Made by a program: the position numbers and the translations under genes
Part shown: piece by piece, positions 1 through 64,000 of the stretch
Layout: each line of letters opens with the position of its first letter
Position numbering within the stretch: position 1 is the first letter of the stretch
Notes under the pieces: model-generated
Told to the model about the DNA's origin: nothing
Seen by the model: only the letters and a program-made list of their open reading frames with translations
Database searches by the model: none
DNA from: an uncultured Pseudomonadota bacterium
GTDB taxonomy: Bacteria; Pseudomonadota; Alphaproteobacteria; Rs-D84
Length of the DNA stretch: 64,000 nucleotides
Reading direction: 5' to 3'
NCBI GenBank assembly: GCA_902798205.1
Contig: CADBVV010000002.1
Span: 66,056 to 130,055, forward strand

Positions 1-520
1 TAGTATAACGACGAACACATTGTTCGGTCGTTAATTTGTTTGCAATTGCGCCACCGATAATTCTTTGGCCCAAAATACTGCCATCCAATGGGTATGTGTA
101 ACGTTCAACTTCGGTTTTTTCAGAGTCTTTATAAGTGCTAATATTAGACAAAACCGACAAATTTGACGTTCCAAACAAAGAATTTATACCTGTTGTGCTG
201 CATTGTGCCAAAACACTTGCACATTTGGCCATTTGGGCATGAAACAAAACATTTGTTGTACATTCTTCAAAATCAGAACCACACGCATCTTCCGCGGTGA
301 TACAGTCCGTGTAATTATCGATACAATCGACATCACCCCATGTCGAAGCACCACCACTTGTTGTCGTAGTTGACGACGCAATGGAAGTAATATACCCCGA
401 AAAAGACGTCAGACGTGGCGCGGCACGCGATATCATACTTACACGCGAAGTAGCAGCCATTGCCCCCGGAATTACGGCAATAATTGACAATAAACCAAAT
501 GCTTTGATGATGTTTTTCAT
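1..520 (-). CDS. Secreted Cys-containing protein, 3' end cut by window edge
   Basis: The frame opens with ATG at 520 and stays open to base 1, giving 173 visible codons; the C-terminus lies outside the window. A strong Shine-Dalgarno (AGAAAGGGG) sits directly before the ATG. Residues 1-22 form a typical signal peptide (Lys after Met, hydrophobic core, ending GAMA), so export to the periplasm or beyond is inferred. The mature part is Ser/Thr-rich and carries at least seven cysteines, several in acidic Asp/Glu-Cys contexts (DC, DC, AC, EC, KC, QC), which suggests disulfide-stabilised folding. I do not recognise a family and assign no function. It is separated from rluD by about 85 bases and probably has its own promoter, with a TATGAT-like -10 near 553. 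Confidence 0.75.
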   Translation of the reverse strand, partial: MKNIIKAFGLLSIIAVIPGAMAATSRVSMISRAAPRLTSFSGYITSIASSTTTTSGGASTWGDVDCIDNYTDCITAEDACGSDFEECTTNVLFHAQMAKCASVLAQCSTTGINSLFGTSNLSVLSNISTYKDSEKTEVERYTYPLDGSILGQRIIGGAIANKLTTEQCVRRYT

Positions 521-604
521 CCCCTTTCTCCATTTACTTTGTATTTATTTTATCATAACACGCCAAATAAAGAAAGCGAAAAATGAAATATTTTGTGATT
601 ATTT

Positions 605-1564
605 TTACTGATTATCCAAAATGTCTTTCAATTCAATCATGTCGTCTGGCATATGGGCTTTAAAGTGCATTTTTTCACCAGTTATTGGATGCACAAATTC
701 CAAAATTTCTGCATGCAACATTTGTCCATTGTGATTTTTCAAAAATTCCAGCAATTCTGGATCTTTTACAGAACCAATATGCCCCTTTTCACGACCATAA
801 AGCGGGTCACACAAAACAGGAAAACCATGCGAAGATAAATGCACCCTGATTTGATGTGTTCGACCCGTCATTAATGTGCAACGAAACATCGAAATTCCAG
901 GTCTGGTCCAAGCGTCCATAACATTGACTATTGTGTGTGCCGGTTTGCCCCCAGTTTTAACCAAACTCATTTTTTGACGATTGCGTGATGAACGTGCAAT
1001 ATTTCCAGTGATTTCTGCCCCGCCCCACGTTGGAACACCCCAAACAAACGCAACATATTTACGTGTTAAATCGTGCGTCGAAAAAATCTTTACCAAACCA
1101 CGATATGCGGCATCACTTTTTGCAAAAACCATTGCACCACTGGTATCTTTGTCCAAACGATGAACAACCCCCGGACGTGTTTGTCCACCCAGCGCAGACA
1201 AATGTGTATAAGCCAACAAATTTTGAACCAGTGTTCCTGTTTTATTACCAGCACTTGGGTACATAACGACACCACGCGGTTTATTAATCACGATAATATC
1301 ATCGTCTTCGTATAAAATTTCTAAATCAAAATCACTGGAAATATTATCATACGCAACATCAGTTTGTTTTTCGGCAATTTCAACCGTAAATTCATCGTTC
1401 AACTTTGTTTTTTCTGATAATTTCAAAGCCTTGCCATCCGGGCGTGTGATATTAAATTTTTGAATTTCACTGCGCGAAAATTCAGGCATACAAATCGATA
1501 AAAATTTATCAATTCTTACACCAACATTTTCTTCATTAACAGAAAAAGTTCTTGTATCTGTCAT
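605..1564 (-). CDS. rluD: RluD-family 23S rRNA pseudouridine synthase
   Basis: 319 aa. It isomerises uridines of 23S rRNA (RluD class: helix 69) to pseudouridine in the cytoplasm. An N-terminal S4 RNA-binding domain covers about residues 15-60, followed by the catalytic domain with HRLDKDTSG at 135-143; Asp138 is the expected nucleophile. Further family signatures are NKPRGV near 94 and GRTHQIRVH in the C-terminal half. The frame extends upstream to 1600, but the ATG at 1564 overlaps the stop of the preceding gene as TAATG and gives the usual family N-terminus, so I start there. It is the last gene of a co-directional run that begins with the prepilin genes. RluC and RluD are hard to tell apart by eye; the length and motif spacing favour RluD. 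Confidence 0.9.
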   Translation of the reverse strand: MTDTRTFSVNEENVGVRIDKFLSICMPEFSRSEIQKFNITRPDGKALKLSEKTKLNDEFTVEIAEKQTDVAYDNISSDFDLEILYEDDDIIVINKPRGVVMYPSAGNKTGTLVQNLLAYTHLSALGGQTRPGVVHRLDKDTSGAMVFAKSDAAYRGLVKIFSTHDLTRKYVAFVWGVPTWGGAEITGNIARSSRNRQKMSLVKTGGKPAHTIVNVMDAWTRPGISMFRCTLMTGRTHQIRVHLSSHGFPVLCDPLYGREKGHIGSVKDPELLEFLKNHNGQMLHAEILEFVHPITGEKMHFKAHMPDDMIELKDILDNQ

Positions 1565-2037
1565 TATCTGTATTCCGTCCAATCTGGCCCCTGTTCGCAT
1601 TTTGAAATATCAATTGTAAAATTACGATTGCCTTCGATTGGGCAAGTCAAAATTCCTGTCGAACGTGCCTGGGTTGCATCTTCGGTTGCATTACGCCATG
1701 CAAAAGAAATTGTATCTGGTTTATAAACACAAACTATGCGTAAATTTCCAGACATTTTTCCATTTGGTGAAAGCCACACGCGAACACTGTCCGCTTCGCC
1801 ATAACATGGAAACGAATCCAGGTAATATAATACCAGACCTTCTTTTACAAATTTTTTATCCACACCCCGTACTGTTCCTGTATATTGACGCAATGATAAA
1901 CCCGTTACAGCTTCCCAATCAACAGTTGTTGAAAACACACTAACGCGTGGTACCGGCATTGGTGGAATTGGTGGCACAACATCTGCAAATGTTGGCAAAC
2001 AAATTATTGATAAAATTATCGATGTTAAAAATCTCAT
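1564..2037 (-). CDS. Small secreted protein of unknown function
   Basis: 157 aa with a clear signal peptide (residues 1-18, ending TFA) followed by a Pro/Val-rich stretch (VVPPIPPMPVP), so it is probably periplasmic or surface-exposed. Four cysteines remain in the mature protein, compatible with disulfides. No family recognised. It overlaps the zinc-ribbon gene upstream by four bases (ATGA) and rluD downstream by one base (TAATG), so translation is likely coupled with both. Being packed between the prepilin-gene run and rluD, it may serve the pilus-like system, but only the context suggests this. Confidence 0.8.
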   Translation of the reverse strand: MRFLTSIILSIICLPTFADVVPPIPPMPVPRVSVFSTTVDWEAVTGLSLRQYTGTVRGVDKKFVKEGLVLYYLDSFPCYGEADSVRVWLSPNGKMSGNLRIVCVYKPDTISFAWRNATEDATQARSTGILTCPIEGNRNFTIDISKCEQGPDWTEYR

Positions 2038-2543
2038 TTTGTTCCCTTTAATTCAACAGACAATCTTTTCACATTTGTTGGATCCACAGATAACATATGA
2101 TTGAATGTGACTGTGGTTTTAGATTCAATTAATGTTGCCGGTGGCATAAAGGTCTGACGCGACAAAACATTACCAACCGCGTCATAGGAAATAATTATTA
2201 TATTCGGCAAACCATATATGTCATCTGTGGTGTTTGTGATATCACCAGATACAAAAATACGGTTGTTGCCATTTTCATCCAATACGGTGTGTATATTTTT
2301 TTCATCAATTTTTGTCACCAATGGTTGACTTTTCTTAACCCCAGAAAAATTCAAAATAACCACCAATGAAAATATGCATGCCGCAATAAAAGCACATGCC
2401 GCAGCAATAAACTTTATCATCGTTTGTTGGCGAAATGGAACACGCGGGGTCCACACATGGCCACACACCGCACATTTAACAGGTTTGGTTGGCGTATGAT
2501 CCAAAACATATTCTGTTTTACAAAAATCACATACTATTTTCAT
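2034..2543 (-). CDS. Zinc-ribbon (MJ0042-type) single-pass membrane protein
   Basis: 169 aa. The N-terminus has two CxxC pairs (Cys5/Cys8 and Cys24/Cys27), with the Cys-x2-Cys-x15-Cys-x2-Cys spacing of MJ0042-type zinc ribbons common at the start of alphaproteobacterial membrane proteins. One transmembrane helix follows at about 41-66, then a C-terminal domain of about 100 residues that should be periplasmic and resembles the DUF3426-type extracytoplasmic domain. Thus the ribbon is cytoplasmic and the larger domain is outside. The role is unknown. It starts 37 bases after the last prepilin gene and overlaps the next gene by ATGA, so it belongs to the same transcription unit. Confidence 0.8.
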   Translation of the reverse strand: MKIVCDFCKTEYVLDHTPTKPVKCAVCGHVWTPRVPFRQQTMIKFIAAACAFIAACIFSLVVILNFSGVKKSQPLVTKIDEKNIHTVLDENGNNRIFVSGDITNTTDDIYGLPNIIIISYDAVGNVLSRQTFMPPATLIESKTTVTFNHMLSVDPTNVKRLSVELKGTK

Positions 2544-2580
2544 AAAATCACTCCGTTTGATATTTTTATATCACAAAATA

Positions 2581-3894
2581 TTACAAATTCAACATTTCAT
2601 ATTTAGCACGTATTTGTGTCTGCATATTGTTTATCGCATTTATATAATCTGCAACCGTGGCATTCGCATTTGCCGCAACACCACCAAAAACAGTTGTCGC
2701 AACCGTCCCAGAAACAAATTCTTGTGACATTATAAGCGATGCCATACGAGAAAGTTCTGGTGAATTTATATCTACAAAACGCGCTTTGCCATTTTTTACA
2801 TCCCAATAGAAAGAAGAATCTTTGGAATCTTGAATCTTGTCTGTGATGTTTAATTGTGGTGTTACCGATCCGGTATAACCAACAGATACATATGTTGCAC
2901 TTACGCGCCCCATTACCAAATCCATATCACCAATTATTTTTAACGCCGAAGATTTTCCTTCCGTGCTTGCAACACTGAAGCCACTTAATGTTAATGTATT
3001 AACATACAAATCATTTGTCGTGAAAGACGAAAATTTTGCAGAATCTGCCAACGACAATGTCCCGTTAACACTTAAATTTCTGGAATCCGCTGTCAACGCC
3101 CCGTTTATAACAGCAATATTTGTTGAATATGTCGAATCAATTGTTGCACGATTGGCAAAAACCAAAGAAGAAACATCTAATTTTCCAACCTTTAATTTTT
3201 CTTCAAATTGCGCTTTGTACGCATCAACGAAACGAACATCTTTGATATCATGTCCATCTAAATTTAATGCAGATTGCATTGTTGCATCATCTTCACTTTC
3301 AGATGGCAAACGCCATAAATATTCTGTATTTCCACGTTTTACATTTGTTGTGCCAACCAAACCTTTTGCGTTTGATATTCCAAAATCAGCCGCCGATCCA
3401 CGAAACGCACCAAATCCACCATATGTCATATTGCCTTCGACAAAGCCAAATCTGCCACCACCCAAATTTACAATTTCACGTGTACGCATTGGGGACATTT
3501 CCCGATTGGATAAAAGCACTATTCCTTGCAATATCGATTTATTGTTATTATCAGAAGATTTTAAAATTCTTAATTGATAATCATCACCATAAGTGTCCGC
3601 AATATATTCTGGCAAACCATAATTTACCAAATCTGCCACTTTTATGCTGGATATATTTTTACCCTTTGGTCGCATTAATTCAGTTTTATTTTCAACAATA
3701 TATCTTTCCAGCGCACTTTGAACATTTTCCATCTGTTTGGTTATCGCAACATTTTTTGCACGCGATACGGCCGTTTGTTGATAACGAAACACAAACGGAA
3801 TGATTATTGCAGCCAATGCAATAGTCATCATCAATTCAACCAACATTCCACCATGCTGGGTATTTTTACAGAAAAGATTTCGTTTTGTATTCAT
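2581..3894 (-). CDS. PilV-like prepilin / pilus tip adhesin-like protein (third of tandem)
   Basis: 437 aa. A short basic leader ends in HGG, followed by MLVELMMTIALAAIIIPF, a type IV prepilin N-terminus. Cleavage between the two glycines would put Glu at position +5. Next comes a pilin alpha-helix (ENVQSALERYIVENK), then a block with YGLPEYIADTYGDDYQL that matches the pattern of the conserved N-terminal domain of PilV/shufflon pilins, then about 250 residues rich in Ser/Thr/Asn/Gly and beta-prone segments. Likely a minor pilin or tip adhesin inserted through a type IVb-like machine. The start is ATG 3894, overlapping the previous stop as TAATG; an upstream in-frame ATG at 3909 would only lengthen the leader. 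Its sequence differs widely from its two neighbours while sharing their architecture. Confidence 0.7.
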   Translation of the reverse strand: MNTKRNLFCKNTQHGGMLVELMMTIALAAIIIPFVFRYQQTAVSRAKNVAITKQMENVQSALERYIVENKTELMRPKGKNISSIKVADLVNYGLPEYIADTYGDDYQLRILKSSDNNNKSILQGIVLLSNREMSPMRTREIVNLGGGRFGFVEGNMTYGGFGAFRGSAADFGISNAKGLVGTTNVKRGNTEYLWRLPSESEDDATMQSALNLDGHDIKDVRFVDAYKAQFEEKLKVGKLDVSSLVFANRATIDSTYSTNIAVINGALTADSRNLSVNGTLSLADSAKFSSFTTNDLYVNTLTLSGFSVASTEGKSSALKIIGDMDLVMGRVSATYVSVGYTGSVTPQLNITDKIQDSKDSSFYWDVKNGKARFVDINSPELSRMASLIMSQEFVSGTVATTVFGGVAANANATVADYINAINNMQTQIRAKYEMLNL

Positions 3895-5099
3895 TATCTT
3901 GTATGCCAATTTTGTTCTGTTATTTTATCAAATTCATCTGCGTCTGGTGTTGGTGGCACAGATGCACGTGTTAATATCAATTTTGAAAACGATGGTGGCG
4001 TTGTTGATGGAAACACCCAATTTCCAATTCTTAAAGGTGCCTTACCCGCCAACAATAATTCGCCAGATACGGTTATACCAAAATTTTCAAAAAACACTAA
4101 ATCGGTTGCGGATAAATATGGCGTTAATAATTTATTCATTGATATACCACTGAACCCAGAAACACTTCGACCACTGGAAGATTTCAAAACCAGGTTTCCC
4201 GCAACATTAACGGAATTCCCAATTGTTGCACGATCCACAATTAATTTACCATTTGTTGTATACTTACTGTCATTTAAAACATCTGCTTTGATAAGTCTGA
4301 ATCCACTGGTATCACCCGTCACACGCATAGAAGAAAATGTTATATTATCAGAATTCATATTTGCCCCAGATGTAAAATAAACACTGCCAGCATCAACAAC
4401 ATCTGATTCAAGGAACACTGCATCAACATCTATGATTTTGGCAGAAAGACCATTTATTTTTGCGGCATTAAATACATTAAAATTATTCATATGCAAATCA
4501 CGTTGCATTTTATTTAATTCATCTTCACCCATGGTGCCACGATGTAAAAACCTTGATTTATCTGCCCCTTCGAAATCATAAGATATTCTGAAAATCAAAT
4601 CACCAACATAAAAATCATCTGGCGCAGAAACGGCCCAACTTTGTGAATATGCAATTCCATCTTCACGAACGACTGCGGCATCTTCACCAATCTGTTTTGC
4701 AATATTCGCCGCCCTGTAATCAGAACCATTCATACTAAATGCCAAATAAACATCACTTATGGACGCACCATTTACTTTGTATTTATCAACATATCCACTG
4801 TGCGGCAAAGACGATATTTTTTGTAATTCTTCATCAGACAATTTTATTTCCGCAACATCGGCCCATTTTTCTTGGTTGATACGAATATAATTTATCGCTG
4901 CATCACGCAAATTAACAATTTCATTGGCACGCGCAATATCTTCTGATTCATTGGACATTTCAATAATTTGATTATACATAAATGGCGACACAGCAATTAC
5001 AACAGCAATCGCCAAAACCACTTCGGTCAAGGTTGCACCACGAACACTATACGCATTCAATCTGTCAAAATATTTTTTACATACAATCACTGCGACCAC
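3894..5099 (-). CDS. PilV-like prepilin / pilus tip adhesin-like protein (second of tandem)
   Basis: 401 aa from a GTG start at 5099 (GTG at 5090 is an alternative). The leader ends SVRG, followed by ATLTEVVLAIAVVIAVSPF, an almost ideal class prepilin motif with Gly-1 and Glu+5. The pilin helix (about 40-75) leads into a PilV-like core (LSDEELQKISSLPHSGYVDKY) and a long passenger rich in Ser, Asn and Asp. The first codons overlap the end of the upstream prepilin gene by 23 bases, and the stop overlaps the next ATG, so the three genes look translationally coupled. The C-terminal part has no family I recognise; it could be a receptor-binding or oligomerising tip domain. Confidence 0.7.
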   Translation of the reverse strand: MVAVIVCKKYFDRLNAYSVRGATLTEVVLAIAVVIAVSPFMYNQIIEMSNESEDIARANEIVNLRDAAINYIRINQEKWADVAEIKLSDEELQKISSLPHSGYVDKYKVNGASISDVYLAFSMNGSDYRAANIAKQIGEDAAVVREDGIAYSQSWAVSAPDDFYVGDLIFRISYDFEGADKSRFLHRGTMGEDELNKMQRDLHMNNFNVFNAAKINGLSAKIIDVDAVFLESDVVDAGSVYFTSGANMNSDNITFSSMRVTGDTSGFRLIKADVLNDSKYTTNGKLIVDRATIGNSVNVAGNLVLKSSSGRSVSGFSGISMNKLLTPYLSATDLVFFENFGITVSGELLLAGKAPLRIGNWVFPSTTPPSFSKLILTRASVPPTPDADEFDKITEQNWHTR

Positions 5100-6429
5100 T
5101 TTTTAAACATTGTTTTATATCTATTCTTGCTTCTAATCTTTGCCAAAAAACATACTGACAAATTATATTTTGAACCAAAGATTTGCTGTTATATGCAACA
5201 TCCATTTGATTTATAATATCTCTACAAGAAATCTTTTTTCCTGTTGTATCTTTTGGATCTGCGATAATTTCAAAAGAATCATTGTTTATTCCATCAACAT
5301 ATGCATCTGGCAAAAGTGAAGTTCCGGCCGGTCGCACATCTATCAATAATGGACCAGATTGTCCATCCAACAACCCATACGAAGTTTGATCACGCAAAGA
5401 AATATTTGCGGCATAAATATTTTTAACATCTATACCCGTTTTTGATGCGTATGAAAAACTTTCTGGATCAATATAAACATCTTGACCACGCGAAGCGTCA
5501 AGATATGAACCTATGTCCAACCTGTCAACATTGAAAGTAAAATTATCAGCCAACACAGAACCACGCACCAACCATTGGGACGGACCATCAAATCCTGTGC
5601 GTCCTTCTGACATAGAAAAATCATACACAGATGCAACATTTGATTCAAAACCACCAGTTGTTCCAAACCTTGAAATTGTTCGCAATGACGCAGAAGAAGT
5701 TTTTATTTCACCACGCGAAAGCGATAATGCCGCACCACCATCTGCACTTTGAAATACCGTTTTGTTTGCATATAAATCAGAAATTTTATTTTTATCTTTT
5801 CTGCCTTCTTCTATGCCATAAAGCGACAATGTGTTAAATTGTGCACTTTCAAATTCACCATTACGTGCAAACAACACGCCAACCTTATCAACATTTTTAT
5901 CGTTCATATCTAATTCAGACAAAAATCCAACATTTTCGCCTGTTTCTTTTTTGGAAACTATATCGCTGTACATGGCATCTATTGGTATATCGACTTCTAT
6001 GTTATTTCCTTTGATTTTTGCATAAAAACCTATTCTGCGGGCCAATTCAGCCAACTGAATTTTGGATAATTTTCCGCCACTGACATTTATAAAACCATAA
6101 AAACTGTTTTCATCTTTGTTTATAACCAAAGAAATATCTTGATTAAAATGTGTTTGCGGTATAAACCCAAGTGGCAATCCATAATTTTCCAATACTTCGA
6201 CAAAATGTTCTTTGCTTAATTCTTGTCTTTTATATGGCAGATTATCCTTTTCTTCGCGCAAATAAATACGCGCAGCAGTTTGCGCAGTTTCAATTTGTTC
6301 TGTCGCAGCATACATTTGGGCGGCCATATCACGCGACGAAATACGACGGGCAAAAAACGGCATAAAAGCAAAGACCAAAGTCAATGCCAGCAATGCTTGC
6401 AGTAAAAAATTACCCGATTGTTTTTGCAA
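5077..6429 (-). CDS. PilV-like prepilin / pilus tip adhesin-like protein (first of tandem; Gln at +5)
   Basis: 450 aa from a TTG start at 6429. The frame has an ATG at 6456, but that ATG lies inside a near-perfect -10 box, and an exceptional Shine-Dalgarno (GGAGGGAGG, 6432-6440) precedes the TTG, so TTG is the better start. This leaves a five-residue leader (QKQSG) before NFLLQALLALTLVFAFMPFF. The usual Glu+5 of type IV prepilins is replaced by Gln. After the pilin helix comes a PilV-like block (ENYGLPLGFIPQTHF, then SGGKLSKIQLAELARRIGFY), then a beta-prone passenger. It is the promoter-proximal gene of the operon. Minor pilins at the tip of type II secretion pseudopili (GspK) also lack Glu5, which fits a tip position, but that is analogy. 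Confidence 0.72.
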   Translation of the reverse strand: MQKQSGNFLLQALLALTLVFAFMPFFARRISSRDMAAQMYAATEQIETAQTAARIYLREEKDNLPYKRQELSKEHFVEVLENYGLPLGFIPQTHFNQDISLVINKDENSFYGFINVSGGKLSKIQLAELARRIGFYAKIKGNNIEVDIPIDAMYSDIVSKKETGENVGFLSELDMNDKNVDKVGVLFARNGEFESAQFNTLSLYGIEEGRKDKNKISDLYANKTVFQSADGGAALSLSRGEIKTSSASLRTISRFGTTGGFESNVASVYDFSMSEGRTGFDGPSQWLVRGSVLADNFTFNVDRLDIGSYLDASRGQDVYIDPESFSYASKTGIDVKNIYAANISLRDQTSYGLLDGQSGPLLIDVRPAGTSLLPDAYVDGINNDSFEIIADPKDTTGKKISCRDIINQMDVAYNSKSLVQNIICQYVFWQRLEARIDIKQCLKSGRSDCM

Positions 6430-6451
6430 AAGCCTCCCTCCTACGACTTTA

Positions 6452-6480
6452 AGCATAGCAATTGAAAAAAATTATTGCAA
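6452..6480 (-). promoter_or_regulatory. Promoter of the prepilin-rluD operon
   Basis: On the minus strand TTGCAA (6480-6475) is followed after 17 bases by TATGCT (6457-6452). Transcription would begin near 6445, giving a short leader that contains the GGAGGGAGG ribosome-binding site. The same TATGCT -10 occurs before dnaX and parA. Confidence 0.7.
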
Positions 6481-6583
6481 TCAGTTTTAAGATGCTTTAA
6501 GATTTATATTGTTGAAGAACAAACAGTGAAACATGTTTGCTGTTTGAAAAGTTTATTTCCATAAAAAATAAAAAGAAAAAAAT

Positions 6584-6901
6584 ATGCCAAATAAAAAAAA
6601 TCAAACGTCTGTGGGTCAGATGATTCAACGCTGTCATAAATGGCGTCAAAAAAGAAAACAATATATTGACTTGGCTCGTCAAACCAGCGACGAAGTTGAA
6701 CGCGAAAGATTGCTTCAAACCGCGGAACATTATGGTCGCATCGTAAACGAAGAACAGGTCAAAATTGATTCCCAACGCGATCCAAAAGACAAAACACCAA
6801 TTACTGAAGAAATCGCAGAAACATCTGAAAACAACGAACAAAATGATTCTGGCGATGACGAAGAAATTGGCTTTCCAGATTTTATTACAAATTTGAAATA
6901 A
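6584..6901 (+). CDS. DUF4167-like small protein
   Basis: 105 aa. The segment around 26-60 (YIDLARQTSDEVERERLLQT, then AEHYGRIV) matches the pattern of the DUF4167 domain, an alphaproteobacterial family of unknown function in which a short helical hairpin follows a basic N-terminus. The C-terminus is acidic and low complexity (NNEQNDSGDDEEIG), unlike the Gly/Arg-rich tails of many members. Cytoplasmic, with no signal peptide or membrane segment. It lies divergent from the prepilin operon, 64 bases upstream of dnaX, which has its own promoter. The assignment is by motif recognition only. Confidence 0.65.
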   Translation: MPNKKNQTSVGQMIQRCHKWRQKRKQYIDLARQTSDEVERERLLQTAEHYGRIVNEEQVKIDSQRDPKDKTPITEEIAETSENNEQNDSGDDEEIGFPDFITNLK

Positions 6902-6918
6902 ATTCCGGCTCTTTTTTA

Positions 6919-6946
6919 TTGAAATCGTGTATTAATTTGCTATGCT
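6919..6946 (+). promoter_or_regulatory. dnaX promoter
   Basis: TTGAAA (6919-6924), a 16-base spacer, TATGCT (6941-6946). Predicted +1 is near 6953. This excludes the in-frame ATG at 6942, which lies in the -10 box, and supports the ATG at 6966 with AAAGGAAG as ribosome-binding site. Confidence 0.65.
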
Positions 6947-6965
6947 TTCCCCCAAAGGAAGCATT

Positions 6966-8498
6966 ATGGATAGCAATTATACAGTTTTAGCCCGCAAATA
7001 TCGCAGTCAAGATTTTGAATCTCTTATTGGTCAAGATGTTTTGGTAAAAACATTGACCACCGCTATTAACACAGGCCGCATCGCACACGCCTATATTTTC
7101 ACAGGTATTCGTGGAACTGGAAAAACCAGTACTGCCCGTATTTTAGCCAAGGCATTGAATTGTTTATCGTCTGATCATGCAACATCTAAACCATGTGGTG
7201 TTTGTGAAAACTGTCGTGCAATTGCTGCAGGTCAACATATTGATGTTATGGAAATTGACGCTGCATCACATACAGGCGTAGATAATATGCGCGAAATTTT
7301 GGATGCCGCGCTTTATCGTCCAACAAATGCCAGATACAAAGTTTATATCATCGACGAAGTCCACATGTTATCAACCAGTGCATTTAATGCATTGCTGAAA
7401 ACATTGGAAGAACCACCTGCGCATGTAATATTTATTTTGGCAACCACAGAAATAAGAAAGGTTCCTGTAACGATATTGTCGCGTTGCCAACGTTTTGATT
7501 TGGCACGTGTTCCGGTGGAAACATTAAAGAAACATTTTGCATGGGTTGCAGAACAAGAAAACATCGAATTATCAGATGGCGCAAATGAATTATTGGCGCG
7601 CGCTGCCGATGGTTCTGTTCGTGATGGACTTTCATTGCTTGACCAAGCCATCGCACAAACAGGTGGCCATGTTGATGAAGGCGCTGTTTTAGATATGCTT
7701 AAAAGAACAGATCGCGGCACAGTTGTTAATTTTATGAAAACCGTTTTATCGGGTGATACAAATGCCGCATTAACCAGATTGGATGAAATCTATAATAACG
7801 GTGCAGATTTAACAATGTTGTTAAACGATATGATGGAATGGACACATTGGGCAACACGTATGTATCCATCTTTGCGTTTGCAAGATGTGACATCTTCTCC
7901 TTATACTGCTGATCAACGCGAAACAATAAAAAAGATAAACGAAACAATTTCTTTGAACACTTTATCCCGCATATGGCAGGTTATGGTTGCTGCGGTTCCT
8001 GAATTACAGGCATCAAACAATCAAAAACAATGTTTTGATATGTTGATTGTTCGATTGATGCATATTGCAGATATGCCTTCTATTCCGGAATTATTAAAAC
8101 AAGATCAACAAAACGCACCCATTGCAAAAGAAGAAAAACCAACACCAGAAAAATCAAAATTTATACAAATAAATACTTCTGATGAATTGGCAACCGCTTT
8201 GCAAAAGGCACGCGAATTATTGTTGTATTCTTATTACACAACCAATCTTGAAATAACAGAATTTGAAAATGGAAAAATCAAATATTTTGACCGCAAAGGC
8301 GACAAAGATTTTTCACATAAATTGGTATCATGGTTAAAAGAAACAACCGGTAAAGATTGGACAATTGAATCTATCCAGGAAGCACCACATCAACAAACAT
8401 TATCAGAACACACAAAATCTGAAATTGAATCTGATCCGATGGTGGCCAGTGCGATGGATTTATTCGAAGGTGCAGAAATCGTTAATATATCTAAATAA
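6966..8498 (+). CDS. dnaX: DNA polymerase III subunit tau/gamma
   Basis: 510 aa. ATPase motor of the clamp loader that places the sliding clamp on primed DNA. Walker A (GIRGTGKT, 47-54), a zinc module with Cys66, Cys77, Cys80 and Cys83, Walker B plus switch DEVH (130-133) and the sensor segment LSRCQRF are all present. The remainder covers domain III and a poorly conserved C-terminal part that in tau binds polymerase and helicase. Start at ATG 6966 because an AAAGGAAG sits just before it and the promoter -10 covers the earlier ATG. ybaB, the usual downstream partner of dnaX, is instead found near 26 kb; a prepilin gene follows here. A slippery heptamer at 7928 is discussed under rejected items. 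Confidence 0.95.
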   Translation: MDSNYTVLARKYRSQDFESLIGQDVLVKTLTTAINTGRIAHAYIFTGIRGTGKTSTARILAKALNCLSSDHATSKPCGVCENCRAIAAGQHIDVMEIDAASHTGVDNMREILDAALYRPTNARYKVYIIDEVHMLSTSAFNALLKTLEEPPAHVIFILATTEIRKVPVTILSRCQRFDLARVPVETLKKHFAWVAEQENIELSDGANELLARAADGSVRDGLSLLDQAIAQTGGHVDEGAVLDMLKRTDRGTVVNFMKTVLSGDTNAALTRLDEIYNNGADLTMLLNDMMEWTHWATRMYPSLRLQDVTSSPYTADQRETIKKINETISLNTLSRIWQVMVAAVPELQASNNQKQCFDMLIVRLMHIADMPSIPELLKQDQQNAPIAKEEKPTPEKSKFIQINTSDELATALQKARELLLYSYYTTNLEITEFENGKIKYFDRKGDKDFSHKLVSWLKETTGKDWTIESIQEAPHQQTLSEHTKSEIESDPMVASAMDLFEGAEIVNISK

Positions 8499-8513
8499 AC
8501 AGGGGGAATAAAA

Positions 8514-8969
8514 ATGAGGGAACAATCTGGACGTTCATTAATTGAAATTATTGGGGTCCTGGCCATTGGTGCAATTATGGTTTCTGGGACCTATGCAATA
8601 TATAATTCTACAAATGCAAAACAAAAAAGATTAATCGCATCAACAGAATTGGAAAATATCGCAACAAAAACCAAAACATTGTTGGAATATTCTGGATATA
8701 CACCTGTATCTGTTGATTTTTTAATCGAAGCCGGCGCATTAACAAATGATAAAGCACCAGCAGGTGGAAAAAATTGGTCCATAACCAGTAATTTTGATGG
8801 TACAGAATTTTCAATCAATTTGGTTGAATTAACATTTGATGAATGTGCATATTTCACAACAAAAAAATTAGATTGGACAACACATATTACTGTTAACGGA
8901 TATGATGCAAACAGTTCATCGTATTGCTTACAAACTGGCGATAACACAATATCGTTTTTTGCAAAATAA
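8514..8969 (+). CDS. PilS-like type IV prepilin
   Basis: 151 aa with a strong ribosome-binding site (GGGGGAA). Residues 1-6 (MREQSG) form the leader; cleavage after Gly6 exposes RSLIEIIGVLAIGAIMVSG, with Glu at +5 and the GVLAIGAIM pattern typical of type IVb pilins (PilS family). A pilin helix (ELENIATKTKTLLEYSG) follows. The compact globular part ends with two cysteines (Cys122 and Cys137 by approximate count), placed like the C-terminal disulfide loop of type IV pilins. It is likely the major or a minor pilin that works with the PilV-like proteins encoded at 2.6-6.4 kb. No assembly ATPase, platform protein or prepilin peptidase is in this window. It sits between dnaX and an OmpA-type lipoprotein gene. 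Confidence 0.75.
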   Translation: MREQSGRSLIEIIGVLAIGAIMVSGTYAIYNSTNAKQKRLIASTELENIATKTKTLLEYSGYTPVSVDFLIEAGALTNDKAPAGGKNWSITSNFDGTEFSINLVELTFDECAYFTTKKLDWTTHITVNGYDANSSSYCLQTGDNTISFFAK

Positions 8970-8972
8970 GAC

Positions 8973-9653
8973 ATGAATTTAAAAAAAATAATTTTAATTG
9001 GTTTATGTTTTGCGCTGACGGGTTGCTTGCAATATCACAGTCCTGCCCGTAACACGTGGCAACAACATCTTTATGGCGCCAGCTTTATGGATATGACAGA
9101 AACCGCGCGCATTGCAAAAATGCCTGTATACATGGGACACGGTGGCAAAGTTGTTACACAAACTGGTGAATTATCCGAAAAAATGCAATACGGTGATAAA
9201 AACGCCATAGATAATGCTGTATTGGTAAATTACATGGCGAATCTAGAATATGAATTATATGACGCGTTACGCAAGCCTGGTATTTCTGTTCAACGCGCCG
9301 GCACAGATGTTGTTGTTATACTGGTTCGCGATTCAATTATGAATCAATCTGTTGCAGATATATCTGCGGATGGTGCCGATACACTTAAAACAATTTCGAA
9401 AATATTAAATAAATATAACGCAACATTTATGGAAATCGCAGGATACACAGATTCTATGAATGATAAAAATGCATCATATGCATTATCACTGGATATGGCA
9501 GAACGTGTTGGCGTATATTTTTCACAACATAATGTTTCTACATCACGCATGTTTATTGTCGGACGTGGTGCGGCACGACCAATCGCAGCCCAAGATGACA
9601 TAGGGCGCCTTACCAATCGTCGCGTTGAAATTCGATTGACGCCTGCCCGATAA
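8973..9653 (+). CDS. OmpA-family outer-membrane lipoprotein
   Basis: 226 aa. A lipobox (LTGC, Cys18) closes the signal peptide, so the mature protein is lipid-anchored. The N-terminal half is unrecognised. The C-terminal about 110 residues form an OmpA-like peptidoglycan-binding domain: AGYTD (Asp for the DAP carboxylate), then SLDMAERVGVYF, GRGAARPIA and NRRVEIRL. It should bridge outer membrane and cell wall. It starts three bases after the prepilin stop, so it may support the same surface machine; IcmN/DotK-type lipoproteins of type IVb systems have this layout, but so do many general lipoproteins. A canonical Pal is encoded separately near 35.5 kb. Confidence 0.8.
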   Translation: MNLKKIILIGLCFALTGCLQYHSPARNTWQQHLYGASFMDMTETARIAKMPVYMGHGGKVVTQTGELSEKMQYGDKNAIDNAVLVNYMANLEYELYDALRKPGISVQRAGTDVVVILVRDSIMNQSVADISADGADTLKTISKILNKYNATFMEIAGYTDSMNDKNASYALSLDMAERVGVYFSQHNVSTSRMFIVGRGAARPIAAQDDIGRLTNRRVEIRLTPAR

Positions 9654-9660
9654 AAACATT

Positions 9661-9689
9661 TTGCGTTTTTCTATAAATATTGCTATATT
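9661..9689 (+). promoter_or_regulatory. Promoter of the OmpH/Skp-like gene
   Basis: TTGCGT (9661-9666), a 17-base spacer, TATATT (9684-9689), 32 bases before the ATG, with AAAGGAAG as ribosome-binding site. Confidence 0.6.
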
Positions 9690-9721
9690 CTTGTTAACCA
9701 ATAAAACAAAAGGAAGAAAAG

Positions 9722-10381
9722 ATGAAAAAAATAAAAGATTTAAATCCAATCTTACAAAAATATTCTAAAACAGGCATCATCGCAACTGCTGTTGTAGTTG
9801 TTGCATTAATCGGTATATTTGCCGTATCACACATGGTAAAAAGCCATGATACTGCATACGCTGTTGCAGAAGTATCAACAGATGCTGCAAATGCTGCTGA
9901 TTTACGTATCGCAGTAATCAGTATGGATAAAATTCAAATGGAAGCAAAAGTTTTGGAAGATTTACACAAACAACGTGCAAATTTTGAAAACAAATTAAAA
10001 ACAAAACTTGAAAAAGAACAAAAAGCAATCGAAAAAGAAAAAGCAGACATTGAAAAATCTCAAGATGTTTTATCCCAAGAAGCATTGCAACGTCGTGTTG
10101 TTGATTATCAACGTCGTGTAAATGATTTTCAACGTCATTTGTCAGAAAGCGCACAATCAATTGAATCATCATACCAAGATGCACTTCAGACAATTCAAAA
10201 GAAACACCTTGATCCTGTTATCCAGGCTATAATTGCAAAGAAAAAATTGTCTTTGGTAATTGATGGACGTATGGCACGTATGGGTGACAATGTAAAAAAT
10301 CTTGATATCACAGACGAAGTAGTAAAAGCATTAAACAAAAAAGTATCATCTGTAAAAATGTCTACACCAAAAGGTATGTAA
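9722..10381 (+). CDS. Membrane-anchored OmpH/Skp-like protein
   Basis: 219 aa. Residues about 18-38 form one hydrophobic helix (GIIATAVVVVALIGIFAVSH) without an obvious cleavage site, so the protein is probably anchored in the inner membrane with the rest in the periplasm. The remainder fits the OmpH/Skp pattern: a short beta start (LRIAVISMDKI), a long Lys/Glu/Gln-rich helical hairpin (about 80-165), then the closing segment KKLSLVIDGR. Skp holds unfolded outer-membrane proteins. A membrane-tethered variant is unusual, and this could instead be a structural coiled-coil protein of the neighbouring pilus-like genes. It has its own promoter and a strong terminator. Confidence 0.65.
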   Translation: MKKIKDLNPILQKYSKTGIIATAVVVVALIGIFAVSHMVKSHDTAYAVAEVSTDAANAADLRIAVISMDKIQMEAKVLEDLHKQRANFENKLKTKLEKEQKAIEKEKADIEKSQDVLSQEALQRRVVDYQRRVNDFQRHLSESAQSIESSYQDALQTIQKKHLDPVIQAIIAKKKLSLVIDGRMARMGDNVKNLDITDEVVKALNKKVSSVKMSTPKGM

Positions 10382-10401
10382 TATTTGATGATATACAAAT
10401 A

Positions 10402-10430
10402 AAAAACACCGCCGTTCGGGCGGTGTTTTT
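10402..10430 (+). terminator. Rho-independent terminator after the OmpH/Skp-like gene
   Basis: CACCGCC (10407-10413) pairs with GGCGGTG (10419-10425) across GTTCG and is followed by TTTTT. It lies 20 bases after the stop codon. Confidence 0.85.
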
Positions 10431-10435
10431 GTATA

Positions 10436-10464
10436 TTGCACAAAAACAAACAAATTGATATAAT
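10436..10464 (+). promoter_or_regulatory. Promoter of the 130-aa gene
   Basis: TTGCAC (10436-10441), 17 bases, then a perfect TATAAT (10459-10464). It overlaps the tail of the preceding terminator. Confidence 0.6.
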
Positions 10465-10487
10465 GCATGTATAAAAAAGGAGTTGTT

Positions 10488-10880
10488 ATGTCTTTTAAAT
10501 CAGCAATAGACAAAGTAAAACAAATGTTCACAAACAATGTGGACGAACAAATGAAAAAAAATGAAGAATATTTACATAAAGCAACAAATGGTGCCACTGA
10601 ATTTCGCATTGTTGTAAAAAACAAAGTAACACCTTGTGTTTGTGTTTCTATTACACCGGGTTATGATATTGATCATATACAAGAATTATACGGCAAAATC
10701 GGTATAAAATTACACAAACATATTTTAAGACGCGGCAATATGCGCTTTAATGTTTTGTATATTAAATCATCAGATTACGCAAAATTGGATGCAAAACATC
10801 AAAAGTTCTTTACGCGCACAACATCTAATAACAAAATTTATAAACAAAACCTGACATACGCTGAAAAAAAAGAAAGATAA
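10488..10880 (+). CDS. Small basic protein of unknown function
   Basis: 130 aa starting at ATG 10488, chosen because AAAGGAG lies five bases before it; an ATG at 10467 would fall within the likely 5' leader. Highly charged and Lys-rich, with an N-terminal helical part (SAIDKVKQMF) and a central beta-prone part (RIVVKNKVTPCVCVSITPG). No signal peptide or membrane segment. I do not recognise the family. It is a monocistronic unit with its own consensus promoter and a strong terminator, so it is probably expressed in its own right. Confidence 0.7.
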   Translation: MSFKSAIDKVKQMFTNNVDEQMKKNEEYLHKATNGATEFRIVVKNKVTPCVCVSITPGYDIDHIQELYGKIGIKLHKHILRRGNMRFNVLYIKSSDYAKLDAKHQKFFTRTTSNNKIYKQNLTYAEKKER

Positions 10881-10912
10881 AAAAACAACCGCCCGTTTGG
10901 GCGGTTGTTTTT
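10881..10912. terminator. Bidirectional terminator between convergent small genes
   Basis: A 14-bp stem (10881-10894 with 10899-10912) with loop GTTT, flanked by A-run and T-run. It serves the plus gene ending at 10880 and the minus gene whose stop codon begins at 10914. Confidence 0.9.
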
Positions 10913-11370
10913 TATTCACGACCATTTGATATTGGATATGTAATCACGCTTTCCGATTTGTCTTGCAAATTATCAGAGGCCTCTTTCAGTTTTTTTGATT
11001 TTATCTCTTCTAACTTTTTTTGTATTTCTTCAAGCGCCCAAATTTCACTCTCTACACCATTTACTATGCTTATCCAAGTATAAATCCAATCAATATACAT
11101 TTTATGCATAAAAGGATCTGCCCTTAAAGAATCTCTTTGTGCTTCGTACCTGTGTTGCCAACCTTTTGCTTTGTCTCTTAATTTAACCAAAGCATCGACT
11201 ATTTCTGTTATTTTTTTACTGTTGCCATAAAATAAAAACAAATCATCGTCATTTTTTGATTTTGTTTTTATTTTTTCAATATCTTTTTCATATTTTTCAA
11301 ATTCATTTAACCCCCAATCTATATGTTCATCTCTGACAATATCATGTCTCATATAATCTGCTTTTTTCAT
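10912..11370 (-). CDS. Helical, coiled-coil-prone protein of unknown function
   Basis: 152 aa, rich in Lys, Glu and Asp, with heptad-like stretches at both ends (FEKYEKDIEKIKTK and EIQKKLEEIKSKKLKEASD). The middle is Trp/Tyr-rich (KMYIDWIYTWISIVNGVE). No signal peptide, Cys or membrane helix. Family not recognised. AAAAGGCAG precedes the ATG. It stands alone between two terminators, convergent to one orphan gene and upstream of neither infB nor nusA, so context gives no function. Confidence 0.65.
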   Translation of the reverse strand: MKKADYMRHDIVRDEHIDWGLNEFEKYEKDIEKIKTKSKNDDDLFLFYGNSKKITEIVDALVKLRDKAKGWQHRYEAQRDSLRADPFMHKMYIDWIYTWISIVNGVESEIWALEEIQKKLEEIKSKKLKEASDNLQDKSESVITYPISNGRE

Positions 11371-11431
11371 TTTTACTGCCTTTTATGGTTTCTATATCGA
11401 TGAATATTGTACCACAAAAATATGTTTTTAG

Positions 11432-11459
11432 CAAAAAACGCCCGTTTGGGCGTTTTTTG
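11432..11459 (-). terminator. Terminator of the nusA-infB unit
   Basis: CAAAAAACGCCC (11432-11443) pairs with GGGCGTTTTTTG (11448-11459) across GTTT. It lies 17 bases after the infB stop, with a T-rich tail on the minus strand. Confidence 0.85.
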
Positions 11460-11475
11460 TTTTTATCAATATTTA

Positions 11476-13869
11476 TTAAAGTTGTGCTTTGACTTCTTGA
11501 ACTTCGTAACATTCGACACGATCACCTTCTTTCAGGTCGTTATATTTGTCGAAACTCATACCAAATTCTACGCCAACGCCAACTTCGGATACTTCGTTCT
11601 TTTCACGGCGCAATTCACCAATTTTGCCATCATAGATAACAACATTATTGCGCAACAAACGAACCATTGCAGATTTCTTTATTACACCTTCACTTACACG
11701 ACAACCGGCAACCTTTATACCCTTGCCCACAGTGAACAATGCGATAACATCTGCATATCCGATAAAGTTTTCACGTTTTTCAGGTGCCAATTTACCAGAC
11801 AATATTTCTTTAATTTCGTCTGTGATACGATAAACAACACTGTGATATCTGATATCAACACCATTATTGCGCGCCATATCACGAACCGCAGAATCAGCAC
11901 GAACATTAAACGCAATGATAACTGCGCCTGATGCGGTTGCCAATCTGATATCGCCTTCGGTAATTTGACCAACACCGGCAGACAATAATTCAACCGCTGC
12001 TTTATCTGAATTGAATCCACGTAACATATCTGAAATTGCTTCTACAGACCCCTGAACATCTGCACGCAAGATAACTGGTAATGTCAATTTCTTGGTTTCG
12101 TCGCGTTTTGCAAACAATTCTTCAAGCGATGAACGTTTAACAGCATTTGCTTTGTCTTTTGCTTTCTGAACACGATATGCAGCAACTTCACGTGTTTGCG
12201 CTTCCGTTTCCATTACATGTAATTCATCCCCAGCTGCCGGTACAGATTCCAATCCCAATACCATTGCTGGTTGTCCAGGTTTAACAGATTTAACACGAAC
12301 ACCGTTTGAATTTATAAGCCCGCGAACGCGTCCAAATGTTTCACCAACAACAAATACATCACCAACAGATAAAGTACCCTGGCGTACCAATATGGTTGCA
12401 ACTGCGCCCAAACCTTTTTCCATTTTAGCTTCCACAACATATGCAGATGCCATCATATCTGGGTCGGCCTTTAAATCCATAATTTCAGCCTGTAAAAGAA
12501 TTGCTTCTTCTAATTTATCCAATCCCATTTTTGTTTTTGCTGAAATTTCAACACATTGAACATCACCGCCCATTTCTTCAACCTGAACTTCTTGTTGCAG
12601 TAAATCTGTTTTAACACGATATGGGTCGGCTTCTGGTAAATCGCATTTGTTGATTGCAACAATAAATGGAACCTTGGCTGCACGTATATGATTAATTGCT
12701 TCAATTGTTTGTGGCATAATAGAATCATTTGCCGCAACAACCAAAACAACAATATCTGCAATTTGCGCACCACGTGCACGCATTGCTGTAAATGTTTCGT
12801 GGCCTGGTGTATCCAAGAATGTAATTATTGCACCAGATTTTGTTTTAACTTCATATGATGAAATATGTTGTGTAATTCCACCTGCTTCACCGGCAACAAC
12901 ATTTGCATTACGGAACGCGTCAAGCAGTGATGTTTTACCATGGTCAACGTGTCCAACAACCGTCACAACAGGATATCTTGGTTGCAATCTATCTTCGTGT
13001 GGTTGTTCTTCCAAAATATTGGCATAAGGTTTTACATCAACACGTTTAACGGTTGCACCAAATTCTGTCGCGATTAATTCGGCAGTATCTGCATCAATAG
13101 ATTGATTTTGAGATGCCATCATCCCCATTTCCATCAATTTCTTGATAACATTGCCAACTTTTTCAGCCATGGCAGCGGCCAAATCTTTGACAGTTATTGT
13201 ATCACCCAAAGTAACAACATGTTCCACTTTTTGTGGCGCGGTAAACACGGCACGTGCTTTTTCACGAAAACGTTTTAATGACGCTTCGCTGCGTCTGCGA
13301 TTTGCACCACGCAAACCAATTTCTTCATCATCGTCATCATCACCACCGCCGATAACAATATCATGGATAGAAATTTTTCCACCTTTTTTGAAATCTTTCT
13401 TAAAGCGGTTTTGTTTTGATCCACGAACATCATCATTATCTTCGTCACGACGATTATTATGATTATTAAAGGCGACATTATTCTTTTTATTTTCGTGGGT
13501 ATTTTCACGTACTGGTAAAACAACAGCTTCTTCTGCAATTTGTTCTGTTTCACGTTGTGCCAATTGTTCTTTGACCGCTTCGTATTCACGATTTTCGCGT
13601 TCAATTTCTGCTTCGCGTGCTTTACGTGCAGCTTCTTCTTCGGCTTCGCGTTTTCTGCGTTCTTCATCACGTGCCTTGGCGGCTTCTAAAACCGCACGCA
13701 GTTTTTCATCTGCAGCATTGCGGACAGTTTCAACCTTTTTAGGTTCTTCACGCAATTCATTATTACCGGGTGCAACAATACGGCGACGGCGTTCTACGAA
13801 CACCGCATCGCCTTTCTTGCTTTGTACTGCACCAACTGTTACAGATTTTCCAAGTGTTAATGTCGCCAT
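11476..13869 (-). CDS. infB: Translation initiation factor IF-2
   Basis: 797 aa. GTPase that delivers initiator fMet-tRNA to the 30S subunit and drives 50S joining. Residues about 40-190 are a charged, low-complexity Glu/Lys/Arg and Asn/Asp region (including a DDDDDEE run), which varies in all IF-2. Then the IF2-N-like segment and the GTPase domain: G1 GHVDHGKT (306-313), G3 DTPGHE, G4 NKCD. Domains II to IV complete the C-terminus. The length is normal for alphaproteobacteria. It follows nusA by 33 bases in one unit. YlxR, often encoded between nusA and infB, is absent here. Confidence 0.96.
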
Positions 13870-13902
13870 TTTTTAACCTTTGGTTAATAATTATCTTTTT
13901 TA

Positions 13903-15447
13903 TTATTCAGCATCTTCTTCTGGAACGATACCGTATGCCAATTCACGTGCTTTCATAACAATACGTTCTGCAAGACGTTGAGACATATTATCTTCGCCCA
14001 AGATTTCAACCAATTCGTCAGATGCCAAATCTGCCAAATCAGACAAAGATTTAACATCATTTTCACCCAATTTCATAATGATTGGACGTTTAATGAAATC
14101 AAATTTTAACAAATCGTCACTCATACCCATCTTGTGTCCATTGTCAAAATAATCTTGTTCAACTTTTACAAGATAAGCTTTTGCACGATTTTGTAATTCT
14201 GCTGCCAATTCTGCATTAAATCCTTCGATAGATTCTAATTCAGATTGTTCAACATAAGCAATTTCTTCGATTGTTCTGAAACCTTCTGTGATTAACAATT
14301 GAGCGATTGTTTCATCAACGTCCAGCGCACTTGTAAACAATTCTGTTTTTTCTTTGAATTCTTTTGCGCGACGTTCTTGTTCTTCAGCTTCGCTCATAAC
14401 ATCAATATTCCAACCAGTTAATTGAGAAGCAAGGCGGACATTTTGGCCACGACGACCAATTGCCAAAGATTGTTGATCTTCTGTTACGACAACTGCTGCT
14501 GTATGAGTATCTTCATCAACGATAATCTTTGCAACTTTTGCAGGCTGCATTGCATTAACAATAAACACCGCAGGATCTTCTGAATACAAAATAACGTCAA
14601 TCTTTTCACCATGGCATTCATTTATCACAGGCTGTATACGTGTACCCTTGATACCGACAGTCATACCAACTGCATCAATAGATGGGTCTTGGGTTTCAAC
14701 TGCGATTTTAGCATGAGAACCAGGTGCACGAGATACAGATTTAATTTTAATAATACCTTCGTAAATTTCTGGAACTTCCTGGGTAAACAATTTTTCCATA
14801 AAGCTTGGGTGTGTTCTTGTTAAGAAAATTTGTGGACCTGTATTTGAACGAACAACGTCCATAATCAAGGCACGAACACGGTCACCAACTGCCAAACGTT
14901 CACCTGGGATTAATTCTGTATTTTTAATATAACCTTCGGCTTTGCCATTGATATCAACAAAAACATTACCAAATTCAATACGTTTAACAACACCATTTAC
15001 AATATCACCAATATTGTCTTTGAATTCTTCGTATTGGTTGCCTTTTTCTGCATCCCTTACACGTGCAGTCATAATTTGACGCGCTGTTTGGAAAGCCATA
15101 CGACCAAATTCAGGTTCTGGTAACATATCTTCTACGACATCGCCAACCTGTGGATTTTCGGCATATTTTTTCGCTTTTTCCACCGTCAACATTGTGTTTG
15201 GATCATATTCATCACCTTTTGATTCAGGGGACGCAATAACTTCAAACAAACGTTTAACATGTATTGCACCGTTTTTACGATCGATTTGTGCAACAATATT
15301 AAATTCTTCGCCATATTTATGTTTTGCAATTTTTGCGATAGCAGCTTCCAATGATTCAATAACAGTTTCACGATCTATCATTTTTTCTGCCGCCAAAGAA
15401 TCAATCGCTAATAACAAGTCTTGACGTGGCATAGATTCAAAAGACAT
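13903..15447 (-). CDS. nusA: Transcription termination/antitermination factor NusA
   Basis: 514 aa. Binds RNA polymerase and nascent RNA to control pausing, termination and rRNA antitermination. N-terminal polymerase-binding domain (1-125), S1 domain (about 135-200), tandem KH domains (about 230-345, with the GRRGQNVRLA signature), then two acidic helix-hairpin-helix repeats (about 360-505) as in proteobacterial NusA. TAAGGAG precedes the ATG. rimP, normally the gene before nusA, is missing: upstream lies a 216-base divergent promoter region with a leader hairpin. Confidence 0.96.
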   Translation of the reverse strand: MSFESMPRQDLLLAIDSLAAEKMIDRETVIESLEAAIAKIAKHKYGEEFNIVAQIDRKNGAIHVKRLFEVIASPESKGDEYDPNTMLTVEKAKKYAENPQVGDVVEDMLPEPEFGRMAFQTARQIMTARVRDAEKGNQYEEFKDNIGDIVNGVVKRIEFGNVFVDINGKAEGYIKNTELIPGERLAVGDRVRALIMDVVRSNTGPQIFLTRTHPSFMEKLFTQEVPEIYEGIIKIKSVSRAPGSHAKIAVETQDPSIDAVGMTVGIKGTRIQPVINECHGEKIDVILYSEDPAVFIVNAMQPAKVAKIIVDEDTHTAAVVVTEDQQSLAIGRRGQNVRLASQLTGWNIDVMSEAEEQERRAKEFKEKTELFTSALDVDETIAQLLITEGFRTIEEIAYVEQSELESIEGFNAELAAELQNRAKAYLVKVEQDYFDNGHKMGMSDDLLKFDFIKRPIIMKLGENDVKSLSDLADLASDELVEILGEDNMSQRLAERIVMKARELAYGIVPEEDAE

Positions 15448-15490
15448 TTGTTTCTCCTTAGATGTTGTTTTTATTGCCTTTTACTAAAAG

Positions 15491-15513
15491 AGCGGGGTTT
15501 TTATAACCCCGCC
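15491..15513 (-). promoter_or_regulatory. GC-rich hairpin in the nusA leader
   Basis: GCGGGGTT (15492-15499) and AACCCCGC (15505-15512) form an 8-bp stem with a five-base loop. On the minus strand it is followed by TCTTTT. It lies in the transcribed leader between the nusA promoter and start codon. It may be an attenuator or stability element; function is inferred only from position and shape. Confidence 0.5.
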
Positions 15514-15534
15514 CTTAAAACTTATTTTAAGAAC

Positions 15535-15563
15535 ACTGTATATTATTATGTCCGAATCGTCAA
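15535..15563 (-). promoter_or_regulatory. nusA-infB promoter
   Basis: Minus strand TTGACG (15563-15558), 17 bases, TACAGT (15540-15535). Gives a leader of about 80 bases that contains the hairpin at 15491-15513. Confidence 0.5.
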
Positions 15564-15626
15564 AAATCAAGCAAAAAATACAGTAATATTAATGTAAAAC
15601 TTAATATATATTATTATCTTTGTTGC

Positions 15627-15655
15627 TTGACGGTGTCGCTTTTGGGCTTTATACT
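15627..15655 (+). promoter_or_regulatory. lptF promoter, probably leaderless
   Basis: TTGACG (15627-15632), 17 bases, TATACT (15650-15655). Only eight bases separate the -10 box from the lptF ATG at 15664, and no Shine-Dalgarno is present, so the mRNA probably starts at or within a base or two of the AUG. Confidence 0.7.
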
Positions 15656-15663
15656 TTATTATT

Positions 15664-16725
15664 ATGAAAATTATTAACAGATATTTTAGGCGTCAATTGC
15701 TAGGTATATTTGTCATGCTGTTGCTGATTTTAACAGGATTGGCATGGATGATGCAAATTATGTCTATGATGAAATTCTTGTTAAGTTATGGGATTAAATT
15801 CACCAGTTTCGTATATCTTACATCACTTATGATACCTTTTATCATATCAATCATTGTCCCGTTTGTGACATTTATCGCTACGATTTTCATATACAACAAG
15901 ATGATTACAGAAAATGAAGTCACGGTTATGGCAGCATCTGGATTATCCCCGTGGCAAATTGCAAAACCAGCAATAAGATTAGCCGGTTGGATAACAATTG
16001 CACATTTGATTTTAAATATCTGGATTGTCCCGGCAACACAGTCTATGTTCTATAGCACCCAATGGAATTTGCGTTATGGTTTGGCACATTTAAAATTACA
16101 AGAATCTGCATTTACGCGTTTGGCAGATGGTTTGGTCGTTTATGTAGATAATGTGTCTGGCCACGATTTAAATCAGGTAATGTTGTCTGATATGCGTGAA
16201 GAAAATAATCAAATGCTGGTTTTTGCGCAACGTGGCAAATTGGTTTCAACTGTTCATGGACTTTCAATAGTCACAGATAATGGTTCTTTACAACTTCAAG
16301 GAAAAAACGGTTTCACAACCGGAACATTTGATAATCTGGACATGGATTTAAACTTGGTTGAAAATGATAAAGATGCATCTTTTCGTGTTCGCCGAATACC
16401 AACGTGGACTTTATTAAAAACAGTATTTACACAAGACGATTTTCGCCAACATAAATTAACACTGGTTGAAATATGCACACGTCTAATAAATCCTTTGATG
16501 GATATAATATTGGCGATTGTTTGTACACTTATATTGTTAAAATCTTCACTTTTGCGTCGTCGCGCCAGTTTTGCACCCGCAATGGCGGTTCTGGGCATGG
16601 CCGCAGTTATGGCATTTTATATGTCTATGTCTAATATGGTAACATCTTTAACAGAGGTTGGCTTGTTGGCACTTGGTGTAATTGGCCTGTTATTATTAAT
16701 GATTGGTTTATTATTAAAGAAATGA
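15664..16725 (+). CDS. lptF: LPS export ABC transporter permease LptF
   Basis: 353 aa. Inner-membrane subunit of the LptB2FG transporter, which extracts lipopolysaccharide and pushes it across the periplasm. Two N-terminal membrane helices (about 13-38, 48-78), the cytoplasmic coupling segment (NEVTVMAASGLSPWQIAKPA), a third helix near 104-124, a periplasmic beta-jellyroll region (about 130-260) and three C-terminal helices give the family layout. The NRYFRRQLLGIF opening and the coupling segment fit LptF better than LptG. lptG, usually the next gene, is not here. The stop overlaps the lptD ATG by four bases. Confidence 0.88.
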   Translation: MKIINRYFRRQLLGIFVMLLLILTGLAWMMQIMSMMKFLLSYGIKFTSFVYLTSLMIPFIISIIVPFVTFIATIFIYNKMITENEVTVMAASGLSPWQIAKPAIRLAGWITIAHLILNIWIVPATQSMFYSTQWNLRYGLAHLKLQESAFTRLADGLVVYVDNVSGHDLNQVMLSDMREENNQMLVFAQRGKLVSTVHGLSIVTDNGSLQLQGKNGFTTGTFDNLDMDLNLVENDKDASFRVRRIPTWTLLKTVFTQDDFRQHKLTLVEICTRLINPLMDIILAIVCTLILLKSSLLRRRASFAPAMAVLGMAAVMAFYMSMSNMVTSLTEVGLLALGVIGLLLLMIGLLLKK

Positions 16726-18743
16726 AAAGCATAAAATTATCTTTATTGATGTGTTTAATTACAACAAACGCTTTTTGTTTGGGTGTTGATACTGACAGCC
16801 CAAAAACACTTAAATCAGACAAGATATATTATAATGTAAAATCGGAAGAAATTAAGGCATCTGGTAATACAGAATTAACAAATGCCGCCGGTCAACGTGT
16901 AAAATTAAATGAATTATCTTTATCAAAGAAGCAATCAGATGTTGCGGCTAATGATATTGAATTATGGCTGGGCAGCCATGTTTATATCAAGGCAGATTCT
17001 GTTAAACGCGATGGCGATGAAACTGTTGCCAAGCATGCGGATTTTACAGCATGTTATGAATGCGATTCATATGGAAACGCATGGGATATTCATGCACGAA
17101 CGATTATTCATGAAGCCGAAGAAAAAATGCTTTATTTCCACAACGCATCGTTTTGGGTTTATGATAACAACCTGCCAATTTTTTGGTTACCATATTATGA
17201 AATGCCAGATCCAAGTGTAAAATACAAAACAGGTTTTCTGGCACCCAGTTTTAATTCAACAAACGGTATGGGAACCCAGATAAATATTCCTTTTTATGTA
17301 AATATATCTGATCGACACGATATAACAACAACATTATCATACCTGACAAAAGAAAACCCTTTGTTCCAAATGGAACACAGATTGAATCTGACGCATTCAG
17401 AATTCAGAACCAAAGGATCTTTCACACACAACAAAGCAGGAAAAAATCGTTGGCATTTATTCAATAACGATGTAATTGAAATGGGCGATAATACACGCGC
17501 TACAATTCATATTGAAAGAACGTCTGATAAAACATATTTGCAAAAATATGGATTTTATGATTATCAACCATACCTTGATTCTGGTGCAAAATTGGAATTA
17601 TTTGGACAAAACAGTTATGTCGTTGCAGACACCCATATATTCCAAGAATTACGTACACCGCAAGCAAACCAGTCACTTGTATCTGGAAACATTTTACCAA
17701 ACATTCACGGAACATATCAAACCAATCCATTTTGGCATGAAACGTATTTATCTGTATCTGGTGACATATTGGCTGTGTCTGGCGACACCACAAACAGTCA
17801 ACGCCTTGTTGGTGAAGCGCGCATAACTTCACCATGGACACTTTTTTGGGGAAACAGATTAACGCTTAGCGTGGCATCAAGATACGATGTTTATAATTTT
17901 GAAAAAACAGAATTGGCAGATGGCACCAAAGATTTCACTGGTGCAAAAACAAGATTTTTACCAAGTGGTTATGTTGAATGGGGACTGCCACTTTACAGCG
18001 CACAATCAGATTGGACATATATCATCGAACCACGTGCACGTTTAACAATTATGCAACACACAAACAAAGATTATGTATTTTCAAAAGATAACGATTCTTC
18101 TGGGCGTTTTTTGTCTGATACAACATTATTTTCAGACAACAGATATGCTGGATACGATGTGTGGGAAAATGGTAATTTCATAGATTACGGTGCACGATGG
18201 GCAGCATTTAACAGCAAAAATAACATTGAAGTATTCTTGGGTCAAACGCATGATTTGAACACAGATGCAAAAGATTTTAATGACAATGGATTCAGAAAGG
18301 GGTTTTCAGATTATGTTGGTCGTATTGCTTATTCAAGAAAATATTTTGAAATATCAAGCCGTTTCAGAAACAATCGTGACACAATGAGATTAAATCACAC
18401 AGAAAATTCCATTTACATTGGCCAGGGAAATAATTATATAACTCTTGGTCATATATGGGATACAAAACCTATTGATATAGATTCAATCAACAACAAAGAT
18501 ACACATGAAGTTGCAGCAGGCGCAGGATTACAAATAACAAAAAGAATGAGTATCAAAGGTTCTGTAATATATAACGCATACGAACATATCATTCAAAGAC
18601 ATGCTGGTGGTTTATTTTATGAACATCCTTGTTATTATTTTTCTGTGGAATACCATCGCGATAATGCAACAAAAGAAGACTATGTTGGAAACACGACATA
18701 TCAATTCAAATTTGGTATGAGTATTGATGGCAGACATTATTAA
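16722..18743 (+). CDS. lptD: LPS-assembly protein LptD
   Basis: 673 aa. Outer-membrane barrel that inserts LPS into the outer leaflet. Signal peptide 1-18 (ending NAFC), an OstA/LptA-like periplasmic jellyroll (about 28-130) and a C-terminal beta-barrel with alternating aromatic strands. Cysteines in CYEC near 109 are placed like those involved in LptD disulfides; the familiar LPYY motif is at FWLPYYEMPDPSVKYKTGFL. Shorter than E. coli LptD (about 780) but usual for reduced alphaproteobacteria. Coupled to lptF by ATGA and followed by surA, as in the common lptFG-lptD-surA order. Confidence 0.92.
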   Translation: MKSIKLSLLMCLITTNAFCLGVDTDSPKTLKSDKIYYNVKSEEIKASGNTELTNAAGQRVKLNELSLSKKQSDVAANDIELWLGSHVYIKADSVKRDGDETVAKHADFTACYECDSYGNAWDIHARTIIHEAEEKMLYFHNASFWVYDNNLPIFWLPYYEMPDPSVKYKTGFLAPSFNSTNGMGTQINIPFYVNISDRHDITTTLSYLTKENPLFQMEHRLNLTHSEFRTKGSFTHNKAGKNRWHLFNNDVIEMGDNTRATIHIERTSDKTYLQKYGFYDYQPYLDSGAKLELFGQNSYVVADTHIFQELRTPQANQSLVSGNILPNIHGTYQTNPFWHETYLSVSGDILAVSGDTTNSQRLVGEARITSPWTLFWGNRLTLSVASRYDVYNFEKTELADGTKDFTGAKTRFLPSGYVEWGLPLYSAQSDWTYIIEPRARLTIMQHTNKDYVFSKDNDSSGRFLSDTTLFSDNRYAGYDVWENGNFIDYGARWAAFNSKNNIEVFLGQTHDLNTDAKDFNDNGFRKGFSDYVGRIAYSRKYFEISSRFRNNRDTMRLNHTENSIYIGQGNNYITLGHIWDTKPIDIDSINNKDTHEVAAGAGLQITKRMSIKGSVIYNAYEHIIQRHAGGLFYEHPCYYFSVEYHRDNATKEDYVGNTTYQFKFGMSIDGRHY

Positions 18744-18760
18744 AGAAAAGGAAAAGAAAG

Positions 18761-19585
18761 ATGAAAAAATTCCTTAATGTGTTTTTATTTGTTTTTATGG
18801 GAATTAATTGTGCAAACGGTGCAACAGTTATTGGTTCTGTTAATAGCAAACCAATAACAGATTCTGATATAACAGCGCGCACAGAATTGATGGCAAAGCA
18901 AGGAAAAACATCTGCAACAAATCGCAAACAGGCTTTTCAAAATATAATCGATGATTATATAAAATTAGATTATGCGGCAAATTACAATGTAAAACCAACC
19001 GATAAAGATGCCGATAAAGAAATAAAAAACTTAAATTTGGGTGAAATGGGCGCAACAACACTGGCAATGGCACGGTTGGCGGTGCGCGCAAATATCGCAT
19101 GGAATGTTATAATGGCACGTACAATCGTCCCGGATTTAGAAATTGCAAAATCAGACATTGACGAAGAACGCGCATCATTGGCACGCGAACACGGATTACC
19201 AATTGAAATAACTATGTTGCGCCTTATAGATGTTCCAAACGATGTTTATAAAAAATTATCAAAACCAAAAAATTGTGATGATGCCGAAGAAATGGTTGAA
19301 AAATTTGGCGGGTATCCACAAAAGATAACAGCAATGCAATATGAATTGGCGCCAGATGTTCGTGAAAAGATTGCGGATTTACCATTGCTGACATGGTCAA
19401 AAAATAATAACGGCACTGTATTTTTGGTCTGCAACGAAACCAAGGGTAAAGAATATAAAAATCTGGACGAAATCATAAAACAAAACGCAACGTATAGAAA
19501 GGCTTCTTTTGCGGCAGACCAACAATTAAAACAATTGCGCCGCAAAGCAGTTATTATTGTTAATGACGAAAGATACAAATTATGA
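18761..19585 (+). CDS. surA: SurA-like periplasmic chaperone lacking a PPIase domain
   Basis: 274 aa. Signal peptide 1-20 (ending NGA), then a SurA N-terminal segment (VIGSVNSKPITDSDI, later ENIIDDY-like QAFQNIIDDYIKLDYAA) that in SurA grips unfolded outer-membrane proteins. E. coli SurA has about 430 residues with two parvulin domains; none is recognisable here, so this is a chaperone-only form. Some alphaproteobacterial relatives are similarly short. It follows lptD, a SurA client in other bacteria, by 17 bases with AAAGGAAAAG before the ATG, and overlaps rlmN by four bases. Symbol based on position as well as sequence. Confidence 0.72.
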   Translation: MKKFLNVFLFVFMGINCANGATVIGSVNSKPITDSDITARTELMAKQGKTSATNRKQAFQNIIDDYIKLDYAANYNVKPTDKDADKEIKNLNLGEMGATTLAMARLAVRANIAWNVIMARTIVPDLEIAKSDIDEERASLAREHGLPIEITMLRLIDVPNDVYKKLSKPKNCDDAEEMVEKFGGYPQKITAMQYELAPDVREKIADLPLLTWSKNNNGTVFLVCNETKGKEYKNLDEIIKQNATYRKASFAADQQLKQLRRKAVIIVNDERYKL

Positions 19586-20688
19586 AAACAGTTCTTTTTA
19601 ATTTAAATGATTCTGAATTGGAAAAATTTGTGACAGATTTGTCGCAACCACGTTTTCGCGCAAAGCAGCTTCGCGAATGGTTAAATCGTGGCGCACCAGA
19701 TTTCAGTGTTATGAAAAACATTCCAGAAGATTTGCGAAATAAATTATCTGAAATCGCAGAAACAATGCTATTAAAAATTGTTAAAAAACTGGAAAGCAGT
19801 GACAATCAAACAACTAAATTTTTATTGGAATTAAATGACGGTGAACAAATTGAATGTGTTTTAATGCGCACAACGTACGGTAACAGTGTTTGTGTTTCGT
19901 CCCAGGCCGGATGTGCAATGGGATGCAAATTTTGTGCATCAACATTGTTGGGACTTAAACGTAATTTAACTGTTAATGAAATGTATGCCCAGGTTTTAAC
20001 CGCACAATGGGAATTACGCAACGACAGATTGGATAAAAAAGATATTCATCCAAATGGTGATGCAAATAATGGCGATGTTTCGCACATTGTTGTTATGGGA
20101 ACAGGCGAACCATTACAGAACACTGAAAATGTAATTGGATTTTTGGAACGTGCCAACAGCGAATTAAATATATCATGGCGCCGAATAACTGTTTCAACTT
20201 GTGGTATAGTCCCTGGAATTGAAGAATTAAACAAATGGGGACGACCAATCAATTTGGCGATATCATTACATGCCCCAACAGACGAATTGCGTTCACAAAT
20301 CATGCCTATTAATAATAAATATAAATTGCACGAGGTTTTAGATGCCGCATTCGCGTTTTCAGACACGCACAATCGCCAATTAATGATTGAATACATACTG
20401 CTGGGCAAAAAAGACAAAAACGATTCTGTGGTGCTTTATAATGCAAATGAAGACTATGCAAACAAACTGGTTGAATTGATGCGTGGTCATAATGTTATGG
20501 TAAACCTTATTCCATGGAATGTGGTGGACGAACGTGATTTTGCATCAATTTCTGGAAATGCAGTCCACAGATTCCAAGATATTTTGATTAAAAACGGAAT
20601 TCATACACGAATCAGACGGGAACGGGGGGCAGATATTGGTTCGGCATGTGGTCAATTAAGACTTAAAAATGCAAAAGGACAAAAATGA
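19582..20688 (+). CDS. rlmN: Dual-specificity rRNA/tRNA methyltransferase RlmN
   Basis: 368 aa. Radical SAM enzyme that methylates C2 of A2503 in 23S rRNA and A37 in some tRNAs. The 4Fe-4S ligands are Cys111, Cys115 and Cys118 (CAMGCKFC). The methyl-carrying cysteine is in GSACGQL near the C-terminus, and GTGEPL follows the cluster domain. The N-terminal helical domain binds RNA. Overlaps surA upstream and the TrpF-like gene downstream, each by ATGA, so the block is one coupled unit. Confidence 0.95.
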   Translation: MKTVLFNLNDSELEKFVTDLSQPRFRAKQLREWLNRGAPDFSVMKNIPEDLRNKLSEIAETMLLKIVKKLESSDNQTTKFLLELNDGEQIECVLMRTTYGNSVCVSSQAGCAMGCKFCASTLLGLKRNLTVNEMYAQVLTAQWELRNDRLDKKDIHPNGDANNGDVSHIVVMGTGEPLQNTENVIGFLERANSELNISWRRITVSTCGIVPGIEELNKWGRPINLAISLHAPTDELRSQIMPINNKYKLHEVLDAAFAFSDTHNRQLMIEYILLGKKDKNDSVVLYNANEDYANKLVELMRGHNVMVNLIPWNVVDERDFASISGNAVHRFQDILIKNGIHTRIRRERGADIGSACGQLRLKNAKGQK

Positions 20689-21434
20689 AATTAAGATACA
20701 TAACATGTTCAGACCCCCGCGAACATAATTCAATCAAATCTATAATTGAATTATCACAAAAAAGACGCGCAGAAATTGCGGTCCAATGTCACCCAAGCAA
20801 AATGTCCAAAGGCATGCCGCGTAATATGTGGTTTAACGAATTATTGCATGATGCGATGGGATTGCATCACATAAATTTGGCAATTCATATTAATGCAGAA
20901 TGGGCATATGATATGTGCGCAAATGGGGTTATCCCTGATATTATTCTGGAATGGATAAAGATAAAAAAACCGAATAATATACCACTTATAAAACGCATAC
21001 AATTAAATATGTCACGAAACACTGCGGATAATATTAATGTAAATGCATTACGTGGTGTATTATATGATTTTCGTCACCAAGAATTCATATTCCAATATAA
21101 CGAAAAAACAAAAGATGCTATCGAAAAATTGCATAAAAGCGGGGCAAAATTTTCGCTGCTTTTTGACGCAAGTGGTGGCAATGGCATATCGCCAGAAAAA
21201 TGGCAAAAACCAGTATATGATGAACACCCAATGGGATACAGCGGTGGATTATCACCAGATAATATTGTTGGCAACCTTAGGAAAATTGAAAAGGTTGTTG
21301 GCGACAATGAAATATGGTGTGATGCCGAAGGCAAACTGAAATCACAAACACTGTTTGAAGAAAAGGCATTATTTGACACTGATTTGGCACGCGCATATAT
21401 CAACCGCGCTAATCAATGGCAAAAACAACATTAA
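20685..21434 (+). CDS. TIM-barrel protein resembling phosphoribosylanthranilate isomerase
   Basis: 249 aa. The C-terminal half has the shape of the phosphate-binding end of TrpF-type barrels: FSLLFDASGGNGISPEKW, then MGYSGGLSPDNIVGNLRKIE and a final Asp/Glu pair (EIWCDAEGKL). The N-terminal half is divergent (RAEIAVQCHPSKMSKGMPRN). No other tryptophan gene is nearby. It may be a TrpF homologue moved to another role, so I give no symbol. It is coupled to rlmN by a four-base overlap and followed by a strong terminator, so it ends the lptF-lptD-surA-rlmN unit. Confidence 0.6.
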   Translation: MKLRYITCSDPREHNSIKSIIELSQKRRAEIAVQCHPSKMSKGMPRNMWFNELLHDAMGLHHINLAIHINAEWAYDMCANGVIPDIILEWIKIKKPNNIPLIKRIQLNMSRNTADNINVNALRGVLYDFRHQEFIFQYNEKTKDAIEKLHKSGAKFSLLFDASGGNGISPEKWQKPVYDEHPMGYSGGLSPDNIVGNLRKIEKVVGDNEIWCDAEGKLKSQTLFEEKALFDTDLARAYINRANQWQKQH

Positions 21435-21459
21435 AAAAACCGCCATAACGGCGGCTTTT
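21434..21459. terminator. Bidirectional terminator, copy A of an exact 26-bp repeat
   Basis: CCGCC (21440-21444) pairs with GGCGG (21450-21454), with A-run before and T-run after, so it works for the plus unit ending at 21434 and the minus gene ending at 21473. The same 26 bases recur at 26051-26076. Confidence 0.85.
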
Positions 21460-21472
21460 TTACTATATAACA

Positions 21473-23323
21473 TCAATCCCGATAAAAAACGCACTTTTCT
21501 GAAAAATTATCGTGATATTTTGATGCATGAATATTTGGTAATACCTTGTTTATAGATTGTGACATATGATCACATAAATTTAAGTTCATTCCAAGGCACA
21601 TAATCTTGTTGTTACCACGTTTAGTTTTACTTCCACCATACATTTCACACATAACATCCAACACAGGTGTGTAATCAGATCCACCGGTTAAAGAATCAAA
21701 ATGAAACACATATTTTTTCCCGCTGCTTTCCCTGCAGGTTAAATAATCATCAGAACCAGGCTTGTATCCGGATTCACAATCAAAATTCAATTTGTATTTT
21801 TCTGCATACAAATTTGCCAGTGTTACACCTTGATCAAAAGTTACCTTAACATTTTTAAACAGTTCTACATTTTCTGATTCCACCGATAATACAGGCGTTT
21901 TTTCATCTGGGATTTCCTGTTTATTTTTTTCACAAGTTTGTTTTGTTTCATTCCATTTATAATCATTTCCAGGACATTCACAGTTCAAACCATCACTGGT
22001 TTTTCTTAAATTTCCCTTGCATGTTGTCACTTTGCATTTGCCACCTTCGACAATACCATCTTTTGCCTTTATCGCGTTTAATGCAGATTGACTACATTTT
22101 TGCGGTCCCGTAACATCTTTTGTACAAACAACTTCATCATCTAAGCCTTCTTTTGCAATATCATAATCTTTACCATTTAATGTTGGGTGATAACCGTGTT
22201 TGCATTCTTGGATAAAACAAGATAATTCTGTTTCGCCTTCGGCAACATGATATACACCCCTTGTCGCATTATGTTGCGTCAGCCACGCTGTATCACATTG
22301 ATAGCCATCTTTCTTTTGTATATCAGGCCCAGTTTTTTCTTCATAACCTTCACATCTTTTATTTTTCGTATTCCAAACTTTTTCTGACCCACAATTGCAT
22401 GTTGTCCCCATCCATGTGCCGGCATTTTCAGAATTTTCACATATATCCTTGTCAGATGAGCCAGAGCCTTTCTTTTTAGAACCAGGAACAACAGCAGCAC
22501 CGCCTTTTTGATCGCCACCATTTTTATCTGATTGTGATTTTTGTCCGCCAGATTTCTTATTGGATTTTTCGTCTTTTGCTGCATCTTTATTTTCAGAAGA
22601 TTCTACTTTGATACACTGATCACCATCACGACGGTATGTTGGTGTATCACATTCAATCAAATTACATACCATTACTTGTCTTGGGCTTGTTTCTGTCCAA
22701 ACCGCTTCTAAATTCAAAGTTCCCTCTTCTTCACCCCATGTTGGATTATCACTATCTTGCAAACTTACTTTTTTTATACCATCTTGGCCTTTCAAACTTT
22801 CACATTTTGTAATAACACCTATTAGGGCGGTTGCTAAATTATTTTTTAAATCACCAGCCGGTAACGCTGATGGGTCATAACCACTAACAAAAACTTCAGT
22901 TCCAATGGTAATATTAAGAGCGTTGATAGTGTCTATATCTTGTCTAACAATCTCTTTTAATTTATGTGCATTATTCCAATCCGTTTTTGCTTGGTCTCTT
23001 TCTTTTTCTGCGTCTTTTTTTGCATTTTCTTTTCTGTTATATTCTTCCTCTTTTTCCGCCAATGTTGTATTTTGTTTTTCAAGTGTTTTTTCGTTTTTCT
23101 TTATGATATTCGCTTCCGCAATATTTCCGGCAACACCAACCGCGGTCAATCCCAACGTTGATATACCTGCTATTTGAAGTCCCTTGTTGGTCCCCATACA
23201 TTTTTCCAACTGTTCCATTTTGCGCTGTTTTTCACGAACCAATTGCGTATAACGCGCAGATGCCCCGAAACATATTCCCGGCGCAATTAACAATAATAAA
23301 ACAGAAGCCAAATATTTTTTCAT
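21473..23323 (-). CDS. Secreted coiled-coil / Cys-rich modular protein (family member 1)
   Basis: 616 aa. Signal peptide 1-20 (ending GICFG), a short charged helix with YTQLVREKQRKMEQLEKC, a Gly/Ala-rich hydrophobic stretch (about 47-72, GLQIAGISTLGLTAVGVAG), a coiled coil (about 75-125), then a long Cys-rich region with repeating units of the form C-N-C-G...W-N-x5-C (for example CNCGSEKVWNTKNKRC and CECPGNDYKWNETKQTC), and a Cys-containing C-terminal domain. A Lys/Ser/Gly-rich linker sits near 245-290. Probably surface or envelope-associated. The first about 90 residues are nearly identical to the protein at 23949-25982; the rest diverges. No known family recognised. Seven bases after the small relative upstream. 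Confidence 0.8.
   Translation of the reverse strand: MKKYLASVLLLLIAPGICFGASARYTQLVREKQRKMEQLEKCMGTNKGLQIAGISTLGLTAVGVAGNIAEANIIKKNEKTLEKQNTTLAEKEEEYNRKENAKKDAEKERDQAKTDWNNAHKLKEIVRQDIDTINALNITIGTEVFVSGYDPSALPAGDLKNNLATALIGVITKCESLKGQDGIKKVSLQDSDNPTWGEEEGTLNLEAVWTETSPRQVMVCNLIECDTPTYRRDGDQCIKVESSENKDAAKDEKSNKKSGGQKSQSDKNGGDQKGGAAVVPGSKKKGSGSSDKDICENSENAGTWMGTTCNCGSEKVWNTKNKRCEGYEEKTGPDIQKKDGYQCDTAWLTQHNATRGVYHVAEGETELSCFIQECKHGYHPTLNGKDYDIAKEGLDDEVVCTKDVTGPQKCSQSALNAIKAKDGIVEGGKCKVTTCKGNLRKTSDGLNCECPGNDYKWNETKQTCEKNKQEIPDEKTPVLSVESENVELFKNVKVTFDQGVTLANLYAEKYKLNFDCESGYKPGSDDYLTCRESSGKKYVFHFDSLTGGSDYTPVLDVMCEMYGGSKTKRGNNKIMCLGMNLNLCDHMSQSINKVLPNIHASKYHDNFSEKCVFYRD
23050..23278 (-). repeat. 228-bp direct repeat, copy 1 (shared N-terminal cassette)
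   Basis: Matches 25709-25937 at roughly 96 percent by eye (about nine differences), including about 90 consecutive identical bases. It encodes the signal peptide end, Gly-rich segment and start of the coiled coil. Sequence on both sides diverges. Confidence 0.85.
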
Positions 23324-23329
23324 TGTTTT

Positions 23330-23737
23330 TTACTCTGTCCATTTTGCAGTTTCTGCATTTAAACTTTTGATTTCTGTATTTTTATCGGCAATTTTTGTAT
23401 TCCAATCACTAATTGCTTTCTTGTTATCAGAAATTGTATCTTTTTGGTCTTTGATTTTTACACCCTGGACACCGGCGGCGATCCCGGTCGATACAACACC
23501 CGCCGACCCAATCACAGTTGCAGCAATCCAACCTTTCTTTGATTTTTCACATTTTGCAATTTCTTCGTCCAATATGGCTATATCATTTTCCAATGTTGCG
23601 ATTGCATCGGATTCGTCCATTTCCATTCCTTGTTCAATGGCAAATTTTTCCGCAGTATGATTTTTTGTTTTAACCGCAGCGTCCGCATTTAATATGCAAA
23701 ACACGCCCATCAAAGACATAATAAATATATTTTTCAC
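23330..23737 (-). CDS. Short secreted coiled-coil protein, minimal relative of the Cys-rich family
   Basis: 135 aa from GTG at 23737, preceded by AGGGGGGATTTTC, a very strong ribosome-binding site. Signal peptide about 1-21 (ending ADA), then a helical stretch ending EEIAKCEKSKKG, a Gly/Ala-rich hydrophobic stretch (WIAATVIGSAGVVSTGIAAG) and a coiled coil with regular Lys/Asp/Asn heptads. This is the same order (helix, KC, Gly-rich segment, coiled coil) as the N-terminal parts of the two large neighbours, but with no Cys-rich passenger. Likely a partner or basal subunit in the same envelope structure. It precedes the 616-aa gene in one unit. Confidence 0.75.
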   Translation of the reverse strand: MKNIFIMSLMGVFCILNADAAVKTKNHTAEKFAIEQGMEMDESDAIATLENDIAILDEEIAKCEKSKKGWIAATVIGSAGVVSTGIAAGVQGVKIKDQKDTISDNKKAISDWNTKIADKNTEIKSLNAETAKWTE

Positions 23738-23764
23738 GAAAATCCCCCCTGATATTTTATGAAT

Positions 23765-23793
23765 ATTGTATCATAAAAAAGCGTATATTTAAA
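23765..23793 (-). promoter_or_regulatory. Promoter of the short coiled-coil gene
   Basis: Minus strand TTTAAA (23793-23788), 17 bases, TACAAT (23770-23765), about 28 bases before the GTG start. The -35 is weak. Confidence 0.4.
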
Positions 23794-23800
23794 ATTATTT

Positions 23801-23829
23801 CTGGACAAATGAAAAAAATACTGTAATAT
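23801..23829 (+). promoter_or_regulatory. tRNA-Val(UAC) promoter
   Basis: CTGGAC (23801-23806), 17 bases, TAATAT (23824-23829), 12 bases before the mature tRNA 5' end. Confidence 0.5.
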
Positions 23830-23841
23830 ATCTATCGCTTT

Positions 23842-23918
23842 GGGCGTTTAGCTCAGTTGATTAGAGCATCTCGTTTACACCGAGAGGGTCAGGGGTTTGA
23901 GTCCCTTAACGCCCACCA
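23842..23918 (+). tRNA. tRNA-Val (anticodon UAC)
   Basis: 77 bases with encoded CCA. Acceptor GGGCGTT pairs with AACGCCC; D arm TAGCTCAGTTGATTAGAGCA; anticodon stem TCTCG/CGAGA around loop TTTACAC, anticodon TAC, which reads GUA valine codons. The T arm has GTTTGAGTC rather than the commoner GTTCGAGTC. It lies between two diverging members of the secreted Cys-rich cluster. Confidence 0.95.
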
Positions 23919-23925
23919 AGAATTC

Positions 23926-23950
23926 AAACCGGGGTCATCCCGGTTTTGTT
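23926..23950 (+). terminator. Terminator after tRNA-Val(UAC)
   Basis: AAACCGGG (23926-23933) pairs with CCCGGTTT (23939-23946), followed by TGTT. It overlaps the 3' end region of the convergent Cys-rich gene. Confidence 0.7.
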
Positions 23951-25982
23951 ATTGTGCCAAAATACCAGAAAATCCATATTGTACGGCAACAGGATTTTTA
24001 CATGTTTTATTTATATTATCCCAAAATGACGCATTTTGCGGACATATACATGTATGATTTATTGTATCCCATGTGCCATTTGCAGAACGGCAACCAATTT
24101 GTTCAGGGCCTTCTGTTATTTTTATATTCACATTTTGAATTGAAACCGGCACAACATTTAACCCAACAGATTCTGGACGCAACAAATCTGCTCTTTTACA
24201 AGTCTTGCTAATCGGATCAAAAGAATCCCCACGATCACTGCAAATACAAATACCATCTATAAAATCACCACCTTCAAAGAAACACGCATCTTCATCGCTT
24301 AAATTGGAATTCACTAAATTTTCACACGACCCATCAACCCAATCACCACCAAGCCCTATGCATTTAACTTTATTTTCATTATGACCATCAAAACATTTAC
24401 CAGAAACCTCTAATTGACCTGATGGACATTCACATTTGGCATTTTCCCATTTACCGCCAGAATCAGAACATCTTTTTTGTGCAGTTTTATCTATACCAAC
24501 ACATTTTGAACCGTCCCATTCTTGTTTGGTTTCATTTTCACATAAACATCCTTTGGTTACAGAATATCCCATCGCACCACCTTGTTGACAGCGTTTTAAA
24601 TTCTTGTCAAAGTCAGCATTCCTTGCTGCTGTTTCAGGATCTTGACATTGTCTCGCACTTGGTGCCCAAACTTTATTATCCGGACACACACATCGATTAG
24701 TCAATACATCATAACCGGTCGCACCACCATCTATACATATTTGTTTCTTTTGCTGTTTTATTGTTGTGTTTTCACCAAACGAAATTCTTTGTGCTTTAAC
24801 ATTTATTGTATAATTCAAATTGTTTGATGCATCACATTCCATATTTTCTGCATATTCTTTTGTATATCTTCTTGCTATTGCAGGCAATATAATGTTTGCA
24901 TTTGTGCACTGTGAAAAAGTTTGCCCATTTTTACATTCTGAATAAATACCATTTACTTCATATTGTATAAAACCGTCGATATCAGACACACGATTTTTCA
25001 AACCAGATAAATATTCATTATATTTTGATTGAAACCTTTCTGGAATGGTCCCTTCGATTGGAAAATCTCTCATTATCTTAATCAAACAATTTGCTTTTTC
25101 TTCATCTGATAATTGATTTTTTTCTTCGCACTTAGATTTATCATCTGACACTTCAAACCCGTCTGAACATTGTTGTATTTCACATTTATCACCATTTTTT
25201 GTGGCCAATACAACATTTGTATCTTTTTTCTTTGCTTCTTCCGTACAATCTGATGATTTTTTAACACATTTATCGCCTCTTTTGGCGTGTGTCTCTTCTA
25301 TACACTTGTTCAATTTACATTCCATAACAACAAATGCATCTATATTCTGTAAAGTTTTTGTTTCGTCTTCATACGCACCTGTTGTATCTTGTGCACTTGA
25401 ATTTTCCCACACTTCAACAGAAGCAACCCCATTATTGTTTTCAAGTGATTTACATTTCTGCGAAAAACCCGCCAAAGATGCAGCCAATTTATTTTTTAAA
25501 TCTGTTGGTAATTGTCCTGGTCTGTATCCATGTGTGATTGCTTGTGCGCCAATTTTTACATCCTGAGCTGCAATTCTTTGTATATCCTCTTCCACAACAG
25601 TTACAAGATTTCTATGTGTCACTATGTTTTCAGATGGTGTTTTGGTTGTGGCTTCAACAGTAGCTTTTTTAAGCTGATATTCTTGATGCTTTTTGTTATA
25701 TTCTGCCTGTTTTTCCGCTAATGTTGTATTTTGTTTTTCAAGTGTTTTTTCGTTTTTCTTTATGATTTTTGCTTCTGCAATATTTCCGGCAACACCAACC
25801 GCGGTCAATCCCAACGTTGATATACCTGCTATTTGAAGTCCCTTGTTGGTCCCCATACATTTTTCCAATTGTTCTATTTTACGCTGTTTTTCACGAACCA
25901 ATTGTGTATAACGCGCAGATGCCCCGAAACATATTCCTGGCAGTATTGATATTAATAATATTGGTAAAATATATTTTCGCAA
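23949..25982 (-). CDS. Secreted coiled-coil / Cys-rich modular protein (family member 2)
   Basis: 677 aa from TTG at 25982. The frame continues upstream, but starting at this TTG gives a 20-residue signal peptide that aligns residue for residue with member 1 (xRKYILPILL... versus MKKYLASVLL..., both ending PGICFG), and AGGTGTAGGAAA precedes it. Then the shared YTQLVREKQRK helix, Gly-rich stretch and coiled coil, followed by a different passenger with at least six Cys-rich units (CVCPDNKVWAPSARQC, CLCENETKQEWDGSKC, CECPSGQLEVSGKC, CICPQNASFWDNINKTC), reminiscent of EGF-like or follistatin-like repeats without being clear members. Probably exposed on the envelope. Function unknown. Confidence 0.78.
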   Translation of the reverse strand: MRKYILPILLISILPGICFGASARYTQLVREKQRKIEQLEKCMGTNKGLQIAGISTLGLTAVGVAGNIAEAKIIKKNEKTLEKQNTTLAEKQAEYNKKHQEYQLKKATVEATTKTPSENIVTHRNLVTVVEEDIQRIAAQDVKIGAQAITHGYRPGQLPTDLKNKLAASLAGFSQKCKSLENNNGVASVEVWENSSAQDTTGAYEDETKTLQNIDAFVVMECKLNKCIEETHAKRGDKCVKKSSDCTEEAKKKDTNVVLATKNGDKCEIQQCSDGFEVSDDKSKCEEKNQLSDEEKANCLIKIMRDFPIEGTIPERFQSKYNEYLSGLKNRVSDIDGFIQYEVNGIYSECKNGQTFSQCTNANIILPAIARRYTKEYAENMECDASNNLNYTINVKAQRISFGENTTIKQQKKQICIDGGATGYDVLTNRCVCPDNKVWAPSARQCQDPETAARNADFDKNLKRCQQGGAMGYSVTKGCLCENETKQEWDGSKCVGIDKTAQKRCSDSGGKWENAKCECPSGQLEVSGKCFDGHNENKVKCIGLGGDWVDGSCENLVNSNLSDEDACFFEGGDFIDGICICSDRGDSFDPISKTCKRADLLRPESVGLNVVPVSIQNVNIKITEGPEQIGCRSANGTWDTINHTCICPQNASFWDNINKTCKNPVAVQYGFSGILAQ
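25709..25937 (-). repeat. 228-bp direct repeat, copy 2 (shared N-terminal cassette)
   Basis: Partner of 23050-23278, offset 2659 bases, about 96 percent identical by eye. Both copies lie at the same position in their reading frames, so the repeat is a duplicated or gene-converted 5' cassette. Confidence 0.85.
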
Positions 25983-26050
25983 TTTCCTACACCTATTTAT
26001 ACGGTGCATTATATCATATAAAACAACAACAAACAAGTCATTGCACATTT

Positions 26051-26076
26051 AAAAAACCGCCATAACGGCGGCTTTT
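26051..26076 (-). terminator. Terminator of ybaB, copy B of an exact 26-bp repeat
   Basis: Identical to 21434-21459. On the minus strand it begins two bases after the ybaB stop and ends in TTTTTT. Confidence 0.8.
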
Positions 26077-26077
26077 A

Positions 26078-26368
26078 TTATTCCATCGAACCGGTCACTT
26101 CATTCATTGTTTTTTCAATCAAAGCGTCCGCTTTTTCTTTGGCATCTTTATATGCACTCATTACAAATTCTGCAACTTTATCTGCGCCATTTTCCAATAC
26201 AGATGGTTGAACAACAACAGACAACACATCATATTTACCCGTCATTGTAACAATTACATCGCCATTGCCCCCTATTCCGCGAACATGCATTTGGGCCAGC
26301 GCATCTTGGGCCGCAGAAATTTTGTTTTGCAAACTTTGTGCCTGGGCCATTAATTGTTCCATATCCAT
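26078..26368 (-). CDS. ybaB: YbaB/EbfC nucleoid-associated protein
   Basis: 96 aa, normal length. Dimeric DNA-binding protein of unclear physiological role. Family features: an N-terminal helix (MEQLMAQAQSLQNKI), a beta hairpin with GGNGDVIVTMTGKYDVLSV and a C-terminal helix with Lys/Ala repeats. In most bacteria it lies between dnaX and recR; here dnaX is 19 kb away and recR is not present. It lies downstream of pnp but has the pnp terminator before it. AAAGGTAAAAA precedes the ATG. Confidence 0.9.
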   Translation of the reverse strand: MDMEQLMAQAQSLQNKISAAQDALAQMHVRGIGGNGDVIVTMTGKYDVLSVVVQPSVLENGADKVAEFVMSAYKDAKEKADALIEKTMNEVTGSME

Positions 26369-26385
26369 ATTTTTTACCTTTGATT

Positions 26386-26412
26386 TGTAAAACCCCTGGT
26401 CTGCCCAGGGGT
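26386..26412 (-). terminator. pnp terminator
   Basis: CCCCTGG (26393-26399) pairs with CCAGGGG (26405-26411); the minus strand continues TTTTAC. Twelve bases after the pnp stop. Confidence 0.75.
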
Positions 26413-26423
26413 CTTATTTTTTA

Positions 26424-28586
26424 TTATTTCTTTTCTTTACCAGTTTTTTGATCAATACCGACCATGGACAAACGTGTTTTACCGCGTTTATCTGTACCAA
26501 GGTATTTTACAAAAACTTTATCACCAACGTTGATTTTGGCATCTTCAATTTTTGCCAATCTTTCGCCTGTGATTTCAGAAATATGAACCAAAGATTCAAA
26601 GTTTTTCAAAATCTTTACAAACAGACCGAATTCTTTGATTCCGCTGACTTCACCTTCATAGATTTCGCCAACTTCTGGTTCTGCAACGATTTCTTTGATA
26701 CGTGCAATTGCAGCCTGACCTTCTTCTGGGGTCGAAGCCATAATTTTAACATTACCATCGTCATCTAATTCGATTTGTGTATTTGTTTCACGTGTCAAAG
26801 CCTGGATAACAGATCCGCCTTTGCCGATAACATCACGAACTTTGTCTGGATCAATTTTCATTGTGTATGCTTGTGGTGCATATTCAGACAATTGTTTGCG
26901 TGGGGCCTTGATAGCCTTTTCAATTTTGCCCAAAATGTGCATACGGCCATCTTTTGCCTGGGCCAAAGCATGTTCCATAATTTCAAATGTGATAGATGTG
27001 ATTTTAATATCCATTTGCAATGCGGTAATACCTTGGTCTGTACCTGTGACTTTAAAGTCCATATCACCAAGGTGATCTTCGTCACCCAAAATATCGGTCA
27101 AGATTGCGTAATCATCACCTTCTTTGATCAATCCCATTGCGATACCTGCAACCGGACGTTTCATTGGAACACCACCGTCCATCATCGCCAATGTGGCACC
27201 ACAAGTTGTTGCCATTGATGAAGAACCATTAGATTCCAAAATATCAGAACAGATACGAATTACATAATCAAATTCGCTGCGGCTTGGGACCATTGGATGA
27301 ACTGCGCGCCATGCCAAATTACCATGACCCAATTCACGACGACCTGGGGATTTCAAGCCTTTGGCTTCACCAACTGAATAACCTGGGAAGTTATAGTTCA
27401 AGATGAAATCACGTTCATCATCGCCATCCAAAGATTCAATTGGTAATGCATCTTTGCCACCACCCAATGTCAAAGAAACCAAAGCCTGTGTTTCACCACG
27501 TGTGAACAATGCAGAACCATGTGCGCGTGGCAAAATACCCAATTCAATTTCAATTGGACGAACAGTTTTTGTATCACGACCATCAATACGTGGTTTGCCT
27601 TCCAAGATATTTGTACGCATAATGCGCGCAGTAATACCTTCGACAATTTCATCAGCCCAAGATTCCAATGTAGATGTTGCAGTTGTGGTTTCTGGGAACA
27701 ATTCTGGAATACGTGCTTTTGCTTTTGCATGAATTTCAGACAATGTATCAAGACGAACCAATTTTTCTTTGATTAACAAAGCGTCTGTAATTTCGTTTGC
27801 AAATTGTTCAAAATCTTTTTCCATAACAACATATTCTTCGCTGTGTTCTGGAATCGCCCAAGGTTCTTTACCAGCCTTTTCAACAAATTCGTTAATTGCT
27901 TTGATAACAGTTTGTTGTTGATCAAAACCGAATTTAACAGCACCCAATGTTGTTTTTTCATCCAATTCACCAATTTCAGATTCAACCATCAACACGCCAT
28001 CTTTTGTAGCAGCAACGACCAAATCCATTTGTGATTCTTCAACTTCTTTTTTGGATGGGTTCAATAAATATTTACCATCTTTATATCCAACACGTGCCGC
28101 ACCAATTGGGCCTGCAAAAGGAACACCAGAAATTGCCAAAGCAGCACTGGACGCAATCATCGCCAAAATATCAGGTTGGTTTTTCTTGTCATAAGAAAAT
28201 ACCTGGGCAATGATTTGAACTTTGTTTTTAAATGTTTCTGGGAACAAAGGACGGATAGGACGATCAATCAAACGTGCAATCAAAGTTTCGCTTACGCTTG
28301 CTTTACCTTCACGTCTGTCGCGGGAACCCGGGATACGACCACTGGACGCATATTTTTCTTGATAATCAACAGTCAAAGGAAAGAAATCTTGACCTTCTAC
28401 TGCTGTTTTTTCGGCACATACAGTTGCCAAAACCATTGTACCACCCATTGTTGCCATAACGGCACCAGTTGCTTGTTTTGCGTAACGACCTGTTTCCAAA
28501 ATAACCTTTTCATCACCATATTGGAATTCAACAGTGACTGGATTATTCAAAACATGTTTTTCGCCTTTTTTAAACATTCCAAACAT
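26424..28586 (-). CDS. pnp: Polyribonucleotide nucleotidyltransferase (PNPase)
   Basis: 720 aa, normal length. Phosphorolytic 3'-5' exoribonuclease of the RNA decay machinery. Two RNase PH-like domains (about 10-230 and 310-540) flank a helical linker; FFPLTVDYQEKYA and RRELGHGNLAWRA are family signatures. Then a KH domain (VRDVIGKGGSVIQAL) and an S1 domain (GEVSGIKEFGLFVKI). GGAG lies before the ATG. rpsO, the usual upstream neighbour, is 12 kb away. The leader contains a hairpin (28639-28661) of a kind that may allow autoregulation. Confidence 0.97.
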   Translation of the reverse strand: MFGMFKKGEKHVLNNPVTVEFQYGDEKVILETGRYAKQATGAVMATMGGTMVLATVCAEKTAVEGQDFFPLTVDYQEKYASSGRIPGSRDRREGKASVSETLIARLIDRPIRPLFPETFKNKVQIIAQVFSYDKKNQPDILAMIASSAALAISGVPFAGPIGAARVGYKDGKYLLNPSKKEVEESQMDLVVAATKDGVLMVESEIGELDEKTTLGAVKFGFDQQQTVIKAINEFVEKAGKEPWAIPEHSEEYVVMEKDFEQFANEITDALLIKEKLVRLDTLSEIHAKAKARIPELFPETTTATSTLESWADEIVEGITARIMRTNILEGKPRIDGRDTKTVRPIEIELGILPRAHGSALFTRGETQALVSLTLGGGKDALPIESLDGDDERDFILNYNFPGYSVGEAKGLKSPGRRELGHGNLAWRAVHPMVPSRSEFDYVIRICSDILESNGSSSMATTCGATLAMMDGGVPMKRPVAGIAMGLIKEGDDYAILTDILGDEDHLGDMDFKVTGTDQGITALQMDIKITSITFEIMEHALAQAKDGRMHILGKIEKAIKAPRKQLSEYAPQAYTMKIDPDKVRDVIGKGGSVIQALTRETNTQIELDDDGNVKIMASTPEEGQAAIARIKEIVAEPEVGEIYEGEVSGIKEFGLFVKILKNFESLVHISEITGERLAKIEDAKINVGDKVFVKYLGTDKRGKTRLSMVGIDQKTGKEKK

Positions 28587-28638
28587 ATATTTTCTCCATT
28601 TTTGTTTGTTTATTTATGCAGAGAAAAATCATTCGTTT

Positions 28639-28661
28639 TTGTATTCTTTGCCCAAATACAA
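28639..28661 (-). promoter_or_regulatory. Hairpin in the pnp leader
   Basis: TTGTATT (28639-28645) pairs with AATACAA (28655-28661) over a nine-base loop; ATTCGT and ACGAAT further out could extend it as a long-range stem. Enterobacterial pnp is autoregulated through RNase III cleavage of a leader stem; that this hairpin does so is inference. Confidence 0.4.
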
Positions 28662-28698
28662 GAAAGAACAATTTCATCCCTGCGGCTTTCACGAATTT

Positions 28699-28726
28699 AT
28701 TATAAAAAATATTTATTTATTTGCAA
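28699..28726 (-). promoter_or_regulatory. pnp promoter
   Basis: Minus strand TTGCAA (28726-28721), 16 bases, perfect TATAAT (28704-28699). Predicts a leader of about 105 bases. Confidence 0.65.
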
Positions 28727-28747
28727 GATATTAGACCAGATTTTTTA

Positions 28748-28775
28748 TTGACAATTTTATTTTTTGTGCTAAATA
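28748..28775 (+). promoter_or_regulatory. Promoter of the radical SAM gene, probably leaderless
   Basis: Perfect TTGACA (28748-28753), 16 bases, TAAATA (28770-28775). The ATG follows after seven bases with no Shine-Dalgarno, so +1 should coincide with the start codon. Confidence 0.65.
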
Positions 28776-28782
28776 TAAAAAC

Positions 28783-29775
28783 ATGAAAAATTTAAACGCT
28801 TTGGTAAACTTTTTGGGCACACCTATTGATTCTGCCGGCACATTCAAAGAATTGCCGTATTTGTTGATATTTAAAACAACAAATTATTGTTGGTTCAAAT
28901 GCCCACATTGTTGTGAAAAGGCTGGCCCAGACCAAGAAAAAACATATATTCCACAAGAAACCATTATCAATTTTCTTGTCCAGGCAAAACAAGATCCAAA
29001 GTTTTTAAACGAAGTTGTATTTACCGGTGGTGAAATATTTTCATCTTATAAATTTGGTGATAAACAATATATCACCAACCTTTTACAATATTGCATAGAC
29101 AACAAAATCGGCGCCGATATAAAAACAAATGCAGGATGGGCAAATACTTCTTTTGGTCGTGAAATATTCAGTGATTTAAAAAAATTGATAATCGACAACA
29201 AACCTGGCGAACATGAAATGCCAAAAATTCAAATATCTTTATCTTTGGACACATACCACACAAACTGTTTCGAAAATAATATGCGTGTTATCAAAGAATT
29301 GGCTGGGTTACCAGTTATGATTCATCTTTCTTCGTTTGATGGTCAAGAAGAATTGGTTCACACTTTCGAACAAGAACTTTTCAAACACGTAAAAAAAGAT
29401 GATTTGATAAGCCTTAATTCAGGCACAAATTATAAATTATTAAACGATAAAACACTTTATTTTTCCAGTGGTGCGACACTTTTCAGCGGTGGGCGTGCAT
29501 CAAAAATGGTCAACGCTTATCAAATGCAATATCCACAATTTGCATTTGTATCTGACGTTTATAACAATCCGCACACACTTGTTGCGTTTGATAATTTTGG
29601 GCGCGTAACATTGGGTGAAAATTCTGGACGCAAAATAATGACACCATGGTTAAATGAACAACAAAAACCAAAAGCCCTGACACAGATAAAAAAAGAATTA
29701 TTACGCGGCTGCAAAATCGAAGACCAATATTATTGGTTTTATGAACGCATATTCAACCCGATCAAAGTTAGATAA
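28783..29775 (+). CDS. Radical SAM protein of unknown substrate
   Basis: 330 aa. Cys36, Cys40 and Cys43 (CWFKCPHC) form the CxxxCxxC site for the 4Fe-4S cluster that cleaves S-adenosylmethionine; an extra Cys44 follows directly. FTGGE at 80-84 is the SAM-amino-group motif. The rest is a partial TIM barrel with LSLDTYHTNCF as a later strand. No SPASM-type Cys-rich C-terminus is apparent: few cysteines follow. There is no neighbouring precursor peptide or partner enzyme in the same direction, so the substrate is unknown. It is a single-gene unit between pnp and the convergent gpsA. Confidence 0.8.
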   Translation: MKNLNALVNFLGTPIDSAGTFKELPYLLIFKTTNYCWFKCPHCCEKAGPDQEKTYIPQETIINFLVQAKQDPKFLNEVVFTGGEIFSSYKFGDKQYITNLLQYCIDNKIGADIKTNAGWANTSFGREIFSDLKKLIIDNKPGEHEMPKIQISLSLDTYHTNCFENNMRVIKELAGLPVMIHLSSFDGQEELVHTFEQELFKHVKKDDLISLNSGTNYKLLNDKTLYFSSGATLFSGGRASKMVNAYQMQYPQFAFVSDVYNNPHTLVAFDNFGRVTLGENSGRKIMTPWLNEQQKPKALTQIKKELLRGCKIEDQYYWFYERIFNPIKVR

Positions 29776-29777
29776 AA

Positions 29778-30641
29778 CTATAATCCCATTTTATCACGCA
29801 TTTCGATTAAAACAGGCGTCTTTACACCCAATTTTTCGGCGCGTCTGATTAAACCACGCAGTGCAAAAACTCCTTCGACTGTGCCGGTATATTGTTCGCC
29901 ACGCGCAATTGCTTCGCCCGCAGAAAAATTACGTGATGTCGGTGATGTTGCAGAAAGAAACAAATCCCCTATTCCACAAAGTCCAAGGAATGTTCCACAA
30001 TTCGCACCCATTTCAACGGCAATATCAACGATTTCATTCCAAGCACGTGTAAATATCAACGCCCTTTCGTTTTCGCCACCGCTTTTAATTGTCAAATAAC
30101 CAGAAATTAAAGATTCGGCATTTTTACCAACACCACAAAGTTGTGCACCGATAAAATCATAACTGTCTTGTAAATAAAGTTTTGATAATGCAATATGGCC
30201 ACCAGATCTAACTTTTTCATTTCCGGCAATTGTAGAACCCGTTGGAATACCGGTTGCAACTTCACGTGCAAATTGTGGGCCTGATAACACACCGAAATCA
30301 TGGCATTCTGGAATTTCCGTGTTTAATATTTCAGACATAAATTCACCAGATTCGCCCTCCATTCCCTTGGTACAAATCAGGATTGGTTGACCATTATAAA
30401 CCAATTTCATTTTTTTAACTGTTTCACGAAAAAATGCGGCAGGCGTTACAATCAACCAGTATTCACAAGATTTTAAATCTGCCATATTATCTGTGCGCGT
30501 AACATTTTCTGGTTTTTCTAAATCTGCCAGCCCATCAAATACCCCAGCATATGCCCAATGTATAACTTCATTACCAGATTTTGCACACGTATATGCCAGT
30601 GCAGTTCCCCATGCACCCGCACCAAAAACACCTATTTTCAT
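29778..30641 (-). CDS. gpsA: NAD(P)-dependent glycerol-3-phosphate dehydrogenase
   Basis: 287 aa, about 40 shorter than typical GpsA. Reduces dihydroxyacetone phosphate to sn-glycerol-3-phosphate for phospholipid synthesis. Rossmann motif GAGAWGTALA at 7-16, the SGPQFAREVATGIPT segment (catalytic region), and CGIGDLFLSATSPTSRNF, the substrate-binding signature with Arg. The expected Lys appears in LICTKGME. All main motifs are present, so it is likely active. Its start overlaps the TPR gene stop by four bases. Confidence 0.92.
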   Translation of the reverse strand: MKIGVFGAGAWGTALAYTCAKSGNEVIHWAYAGVFDGLADLEKPENVTRTDNMADLKSCEYWLIVTPAAFFRETVKKMKLVYNGQPILICTKGMEGESGEFMSEILNTEIPECHDFGVLSGPQFAREVATGIPTGSTIAGNEKVRSGGHIALSKLYLQDSYDFIGAQLCGVGKNAESLISGYLTIKSGGENERALIFTRAWNEIVDIAVEMGANCGTFLGLCGIGDLFLSATSPTSRNFSAGEAIARGEQYTGTVEGVFALRGLIRRAEKLGVKTPVLIEMRDKMGL

Positions 30642-32254
30642 TTTATTTTCCTTATTTTTTTCTGAACGAAAGGCACAACAACTAAACCATCATCAGCCAA
30701 ATCCAACGCATGACTGTATGCCTTTTTTGCACGTTCTGTATCACCTTGTTTTTGATAAAAATCCCCCAGGTGATCGTAAACAGATGATGTTGGTGTAACT
30801 TCGCCAACACGTTCCAAAATTTCCAAAGCGTTTTCTACACCCTCTTTTTTATCAACAATAACACTTAACAAATCCCATGCCGAAACATCAGAAGTGTTTA
30901 CCTTTATCAATGCCATTGTGTAATAATACGCATCATCCAAATTTTTATTTTGCAACACCCATGCGCGTGCCTGCAAAAGCATCACATCAGGTCGCACAAT
31001 ACTGTCCAATTCTTTGATAGTATCTAAATCTTTCTGTGCCTTATCGCCATCATTGAACATAATGTAAACATATGCACGTTGTTTAAGAAAATATATCTGG
31101 CCATCAACTGGCAAATTCTTTTGTTCAAGCGCACGATTGATAACAGACAACGCACGCGATTTATCACCATTTTTTATACTTTCACGACCAACAATTTGAA
31201 CGGCCGGAACAAACCACGGATTATTTCGTGCAATTTTTTCTATTGCTTTAAAATCCCCTGCTTTTTCGGCAATTTTCAATTGTCCAAACAGGTACAAAGG
31301 ACTTGATTTATCAATACGATTAAATACTTCTTTGTAATCGCCATTATTGTAATAATAATATTGACCCAAATAATAATTTATCGCGTCCATATTTGTGCCA
31401 TCAGAAATAATTTCTGCGAAACGCAAAAACATCAAAGACAAATCTGTATAAAGCATTATTTGTGTATGAGATACAGTTTGAACCAAACTGAACACCAGAT
31501 TATTTTTATAGCCTTCATAATTCGACCAATCTGGGATATCAGTATAATTCAACATATACATTCCACCAACTTTGGCCAGAAAATCATCGCGCAAAATTTC
31601 CATATCTTCCAACATGTTGTTTTGCTTGTAAAACGACATCAAATAAAGATAATCATTAACATTCATAAATTCTGGATGAACCTTGGCAAATTCTTTGGCC
31701 GCAGTATCAATATCGTTATTCAACACAGCAATTTGACCACGAACGAAAGATTTCCAATTTGCATCAGCCTTGACAGAATCTATGAATTTTGCCGTATCTT
31801 TCGGATTTTTTGTTTTTGAACCGGAAAATATACGAATTGGTGCAGCCAAAATAGATGTATCTTTGTTATGTCTTTTATATACAGATTTCCAATCGTCTTT
31901 CTGTATTAAAAAAGCATCATAAATTAATCTTTCAACAACATCCTTTGAATCTTTGAAAGATTCTGCATCTTGTGGCATTTTACCACCAAAAAATTCTGTT
32001 AAACTTTTAATCTGCTTTATGTTTTTATTATCGGCCTTAACTTCGCCTATCATTTTTGAAGCTTTTTCAAAATCATTTATATAAAGCGCGTGTTGTGCAG
32101 CCAAAAACGAACCAAAATCTGTATCAAAAACAGCACCAACCTGCCCTTGATTTTTAACACCCATATCAAACACTTTCTGCCCCAACAACGCAGAGCAAAA
32201 AACAACAACCGTAATAAAAAACGGCACTGTATAAAAACTTTTAATTCCTTTCAT
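30638..32254 (-). CDS. Membrane-anchored TPR-repeat protein
   Basis: 538 aa from ATG 32254; the frame extends to 32374 but that would overlap the divergent rsmG. An N-terminal hydrophobic segment (about 7-26) acts as signal or anchor. The rest is helical; the C-terminal 200 residues contain recognisable tetratricopeptide-like units (for example NPWFVPAVQIVGRESIKNGD and SSVYDHLGDFYQKQGDTERA). Probably a periplasmic scaffold for protein-protein contacts. Partner unknown. Coupled to gpsA by ATGA, an association without obvious meaning. Confidence 0.7.
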   Translation of the reverse strand: MKGIKSFYTVPFFITVVVFCSALLGQKVFDMGVKNQGQVGAVFDTDFGSFLAAQHALYINDFEKASKMIGEVKADNKNIKQIKSLTEFFGGKMPQDAESFKDSKDVVERLIYDAFLIQKDDWKSVYKRHNKDTSILAAPIRIFSGSKTKNPKDTAKFIDSVKADANWKSFVRGQIAVLNNDIDTAAKEFAKVHPEFMNVNDYLYLMSFYKQNNMLEDMEILRDDFLAKVGGMYMLNYTDIPDWSNYEGYKNNLVFSLVQTVSHTQIMLYTDLSLMFLRFAEIISDGTNMDAINYYLGQYYYYNNGDYKEVFNRIDKSSPLYLFGQLKIAEKAGDFKAIEKIARNNPWFVPAVQIVGRESIKNGDKSRALSVINRALEQKNLPVDGQIYFLKQRAYVYIMFNDGDKAQKDLDTIKELDSIVRPDVMLLQARAWVLQNKNLDDAYYYTMALIKVNTSDVSAWDLLSVIVDKKEGVENALEILERVGEVTPTSSVYDHLGDFYQKQGDTERAKKAYSHALDLADDGLVVVPFVQKKIRKIK

Positions 32255-32279
32255 AATAAAATATGTTAGAATAAATCTT

Positions 32280-32840
32280 ATGAAAATAGAAGAAAAATTT
32301 ATTAAATACGAAAACCTGCTTAAAGATTGGTCAACAAAAATGAATCTTGTTGCCCCAAGTACTTTAAGCGACATTCAAACACGCCATATCAAAGACAGCG
32401 CGCAATTGGCCAAATATTTACCGAAAGATGTAAACATTATCGATTTGGGCAGTGGCGCCGGTTTTCCGGGCGTAGTTTTGGCCACAATGGGTTGGAACGT
32501 TACATGCATCGAATCAATTGGCAAAAAAACACGATTTCTGGAAACATTAAAACAAGAACTTGATTTGCCAAATCTGACTATCATAAATGACAGAATAGAA
32601 AATTTTCTTTCAAAAACACCGGCAAAGGCCGACAAATTTGTATTTACCGCACGCGCTTTTGCACCATTAATTAAAATTCTAGATTATACACACAAAACAA
32701 AATGCCGGCTTTTTTTATTAAAAGGCCGGGAAATAGAATCAGAAATCAATACCGCAAAAACCAAATATAAATTTGATTATAAATTATATAAATCCGAAAC
32801 AGGCGACGGATTTATAATATGCATATCAAATGTAAAATAA
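32280..32840 (+). CDS. rsmG: 16S rRNA (guanine527-N7)-methyltransferase RsmG
   Basis: 186 aa. Methylates G527 of 16S rRNA using S-adenosylmethionine. Family features: KDWSTKMNLVAPSTLSDIQT opening, RHIKDSAQL, and motif I DLGSGAGFPGVVLA (about 56-69). Slightly short compared with about 205. There is no Shine-Dalgarno; a TAGAAT -10-like box ends seven bases before the ATG, so the transcript may be leaderless. It precedes parA-parB as in many alphaproteobacteria, but mnmG, normally just upstream, is at 55.6 kb. Confidence 0.92.
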   Translation: MKIEEKFIKYENLLKDWSTKMNLVAPSTLSDIQTRHIKDSAQLAKYLPKDVNIIDLGSGAGFPGVVLATMGWNVTCIESIGKKTRFLETLKQELDLPNLTIINDRIENFLSKTPAKADKFVFTARAFAPLIKILDYTHKTKCRLFLLKGREIESEINTAKTKYKFDYKLYKSETGDGFIICISNVK

Positions 32841-32844
32841 GAAT

Positions 32845-32862
32845 TTATTTCACATGAAATAA
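32845..32862. promoter_or_regulatory. Candidate parS-like palindrome
   Basis: TTATTTCACATGAAATAA between rsmG and parA. Its central 16 bases match the parS consensus TGTTTCACGTGAAACA at 13 positions and keep the inverted symmetry apart from the central CA. Position next to parAB supports the idea; the changed central CpG weakens it. Confidence 0.45.
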
Positions 32863-32900
32863 CAAATAAGTCATTGATTAAAGTCAATTTTAAATTTATA

Positions 32901-32929
32901 TTGACTATTTTTTTTCTTTTTTTTATGCT
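32901..32929 (+). promoter_or_regulatory. parA-parB promoter
   Basis: TTGACT (32901-32906), 17 bases, TATGCT (32924-32929), followed by AAGGGAAAG and the parA ATG. Confidence 0.7.
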
Positions 32930-32956
32930 GTTTTCAAATACAAGGGAAAGTTGAAA

Positions 32957-33730
32957 ATGGCAAAAGTAATATCATTTGCAAATCAAAAGGGCGGGGTTGG
33001 AAAAACAACAACTGCTATTAATATCGCTGCATCACTTGCCGCAATAAAAAAACGCGTATTATTAATAGACCTTGATTCACAAGGCAATGCAGGAACCGGT
33101 CTTGGTTTTGTTCGTGCATCCCACAAACAAAGTGTATACGGCGTATTAATGGGCACTGCAAGCATTGCTGAAAACATATTAACAACCGCTGTTCCAAATA
33201 TGCATCTGTTGCCAGCATCTGCAAAATTGGCCGGTGCAGAATTAGATATGCTTGATTTGGAAAACCGCGAATACAAACTTCGTGACGCTTTAAATGCTAT
33301 AAAAGATGCCTACGATTATATTCTTATAGATTGCCCGCCTAATTTGGGTATGCTAACAATAAACGCATTATCGGCATCGGATTATGTGATTATACCGTTG
33401 CAATGCGAATTTTTTGCCTTGGAAGGTGTTCAACACTTGCTTTCCACAATAAAGGCAATACAACAAAAATGGAATCCAAACCTGGATATTTTGGGAATGG
33501 TTTTAACTATGTACGATAAAAAACTGGGGTTAACACACGCCGTTGAAGAAGATGTTCGTAATACATTTGGCGACAAAGTTTTCAAAACAGTCGTCCCACG
33601 CAATGTCCGTATTTCAGAAGCCCCAAGTCATGGCAAACCAGCCTTGTTTTACGATTTTAAATCAACCGGGGCCCAGGCTTATCTGCGTGTAGCAACAGAA
33701 GTCGTTAATGCGCTTGAAAAAAGGAATTAA
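32957..33730 (+). CDS. parA: Chromosome partitioning ATPase ParA
   Basis: 257 aa. Walker-type ATPase that moves ParB-bound origins. The deviant Walker A KGGVGKTT (11-18), DLDSQGN switch I and DCPPNLG switch II are intact. An in-frame TTG six bases upstream is rejected because AAGGGAAAG has better spacing to the ATG at 32957. The stop is followed after two bases by the parB ATG. The single-domain form without an N-terminal helix-turn-helix is typical of chromosomal Soj-type ParA. Confidence 0.95.
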   Translation: MAKVISFANQKGGVGKTTTAINIAASLAAIKKRVLLIDLDSQGNAGTGLGFVRASHKQSVYGVLMGTASIAENILTTAVPNMHLLPASAKLAGAELDMLDLENREYKLRDALNAIKDAYDYILIDCPPNLGMLTINALSASDYVIIPLQCEFFALEGVQHLLSTIKAIQQKWNPNLDILGMVLTMYDKKLGLTHAVEEDVRNTFGDKVFKTVVPRNVRISEAPSHGKPALFYDFKSTGAQAYLRVATEVVNALEKRN

Positions 33731-33732
33731 AT

Positions 33733-34608
33733 ATGTCATCTAAATTTTTAGGAAAATCTTTGGCACAATTAAATGAAGAAATGGGTCAAATTCCAGATAT
33801 TTCTGTATTAACTGGCACAGAACGTGTTGTCGTAAAACCAATACCATTAATTCAAATAAGCCCAAATCCAGACCAACCACGAAAAACTTTTGATCAACAA
33901 GAATTAAATGATTTGGCCGAATCAATAAAAGAAAAGGGCGTATTGGTTCCAATTATTTTACGCAGTGTCCAAAACAAACCATACCTTTATGAAATTGTGG
34001 CTGGCGAACGCAGATATCGCGCCGCACAATTGGCCGGATTAAGTGAAATACCGGCATTGGTAAAAAGTTTGGACGATAAAAACGCAATGGAAATCGCTTT
34101 GATTGAAAATGTTCAACGCGAAAACCTGAATCCAATAGAAGAAGCATTGGGTTATAAAAACCTGATGGAAAAATGCGGGTATTCATTGGAAGAAGTTTCA
34201 AAATTAATCGGCAAATCTGTCAGTTATATACGCAATCTTATGCGAATAAATTCTTTGCCAGATTCTGTTAAACAATTGATAATCGAAGGGAAAATTTCCC
34301 CATCACACGCACGAACAATTGCTGTATCTGAAAACCCAGAACAATTGGCGCATGATATTATAAATAATAAATTATCGGTTGCCGAAACGCAAAAACATGT
34401 AAAAAATTCGAATCGTTCTAAATCAAGTCGCAATCTGGTAAAGAATACTTTAGATGCAGAATATGTATCAAAAATCGAATCGAAAATTTCAAAACACTTA
34501 AAAACATCTGTAAAATTGCGCGAAAAACGGGGTGGGGCGGGGCAATTTATAATTTCATTTGATAATCGCATTCAAATGGAATATTTAATAGACAAGTTAT
34601 CAAAATAA
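33733..34608 (+). CDS. parB: Chromosome partitioning protein ParB
   Basis: 291 aa. CTP-dependent DNA clamp that loads at parS. N-terminal CTP-binding domain with GERRYRAAQLAG and ENVQRENLNPIEEA, central helix-turn-helix (SLEEVSKLIGKSVSYIRNLM), then a linker and C-terminal dimerisation domain (residues about 240-291, REKRGGAGQFIISF). It binds ParA through its N-terminal segment. Last gene of the unit. Confidence 0.95.
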   Translation: MSSKFLGKSLAQLNEEMGQIPDISVLTGTERVVVKPIPLIQISPNPDQPRKTFDQQELNDLAESIKEKGVLVPIILRSVQNKPYLYEIVAGERRYRAAQLAGLSEIPALVKSLDDKNAMEIALIENVQRENLNPIEEALGYKNLMEKCGYSLEEVSKLIGKSVSYIRNLMRINSLPDSVKQLIIEGKISPSHARTIAVSENPEQLAHDIINNKLSVAETQKHVKNSNRSKSSRNLVKNTLDAEYVSKIESKISKHLKTSVKLREKRGGAGQFIISFDNRIQMEYLIDKLSK

Positions 34609-34615
34609 CAACAAA

Positions 34616-34642
34616 AAACACCGGCATTTGCCGGTATTTTTT
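34616..34642. terminator. Terminator shared by parB and the convergent methyltransferase gene
   Basis: ACCGGC (34620-34625) pairs with GCCGGT (34630-34635) over ATTT, with A-run and T-run. Member of the recurrent CCGGC/GCCGG terminator group. Confidence 0.85.
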
Positions 34643-35223
34643 TATTTAAATTCATATATAAATAATTTATGCGGATATTTTTTATGATTAAATGTTGTAA
34701 ACCCGTGTCCGACATCTATTATTCTGGTAGGTTTTATATTTCTTATTTCAAAATCTAGACATATTAACACACGAATTTTGTTTTTGTATTTTTTAAGTTT
34801 TTGTACTTCCCGTGGGCCCAGATAAGCAATTGCAACATCGAAAACAATGTTCGTTTTATCTAAAAATTCATATGCATCGGCCTTAACTGTTTTCACTTTT
34901 CCAAAGCAAAACACATCTAAAATCTTGGCTGCAAATGCCGAAAAAGCCATATTTTCAATACCAATTACGTTAGCTTTTGTGTTTTTTGCGATAAACCTGG
35001 TAAAAGAACCGTATCCAGATCCAATATCGCATATATTTTTGGCATTTTTATAACAGGTATTTATTTGTTCCAAAACCTTTTGTTTCATTGCATTGGAACT
35101 GGTGACATTTGGTGGTTGCCTTGCAATAAAAGCACAATAAAAATATTCTATAAATTTTAATAATAAATAGACATTTATATATAAAATTACCGCTGCAAAA
35201 AAATAAACCAATAATTCCACCAT
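34642..35223 (-). CDS. Membrane-tethered SAM-dependent methyltransferase-like protein
   Basis: 193 aa. Residues about 3-24 form one hydrophobic helix (LVYFFAAVILYINVYLLL), placing the enzyme on the inner membrane. Then a class I methyltransferase fold: motif I ICDIGSGYGSFTRFIA, motif II VIGIENM, a DVAIAYLG strand and a basic C-terminus. The substrate is unknown; a membrane or quinone-type substrate is conceivable. A stand-alone gene between parB and pal. Confidence 0.7.
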   Translation of the reverse strand: MVELLVYFFAAVILYINVYLLLKFIEYFYCAFIARQPPNVTSSNAMKQKVLEQINTCYKNAKNICDIGSGYGSFTRFIAKNTKANVIGIENMAFSAFAAKILDVFCFGKVKTVKADAYEFLDKTNIVFDVAIAYLGPREVQKLKKYKNKIRVLICLDFEIRNIKPTRIIDVGHGFTTFNHKKYPHKLFIYEFK

Positions 35224-35279
35224 AAAAATCCTTGTTCAATTTATTATAACAAAAAACATAAATTATTTTTATAAAAAAA

Positions 35280-35305
35280 CACCGGCAATCGCCGGTGCTT
35301 TTAAT
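35280..35305 (-). terminator. pal terminator
   Basis: CACCGGC (35280-35286) pairs with GCCGGTG (35291-35297); the minus strand continues TTTTTTT. Thirteen bases after the pal stop. Confidence 0.85.
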
Positions 35306-35317
35306 AACAAAGTTATA

Positions 35318-35734
35318 TTATTTAACTGTTGTTGTTGCATTACGATTGTATTTCCAAACGTCTTCGCCAGAACCTTTTACCAATGGGCGTTCTTTACCGT
35401 AAGAGATTGTAGAAATACGGGATGGAGCTATACCGTCATGAACCAAAACTGCTTTTGCAGCGTTTGCACGACGTGCACCCAATGCCAAGTTGTATTCTGT
35501 AGAACCACGTTCGTCGCAATTACCTGCGATTTGGATTTTTGTTCCTTCGTGGTTTTTCATATACAAAGATTGACCCAACAAGTTGTTTTCTGCTTCTTCA
35601 GAAATTTCTGCTGAATTAAAAGCAAAGAAAACGCGTTGATTGTTCAAATCAGAAGGTTCAACAACACTGGATCCACCGCAAGCGGCCAACAATCCAGCAA
35701 CACCAGCTAATAAAGCAAAATTTAATATTTTCAT
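35318..35734 (-). CDS. pal: Peptidoglycan-associated lipoprotein Pal
   Basis: 138 aa. Outer-membrane lipoprotein of the Tol-Pal system, binding peptidoglycan and TolB. Signal peptide with lipobox LAAC (Cys19), a short linker and an OmpA-like domain with AGNCDERGSTEYNLALGARR, where Asp and Arg bind the peptide stem. AAGGGAG precedes the ATG. No tol genes are nearby. It ends NATTTVK. Confidence 0.93.
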   Translation of the reverse strand: MKILNFALLAGVAGLLAACGGSSVVEPSDLNNQRVFFAFNSAEISEEAENNLLGQSLYMKNHEGTKIQIAGNCDERGSTEYNLALGARRANAAKAVLVHDGIAPSRISTISYGKERPLVKGSGEDVWKYNRNATTTVK

Positions 35735-35770
35735 GAAAATACTCCCTTGAGTTTTTGTTGCTCAGTGTAT

Positions 35771-35799
35771 ATTCTATATCAAGGAATACGAAAAATCAA
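35771..35799 (-). promoter_or_regulatory. pal promoter
   Basis: Minus strand TTGATT (35799-35794), 17 bases, TAGAAT (35776-35771). Confidence 0.6.
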
Positions 35800-35809
35800 G
35801 GAATAAAAC

Positions 35810-36553
35810 ATGGGAAAGTATATGTTGCAAGATTTGAATATGGCTGGTGTTCGTTGGGAACTATCTGAAACACCTGTTAAACAGGATGTAAAGAAAGAAC
35901 CTGTTCAACAAACATTGCTTTCAACCAATGAAAAATCAAAACCGATTATAATACCGGCATCCGCCCCTATAACATTGGATACAGTAAATTCTATGGTGGA
36001 ACGTCCAAACGATATCGATTCGATGGTACGCATGATTACAGAATTCAATCATCCATTGCGCAGTGGTGCAACAAATGTAGTTATGCCGAATATTGCATCA
36101 AACCCAAACGGTTTATTGATTATTACAGACCTGCCAAGTTCCGATGATGATTTATCTGGCAAAATATTATCTGGTCCGGCCGGCGAATTAATGGACAAAA
36201 TGTTATCTGCGATTGATATGTCACGCAAAAACGTTTCTATTATCCCATTATTATTTTGGCGCACGCCTGGTGGTCGCACCCCAAATCGCGAAGAATTAGA
36301 TTTATCAATGCCTTTTGTTAAAAAAATGATAGAAATGTTGTCGCCAAAAATCATAATAACATTGGGCACATTAAGCACGACAGAAATTGCAAAAACCAAT
36401 TTAACCGACAAACACGGCGCAGAAATAACAACAGATAATGGATACACAATTATACCAATGTATCATCCTAATTATTTAATTTTAAAACCCAGTGCAAAAA
36501 AAGATGTATGGGATGTATTACAAAATATTCAAAAATTGTTGAAAAACCCATAA
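35810..36553 (+). CDS. Family 4-like uracil-DNA glycosylase homologue without Fe-S cysteines
   Basis: 247 aa. The C-terminal 150 residues follow the family 4 UDG pattern: SGPAGELMDKMLSAIDMSRK, LLFWRTPGGRTPNREEL, SPKIIITLGT and IIPMYHPNYLILKP. But the protein has no cysteine at all, so the four ligands of the 4Fe-4S cluster seen in family 4/5 enzymes are missing (FNHPL and DLSMPF replace Cys-containing segments). The usual GEAPG active-site block reads TDLPSSDDD. The C-terminal HPNYL is kept. Either a cluster-free diverged glycosylase or a non-catalytic relative. AAGGAAT precedes the ATG. Confidence 0.72.
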   Translation: MGKYMLQDLNMAGVRWELSETPVKQDVKKEPVQQTLLSTNEKSKPIIIPASAPITLDTVNSMVERPNDIDSMVRMITEFNHPLRSGATNVVMPNIASNPNGLLIITDLPSSDDDLSGKILSGPAGELMDKMLSAIDMSRKNVSIIPLLFWRTPGGRTPNREELDLSMPFVKKMIEMLSPKIIITLGTLSTTEIAKTNLTDKHGAEITTDNGYTIIPMYHPNYLILKPSAKKDVWDVLQNIQKLLKNP

Positions 36554-36596
36554 AAATATTTAATAATTGGCGCATAAGTTAAAAAGGAGCACAACT

Positions 36597-37145
36597 ATTA
36601 AACCTAATATGAATAACGGCAAAGCTCGCGATATGGGCCCACGTATAAACGAAAAAATATTCGCAAAATCAGTCCAAGTTATAAGTCAAGACGGTCAAAA
36701 CCTGGGGGTTATGGAAACCGCAAATGCGCTGAATATGGCGTATGATATGGGTTTAGACCTTGTTGAAATAAATGCCAATGCGACACCTGTATTGGTAAAA
36801 ATTATGGATTATGGCAAATTCAAATATGAACAAAAAAAGCATGCTAATGAAGCACGCAAGAAACAAAAAACTGTCGAATTGAAAGAAGTTTGGGTAAAAC
36901 CTTTTATCGAAGAAAATGATTTGAATATCAAATTGAAAAAGGTTTTCGAATTCTTGGGCGAAGGTAACAAAGTAAAAATTGCCGTTATGACCAAGGGTAA
37001 CAAAAAAGTTTTGGCGCGTGGTCGTGATTCTGTTCAACAATTATTCGAACATATCGTTGAATTAATTGGTGACAAAGGCACATTGGAATCAAAATCAAAA
37101 CCAGATGACCGAACAAAATCAATAATTATTGCGCCTGCAAAATAA
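36597..37145 (+). CDS. infC: Translation initiation factor IF-3 (AUU start)
   Basis: 182 aa from ATT at 36597. A perfect AAGGAG (36584-36589) lies seven bases before this ATT, and the next residues (KPNMNNGKARDMGPRINEKI) give the normal IF-3 N-terminus. An upstream TTG at 36567 precedes the Shine-Dalgarno and is unsuitable; ATG at 36609 has none at proper spacing. IF-3 rejects non-canonical start codons, so an AUU start gives autoregulation, as known for E. coli infC. N-terminal domain, Lys-rich linker helix (GKFKYEQKKHANEARKKQK) and C-terminal domain are complete. Confidence 0.93.
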   Translation: MKPNMNNGKARDMGPRINEKIFAKSVQVISQDGQNLGVMETANALNMAYDMGLDLVEINANATPVLVKIMDYGKFKYEQKKHANEARKKQKTVELKEVWVKPFIEENDLNIKLKKVFEFLGEGNKVKIAVMTKGNKKVLARGRDSVQQLFEHIVELIGDKGTLESKSKPDDRTKSIIIAPAK

Positions 37146-37146
37146 T

Positions 37147-37171
37147 TACCGCCCATTTGGGCGGTTTTTTT
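37147..37171 (+). terminator. infC terminator
   Basis: ACCGCCC (37148-37154) pairs with GGGCGGT (37159-37165) over ATTT, followed by TTTTTT. Confidence 0.9.
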
Positions 37172-37184
37172 ATTCCTTTATTTG

Positions 37185-37213
37185 TTGCAAATCATGGTTT
37201 TATGGGCTATCTT
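37185..37213 (+). promoter_or_regulatory. xseB-mutS promoter
   Basis: TTGCAA (37185-37190), 17 bases, TATCTT (37208-37213), 24 bases before the xseB ATG. Confidence 0.55.
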
Positions 37214-37236
37214 TATCAAAAACAAAAGGATACAAT

Positions 37237-37440
37237 ATGGCCGATGAAAAATTGTCTTTCGAAGAAGCTTATAAACAATTAACAGAACTGGTTCAAAAAA
37301 TGGAAAGTGGCGAAATGCCTTTGGCTGATTCTGTTGCTGCATATGAACAAGGTATAAAATTAAAAGCATATTGCGAACAATTGTTAAAAGAAGCCGAATT
37401 AAAAATTGAAACACTTAAGGTGACAAATGTCGGTGAATAA
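37237..37440 (+). CDS. xseB: Exodeoxyribonuclease VII small subunit
   Basis: 67 aa, near the usual 70-80. Small subunit that with XseA degrades single-stranded DNA. Signatures: LSFEEAYKQLTELVQKMESG and LADSVAAYEQGIKL, forming a helical hairpin. Start ATG 37237 with AAAAGGA before it; the longer frame upstream is not family-like. XseA is not in the window. Followed by mutS after two bases. Confidence 0.92.
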   Translation: MADEKLSFEEAYKQLTELVQKMESGEMPLADSVAAYEQGIKLKAYCEQLLKEAELKIETLKVTNVGE

Positions 37441-37442
37441 GT

Positions 37443-39947
37443 ATGGCCGAAAAAAATAAACTTTCACCAGTAATGCAACAATATGTTGATATGAAAGCGG
37501 AAAATCCGGATGCGTTGTTGATGTTCCGCCTGGGTGATTTTTACGAAGCTTTTTTTGAAGATGCAAAAACAGTAAGCGAAACTTTAAGTCTGGTTTTAAC
37601 ACACCGTGGAACAGATGGTTTTGGTGTTGATGTTCCAATGTGCGGTATTCCATGGCATGCATCTGATAATTATTTTGGAAGATTGGTAAAATCGGGATTC
37701 AAAGTTGCCCTGGTTGAACAAATGGAAACACCACAACAGGCAAAACAACGTGGTCATAAATACATCGAAAGAAAAGTTGTCCGTGTTTTAACCCCCGGAA
37801 CATTAACAGATGAAAATTTATTAACACCAAAAAAATCTAATTTTTTGATATCTATTGTTCCGTTGGGTAATACTAAATTTGATTTGGCAGGTTGTGATAT
37901 ATCCACAGGTGAATTTTTTATTGGTGAAACAGATTCTATTATCGATGATATGATTCGCATTAATCCTGCGGAAATAATATATCCAGAAAGCGATGCAGAA
38001 AAACAAATTATTAAAAACCTGCGTGAAATATATAAAACAACACCTGTTTATGAAAAATTATATTTACGTTCGGATATTAATTTAATTGTATCACATGTTT
38101 TTGGTGGAAATATAAAATCTGAAAATAATGAAAATGTTTCTGCGATAAGGTTATTGGCCGGATATTTATTTAATACCCAACGCGGTGCAAATATATCTTT
38201 TCGTGCACCATATTCTTTTAAATCTGGTCGACAATTATTAATTGATTCTTCCACATGGAAAAGTTTGGAAATAGATGCGCCAATAAATGATGGTGGAACA
38301 TGTTTATTGGATGTTTTAGATCAAACAAAAACGGCATCTGGCGCACGTAAATTACGTTCTTATTTGCGAACACTGCCTGGTGATATTGATACAATTTTAC
38401 AACGTCAAGAACACATTGGGCATTTATTAACCAATCATTCTTTGATGGCCGAAATTTCATCTGTATTAACACGAATCCCTGATGTTAACCGCGCACTTTC
38501 AAGATTATTGTCGGGACGCGGGACACCACGTGATTTGAAAAATGTATCCGAATTTTTATCAATTCTGGATACTGTTAAAAATGTTGGTAAAAAACTTGAT
38601 GTTGTGTTGGCACAAAAATTTGAAACAATAAACACTCACGATGCTTTGGCAAATGAATTGATATTGGCGCTTAACGATGAATTGCCAACATTTTTCCGCG
38701 ATGGCAATGTTATAAAGCCAGGGTTTAACCCATCTCTTGATAAGATGCGCGAATTATCACATGGTGCAATGGAAACAATCGCGGGCCTGCAGGCACAATA
38801 TATAAACGAAACAAACATAAATACATTAAAAATCAAATACAACAATATACTGGGATATTTTATAGAGGTCCCATCCAGTCGTGCTGACACACTTATGGCC
38901 CCAGAATCAGGCTTTATACATCGTCAAACGATGGCTGGCAATATGCGTTTCACAACATCTGCGTTGATTGATTTGGATAATGATATACGCAGTGCATCTG
39001 AAAAAGCAACCGCCATTGAAAACGACATCATCAATGAATTTATCGAAAAAATACGCGCTGTTTCTGATGATTTGATGAATACGGCTGATTTGGTTGCAGA
39101 TATAGACGTATGGTTATCATTGGCAAATGTCGCGGATATTTATTCATGGGTCCGCCCGACAATAACCCAACATAATGAATTTGAAATTATTGGTGGACGG
39201 CATCCTGTTATTGAATATGTATTACGCAAAAGTGGCGACAGTTTTGTTAAAAACGATTGTAATTTAAACGAAAAACCGGTGGCATTATTAACGGGTCCTA
39301 ATATGGCCGGAAAATCAACTTACTTGCGTCAAAACGCAATACTGGTGGTTTTGTCGCATTTGGGATCTTTTGTTCCGGCAACATCTGCAAAAATCGGAAT
39401 ATGCGATCAATTATTCAGTCGTGTTGGTGCTTCTGACAATTTGGCGGCAGGGCAATCGACATTTATGGTTGAAATGGTTGAAACTTCAAACATATTGAAT
39501 CGTGCCACAGAAAAATCTTTTATTATTTTTGACGAAATAGGGCGCGGAACATCAACATTTGACGGTATGGCAATTGCCCAGGCTGTATTAGAATACCTTA
39601 ATGAATTAAAAGCACGCACATTGTTTGCAACACATTATCACGAATTAACTAAATTGGTTGTTGATGAAAATCTGGACAGCGTTTCATGTTTAACAATCGA
39701 TGTTCGCGAACACAATAATGATATAATATTTTTACATAAAATTATTAATGGTGTTGCAAATCGTTCATACGGTATTGCTGTTGCAAAAATGGCTGGCATG
39801 CCAGAAAACATTGTTAAACGTGCGGAATCTGTTTTGGAAAATCTTGAATCAGATACACCAAATACCACAACAAAACATACTAAATCTTCTGTAAAACCTG
39901 TTGTTGAAGAAGACAAACCAAAATCACAATTATCACTTTTTGGATAG
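37443..39947 (+). CDS. mutS: DNA mismatch repair protein MutS
   Basis: 834 aa. Recognises mismatches and signals with MutL. Mismatch-reading motif in GDFYEAFFEDA (Phe-x-Glu near residue 32), connector and lever domains, clamp, then the ABC ATPase: Walker A GPNMAGKST, DEIGRGTSTFDG (Walker B and D-loop), THYHEL. Ends with a short QLSLFG, the beta-clamp-like tail seen in many MutS. ATG two bases after xseB; translation is probably coupled. Confidence 0.97.
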   Translation: MAEKNKLSPVMQQYVDMKAENPDALLMFRLGDFYEAFFEDAKTVSETLSLVLTHRGTDGFGVDVPMCGIPWHASDNYFGRLVKSGFKVALVEQMETPQQAKQRGHKYIERKVVRVLTPGTLTDENLLTPKKSNFLISIVPLGNTKFDLAGCDISTGEFFIGETDSIIDDMIRINPAEIIYPESDAEKQIIKNLREIYKTTPVYEKLYLRSDINLIVSHVFGGNIKSENNENVSAIRLLAGYLFNTQRGANISFRAPYSFKSGRQLLIDSSTWKSLEIDAPINDGGTCLLDVLDQTKTASGARKLRSYLRTLPGDIDTILQRQEHIGHLLTNHSLMAEISSVLTRIPDVNRALSRLLSGRGTPRDLKNVSEFLSILDTVKNVGKKLDVVLAQKFETINTHDALANELILALNDELPTFFRDGNVIKPGFNPSLDKMRELSHGAMETIAGLQAQYINETNINTLKIKYNNILGYFIEVPSSRADTLMAPESGFIHRQTMAGNMRFTTSALIDLDNDIRSASEKATAIENDIINEFIEKIRAVSDDLMNTADLVADIDVWLSLANVADIYSWVRPTITQHNEFEIIGGRHPVIEYVLRKSGDSFVKNDCNLNEKPVALLTGPNMAGKSTYLRQNAILVVLSHLGSFVPATSAKIGICDQLFSRVGASDNLAAGQSTFMVEMVETSNILNRATEKSFIIFDEIGRGTSTFDGMAIAQAVLEYLNELKARTLFATHYHELTKLVVDENLDSVSCLTIDVREHNNDIIFLHKIINGVANRSYGIAVAKMAGMPENIVKRAESVLENLESDTPNTTTKHTKSSVKPVVEEDKPKSQLSLFG

Positions 39948-39952
39948 GAAAA

Positions 39953-40825
39953 ATGGACGGATTTATCATCTTGGACAAAGACAGTGGTGTTTTCAGTAGA
40001 ACAGCCGGTTGGCATGTTGCAAAGTTATTTGATACAAAAAAATTTGGACACATTGGGACTTTGGATCCAATGGCCAGCGGTGTTTTACCAATTGCAATTG
40101 GAAATGCCACAAAAATAATACCGTTTATCGAAGAAACCAAAGAAAATAAAAAAGAATACTTATTTGGTCTGAAATTTGGAATTGATACAGATTCTTTGGA
40201 TATAACAGGAAACATAAAACAAACAAACGATATTATCCCAAGCGATACAGATATTATAAACGCATGCGAAAAAATAAAAGAATCAACTGAACAAATTCCA
40301 CCACAGTTTTCTGCTATTCACATTGACGGGAAACGCGCCTATGAACTTGTTCGAAATGGCGCTAACATAGAAATGAAACCGCGCCCGGTAAACATTTATG
40401 AATTGGAATTTACCGGCAAAAACAAAGACAACGAATATAATTTTCGGGTCGTTTGTTCGCGTGGAACCTATGTACGTTCTATTGTCCGGGATATAGCAAA
40501 ATTATGTGGCGCAATTGCCACAACAACATATATACGGCGAACACTTACAAATGGCTTTGACATAAAAAATGCCGTAAAACTTGATTTTTTGGAAAATCTG
40601 GTTAATAATAAGGGACACATCAAAGAATATTTGATGAAACCAGATTGTGCACTGGGGGACATTCCGGTAATCAATTTGGACGATAAAGATGTCATACTTT
40701 ACAAGAATGGTGGCTTTATCAAAATCGGCGAAAGTGACGGTTTATACCGCGTATATTCAAACGAAAACTTTGTTGGAATAGGGCGCGTAAAAGACGAAAC
40801 ACTTAAACCAAAACGAACACTTTAA
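39953..40825 (+). CDS. truB: tRNA pseudouridine55 synthase TruB
   Basis: 290 aa. Makes pseudouridine at position 55 of tRNAs. Opening GFIILDKDSGV, catalytic Asp38 in GHIGTLDPMASGVLP, and SRGTYVRSIVRDIA in the central part; a small PUA-like C-terminus (ALGDIPVINL onward). Starts five bases after mutS with GGATAGGAAAA before the ATG. Followed by rpsO, the standard pairing. Confidence 0.95.
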   Translation: MDGFIILDKDSGVFSRTAGWHVAKLFDTKKFGHIGTLDPMASGVLPIAIGNATKIIPFIEETKENKKEYLFGLKFGIDTDSLDITGNIKQTNDIIPSDTDIINACEKIKESTEQIPPQFSAIHIDGKRAYELVRNGANIEMKPRPVNIYELEFTGKNKDNEYNFRVVCSRGTYVRSIVRDIAKLCGAIATTTYIRRTLTNGFDIKNAVKLDFLENLVNNKGHIKEYLMKPDCALGDIPVINLDDKDVILYKNGGFIKIGESDGLYRVYSNENFVGIGRVKDETLKPKRTL

Positions 40826-40841
40826 ACAAAAAGGAAAAACA

Positions 40842-41114
40842 ATGTCCGTAACAAAAGAAAAGAAAAGCGAATTGGTCGCTGCTTTTAAAACAAGCGAACA
40901 TGATAACGGTGGTTCTGCTGCTGCCCAGGTTGCAGTTTTAACAGAACGTATTCGCAATTTAACAGAACATATGAAAAATAACCACAAAGACGAACATTCA
41001 AAACGCGGTTTGTTGTTGATGGTTAACCGTCGTAAAAAACTGTTAAAATACATCAAGGATAACAATCCTGGTGAATATGAAGATCTTATTAAAAAATTGG
41101 GTCTGCGTAAATAA
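40842..41114 (+). CDS. rpsO: 30S ribosomal protein S15
   Basis: 90 aa, the standard length. Primary binder of the 16S rRNA central domain. Family signatures: GSAAAQVAVLTERIRNLTEH, then HSKRGLLLMVNRRKKLL and the C-terminal LIKKLGLRK. AAAAGGAAAAAC before the ATG. Its terminator follows at once; pnp, commonly next, is elsewhere. Confidence 0.97.
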   Translation: MSVTKEKKSELVAAFKTSEHDNGGSAAAQVAVLTERIRNLTEHMKNNHKDEHSKRGLLLMVNRRKKLLKYIKDNNPGEYEDLIKKLGLRK

Positions 41115-41116
41115 TA

Positions 41117-41140
41117 AAAAACCGGCAAATGCCGGTTTTT
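41117..41140. terminator. Bidirectional terminator between rpsO and sspB
   Basis: AAAAACCGGC (41117-41126) pairs with GCCGGTTTTT (41131-41140) over AAAT. Confidence 0.9.
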
Positions 41141-41614
41141 TTATTGTAAATTCTTTTTCTTTCTGAATTCATCCAAAGATACAACGCGTTTATCATCTGG
41201 CACCGTGCCTGGTTTTTCTTCCAACGGTAATTCCGGTGTTTCGGTCGTTTGTTCCGCCACCTTTTGACGCGGGTGAAAAGACAACATAAATTCAGTTGAT
41301 GGATCTTTAAATTCAACCAGCGCAGAAAATGGGACGCGTATAAAAAATGGACGACCATCAAAAGTTAATTGAACCCCAAATTCTTTATCAGATACATTTA
41401 AATTGTTATATGAATATTGCAAAACAATTGTCATAGTGTCCGGATATCTTATCCTTAAAAAATCTGGTAACACAACCCCCGGCGCACGTGTTTTAAAAGT
41501 AATAAAAAATCCCGCATCATCACCCAATCCATTATATTGCGCATAAATAAGCGCTTCTTTAACAACAGACTTTAATGCGTTATCTAACAATTGTTGATAA
41601 TCTATCTTATGCAT
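41141..41614 (-). CDS. sspB: ClpXP adaptor SspB (alphaproteobacterial type)
   Basis: 157 aa. Delivers ssrA-tagged and other substrates to ClpXP. Conserved core: YNGLGDDAGFFITFKTRAPG, VVLPDFLRIRYPDTMTIVLQ, then FDGRPFFIRVPFSALVEFKD; the basic C-terminal tail (VVSLDEFRKKKNLQ) has the place of the ClpX-binding tail. GGAGAAACAAG before the ATG. It overlaps the end of recF by eight bases, so both are in one unit. Confidence 0.9.
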   Translation of the reverse strand: MHKIDYQQLLDNALKSVVKEALIYAQYNGLGDDAGFFITFKTRAPGVVLPDFLRIRYPDTMTIVLQYSYNNLNVSDKEFGVQLTFDGRPFFIRVPFSALVEFKDPSTEFMLSFHPRQKVAEQTTETPELPLEEKPGTVPDDKRVVSLDEFRKKKNLQ

Positions 41615-42695
41615 CTTGTTTCTCCGCTATAACTATATTACTTATTGTTCCATCAACGCAAGTAACAAATAAAGCATTCGGGACATCTTTAAATGTTTCT
41701 GAATCAATACCTGTCGCCCAAACCTGGGCATCTGCTTCGTTTAAATCTTGGAATAATTTTGTGCGTGCATCTTTATCCAAATGTGCGGCCGCTTCATCTA
41801 ATAAAATTATTGGATTGGCACCTGTTTTTATATGAATTAATTTAGCATGCGCCAATATCAAATCAATTAATATAGATTTTTGCTGACCCGTGGAAGTTAT
41901 TTGGGCCGGCAAATTCAATTTTTTATTAAACACGCCAAAATCAGATTTATGAACACCGTCGATAACCATTTTATCGCCGGTTAATTCACGATTATTTTGC
42001 AAATATTCGAAATATTTATTTTCTGCTTTGGCCGCAGTATTTTCCAAAACCAATCTTTCAACATTACCATCAACAGATACAGCACCATTTTCAAAGAAAT
42101 AATTTACTTCGGATGCATATCTTATACGTCCCGCCGCCACAGATACAGAAGTTGCCGCAATTTGTTTATCAATTGCATCTAACCAATTACTGTCTGCACC
42201 AGATTTTATTGCACCGGCACGTTCACTCATCAATTTATTAAGTCTTGCAATTCGTCCAATATGTGCGGGTTCAAAACTGGCGGCCAATCTGTCAAAAAAA
42301 GCCCGTCTGTCTGCCGCGGCTTCCATAAAAATTCTGTCTTCTTTCGGTGTTAACCAAACAATTCGTAATTTCTTTGCCAAATCAGATAATACCGCATTAT
42401 CATTATCTATCTTTGCACGACGATTTGTATCACCAGGATTCAAAAACACACTTATATCACTTTCATCACCCAATGTTGCAAAAACAGAAAAACCACCGTC
42501 CCCACCAAAACGTGCCAGGGTTGGAATATCTGCGCCACGCAATCCACGTTCCCCGGAAAGTAACGACACCGCTTCCAAAACAGCGGTTTTACCAGCACCA
42601 TTTAATCCTGTAATTATGATATTTTTTACGCCATCAATTTTGATTCGCGAACAAACATGATTTCTGAAATTAGTAAGAGTAATCTGATTTATCAT
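41607..42695 (-). CDS. recF: DNA replication and repair protein RecF
   Basis: 362 aa. SMC-like ATPase that helps load RecA at gaps. N-terminus INQITLTNFRNHV with Walker A GLNGAGKT (30-37), signature and Walker B near the C-terminus (ILLDEAAAHLD), and a coiled middle. The frame runs further upstream through the tRNA-Cys gene; the ATG at 42695 is chosen because it gives the family N-terminus. In most bacteria recF lies next to dnaA-dnaN; here it is with sspB and tRNA-Cys. Confidence 0.93.
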   Translation of the reverse strand: MINQITLTNFRNHVCSRIKIDGVKNIIITGLNGAGKTAVLEAVSLLSGERGLRGADIPTLARFGGDGGFSVFATLGDESDISVFLNPGDTNRRAKIDNDNAVLSDLAKKLRIVWLTPKEDRIFMEAAADRRAFFDRLAASFEPAHIGRIARLNKLMSERAGAIKSGADSNWLDAIDKQIAATSVSVAAGRIRYASEVNYFFENGAVSVDGNVERLVLENTAAKAENKYFEYLQNNRELTGDKMVIDGVHKSDFGVFNKKLNLPAQITSTGQQKSILIDLILAHAKLIHIKTGANPIILLDEAAAHLDKDARTKLFQDLNEADAQVWATGIDSETFKDVPNALFVTCVDGTISNIVIAEKQDA

Positions 42696-42704
42696 TTTTA
42701 AAAG

Positions 42705-42778
42705 TGGAGGCCAGGGTCGGAATCGAACCGGCATCCAAGGATTTGCAGTCCTCTGCATAACCACTCTGCCACCTGGCC
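42705..42778 (-). tRNA. tRNA-Cys (anticodon GCA)
   Basis: 74 bases on the minus strand with encoded CCA (42707-42705). Acceptor GGCCAGG pairs with CCTGGCC; anticodon loop CTGCAAA, anticodon GCA; T arm GGTTCGATTCC. It lies nine bases before recF and probably shares its transcript. Confidence 0.97.
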
Positions 42779-42792
42779 TTTCGCGTAAGACC

Positions 42793-42821
42793 ATATTAGG
42801 CAAAAAAGAATCATATTTCAA
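42793..42821 (-). promoter_or_regulatory. tRNA-Cys / recF promoter
   Basis: Minus strand TTGAAA (42821-42816), 17 bases, TAATAT (42798-42793), 14 bases before the tRNA. Confidence 0.6.
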
Positions 42822-42896
42822 CATAAAAATGAACCTTTACCCAAATGAATTTGTTCCGATATTTTTTGGGTCAAAAAACAGGTATCTTTATATATT

Positions 42897-44210
42897 ATGA
42901 GATACCTTTACGGGATTTTTTTGTGTTTTCCATTTTGTGCACACGCGTTTTCCGATTGTGCAACCATGCGTCATATTCCAAAACAAGAAATAACATTGAT
43001 TGAGGTTATAGATTTGGGGCTTTGTCGCAACCCAAACACAGCCGCTGCATACGCATCTTTGCAATCTGCACGTTTCACCAAAAATGCCGCACATTCTTAT
43101 TATTTACCATCCATTTCGGGCAGTGCCAGCGCACACCGTTCACACACAGAAGATGATGATTGGAATTATAATGCTTCACTTTCGGCATCTTATTTAATTT
43201 TCGATTTTGGGAAACGCGAATCAGATTTCGCACAAACATTGGCAACATATCGGGCTGCAGGATTTGATTACGACGAAACAATTCAAAATTTTATATATTC
43301 CATTGTTGGCGCATACTATGCATTATTAAATTCAGATGCAAATGTATTATCGGCAAAATCTGCATTAACTGTGGCAAAGACAGCAAAAGAAACCGCAGAT
43401 AAAAAATATAAATCTGGTGCGGTCGCACGCGCTGATGTTTACAAAGCAGACACCACATTGGCATCATCAGAACTGGCATTAGAACGCGCAAAAAACAATC
43501 GTGAAATTGCAAAAGGTAATCTTTTAAATATCTTGTCTTTTTCAACAAACGAAAGCATTAAAATAAAAGATATGCCTGCTTCATTTGGCAGCACCGCTGA
43601 AAGTAAAAACATAGACGAATTAATTTCTGTTGCACGAAAACAAAGACCAGATTTATTAAAAGCGAAATCTCAAACAAATGCCGCATGGCATCGCCGCAAC
43701 AGTGCTTTTTTAAAAAATTTACCATCAATTTCGGTTAATGCTTCCGTTGAAACAACCGATACAACCGTTGGCGGAATGTTTAAAGACATGACATTAAAAA
43801 CACATGGCAGTATTGGTTTTTCTGCATCTATGCCTATATTCACAGGTTTTCTAAATTTTTATAATACACGTTCAGCCAGTGCAGATTACGAAAGCACAAA
43901 ATACAACGAAGAAAACATTTCTAATAATGCTATGATGGATGTTTTTACTGCATATCAAAATTATAAAACCGCACAAAATGTTTTGATTCAAACAGAATCA
44001 TTACTTAAATCAGCAACCGAAAACGAACGTGTTACATCTGGCATGTATAAAGTAGGGCGCGCAACAATGCTGGATTGGCAAACGGCCCAATCTGAATTGG
44101 CCAACGCACGCAATCAAAACAACAGTGCAAAATATGATTTATTTATAAAACGCGCAGCCGTTGCTTTGGCGATTGGTGATATAAAAAATGGCATCAAGGA
44201 TAATAAATAA
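42897..44210 (+). CDS. TolC-family outer-membrane efflux protein
   Basis: 437 aa. Signal peptide 1-17 (ending AHA). Two repeats of the outer-membrane factor fold, with long helices and paired beta strands: LIEVIDLGLCRNPNTAAAYA opening, RADVYKADTTLASSELALER and the equivalent GRATMLDWQTAQSELANARN in the second half. It should form the trimeric exit duct for the exporter encoded next. The stop and the macA-like start overlap by one base. No clear Shine-Dalgarno. Confidence 0.9.
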   Translation: MRYLYGIFLCFPFCAHAFSDCATMRHIPKQEITLIEVIDLGLCRNPNTAAAYASLQSARFTKNAAHSYYLPSISGSASAHRSHTEDDDWNYNASLSASYLIFDFGKRESDFAQTLATYRAAGFDYDETIQNFIYSIVGAYYALLNSDANVLSAKSALTVAKTAKETADKKYKSGAVARADVYKADTTLASSELALERAKNNREIAKGNLLNILSFSTNESIKIKDMPASFGSTAESKNIDELISVARKQRPDLLKAKSQTNAAWHRRNSAFLKNLPSISVNASVETTDTTVGGMFKDMTLKTHGSIGFSASMPIFTGFLNFYNTRSASADYESTKYNEENISNNAMMDVFTAYQNYKTAQNVLIQTESLLKSATENERVTSGMYKVGRATMLDWQTAQSELANARNQNNSAKYDLFIKRAAVALAIGDIKNGIKDNK

Positions 44211-45379
44211 TGGACAATGAAAAACCATCTTTTATAAAAAGATTATGGAACTATATTTGGCGCAACAAATGGTGGATTGGCGCATTAATCATAATTTTAA
44301 TATTACTTTGTTGGTGGTTATGTCCGTTTAAATCTACAAAGAAAGAATACATCACAATGGATATAACACGTGGCGACATAACACAAAGTGTGACTGCCAG
44401 TGGTGAAATTCAACCCGTTAATACAATTAATGTTGGATCGCAAGTTTCTGGAACCATAGAAGACATTTTCGTTGATTATAATTCACATGTAAAAAAGGGC
44501 GATATTTTATTAAAAATCGAACCTTCTGTTTTACAATCAACCGTCGATGAAGCATTGGCATCACTTGATTCAATGAAATCAGAATTAAAATACGCGCAAA
44601 GCGAATATAACCGAAATAAATCTTTATACCAAGACGGTTTTATTTCACGCGCAGAAATGGAAAAATCACAAACACTTTACGAACAGGCACAACAGGCCGT
44701 TAACAAGGCACAATATGCATATGAACGCGCCGTAACAAATCTTGGGTACGCAACAATTACTTCACCTGTGGACGGAACCGTTATTTCAAGGAAAGTAGAC
44801 AAAGGACAAACTGTGGCCGCATCTTTTCAAACACCAGACCTTTTTGAAATTGCCGAAGATTTATCCCAAATGCAAATTGAAACCGCTGTATCCGAAGCAG
44901 ACATTGGCATGATAAAAGAAGGTATGCCTGTCACGTTTACTGTGGACGCATATCCAAATATGATATTCAAAGGCAACGTTCAACAAATACGATTATCACC
45001 AACAAATGTTTCAAATGTTGTCGTTTATACTGTTGTAATTAATGTTGATAACAGCGATTTAAAATTAATGCCGGGGATGACCGCTTTTGTGACGGTTGTT
45101 GTTGCAAATGCAAAAGACACATGGAAAACAAAAAATTCCAGTTTGTTAATACGCTCATATAAAAACATTATTGAAAACGTAAGTGATGATATTACACCAA
45201 AAACACACCTGGCGATTAAACGCGGTAAAGACATTATTTTTGTCCCATACAAACGCGGTATCACAACCCCAACAGAAACACAAATTATATCTGACGATTT
45301 AAAAGAAACGGACAAAATCGTTGTTGGTTTTACAGGTCAAACCACAACAAACAAAAGTTCTATGCGTCCACGAATGTAA
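44210..45379 (+). CDS. macA: MacA-type periplasmic adaptor (membrane fusion) protein
   Basis: 389 aa. An N-terminal inner-membrane helix (about 22-40, WWIGALIIILILLCWWLC), then biotinyl-lipoyl-like half-motifs (VGSQVSGTIEDIFVDYNSHV and LGYATITSPVDGTVISRKVD) around an alpha-helical hairpin (about 115-180), a beta-barrel and a membrane-proximal domain. It links the ABC transporter to the TolC-like duct. The gene set TolC-MacA-MacB matches macrolide/toxin/lipopeptide exporters; the substrate cannot be told. Confidence 0.9.
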   Translation: MDNEKPSFIKRLWNYIWRNKWWIGALIIILILLCWWLCPFKSTKKEYITMDITRGDITQSVTASGEIQPVNTINVGSQVSGTIEDIFVDYNSHVKKGDILLKIEPSVLQSTVDEALASLDSMKSELKYAQSEYNRNKSLYQDGFISRAEMEKSQTLYEQAQQAVNKAQYAYERAVTNLGYATITSPVDGTVISRKVDKGQTVAASFQTPDLFEIAEDLSQMQIETAVSEADIGMIKEGMPVTFTVDAYPNMIFKGNVQQIRLSPTNVSNVVVYTVVINVDNSDLKLMPGMTAFVTVVVANAKDTWKTKNSSLLIRSYKNIIENVSDDITPKTHLAIKRGKDIIFVPYKRGITTPTETQIISDDLKETDKIVVGFTGQTTTNKSSMRPRM

Positions 45380-45380
45380 A

Positions 45381-46121
45381 ATGAAAAACGAAACAAATAT
45401 TATTGTGTTAAATAAAATCAATAAAAGTTTTCCACTTAGCATTGGTGGAACACAACAAGTTTTGTTTGATATAAATTTTACAATAAAAAGTGGTGAATTT
45501 GTTTCAATTATGGGCCCAAGTGGTTCTGGTAAATCAACATGCATGAATATTATTGGTGCATTAGATGGCGCAACATCCGGCACATACGAATTATATGGCA
45601 AAGATATAAGCACAATGAGTGCGGACGATTTAGCAACCGTTCGTAATGAATACATTGGTTTTGTTTTTCAAAATTTTAATTTACTTACCAAACGAACTAT
45701 TTTGGACAATGTAATGATGCCATTAATGTATCGTGGTTGGGTTATGAATGACAGAATAACACGTGCGCGCGAAATGTTGCGTCTTGTTGGGTTGGAAAAA
45801 TTTGAAACTTATTTTCCAACACAATTATCGGGTGGAATGAAACAAAGGGTCGCGATAGCGCGCGCATTGGCCGGCAATCCAAAATTGATATTGGCAGACG
45901 AACCAACAGGTTCACTTGATTCCAAAATGGGTAATGAAATTTTAAAATTTTTTGAAAAATTAAACAAAGAAATGGGCATAACAATTATTATGATTACCCA
46001 TGAATTTGAAATTGCACAATATTCACACCGAATTATACATATCTTTGATGGACGCGTCACTTATGATGGTCCTGTTCCAAAAAGCGAATTAACACTTTTA
46101 AAATCAGAAAAACAAAAATGA
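45381..46121 (+). CDS. MacB-type ABC transporter ATPase
   Basis: 246 aa from ATG 45381, two bases after the macA stop. Walker A GPSGSGKST, signature LSGGMKQRVAIARAL, Walker B LILADEPTGSLD and switch His (MITHEFE) are complete. The LolD/MacB-like ATPase is a separate protein here, whereas E. coli MacB fuses ATPase and permease. Its stop overlaps the permease start codon (ATGA). Confidence 0.93.
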   Translation: MKNETNIIVLNKINKSFPLSIGGTQQVLFDINFTIKSGEFVSIMGPSGSGKSTCMNIIGALDGATSGTYELYGKDISTMSADDLATVRNEYIGFVFQNFNLLTKRTILDNVMMPLMYRGWVMNDRITRAREMLRLVGLEKFETYFPTQLSGGMKQRVAIARALAGNPKLILADEPTGSLDSKMGNEILKFFEKLNKEMGITIIMITHEFEIAQYSHRIIHIFDGRVTYDGPVPKSELTLLKSEKQK

Positions 46122-47259
46122 CACTGGGTGATATATTAAAAGAATCTTGGATATCGATAAGCGGAAATAAATCAAGGTCGTTTCTGACGGTCCTTGGCAT
46201 TATTATCGGTGTTATGGCACAATTGTCGTTCGCGCGGGCGCTGCACGAACTGGTGGTGTCAGAATGGGGAATCGACAAACACTGACATTAACAGATGCAA
46301 ATCAAATAAAAAGATTAAATGATGTTACCTTCGTTGCGCCCGCCCAAATGGGGAATGCCCAGGTTATATATGGAAACAAAAATTGGTCAACCATGATTCT
46401 GGGAACATCACCAGATTATGCATCAATCCAAGACATAGATATAGAATACGGAACTTTCTTTGATGAAAATGCTGTTAAAAATGCATCTACATATGCAGTT
46501 ATTGGCCCAGATACAGCTTTTGAATTAGGATTGCCCGAAAATCCAGTTGGGGAAATTATTCGTATTCAACACATGCCTTTTGTTATTGTTGGAATGATGC
46601 GCGCACGTGGTGATTCTGCATTTGGATCACAAGACGACATGATTATAATTCCGATAACAACACTTAAAAAACGATTACAGGGTTCAAAATTTCCAGATGC
46701 CGTCACAATGATTGCATTAAAAATATATAATGATTCTGATAACAATGTTGTTATTGAACAAATAACATCTCTTTTGCGTCAAAGACACAGATTAAAAGAA
46801 GATGATGAAGACGACTTTCAAATTACCGATATGAAACAAATTATGGAAACCATGGATACAGTTACTGGATATTTAAAATTATTATTGATTGCGATTGCTG
46901 CCGTATCTTTATTGGTTGGATCCATAGGCATTATGAATATGATGTTAACATCTGTTGCGGAAAGAACGCGCGAAATTGGTGTTCGCAAGGCAATCGGTGC
47001 ACGCGAACGTATGATTATTATACAATTTTTATCTGAATCTGTGATGATATCTTTTATTGGGTCTATGATTGGATTGGTCCTGGGGGTTGGATTATCCCAG
47101 GGTGTTGGACGATTAATATTACACTACATCGTCCCGTTTTCAATTTGGCCGGTAATATTATCTGTTTCTGTTGCGATTGTTGTTGGATTGGCATCCGGTG
47201 TAATGCCGGCAATCAAAGCCGCAAAATTAAACCCAATAGACAGTTTAAGATACGAATAA
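46118..47259 (+). pseudogene. MacB-type ABC permease, disrupted by an internal deletion and frameshift
   Basis: From ATG 46118 the first 33 residues are family-like (MTLGDILKESW, FLTVLGIIIGVMA), then the frame runs into TGA at 46283-46285. From about 46214 another frame continues correctly: GTIVVRAGAARTGG, then a normal MacB periplasmic domain and three C-terminal helices (LLIAIAAVSLLVGSIGIM, ERTREIGVRKAIGA). Compared with the family, about 25 residues (end of helix 1 and the following segment) are missing at the join, where ATGGCA sits as possible microhomology. An internal ATG at 46264 could yield a 331-aa protein lacking helix 1. Either a real inactivation or a sequence error. Confidence 0.75.
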
Positions 47260-47285
47260 AAACACCGGCGTTTGCCGGTGTTTTT
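47258..47285. terminator. Bidirectional terminator between the exporter and accC
   Basis: A 12-bp stem AAAAACACCGGC (47258-47269) with GCCGGTGTTTTT (47274-47285), loop GTTT. Confidence 0.9.
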
Positions 47286-48667
47286 TATTCTTTATTTTCT
47301 TCTGTTGTTTCTTTGGCTTCTTTTTCAGATTCCAAAAAATGTTCCAACCAATGATTATCTGTTTTTAATTGGCGAACATCAGAATTTCCCAACAATTTTT
47401 TCTGTAAAGGAATTGTTGTTTTGATTCCTTCGATAACAAATTCGTCCAATGCACGTTCTGCACGCATAATACATGCAGGTCTTGATTGTGCATGAACAAT
47501 CAATTTTGCAATCATGGAATCATAAGTTGATGGAATTGTATAACCTGTATATGCCGCACTGTCCACACGCACCCCAAGTCCACCAGACGGTGCATACAAT
47601 GTTATTTTGCCCGGATTTGGAATAAATGTTTCCGGATCTTCGGCATTTATACGAAATTCAATTGCATGTCCATGCGCGACCAAATTCGATTGTGTGTATC
47701 CCAATTTTTCACCGGCCGCAATACGAATCTGTTCACGAACCAAATCAATACCATAAACCATTTCGGTCACAGGATGTTCCACTTGCAATCTTGTATTCAT
47801 TTCCAGGAAATAAAATTTACCGTCTTCGAACATAAATTCGAAAGTCCCGGCATTTGTATATTTCATTTTCTTGGCCGCAGCTTTGCAAACTTCAATCATA
47901 TCATCGCGTTGTTTTTGCGTTAATATTGCCGCAGGGCATTCTTCCATAACCTTTTGGTTTTTACGTTGCAACGAACAATCGCGTTCACCAAAGATTACAA
48001 CATTACCGTGTTTATCACCCAAAACCTGAAATTCAATATGACGTGGATGCAATAATAACTTTTCCATATAAAGCGTATCATCACCAAATGCTGACTTTGA
48101 TTCAGCCTTTACAATCGGGAATGCTTCACGTAATTCGTTTGCATTATTTATTGCACGCATACCACGACCACCGCCACCTGCAGCAGCCTTTATCATCACT
48201 GGGTATCCGATTTTATCTGCCCAAACCAGCGCATCTTCGATATCGCGCAATGCGCCATCACTGCCCGGGACAATAGGCAAACCACATTTAATTGCCGTTT
48301 GTTTTGCATTAACTTTGTCACCCATTTTGCGAATCATATCGCTGCTTGGCCCAATCCAAACCAGGCCATGTTGTTCAACCTTGTCCACAAAGTCTGCACG
48401 TTCAGATAAAAAACCATATCCCGGATGAATAGCATCTGCATTTGTTAACAATGCAGCCGTTAATATCGCAGATTCATTTAAATAAGATTCACTGCTGGGT
48501 GCCGGCCCAATACATACAGATTCATCGGCCAATTTAACATGCATTGCATCCCTGTCAGCCGTTGAATAAACAGCAACAGTTCGTATACCCATATCACGAC
48601 ATGCGCGAATAACACGCAACGCAATTTCACCACGATTAGCGATTAAAACTTTTTTTATTTGTGGCAT
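47285..48667 (-). CDS. accC: Acetyl-CoA carboxylase, biotin carboxylase subunit
   Basis: 460 aa. Carboxylates biotin on AccB with ATP and bicarbonate, the first step of fatty acid synthesis. KKVLIANRGEIALRVIRAC opening, ATP-grasp loop AAAGGGGRGMR, EMNTRLQVEHPVTEMVYGID and the RINAEDPETFIPNPG signature. ATG 48667 preferred; a GTG two codons upstream is possible. About ten bases after accB, one unit. Confidence 0.96.
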   Translation of the reverse strand: MPQIKKVLIANRGEIALRVIRACRDMGIRTVAVYSTADRDAMHVKLADESVCIGPAPSSESYLNESAILTAALLTNADAIHPGYGFLSERADFVDKVEQHGLVWIGPSSDMIRKMGDKVNAKQTAIKCGLPIVPGSDGALRDIEDALVWADKIGYPVMIKAAAGGGGRGMRAINNANELREAFPIVKAESKSAFGDDTLYMEKLLLHPRHIEFQVLGDKHGNVVIFGERDCSLQRKNQKVMEECPAAILTQKQRDDMIEVCKAAAKKMKYTNAGTFEFMFEDGKFYFLEMNTRLQVEHPVTEMVYGIDLVREQIRIAAGEKLGYTQSNLVAHGHAIEFRINAEDPETFIPNPGKITLYAPSGGLGVRVDSAAYTGYTIPSTYDSMIAKLIVHAQSRPACIMRAERALDEFVIEGIKTTIPLQKKLLGNSDVRQLKTDNHWLEHFLESEKEAKETTEENKE

Positions 48668-48677
48668 ATCCACCCCG

Positions 48678-49112
48678 TTATTCTATGACAATAATAGGCG
48701 TATCAAATTCAACAGCCATACCATCTGTCACCAAAATTTCTTTGACCACACCATCAACATCCGATTTAATCGGATTGAAAGTTTTCATGGCTTCGACCAA
48801 AGCGACTGTATCACCAGCTTTAACTTCACTGCCAACCTTTACAAAAGGTTTAGCACCTGGTTCTGGGGCAAGGTACGCAACACCAACCATTGGTGATTTT
48901 AATACATGACCAGATATTTTATTTTCGCCATTTGACTTGTTTGATTGTGCAACAAATCCAACAGGGGCCGCAGCAACAGCCTGTTGTTTAGACAAATGAA
49001 TATGTTTACGATATAAACCCAATAACAGTTGACGTTCCAGATCCAATTCTGTTATGCCCATTTCATCCATTAATTTGGACATATTTTCAACTGTTGACCT
49101 AAAAGAAGACAT
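48678..49112 (-). CDS. accB: Acetyl-CoA carboxylase, biotin carboxyl carrier protein
   Basis: 144 aa. N-terminal helix, Ala/Pro linker (QAVAAAPVG) and biotinyl domain with VEAMKTFNPI; Lys110 is the biotin site. Thr-Phe replaces the commoner Met-Met after EAMK, a variation seen in AccB proteins. AAAAAGGATTTATAATT before the ATG. Confidence 0.95.
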   Translation of the reverse strand: MSSFRSTVENMSKLMDEMGITELDLERQLLLGLYRKHIHLSKQQAVAAAPVGFVAQSNKSNGENKISGHVLKSPMVGVAYLAPEPGAKPFVKVGSEVKAGDTVALVEAMKTFNPIKSDVDGVVKEILVTDGMAVEFDTPIIVIE

Positions 49113-49148
49113 AATTATAAATCCTTTTTATTAATGCATATTATTTAA

Positions 49149-49176
49149 ATTTTACCATATTGTATTTTTATGTCAA
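49149..49176 (-). promoter_or_regulatory. accB-accC promoter
   Basis: Minus strand TTGACA (49176-49171, a perfect -35), 16 bases, TAAAAT (49154-49149). The -35 overlaps the yidD stop codon. Confidence 0.7.
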
Positions 49177-49403
49177 GGAACAGGATCATATCCACATCCA
49201 CCACCCGGACGACATCGTGATATACGTTTTATTCCCAACCATGTTCCATGAATTAATCCATATTTTTCAATTGCCTGTTTTGTGTATTCACTGCACGTTG
49301 GCACAAATCTGCACGCCGCACGACCGCCAATAAATGGGGATATACATAATTGATAAAATCTTACCAGGTGACAGCCTGTGCGTGTAAAAAAATCGTTTTT
49401 CAT
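49173..49403 (-). CDS. yidD: Membrane protein insertion efficiency factor YidD
   Basis: 76 aa. Small protein aiding YidC-dependent insertion. [34 protein letters not shown] and [14 protein letters not shown] are the family hallmarks, with conserved cysteines. Overlaps rnpA by four bases. yidC, often next, is not here. Confidence 0.95.
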
Positions 49404-49726
49404 TTTGAAATTTTCTTTAAAGAATCTGCCATTTTATTGCGTCCGATTTCGCGTGTACAATCTAAAATTGCCCCGCGCGCAATAAAAACATAATCAAAAT
49501 TCGGCAACATTAAATCTTCGTTATACGCAATCCAATCACGCAACAGACGTTTTGCACGATTTCTTTGAACCGCCAATTTAAAAGTTCTTTTTGATGCAAT
49601 AACACCATATCTGGCATCTGATTTTGCCATTGGTTTGGCTTTTACAATAAAATATTGCCCCATCACCGCAGGACAATCGTGCGGAACAATAAAATCTTTG
49701 TGATTACGTATTGTTTTTCGTTTCAT
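49400..49726 (-). CDS. rnpA: Ribonuclease P protein component
   Basis: 108 aa. Protein cofactor of RNase P, which trims tRNA 5' ends. [20 protein letters not shown] then KRLLRDW is the RNA-binding signature (RNR-type motif as [10 protein letters not shown]). rpmH, nearly always upstream, is absent: the space up to mreB is too short. A TATAAT ends seven bases before the ATG without a Shine-Dalgarno, so the mRNA may be leaderless. Confidence 0.92.
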
Positions 49727-49733
49727 GCCCGGA

Positions 49734-49761
49734 ATTATACCAGAATATAAAGAAAATCAAA
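49734..49761 (-). promoter_or_regulatory. rnpA-yidD promoter, probably leaderless
   Basis: Minus strand TTTGAT (49761-49756), 16 bases, perfect TATAAT (49739-49734); seven bases then separate the -10 from the rnpA ATG. Confidence 0.55.
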
Positions 49762-49788
49762 TAAAAAAGCAAAATTTGCTATGTGTGC

Positions 49789-49816
49789 TTGATTTTTTAA
49801 AAGCCTGTTTTATAAT
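49789..49816 (+). promoter_or_regulatory. mreB promoter
   Basis: TTGATT (49789-49794), 16 bases, TATAAT (49811-49816); AAGGGATTG precedes the ATG at 49845. Confidence 0.7.
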
Positions 49817-49841
49817 GCGAACATTAAAGACAAGGGATTGA

Positions 49842-50892
<1,051 letters not shown>

Positions 50893-50894
<2 letters not shown>

Positions 50895-50921
50895 AAACAC
50901 CGGCGCAAGCCGGTTTTTTTA
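50893..50921 (+). terminator. mreB terminator
   Basis: ACCGGC (50899-50904) pairs with GCCGGT (50909-50914) over GCAA, followed by seven Ts. Confidence 0.9.
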
Positions 50922-50949
50922 TTGCAATCAAGATTTTTACTGTTATAAT
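50922..50949 (+). promoter_or_regulatory. tRNA-Val(GAC) promoter
   Basis: TTGCAA (50922-50927), 16 bases, TATAAT (50944-50949), 11 bases before the tRNA. Confidence 0.65.
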
Positions 50950-50960
50950 CACTTTGCTTT

Positions 50961-51037
50961 GGGTGGTTAGCTCAGTTGGCTAGAGCGTCACGTTGACATC
51001 GTGGAGGTCGTTGGTTCGAGCCCAATACCACCCACCA
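50961..51037 (+). tRNA. tRNA-Val (anticodon GAC)
   Basis: 77 bases with encoded CCA. Acceptor GGGTGGT pairs with ACCACCC; anticodon loop TTGACAT, anticodon GAC, reading GUC/GUU valine codons; T arm GGTTCGAGCCC. With the UAC species at 23842 this covers all valine codons. Confidence 0.95.
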
Positions 51038-51049
51038 GAATTAAAAATG

Positions 51050-51072
51050 ACGCCCATAATGTGGGCGTTTAT
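51050..51072 (+). terminator. Terminator-like hairpin between tRNA-Val and metG
   Basis: ACGCCCA (51050-51056) pairs with TGGGCGT (51062-51068), followed by TTATTTAT. The T-run is weak, so read-through into metG is plausible; no separate metG promoter is obvious. Confidence 0.6.
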
Positions 51073-51096
51073 TTATAAATAAAAAGGGTGGCATAC

Positions 51097-53067
51097 ATGG
51101 CAAAAAAATATCTTATTACATCTGCATTACCATATGTGAATAACAATTTACATATTGGGCATTTGATTGGCTGTTTATTACCAAGTGATGTTTATGCACG
51201 TTTTTGTCGCGCAATGGGCCGAGATGTTTTGTTTGTATGCGGTTCTGATGAACATGGAACAACATCAGAAATCGGCGCCCGCAAAGAAAATTTATCTATC
51301 GAAGAATACGTCGATAAATATCGTGCAAAACATGCACAATCTGTGAAAGATTTTAATTTGTCATTTGATTTGTTTGGGCGCACACATACCGAATTACAAG
51401 AAAAACTGATTCATGATTTATTTAATCGTCTTGATGAACAAGGTTTGATAGAAGAAAAAACATCTATGCAACCATATTCTGTTAATGAAAAAAGATTTTT
51501 AGCAGACAGATACGTTATTGGAACATGTCCAAAATGCGGTTATGAAAAAGCATACGGAAACGAATGTGAAAAATGTGGTGCTTCACTTGAACCATCTGAT
51601 TTGATTAACCCGCACAGTGCCGAAGATCCAAATTCGCCAGTTGAAATGCGTGAAACAAAACACCTGTATTTCAAATTAAGCGAAATGTCCGACAAATTAA
51701 GACAATGGATAAATTCACGTCAGGGTTGGCCAAAAACAGCAACTGCTATTGCTAATAAATGGTTAGACGAAGGATTACATGACGCACCTATTACACGCGA
51801 TTTAAAATGGGGAATACCTGTAAACAAACCAGGATTTGAAGACAAAGTATTTTATGTTTGGTTCGATGCACCATGGGGTTATGTTTCTATATCCCAGGCC
51901 GCAAATAAAGATTGGGAATCTTGGTGGAAAAATCCAGATTGTCATTACACTCAATTTATGGGCAAAGATAATGTATCTTTCCATGCCGTGTTTTTCCCAT
52001 CACAAGAATTAGCAATGAATGATAATTGGAAAACAGTTGATGTTTTGAAAGCCGTTAATTTTATGAATTTCAACGGTGCAAAAATATCTAAATCATCAGG
52101 AAACGGGATATTCTTGGTTGATGCTATAAATGACGCACCATCTGATACATGGAGATATGCTTTGTTGGCATCTGCACCTGAAACAGATGATACAGATTTC
52201 ACAATAGATCGTTTTGCAGATATTGTTAACAAAGATTTGAACGGAATGTTGGGTAATTTTGTTTCACGTGTTTGTAAATTATCAAATAAAAACTTTGGTA
52301 ATATTGTTCCAAAATCTGGTGAATTAGACACCGAATTAAAATCAAGAATTGATGAAAAATTATCTGAATTAACAGACGCACTTGAAAAATGCGAATTGCG
52401 TGCATCTGTATTTGCATTGCGCGGTCTTTGGGCGATTGGTAATGAATATATGACAGAAAAAGAACCATGGGCATTAGTTAAAAATGGCGATATGGACGCG
52501 GCACAACACGTGTTAAACAACTGTTTTCAATTGATTGATTTTTATGCACGTGTGTCACAACCATTTATTCCAGATACCGCTGAAAAAATGAAAAATATTT
52601 TTGCAGACAAACATGATTTATCATGGCCAAATGAATTCGAAAGACGCGTTAAAGATGGCACAGAATTCACAATCCCTGAAAATCTGTTTGAAAAAATAGA
52701 CGAAGATATGGTTAAAACATTAACAGAAAAATATTCATCTAAAAAAACACCTCAATTAAAAGTTGTAAAAATTGTTGATGTAAAAAATCATCCACAACGC
52801 GAAGATTTACACGTTGTCACAATAAATGATGGATTGCAAGATTACAGTGTCGTTTGTGGTGCACAAAATGTAAAAAAAGATATGTTGGCGGTATTTGCAC
52901 CAATCGGGGCAATTGTACCAAAAACAAACAAACCAATTAAACCACGTAATGTTGCCGGTATTGAATCTATGGGTATGTTATGTTCGCCATTTGAATTAAA
53001 TATTTCAGAAGACGATTCTGGTTTGTATGAAATAACCGACGAATCCAAACTAGGGCAAGAATTTTAA
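51097..53067 (+). CDS. metG: Methionyl-tRNA synthetase
   Basis: 656 aa from ATG 51097 (AAAGGGTGG upstream; a GTG at 51088 falls at the edge of this site). Charges tRNA-Met. HIGH motif HIGH at 19-22, zinc knuckle with CPKCGYEKAYGNECEKC, KMSKS as KISKS, and a C-terminal tRNA-binding domain of Trbp111 type (LKVVKIVDVKNHPQREDLHV). Complete. The next gene begins at the metG stop (TAATGG). Confidence 0.97.
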   Translation: MAKKYLITSALPYVNNNLHIGHLIGCLLPSDVYARFCRAMGRDVLFVCGSDEHGTTSEIGARKENLSIEEYVDKYRAKHAQSVKDFNLSFDLFGRTHTELQEKLIHDLFNRLDEQGLIEEKTSMQPYSVNEKRFLADRYVIGTCPKCGYEKAYGNECEKCGASLEPSDLINPHSAEDPNSPVEMRETKHLYFKLSEMSDKLRQWINSRQGWPKTATAIANKWLDEGLHDAPITRDLKWGIPVNKPGFEDKVFYVWFDAPWGYVSISQAANKDWESWWKNPDCHYTQFMGKDNVSFHAVFFPSQELAMNDNWKTVDVLKAVNFMNFNGAKISKSSGNGIFLVDAINDAPSDTWRYALLASAPETDDTDFTIDRFADIVNKDLNGMLGNFVSRVCKLSNKNFGNIVPKSGELDTELKSRIDEKLSELTDALEKCELRASVFALRGLWAIGNEYMTEKEPWALVKNGDMDAAQHVLNNCFQLIDFYARVSQPFIPDTAEKMKNIFADKHDLSWPNEFERRVKDGTEFTIPENLFEKIDEDMVKTLTEKYSSKKTPQLKVVKIVDVKNHPQREDLHVVTINDGLQDYSVVCGAQNVKKDMLAVFAPIGAIVPKTNKPIKPRNVAGIESMGMLCSPFELNISEDDSGLYEITDESKLGQEF

Positions 53068-53393
53068 TGGAAGCAGAACACACAAAATCTTACCGCACAA
53101 AACCAACTATACACAAAGTGAATATTTTTCACCTTGGAACTTCATATAGATTTTTACATGTTTCATGCGAAGATTGCAAACTTCAACATAAATGTCATAA
53201 TATAAAACATAAACGTGAAATTTGTACAGTTGCACACAACACTGAAAAACTTTTAATAAATTTTACACGTGGCAGGGTGGCAAGTTTTATATCCGATGAT
53301 TTTTACATACTCGCCAAAAACAGCGAACAAGAAGAATTGAAAGAAATTTTTAAATTCTTGCGAATGAAATATATAAAGAAAAATGCCAGGTAA
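53067..53393 (+). CDS. Small Cys/His-containing protein of unknown function
   Basis: 108 aa, basic. A central cluster CEDCKLQHKCHNIKHKREIC (residues 34-53) has four cysteines plus histidines in a spacing suited to a zinc site. The C-terminus is helical and Lys-rich. No signal peptide. Family not recognised. It overlaps metG by one base and queH by 11 bases, so it is translationally linked with both; a link to tRNA metabolism is suggested only by these neighbours. Confidence 0.7.
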   Translation: MEAEHTKSYRTKPTIHKVNIFHLGTSYRFLHVSCEDCKLQHKCHNIKHKREICTVAHNTEKLLINFTRGRVASFISDDFYILAKNSEQEELKEIFKFLRMKYIKKNAR

Positions 53394-53919
53394 TAAACTG
53401 ATTTTAATGTCTTGTTGTGCACCATGTTCATGTGGTGCAATTAAACAATTGGCAGATGGCGAAATCGAAAACATAGACGATTTTATCGTTATGTTTTTTA
53501 ACCCTAATATTTTCCCAGAAACCGAATATCATAAACGCCTTAACGAACAAATAAAATATTGTGAAAAATTGGGCGTTAAATACGTTGTTGGCGATTACGA
53601 TCACGATGATTGGCGCAGATCCGTAAAAGGACTTGAAAACGAACCAGAACGCGGTGCGCGTTGCAGTAAGTGTTTCGCATATCGTTTTTGCTATGCACGC
53701 GAATACGCAAAAAAGCATGGGTTTAATGCAATTGCATCTGTATTTGGGGTATCGCGTTTCAAAGATCAGAATCAGGTTGATTGTGCCGGTGAACAATCAT
53801 GTGGCGAAATAAAATATTTACCAATCAAATGGAACGAAGAATTGCGCAATAAAATCAATCATGAAACTGATTTTTATCGTCAAAAATATTGCGGTTGCGA
53901 ATTTTCCATGCGTAAATGA
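53383..53919 (+). CDS. queH: Epoxyqueuosine reductase QueH
   Basis: 178 aa. Reduces epoxyqueuosine to queuosine in tRNA, the last step of queuosine synthesis, as the non-cobalamin alternative to QueG. Opening LILMSCCAPCSCGAI with the CC-x2-C pattern, ERGARCSKCFAYR, and the end QKYCGCEFS. These cysteines hold the Fe-S cluster and metal site. No other queuosine gene is here, which fits salvage of queuine or a precursor. Confidence 0.92.
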   Translation: MPGNKLILMSCCAPCSCGAIKQLADGEIENIDDFIVMFFNPNIFPETEYHKRLNEQIKYCEKLGVKYVVGDYDHDDWRRSVKGLENEPERGARCSKCFAYRFCYAREYAKKHGFNAIASVFGVSRFKDQNQVDCAGEQSCGEIKYLPIKWNEELRNKINHETDFYRQKYCGCEFSMRK

Positions 53920-53926
53920 TAATCGG

Positions 53927-53954
53927 TTGATTTTTGCTTTTAATTTCCTATAAT
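53927..53954 (+). promoter_or_regulatory. fabD promoter
   Basis: TTGATT (53927-53932), 16 bases, TATAAT (53949-53954), with AAAAGGA before the ATG at 53983. Confidence 0.7.
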
Positions 53955-53982
53955 TTTATTGATATATAACAAAAGGACAAAT

Positions 53983-54867
53983 ATGTCATCGATTTATGTA
54001 TTTCCGGGCCAGGGCGCACAAGCTGTTGGTATGGGAAAAGATTTATATGAAAATAACGCCGATGCGCGCGCTGTATTTGATGAAATGGATAGGGTACTTG
54101 GCGAAAAATTATCAGACATTATTTTTAATGGTCCAATTGAAACTTTGACTTTAACTGCAAATGTTCAACCGGCGATTTTGGCAACATCTATCGCAATGTA
54201 TCGCGCGGGAAATTATCCAACACCTGATTATGTTGCGGGACATTCATTGGGTGAATATACTGCATTATGCGCCGCTGGTGCTATATCTTTGGCGGACGCG
54301 ATAAAATTGGTTCGCCTGCGCGGTGAATCTATGCAAAACGCAGTGCCGGCTGGTCAGGGCGCAATGGCTGTGATTTTGGGTTTGGAATTTGATGAATTGA
54401 AAAAGGTATGTGAAAAGGCTGAATCAGAAACAGGTGGCGTATGTGATATCGCAAATGATAATTGTCCGGGACAAATTGTTATATCTGGGGCAAATAACGC
54501 AATTGAACGTGCAATGGAACTGGCAAAAGAAAATGGTGCAAAACGCGCAATGAAATTGGCTTTATCTGTGCCACCACATTCACGTTTAATGGAACCCGTG
54601 GTTGCGGTTATGAAAAAAGCATTGGACGAAGTTGAAATAAAAACACCGATTATCCCAATCATTTCAAATAAAACCTGCAAACCAATGACAGATGTTAACG
54701 AAATCAAGGACGCATTATTATATCAAATAACACATGGTGTTCGTTGGCGTGAAAGTGTTCTGGAAATGGTAAATCTGGGAATTGATGATTTAACAGAAAT
54801 TGGTCCAGGCGAAGCCTTGATTGGTATGACAAAACGCACAACAGATAAAATAAACGCACATAAATAA
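53983..54867 (+). CDS. fabD: Malonyl-CoA:ACP transacylase
   Basis: 294 aa from ATG 53983. Transfers malonyl from CoA to acyl carrier protein. FPGQGAQAVGMG opening, catalytic Ser88 in GHSLGEY, and SVPPHSRLM with the catalytic His. The upstream TTG at 53959 lies inside the promoter region and is rejected. Followed after 11 bases by fabG. Confidence 0.96.
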   Translation: MSSIYVFPGQGAQAVGMGKDLYENNADARAVFDEMDRVLGEKLSDIIFNGPIETLTLTANVQPAILATSIAMYRAGNYPTPDYVAGHSLGEYTALCAAGAISLADAIKLVRLRGESMQNAVPAGQGAMAVILGLEFDELKKVCEKAESETGGVCDIANDNCPGQIVISGANNAIERAMELAKENGAKRAMKLALSVPPHSRLMEPVVAVMKKALDEVEIKTPIIPIISNKTCKPMTDVNEIKDALLYQITHGVRWRESVLEMVNLGIDDLTEIGPGEALIGMTKRTTDKINAHK

Positions 54868-54878
54868 GGGGATGAATC

Positions 54879-55604
54879 ATGTTTGAATTAAAAGATAAAG
54901 TTGTTTTAATTACTGGTGCAACCGGTGGCATTGGTGGTGCAATTGCACAACAAATGAAAAATGCAGGCGCAACCGTTGTTGTGACCGGACGTAATTTGGA
55001 AAAATTATCATCTTTTGATGATTCTTTCATAAAAATTCAATCTGATTTATCAACTGACGGTGCCGCAGAAAAATTAATTGCCGACACAATTGAAAAAGCA
55101 GGTCGCATTGATGTTTTAATTAATAATGCCGGAATTACTGCAGATACACTTATGATGCGTATGAGTGATGAACAATTCGATAATGTTTTGAATACTAATT
55201 TACGTGCAACATTTAAAATGTGTCGCGCCGTTATTATGCCAATGATGAAACAACGTTTTGGTCGTATTATAAATATGGCGTCTATTATCGGTACAATTGG
55301 TGGCGCAGGTCAGGCTAATTATGCCGCAAGTAAGGGTGGAATTATCGCAATGACAAAATCTATTGCCGCCGAAGTTGCATCACGCGGAATCACCGCAAAC
55401 GCAATTGCACCGGGCTTTATCAAAACACCAATGACAGATGTTTTACCAGAAGAATTAAAAGCTAAATATTTGGAACAAATACCAGCAGGTCGTTTTGGCG
55501 AACCAATTGATATTGCAAACGCATGTGTATTCTTGGCCAGTGACGAAGCGTCATACATCAACGGTCAAACAATTCATGTAAACGGCGGAATGGGAAGATT
55601 TTAA
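54879..55604 (+). CDS. fabG: 3-oxoacyl-ACP reductase FabG
   Basis: 241 aa. Short-chain dehydrogenase reducing beta-ketoacyl-ACP with [16 protein letters not shown] cofactor loop (13-23), NNAG at 82-85, catalytic Ser135, Tyr148 and Lys152 (YAASK). AAGGGGATGAATC upstream. acpP and fabF, commonly next, are missing; mnmG follows after four bases. Confidence 0.95.
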
Positions 55605-55608
55605 TCAA

Positions 55609-57261
55609 ATGCAAAATTACGATGTGATTGTTATTGGTGGTGGACATGCCGGGACCGAGGCCGCAGCGGCATCTGCACGTCGTGGTGCAAAAACCTTGCT
55701 TTTGACAATGCGCGAAAGCGATATTGGTGCAATGTCTTGCAATCCGTCCATCGGCGGTCCGGGAAAATCACAAATGGTTGCTGAAATGTCTGTGTTCGGT
55801 GGTGTTATGCCAAATGCCGCAGACAGCGCCGGTATTCATTGGCGAACATTAAATGCAACGCATGGTGCCGCAACACAGGCCCTGCGTGCACAAATAGACC
55901 GTAATTTTTACCATGATGCGGTTATGAAAATTTTAAAATCTACCCAGAATTTAGATGTCGTTTTTGACAAGGTTGAAAAACTGGATTTACAAAATAAAAC
56001 AATAAACGATAAATACATCGCAAAATCTATTGTGTTAACAACCGGAACTTTCTTGGGTGGGTTGGTCACACGTGGAAATGAAAAAATTGAATCTGGTCGT
56101 TTAATGGATAATGGCGAATATCAGGAAAATGATAATCATATTTCAAATGTGTTACGTGAAAATGGTTTTGAATTATTAAGATTAAAAACAGGAACCCCAG
56201 CACGTATATATCGCGACAGTATTGATTTTTCTGTTTGTGAATTACAACCGGGCGACACACCACATGATTGGTTTGGTTTGGGTGATAAAAACAACACAAT
56301 AAACGATACTTGTTTTATCACACACACGAACGAAGAAACGCATCAAATAATTCGTGATAATATTAAAAACGCACCAATGTATAATGGTGATATTCGCGGT
56401 CTGGGGCCACGTTATTGTCCGTCGCTTGAAGATAAAGTTATGCGTTTCCCAGAACATAAAACACATCATGTATTCCTTGAACCCGAAGGTTATAACAGTG
56501 ATTTAATATATCCAAATGGAATATCAACCAGTTTTGGTGCAGATGTCCAAGATAAATGGATACGCACAATTCCGGGCCTGGAAAACGCACGTATTGCACG
56601 ATACGGATACGCAATTGAATATGATGCAATTGATGCGCGCAAATTAAAATCTACATTGGAATCAAAAGATATCAATGGATTATTTTTTGCCGGTCAAATC
56701 AATGGAACATCCGGATATGAAGAAGCAGCCGCCCAGGGTTTAATTGCCGGTGCCAATGCGGCCGCATATGCATTAAATATCGAACCTTTAATCATCGACA
56801 GAACAAATTCTATGATTGGTGTTTTGATTGATGATATAACAACATTGGGCGTTGATGAACCATACCGTATGTTTACTTCGCGCGCAGAATACAGACTTAA
56901 TTTACGTGCAGATAATGCAATATTAAGATTGGGCGATATGTCGGAAAAATTGGGCTTGATATCGCACGAATTACACGAACAAATTTTAAATATGCGCGAA
57001 TCTGTTGCAATTGAAAACGATAAATTTTATGCAGGATATATACAAAGAAACGAACGCGAAATTGCAAATTATAAAAAAGATTCTATGTTAAAAATACCAA
57101 ACGATTTTGACTATCAATCTTTATCAGGACTAACGAACGAATTGGTTGAAAAAATGACCAAAACGCGTCCTGAAAACATTGCGGTATTATCACGAATCCC
57201 GGGCATGACACCGGCCGGCATAATGGTCGTTTTGCGTAAAATAAAAAGTGGAAAAAAATAA
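55609..57261 (+). CDS. mnmG: tRNA uridine-5-carboxymethylaminomethyl modification enzyme MnmG
   Basis: 550 aa. FAD protein that with MnmE modifies wobble U34. FAD loop [30 protein letters not shown], the GTFLGG segment and [14 protein letters not shown] are intact. It is about 70 residues shorter than usual because the helical insert after the [12 protein letters not shown] region is nearly gone ([20 protein letters not shown] joins directly to the C-terminal helical domain). The C-terminal [11 protein letters not shown] and [11 protein letters not shown] are present. Usually next to rsmG-parAB; here behind fabG. Confidence 0.93.
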
Positions 57262-57286
57262 AAATATATACTAATATCCCCATATC

Positions 57287-57362
57287 GCCGGAATAGCTCA
57301 GTTGGTAGAGCATCTCATTCGTAATGAGGGGGTCGCAAGTTCAAGTCTTGTTTCCGGCACCA
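57287..57362 (+). tRNA. tRNA-Thr (anticodon CGU)
   Basis: 76 bases with encoded CCA. Acceptor GCCGGAA pairs with TTCCGGC; D arm TAGCTCAGTTGGTAGAGCA; anticodon loop TTCGTAA, anticodon CGT, reading ACG; T arm AGTTCAAGTCTTG. No clear promoter of its own, so it is probably cotranscribed from the fab-mnmG unit. Confidence 0.95.
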
Positions 57363-57368
57363 TCATAA

Positions 57369-57396
57369 AAAAACACCGGCATTTGCCGGTGTTTTT
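57369..57396. terminator. Bidirectional terminator between tRNA-Thr and nth
   Basis: AAAAACACCGGC (57369-57380) pairs with GCCGGTGTTTTT (57385-57396) over ATTT. Confidence 0.9.
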
Positions 57397-58070
57397 TATA
57401 TCTTTTTATCTTTCGCATTACACCATTTGGCAACTGGACAATGTTCACAATCTGGACGCAGGGCCTTGCAAGTATAACGTCCATGTAAAACCATTACATG
57501 ATTTACAATTGGGTGATATTTAGATGGAATAATTTTAATCAGTTTTTCTTCGACTTTTTCTGGTGTATTTTCTTTTTCACCAACCCAGCCATATCGATGT
57601 GCATTACGGAACACATGTGTATCAACGCCTATATTTGGTGCATTCCATAAAACATTCATAACAACATTGGCGGTCTTTTGACCGATACCGCCTAATTTCA
57701 TAAGTTCATTTCTGTTATGATATTTTTGTGGAAATTTATAATTCAAATCATCACTGTTTTCGCCATGCAATTGTGATGCTAATTTTATAATACTGGTTGC
57801 CTTGTTATTAAAGAAAGAAATAACACGAATATGTTCTTTAAGTCCGTCCAGCCCCAATTTCAACATTTTATCCGGGGTTGGTGCAATCTTGAAAAGTTCC
57901 GGGGTTACTTCGTTGACTTTTTTATCAGTTGCCTGGGCCGACAAAATAACAGCCACCGCAAAAGTAAATTCATTTGTCGAATATAATTCAGACCGGATAT
58001 TCATATTCAATGTCCGTGGAACATTTTCAAAATAAATATCCGGTGTAAGAGTTATGTTCGATTTAGCCAT
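57396..58070 (-). CDS. nth: Endonuclease III
   Basis: 224 aa. DNA glycosylase/AP lyase for oxidised pyrimidines. Helix-hairpin-helix KLGGIGQKTANVV with catalytic Lys132 and Asp150 in GVDTHVFR; 4Fe-4S ligands in CKALRPDCEHCPVAKWC (Cys-x6-Cys-x2-Cys-x5-Cys). Overlaps the end of ileS by eight bases, so it depends on the ileS transcript and its leader. Confidence 0.96.
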   Translation of the reverse strand: MAKSNITLTPDIYFENVPRTLNMNIRSELYSTNEFTFAVAVILSAQATDKKVNEVTPELFKIAPTPDKMLKLGLDGLKEHIRVISFFNNKATSIIKLASQLHGENSDDLNYKFPQKYHNRNELMKLGGIGQKTANVVMNVLWNAPNIGVDTHVFRNAHRYGWVGEKENTPEKVEEKLIKIIPSKYHPIVNHVMVLHGRYTCKALRPDCEHCPVAKWCNAKDKKI

Positions 58071-61000
58071 TTACTTTTTCAATATTGATTGCGAAATTAT
58101 AATCTTCGATTTGCTTTTCAAATTGATTGGCATCGCCCATTTCCATTTCAACAATCAAGGCATCATGCATTATGCGTTTTTTGTGTGCTTCGATTGCGTT
58201 AGACAATGCAACATCGGCAGTATATGTCAATTTGATTCTGTCTGAAACATCCAGGTTTGCAGCCTTGCGCGAATCTTGGATAAAACGCAATGCGTCGTTT
58301 ACCAATCCTTCGGCAATTAATTCACCATTGATTTCGGTATTCAAAACAACAACCGCCGTATTATCAGACAATGCGGCACCCGTAACACCATCTTTTACGG
58401 TTAAACGGTTTTCGAATTCGTCAGCATTTAATACATATTCGCCAACAACCAATTTATCACCATCAATTGTGTATTCGCCACGTTTAACGGCCGGGATAAT
58501 ATCTTTCAAAGCACCGCCCAAACGCGAACCAATTTTTGGTGTGATTAAATATACAAAACTGTCTGCAACACTGTGAATATCATCTATGAATTTGACTTCT
58601 TTTACATTTAATTCGTCCGCAATAATATCTGCATAGTCAAACATTTCAACACCGGCAATTGTAGCATCTTGAAGTGGCAAACGATTACGCAATTTATATT
58701 GTTCACGCAATTGTTTTCCGGTTGATACAATCATTTGAACACGACGCATATCGTCCAATATTTTTGTATCTGTGTTTCCAGCCGTTGGCCAATCTTGTAA
58801 ATGTACAGATTCATCGCCAGTTAAATTTTTATAAATATATTCACTGATAAACGGTGCAAAAGGTGCCAAACATTTTACAAATGTTTTTAATACATAATGT
58901 AATGTTTCAAACGCACTGACATCTTCGTCCCAGAATCTGTCGCGATTACGACGAATGTACCAGTTGTTTAATATATCCAGGAATCTAACAAATTCTTTGA
59001 CCGCAACATCTGGTTTATATTCATCCAGCGCACCTGTTGTTGTTTTTATCAATTCGTTTAATTCAGCCAAAATATATTTATCCAACAAATTGTCAGAATC
59101 AGGATCTTTTTCAACAGTGATATTCCCTGCGTTCGCATATAAAGTAAAGAAATGATACGCATTCCAAAGTGGTGTTAAAATTGTTTTAATTGTGTCGTTA
59201 AATACAACACCTTCTTTATCAACACCAACACCTTCGGCTTTCATAAAATTACTGCCTTGGATAAACAAACGTATTGCATCTGCGCCATATTTTTCAATTT
59301 GTTCACTTGGGTCAACAAAGTTATGTAATGATTTAGAAAACTTTCTTTTTTGTTCATCCAAAATCATACCGTTCGCAGACACTGTCTTGAATGCAGGTTT
59401 ATCAAACAATGCAACCGCCATTATCATCAAAGAATAAAACCATCCACGTGTTTGATCTTGACCTTCGATAATATAATCGGCTGGGAAATTCTTTTTGAAT
59501 TTATCTGCATTTTCAAATGGGTAATGCAATTGTGCAAATGGCATGGATCCACTTTCAAACCAACAATCTAAAACGTCCGTTATACGATGCCATCCGTCTT
59601 TAGTCAGTGCATCCAATGTTGGACGATGCAAATCATCGATTTTTACACCAAAGAAATCTTCCAATTCTTTAATTGAACCAAAGATTTTATATTCACCGTC
59701 TTTTTCCCAAATTGGTAACGGAACACCCCAAAATCTGTTTCTTGAAATACCCCATTCACGTGCATTTGAAATCCACGCCATAAAACGATTACCCGCACTG
59801 GTCCATGTTGTTTCATTTTTGGTTATTTCAACCAAGCGTTCACGAATTTTTGGAACATCAATATACCATGCATCTGTTGCACGATAAATCAGTTTTTCAT
59901 GACTGCGTGGACCAAATGGATAACTGTGTTTATGTTGATCTTTTTTGACCAAAATTTCATTTTGTTTCAACCAATCAATAATTTTCGGGTTGGCTTCAAA
60001 TATATTTTGACCCGCCCAATCTTTAACCGACGAATCAAAATTACCATAATTATCAACATTTAAAATTACCGGAAATTTTGGATCCAAAGCCTTGGCCGCC
60101 CAATAGTCATCTTCGCCATAGGCCGGTGCAATATGAACAATACCGGTACCATCGCCATCGCTTACATAATCGGCGGCAATTATTTGATGAAGCAAAGCAT
60201 CACTGTTTTCATAATAATTAAATATTGGTTTATAATGAATACCAACCAAATCTTTACCCAATACCGTTCCAATATTTTCAGATTCACCGAAAACTTTTTC
60301 ATATGCTTTTAAACGTGATGCAGCCAAAACATAAACATGACCATCATTGTGACGCATACGAACATATTCCATATCTGGATTTACAGCCAATGCAGAATTC
60401 GCAGGTAATGTCCATGGCGTTGTTGTCCACGCAATTGCACGATCACCATTTTCCAATTCAAACCAAACAGTTACAGTATCATCAACAATATCTTGGTATT
60501 CACTGGACGCTTCACTGTTTGATAAAACAGTTCCCAATTTCCAATCATATGGATTAACCTTGAAATCTTTATAAAGCAAACCTTTGTCGTATAACTGTTT
60601 CAACGCCCAGATAACAGATTCCATATAATTTTTATCCATGGTGCGATAACCAAAATTATCGCCACCATCAACCCAACGGCCAATACGTTCAATATAACGC
60701 AACCATTCGTTAGTATATGTCATAACGTCAGAGCGACACATATCACAAAACGCGGCAATTCCGTTATCTGCAACAATATCTTTTGCTGATTTTCCCTGTT
60801 TCTTTTCAACACTGTTTTCGGCTGGCAAGCCATGACAATCCCAGCCCAGTTCACGAACAACATGTTTTCCGCGCATTGTTTGAAAACGCGAAACCATATC
60901 TTTAATCGCAGAAACCCCCAAATGCCCCCAATGTGGCAAACCATTTCCAAATGGTGGGCCATCATAAAAATTAAAAGGTTCGCCCATTTTGGTTTTATTC

Positions 61001-61098
61001 AAAGATTTATGAAAAGTATCATCTTCACGCCAAAATTGCAGCACATTGTGTTCAATTTCTGAAAAATTAGCCTTTGGTTCTGTTTTTTTATACGACAT
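58063..61098 (-). CDS. ileS: Isoleucyl-tRNA synthetase, second bacterial (eukaryote-like) type
   Basis: 1011 aa. Charges tRNA-Ile; includes an editing domain. GPPFGNGLPHWGHLGVSAIK carries the HIGH-type motif, ELGWDCHGLPAE follows, and KRKFSKSLHNF is the KMSKS loop. The length and the GPPF/GWDCHGLP variants place it with the long, eukaryote-like IleRS2 group rather than the E. coli type with a C-terminal zinc knuckle. In other bacteria this group is less sensitive to mupirocin. AAAGG lies seven bases before the ATG. A leader with an Ile-rich ORF and hairpins precedes it. Confidence 0.95.
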   Translation of the reverse strand: MSYKKTEPKANFSEIEHNVLQFWREDDTFHKSLNKTKMGEPFNFYDGPPFGNGLPHWGHLGVSAIKDMVSRFQTMRGKHVVRELGWDCHGLPAENSVEKKQGKSAKDIVADNGIAAFCDMCRSDVMTYTNEWLRYIERIGRWVDGGDNFGYRTMDKNYMESVIWALKQLYDKGLLYKDFKVNPYDWKLGTVLSNSEASSEYQDIVDDTVTVWFELENGDRAIAWTTTPWTLPANSALAVNPDMEYVRMRHNDGHVYVLAASRLKAYEKVFGESENIGTVLGKDLVGIHYKPIFNYYENSDALLHQIIAADYVSDGDGTGIVHIAPAYGEDDYWAAKALDPKFPVILNVDNYGNFDSSVKDWAGQNIFEANPKIIDWLKQNEILVKKDQHKHSYPFGPRSHEKLIYRATDAWYIDVPKIRERLVEITKNETTWTSAGNRFMAWISNAREWGISRNRFWGVPLPIWEKDGEYKIFGSIKELEDFFGVKIDDLHRPTLDALTKDGWHRITDVLDCWFESGSMPFAQLHYPFENADKFKKNFPADYIIEGQDQTRGWFYSLMIMAVALFDKPAFKTVSANGMILDEQKRKFSKSLHNFVDPSEQIEKYGADAIRLFIQGSNFMKAEGVGVDKEGVVFNDTIKTILTPLWNAYHFFTLYANAGNITVEKDPDSDNLLDKYILAELNELIKTTTGALDEYKPDVAVKEFVRFLDILNNWYIRRNRDRFWDEDVSAFETLHYVLKTFVKCLAPFAPFISEYIYKNLTGDESVHLQDWPTAGNTDTKILDDMRRVQMIVSTGKQLREQYKLRNRLPLQDATIAGVEMFDYADIIADELNVKEVKFIDDIHSVADSFVYLITPKIGSRLGGALKDIIPAVKRGEYTIDGDKLVVGEYVLNADEFENRLTVKDGVTGAALSDNTAVVVLNTEINGELIAEGLVNDALRFIQDSRKAANLDVSDRIKLTYTADVALSNAIEAHKKRIMHDALIVEMEMGDANQFEKQIEDYNFAINIEKVNG

Positions 61099-61117
61099 GT
61101 TTTTGCCTTTTTATATT

Positions 61118-61138
61118 AAAAATGGCGCCATACGCGCC
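61118..61138 (-). terminator. Candidate ileS attenuator terminator
   Basis: Minus strand GGCGC (61138-61134) pairs with GCGCC (61128-61124) over GTATG, followed by A and five Ts (61122-61118). It lies inside the ileS leader, 20 bases before the ATG, with no upstream minus-strand gene to terminate except the leader ORF. Confidence 0.6.
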
Positions 61139-61141
61139 CCG

Positions 61142-61163
61142 GGCATTGCCAAAGCGCAGTGCC
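61142..61163 (-). promoter_or_regulatory. First hairpin of the ileS leader
   Basis: Minus strand GGCACTGC (61163-61156) pairs with GCAATGCC (61149-61142) with one C-A mismatch and a six-base loop. It begins two bases after the leader-peptide stop codon, so a ribosome stalled on the Ile codons or resting at the stop would affect its folding. Confidence 0.6.
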
Positions 61164-61165
61164 AT

Positions 61166-61198
61166 TTATTTAATAATAATTATTGTGTTTATTTTCAT
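61166..61198 (-). CDS. Isoleucine-rich leader peptide upstream of ileS
   Basis: Eleven codons including stop: MKINTIIIIK. Five of ten residues are isoleucine, encoded ATA, ATA, ATT, ATT, ATT, with four Ile codons in a row at positions 6-9. A promoter box ends seven bases before the ATG, so translation may begin leaderless; the AAGGGC next to the ATG is too close to be a normal ribosome-binding site. Followed by two hairpins, the second terminator-like, then ileS. The layout equals amino-acid attenuation leaders such as those of pheST, his and trp in enterobacteria. Function is inferred from layout; AT-rich DNA makes Ile codons common, which lowers certainty. Confidence 0.6.
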   Translation of the reverse strand: MKINTIIIIK

Positions 61199-61205
61199 GC
61201 CCTTA

Positions 61206-61234
61206 TTTATACAATGAATATATCCAAAAATCAA
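61206..61234 (-). promoter_or_regulatory. ileS-nth promoter
   Basis: Minus strand TTGATT (61234-61229), 17 bases, TATAAA (61211-61206). Predicted +1 is at or next to the leader-peptide ATG at 61198. Confidence 0.6.
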
Positions 61235-61255
61235 GTTTTTGATACTATTATATAT

Positions 61256-61279
61256 TTGACAAACTTCTTGACTTGTCAA
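61256..61279. promoter_or_regulatory. Inverted repeat between divergent ileS and small-gene promoters
   Basis: TTGACAA (61256-61262) and TTGTCAA (61273-61279) are perfect inverted arms with ten bases between. The right part overlaps the -35 of the plus promoter, so it may be an operator. Confidence 0.45.
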
Positions 61280-61295
61280 AATTACTATATATAAT
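61268..61295 (+). promoter_or_regulatory. Promoter of the two small unknown genes
   Basis: TTGACT (61268-61273), 16 bases, perfect TATAAT (61290-61295); AAAAAGG before the ATG at 61326. Confidence 0.7.
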
Positions 61296-61325
61296 ACAAG
61301 CGACAAAAAATAAAAAAGGTTATAA

Positions 61326-61655
61326 ATGATACACAAAACAAGTAAAAAATGTGGTGAAATTATTGACGCGATTTTGACCGATGACATCAGTTCTACACCA
61401 GTAACTTCTATTACAGATCAAATGTATCTTATTGGCGATGGAAAAGCCTTTGTAACAGTTCAATGCGACAAAAAAGGCAGAGAAACCCTGGTATTCTGTA
61501 TAAAACACATTAAAAACGCCACAAAATACATTAAAATAGAAGAACCCGAAGAAGCGAAACTTGTTAGCAATGCTTGCAAATTAAGACTTGCGGCTTTCTT
61601 GCGCGAACAAGCAAAAATCGAAAAAATCAAACATCGTTTTGAAACAACAAGGTAG
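61326..61655 (+). CDS. Small protein of unknown function (first of pair)
   Basis: 109 aa. N-terminal part alternates short helices and strands (EIIDAILTDDISSTPVTS, YLIGDGKAFVTVQCDKKGRE); the C-terminus is a charged helix (AAFLREQAKIEKIKHRFE). Three cysteines, no signal peptide. Family not recognised. One of the best promoters in the window drives it, possibly controlled by the adjacent inverted repeat. The partner gene starts eight bases after its stop. Confidence 0.7.
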   Translation: MIHKTSKKCGEIIDAILTDDISSTPVTSITDQMYLIGDGKAFVTVQCDKKGRETLVFCIKHIKNATKYIKIEEPEEAKLVSNACKLRLAAFLREQAKIEKIKHRFETTR

Positions 61656-61662
61656 AATAGCA

Positions 61663-62064
61663 ATGATTGTTAACAAAGATACAAAATTTACAACTCGCGA
61701 CAAAGCCAAAGAAATGGCAATGTATATTGCAGGGTGTCCTGAAACAGAATTAAACATTGAAAACACACCAGAGTTTTTACCAAACGGTGTAGCCGTTGTA
61801 AAAACTTTTATATATAAAAACAATTTAACGCAAATCAAATACAACAAATGGATTGTTGAAGGCATAGAATTAGCATCCCAAATGAAATTACCTGGATATG
61901 AAAAACATGACAAATTGGTCCAAGGTTCTTCCGTTCGCGTACTTGCAAAACAATTTAATCATATATTTAATTTTTATAATCAAGATGCCAAAGATATTAT
62001 TGAAGCATGCGAACAAAACCGTTTACAACAGATATTACAAATAACAAATAATTTACAAAGATAA
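61663..62064 (+). CDS. Small protein of unknown function (second of pair)
   Basis: 133 aa from ATG 61663, chosen for the AAGGTAG before it; the frame extends upstream within the previous gene. Mixed helix/strand composition with a central KYNKWIVEGIELASQMKLPG and an Asn/Gln-rich C-terminus. No recognised family, no signal peptide. Transcribed with the previous gene and closed by a strong terminator. Confidence 0.7.
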   Translation: MIVNKDTKFTTRDKAKEMAMYIAGCPETELNIENTPEFLPNGVAVVKTFIYKNNLTQIKYNKWIVEGIELASQMKLPGYEKHDKLVQGSSVRVLAKQFNHIFNFYNQDAKDIIEACEQNRLQQILQITNNLQR

Positions 62065-62066
62065 AA

Positions 62067-62092
62067 AAAATACCGGCAAATGCCGGTATTTT
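62067..62092. terminator. Bidirectional terminator between the small pair and pheT
   Basis: AAAATACCGGC (62067-62077) pairs with GCCGGTATTTT (62082-62092) over AAAT. Confidence 0.9.
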
Positions 62093-62101
62093 TTTATTTC
62101 A

Positions 62102-64000
62102 TTATGCACGCAACTTTGCGCCACATTTATTTTCTATATTTTTTATCACTTTATCTTGTATATCCAACAATTCTTTATCAGACATATTATGATCTGGATA
62201 AATTGTAATTGTGAACGCAATTGATTTTTGACCATTTCCCATATCAAATGCATCGAATATAACTACATCAGATATACCTGAATCTGCAGCCATTGCAGCA
62301 GCAATGATTTTTTGTGATTCAAAATTAGAATCTACAACAAAAGCAAAATCACGTTTGATTGGCATAAAATCAGTCATCGGTATCTTTTTATATTTTGGAT
62401 TTTTTGGTAAATCATCAATATTATTCACTATACCAACAAATACTTTTGATTTTATATGCAATTGCTTTGCAACACTTGGGTGTAATTGTCCAAATTCAGC
62501 CAATACTTTTTTACCTTGAACAATTTTTCCATAAACGTATGGATGTGCCCAAAGTGGTGCATTTGTTGTATCTATGGTATATTTTTGCGCACCAAGTAAT
62601 GATACCAAATCAGCCTTTACATCAAACACATCAATATCACGATTGTGTTTTTGCCAATGTCTAGGCGATGTTTCACCACTGCGAACTATACAAATAGCTG
62701 TATGTTGTTCACCCGGCATATCACCATCGAATACTGTGCCAAGTTCGAACATGTTTATATCTGCGAAACCGCGTTTTTCATTATTAGCAACAGCAATCAA
62801 CAAATTTCCCAACAAACCATTTCTGGCCGTATCCAAATCATTAACAATTGGATTTGCAATTTTAATTATTGGTTTATCTGTTAATAAACTTTCAACCTTT
62901 GAATTACCGAAACCAAAAGTGACCGCTTCATTTAATCCACGATTTGCCAATTTTTGTTTTAATTCCAAATTCATATCGTTATGAACGGCCGTAATTGTAT
63001 TTTGTGGCATTTCTTTCAAACCGATTTTATCATAGCCATAAATACGAACCAATTCAGAAACTATGTTTTCAGGAATTACTATATCAACCCTTTGTGATGT
63101 TGGTGTAATAACCCAATTGCCTTTTTTATCTTCTTTAATATCAAAATGCAATTTTTTCAAAATTTCTTTTTGGGTTTTTGAATCAATTTGAATACCCGTC
63201 TTTTGTTCCAACAATTTTGGATTATAAACCACAGATTCTGGCGTATAGGACAAACGACCCGCGCCACCAACATTTACAATTTTACCACCACAGGTATCCA
63301 TTATGATTTTTGCCGCTTTTGATAAAGCACGCAATGTTCCATCTGGATCTATGCCACGTTCATATCTGTATGAAGAATCTGTTGATACACCATGTCTTTT
63401 TGCAGATTTACGAACAGACACCGGATTAAAGTACGCAGATTCCAATATAATATTTTGTGTTTTATCTGTGGTCATGCCGCGCGCACCACCAACAACACCA
63501 GCCAAAGCCAAAATACCCGCATCATCAGTGATTACCAAATCTTTATCACACAATTCGTGTTCGTTTCCGAACAGGTCTGTGAATTTTTCCCCGGCTTTTG
63601 CCATACGAACAGTTATATCACCAACAATTTCATTGGCATCAAAACAATGCATTGGTTGTGCCAAATCATAACAAATATAATTTGTTGCATCTATCGGTGC
63701 GTTCTTTGGGTTTATTCCGGCAGATAATAAACAATTTTGAATTGTCTTATTTGACGGTGCATTTTTTATTCCATGAATTTCACAGAAACGATATGTTGGA
63801 CATGCATCTTCAGCAACCAAATTAACTTTACGTGTTCCTTTGACATCTTTTAATTCTATGATTTTTTCATCAACAAATTCACCCGCATCCGCCGCAGATA
63901 AATCCAGCGCAATACCACGCACAGACAAATAATCAGGACGGTTTGGTGTAATAGATGTTTCAAGTACTGCAGAACCAGAACCCGCCAACGCTGATATCGG
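62102..64000 (-). CDS. pheT: Phenylalanyl-tRNA synthetase beta subunit, 5' end cut by window edge
   Basis: 632 codons are visible and the frame is open to base 64000, so roughly the first 150 residues (mostly the tRNA-binding-like B2 domain) lie outside. PheT and PheS form the heterotetramer that charges tRNA-Phe. ETSITPNRPDYLSVRGIALD, APIDATNYICYDLAQPMHCF (B3/B4 editing domain), RGMTTDKTQNIILESAYFNP and YRYERGIDPDGTL follow in order, then B5 and the C-terminal ferredoxin-like anticodon-binding domain (MPIKRDFAFVVDSNFESQKI to the end). An apparent TTG start at 63988 is internal, not a real start. Confidence 0.93.
   Translation of the reverse strand, partial: PISALAGSGSAVLETSITPNRPDYLSVRGIALDLSAADAGEFVDEKIIELKDVKGTRKVNLVAEDACPTYRFCEIHGIKNAPSNKTIQNCLLSAGINPKNAPIDATNYICYDLAQPMHCFDANEIVGDITVRMAKAGEKFTDLFGNEHELCDKDLVITDDAGILALAGVVGGARGMTTDKTQNIILESAYFNPVSVRKSAKRHGVSTDSSYRYERGIDPDGTLRALSKAAKIIMDTCGGKIVNVGGAGRLSYTPESVVYNPKLLEQKTGIQIDSKTQKEILKKLHFDIKEDKKGNWVITPTSQRVDIVIPENIVSELVRIYGYDKIGLKEMPQNTITAVHNDMNLELKQKLANRGLNEAVTFGFGNSKVESLLTDKPIIKIANPIVNDLDTARNGLLGNLLIAVANNEKRGFADINMFELGTVFDGDMPGEQHTAICIVRSGETSPRHWQKHNRDIDVFDVKADLVSLLGAQKYTIDTTNAPLWAHPYVYGKIVQGKKVLAEFGQLHPSVAKQLHIKSKVFVGIVNNIDDLPKNPKYKKIPMTDFMPIKRDFAFVVDSNFESQKIIAAAMAADSGISDVVIFDAFDMGNGQKSIAFTITIYPDHNMSDKELLDIQDKVIKNIENKCGAKLRA

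Follow-up and report, generated by a model that had tools for sequence, protein, structure and literature searches.

The core minor pilins of type IV filaments make up a tip complex in which the capping subunit lacks Glu5 (PMC10191384). Type IVb pili normally have fewer minor pilins than type IVa pili and carry a tip trimer of CofB (PMC10191384), and the tip homotrimers of TCP and of CFA/III are each built from one large minor pilin, TcpB and CofB respectively (PMC9565799, PMC10191384). The 64,000-nucleotide stretch of DNA analysed here, referred to as the window, comes from the genome (851 kb, 17 contigs) of a Candidatus Enterousia-type alphaproteobacterium and holds three overlapping open reading frames, A, B and C, on the minus strand at 2581–6429. 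Our main reading, which we rate at a probability of about 0.6, is that A, B and C are three ancient PilV-core paralogs that together make up the initiation complex at the tip of a type IVb pilus encoded on the chromosome.

PilV of the IncI plasmids (R64, TP114; PF04917) shares with these genes the prepilin N-terminus, the succession of pilin and second domains, an LN-M-x-LxMxxxxIxN block, the large C-terminal passenger, and a machine of the PilN/O/Q/R type. Unlike the single plasmid PilV, A, B and C are three paralogs, with conserved passengers and neither a shufflon nor an adjacent rci; the triplet is chromosomal, lies away from the pil genes, and falls below Pfam detection. TcpB and CofB are likewise large minor pilins with a pilin-like N-terminal domain, a large C-terminal part and a presumed tip position, but each is one homotrimeric protein where three paralogs occur here, and the C-terminal parts have no sequence match. 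With PilHIJK and GspHIJK the locus has in common a tandem array of core minor pilins, conserved across the order, and one Glu5-less member (in its own family and in a second family of the order, f4). In contrast to those sets, all members here combine a PilV-type core with a large passenger, the Glu5-less member is not universal, and the nearest structural matches of A and C are type IVb-type pilins. BfpI, BfpJ and BfpK of the bundle-forming pilus, which is also of type IVb, are likewise a tandem set of three minor pilins; they are small and are not known to have a PilV core.

Gene organization and relation to PilV

The initial annotation of this locus had described three tandem, translationally coupled PilV-like prepilins, a description borne out by the open reading frames, the prepilin features and the profile alignment with PilV (Table 1). 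The start codon of gene A, a TTG in most orthologs as well, is preceded by a strong ribosome-binding site (AGGAGGGAGG), and the GTG start of gene B lies inside the 3′ end of gene A. The overlaps amount to 14 nt between A and B and 1 nt between B and C (TAATG); across orthologous loci the A/B overlap is kept in 20/20, at 8–14 nt, and in most of them B and C either overlap or lie no more than a few bases apart. The triplet opens a series of six same-strand genes that ends in rluD. Because the zinc-ribbon gene, the signal-peptide gene and rluD all follow downstream on the same strand, a putative operon running from A to rluD is reasonable. The link between the nearby OmpA-type lipoprotein and the pilus is only positional.

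Table 1. Positions and properties of the genes of the locus and its surroundings in the window.
Feature	Position	Strand	Description
gene A	5077..6429	-	PilV-core minor prepilin, 450 aa; TTG start; Gln for Glu at +5; passenger with four invariant Cys
gene B	3894..5090	-	PilV-core minor prepilin, 398 aa; GTG start; Glu5 present
gene C	2581..3894	-	PilV-core minor prepilin, 437 aa; ATG start overlapping the stop of B; Glu5 present; best PilV match of the three
zinc-ribbon gene	2034..2543	-	MJ0042-type zinc-ribbon / membrane / FxLYD-like; adjoins C throughout the genus
signal-peptide gene	1564..2037	-	conserved, function unassigned; always between the zinc-ribbon gene and rluD
rluD	605..1564	-	rluD-type pseudouridine synthase; closes the overlapping series; start codon ATG at 1564 overlaps the stop of the gene before it
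PilS-like gene	8514..8969	+	small type IVb-like prepilin, leader MREQSG^RSLIE; candidate major pilin 1; paralog G000:C1:45393-45851
OmpA-type gene	8973..9653	+	YiaD-like OmpA lipoprotein; always after the PilS-like gene

In each of the three proteins a short polar leader ends in Gly (position −1) and a hydrophobic helix follows; the leader/helix junctions are MQKQSG^NFLLQALLAL in A, SVRG^ATLTEVVLAI in B and TQHG^GMLVELMMTI in C. The Gln at +5 of gene A is found in all 45 of the 45 aligned genus orthologs, and absence of Glu5 is the trait that marks the capping minor pilin in other type IV filaments (PMC10191384). At this first position of the triplet, Glu5 has been lost only in most of the own family and in family f4; the other families of the order mostly keep Glu, and the loss is therefore not a general rule. 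This limited distribution counts against a tip complex.

Ortholog alignments were built for A, B and C and compared by hhalign with an alignment of PilV proteins from R64, IncI2, IncK2, Serratia, Arsenophonus, Pantoea, Enterobacter and chromosomal loci. All three profiles align co-linearly with PilV over 180–260 columns (E-values: C, 2.6e-18; B, 1.2e-13; A, 2.5e-11), and the match persists after removal of the N-terminal helix (C, 1.4e-13; B, 3.4e-8; A, 2.7e-7). Reversed or column-shuffled PilV scores at most about 20, versus 52–90 for the real helix-removed comparisons. A profile comparison with PilV had been suggested at the outset, and with all three proteins aligning and the controls failing, the result indicates that homology to the PilV constant region extends beyond the pilin helix. 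The part held in common measures about 200–230 residues and comprises the pilin domain, the second domain and the LN-M-x-LxMxxxxIxN block. A PilV-like core is thus present in all three proteins, as first described; the literal YGLP block is missing from B, whose second domain still aligns well with PilV. Single-sequence scans of Pfam, PHROGs and NCBIfam left A, B and C unnamed, and Shufflon_N (PF04917) matched none of them at E ≤ 1 and nothing else in their own genome. The same family is reached at E ≤ 0.01 by 7/32 homologs from related families and outgroups, the best at 7.4e-7.

The C-terminal passengers differ in each of the three proteins. They are long and mutually unrelated, as the initial annotation had it, but shorter than the 250–300 residues it gave: since the PilV-like part takes up about 200–230 residues rather than 120, the passengers come to about 170–250. 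No profile relation was found among the passengers of A, B and C, nor between them and the PilV C-terminus. Their differing lengths and lack of mutual relationship count against a tip complex.

In the AlphaFold2 models of A and C, only the first 150–185 residues and the C-terminal helices are well predicted, and the passengers are of low confidence. Foldseek alone gave no significant match with either model. In a second-look structural alignment, the N-terminal part of A matched C. difficile PilW (Z 8.3), TcpA (8.2) and the TCP filament (8.0), and that of C matched the TCP filament (7.5), E. coli PilM (3eoi, 7.3), a C. difficile PilA1 fusion (7.2) and TcpB (6.5, across 124 residues). Type IVb-type pilins score 7–8 versus 5–6 for XcpV and XcpW, and non-pilin matches reach a Z of about 4 to 5. 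These comparisons support a type IVb pilin-like fold for the modelled N-terminal parts of A and C. Searches of solved-structure sequences with the A, B and C profiles gave chance matches only. With a wider family profile, the helix matched geopilin and the passenger matched a phage tail fibre; the latter was rejected as a homolog, the match being repeat-like and made of weak separate stretches with E about 0.24, and is kept only as a lead to a possibly fibrous passenger.

Conservation of the triplet

All organisms compared are uncultured and represented by MAGs; the related loci belong to Candidatus Enterousia and to further uncultured alphaproteobacteria sampled from rumen, chicken, horse and other guts. 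Gene A was found in 58/59 genomes of the genus, and each of A, B and C is a single-copy ortholog conserved over its full length, passenger included. Where the contig allows, the 20/20 fetched loci keep the fixed order rluD, signal-peptide gene, zinc-ribbon gene, C, B, A, and facing the set in these loci are DUF4167, dnaX, the PilS-like gene, the OmpA-type gene and OmpH. Mean pairwise identity is 0.53–0.62 for the passengers versus 0.57–0.65 for the pilin parts, and dN/dS between close species is about 0.05–0.13 in the passengers and 0.06–0.21 in the pilin parts. By these substitution rates, the passengers are under the same purifying selection as the pilin domains.

Exactly three consecutive PilV-core genes are present in 16/16 loci, drawn from other genera and from five further families of the order (six families in all), the third running off the contig in two. 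In a tree of the cores, PilV stands apart (0.99) and the 22 position-2 sequences, which represent all six families, group as a single clade (support 0.88); the position-1 and position-3 genes fall mostly into position-specific groups, neither of them one clean clade. Because the cores group by position, the three distinct subunits appear to be older than the order.

Four MAGs of the genus (G044, G067, G130 and G131) seemingly lack the triplet. True loss is disfavoured there and missing assembly is likelier, since the adjacent essential gene dnaX is also gone. One further MAG of the family, G122, has the machine, dnaX and the PilS-like gene, with no triplet detected beside dnaX; true loss or relocation is possible in this genome. 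A machine accompanied by no detectable triplet counts against a tip complex, as does the failure of positions 1 and 3 to form clean clades.

The type IVb machine in the genome

The suggestion of a chromosomal type IVb-like surface system, made from the window alone, came with a call to search the genome for a prepilin peptidase, an assembly ATPase and a secretin, and all three were found. The secretin is of the PilN type (R64 PilN, phmmer 3e-38) and adjoins a TcpQ-domain protein. Further parts are a PAP_PilO protein and a PilP-like coiled-coil protein, with the PilQ-type ATPase (1e-43) and the PilR-type platform (1e-29) in one cluster; a short A24 prepilin peptidase is encoded at a separate site. 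Two small PilS/TcpA-like prepilins, one in the window and one on contig C1, occur in most genomes of the genus; the C1 protein gave E-values of 0.026 for PilS and 0.045 for TcpA, matches too weak to pass the cut-off. Among the ATPases of this class in the genome, no PilT-like retraction ATPase was found, and the sole member besides the PilQ-type protein is of the VirB11 type. The biogenesis genes are dispersed over at least five sites (two on C1, others on C2, C3 and C8); clustering of type IV pilus biogenesis genes is usual and not decisive (PMC10191384). As judged from gene content, secretin, extension ATPase, platform, peptidase and PilO/TcpQ accessories together make up a chromosomal type IVb machine. 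Its secretin is found in 139/142 genomes of the order, in all 20 genera sampled. Both similarity to PilV by profile and a pilus machine in the genome are thus found, so that the outcome named at the start as refuting the proposal does not arise.

A proposed three-subunit tip

A, B and C look like three parts of one device rather than three alternative tips, and they probably constitute an obligate, heteromeric three-subunit minor-pilin tip complex; a heteromeric tip is the simplest reading because the set is always three, in fixed order and co-translated. The tip position, stoichiometry, assembly priming and binding function of A-B-C are inferred. The prepilin peptidase would cleave all three proteins after the conserved Gly, leaving their N-terminal helices held in the inner membrane. 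The three pilin domains would then lie side by side, most simply in a 1:1:1 ratio, in place of a homotrimer of the TcpB/CofB type, and the PilQ-type ATPase and PilR-type platform would insert PilS-like subunits beneath the complex. The growing fibre would exit via the PilN-type secretin with the three unrelated passengers at its end, where they may contact one ligand, the same across the genus; sticking to a conserved partner or surface is one possible function.

Plasmid PilV varies its C-terminus through a shufflon, and the initial annotation saw in the three genes a hard-wired variety replacing that recombination. A, B and C would then be alternative adhesins, each forming its own homotrimeric tip and together giving a cell several specificities. 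The three unrelated passengers on a common PilV core suit such a scheme, as does a genome with no PilV-core gene elsewhere, and the remark that no recombinase is in view holds: the sole Rci-like (Xer-type) tyrosine recombinase of the genome is far from the locus. A shufflon proper was rejected, given conserved passengers, no nearby recombinase and no suitable inverted repeats, long ones having been sought at the passenger ends and none found. However, A, B and C always occur together as single-copy orthologs in fixed order with overlapping frames, their copy number is never 1, 2 or 4 among 16 loci, and the passengers, under purifying selection, show strong conservation whether the species were sampled from chicken, ruminant, horse or other guts. 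Since nothing varies, the idea of a shufflon substitute is disfavoured, and we regard separate alternative tips as distinctly improbable.

An invariant ligand would also be expected if the type IVb pilus served natural transformation, with the passengers or the tip binding or pulling DNA. Passenger conservation independent of host agrees with this, and the genome encodes ComEC as well as DprA, the latter near the secretin region on the same contig. Yet both proteins are widespread, no DNA-binding domain with a positive charge was recognised, and the PilQ-type and VirB11-type ATPases were found with no dedicated PilT-like retraction ATPase beside them; we consider a DNA-uptake pilus unlikely. 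The trimers of TcpB and CofB carry secreted proteins (PMC9565799), and the match of the modelled C pilin part to TcpB brings to mind a secretion-type pilus (TcpB/TcpF, CofB/CofJ) whose tip docks and exports a soluble attachment factor, the passengers binding the cargo. Such a role seems very unlikely to us: a non-exhaustive search recognised no TcpF/CofJ-like cargo, and the passengers have no sequence match to the C-terminal domains of TcpB or CofB.

The heteromeric tip of A, B and C, if correct, would be a natural hetero-tip in which the assembly of PilV-type tips could be studied. Enterousia is placed in the order Rs-D84 by a study that reports genomes of about 1 Mb or smaller and suggests dependence on partners (PMC12306168). 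The same work mentions type IV pili for another lineage only and proposes that hypothetical surface proteins may mediate partner-cell contact (PMC12306168). The machine and the tip set are concrete candidates for that contact. We would extend the proposal only tentatively, at somewhat less than even odds, to the whole order of genome-reduced gut alphaproteobacteria: there the tip may be an obligate heterotrimer of three PilV paralogs with invariant passengers, replacing the PilV/TcpB/CofB homotrimer and used for partner-cell attachment or material uptake. The triplet also offers a simple marker for the order. Beyond the order, larger single PilV-core proteins are found, and a run of three recurs in one distant genome.

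Genes separating gene C from rluD

Two genes separate gene C, the third of the tandem PilV-core minor prepilin genes, from rluD, and they hold this position throughout the genus. One encodes a zinc-ribbon/FxLYD membrane protein, the other a protein with a signal peptide, and both may be members of the pilus system. Elsewhere in the window, a gene for a small protein that marginally matches the AbiGi antitoxin family adjoins infB.

Coordinates of the features discussed
Feature	Location	Remark
Zinc-ribbon/FxLYD membrane protein gene	window 2034-2543	conserved
Signal-peptide protein gene	window 1564-2037	conserved
Small protein, possible AbiGi antitoxin family	window 10467-10880	marginal match; Pfam 23.7 bits, cut-off 22.4
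VirB11-like ATPase gene	L006 10272-11267 (contig C4 of the genome holding the window, at ~90.8 kb)	single
PilS-like tandem array	G019:C1:15710-19805
PilV-core triplet of G632, with prepilin-peptidase-like gene and dnaX	L275 7049-12073 with L289 8412-10787

The dnaX stretch and the PilS-like prepilin

Four MAGs of the genus (G044, G067, G130 and G131), rated 91-99% complete, lack dnaX together with its entire neighbouring stretch, which suggests a systematic assembly or binning gap at this place. In one genome of the genus, G019, the PilS-like small prepilin genes stand in tandem, with ~7-8 copies against the usual one; gene A is divergent in the same genome.

PilV-core genes outside the order

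A distant alphaproteobacterium, G632, likewise carries three PilV-core genes in tandem, ~10 kb away from a prepilin-peptidase-like gene that adjoins dnaX. PilV-core proteins are far larger in other alphaproteobacteria outside the order: 853 aa at locus L272, at least 658 aa at L273 and 966 aa at L274.
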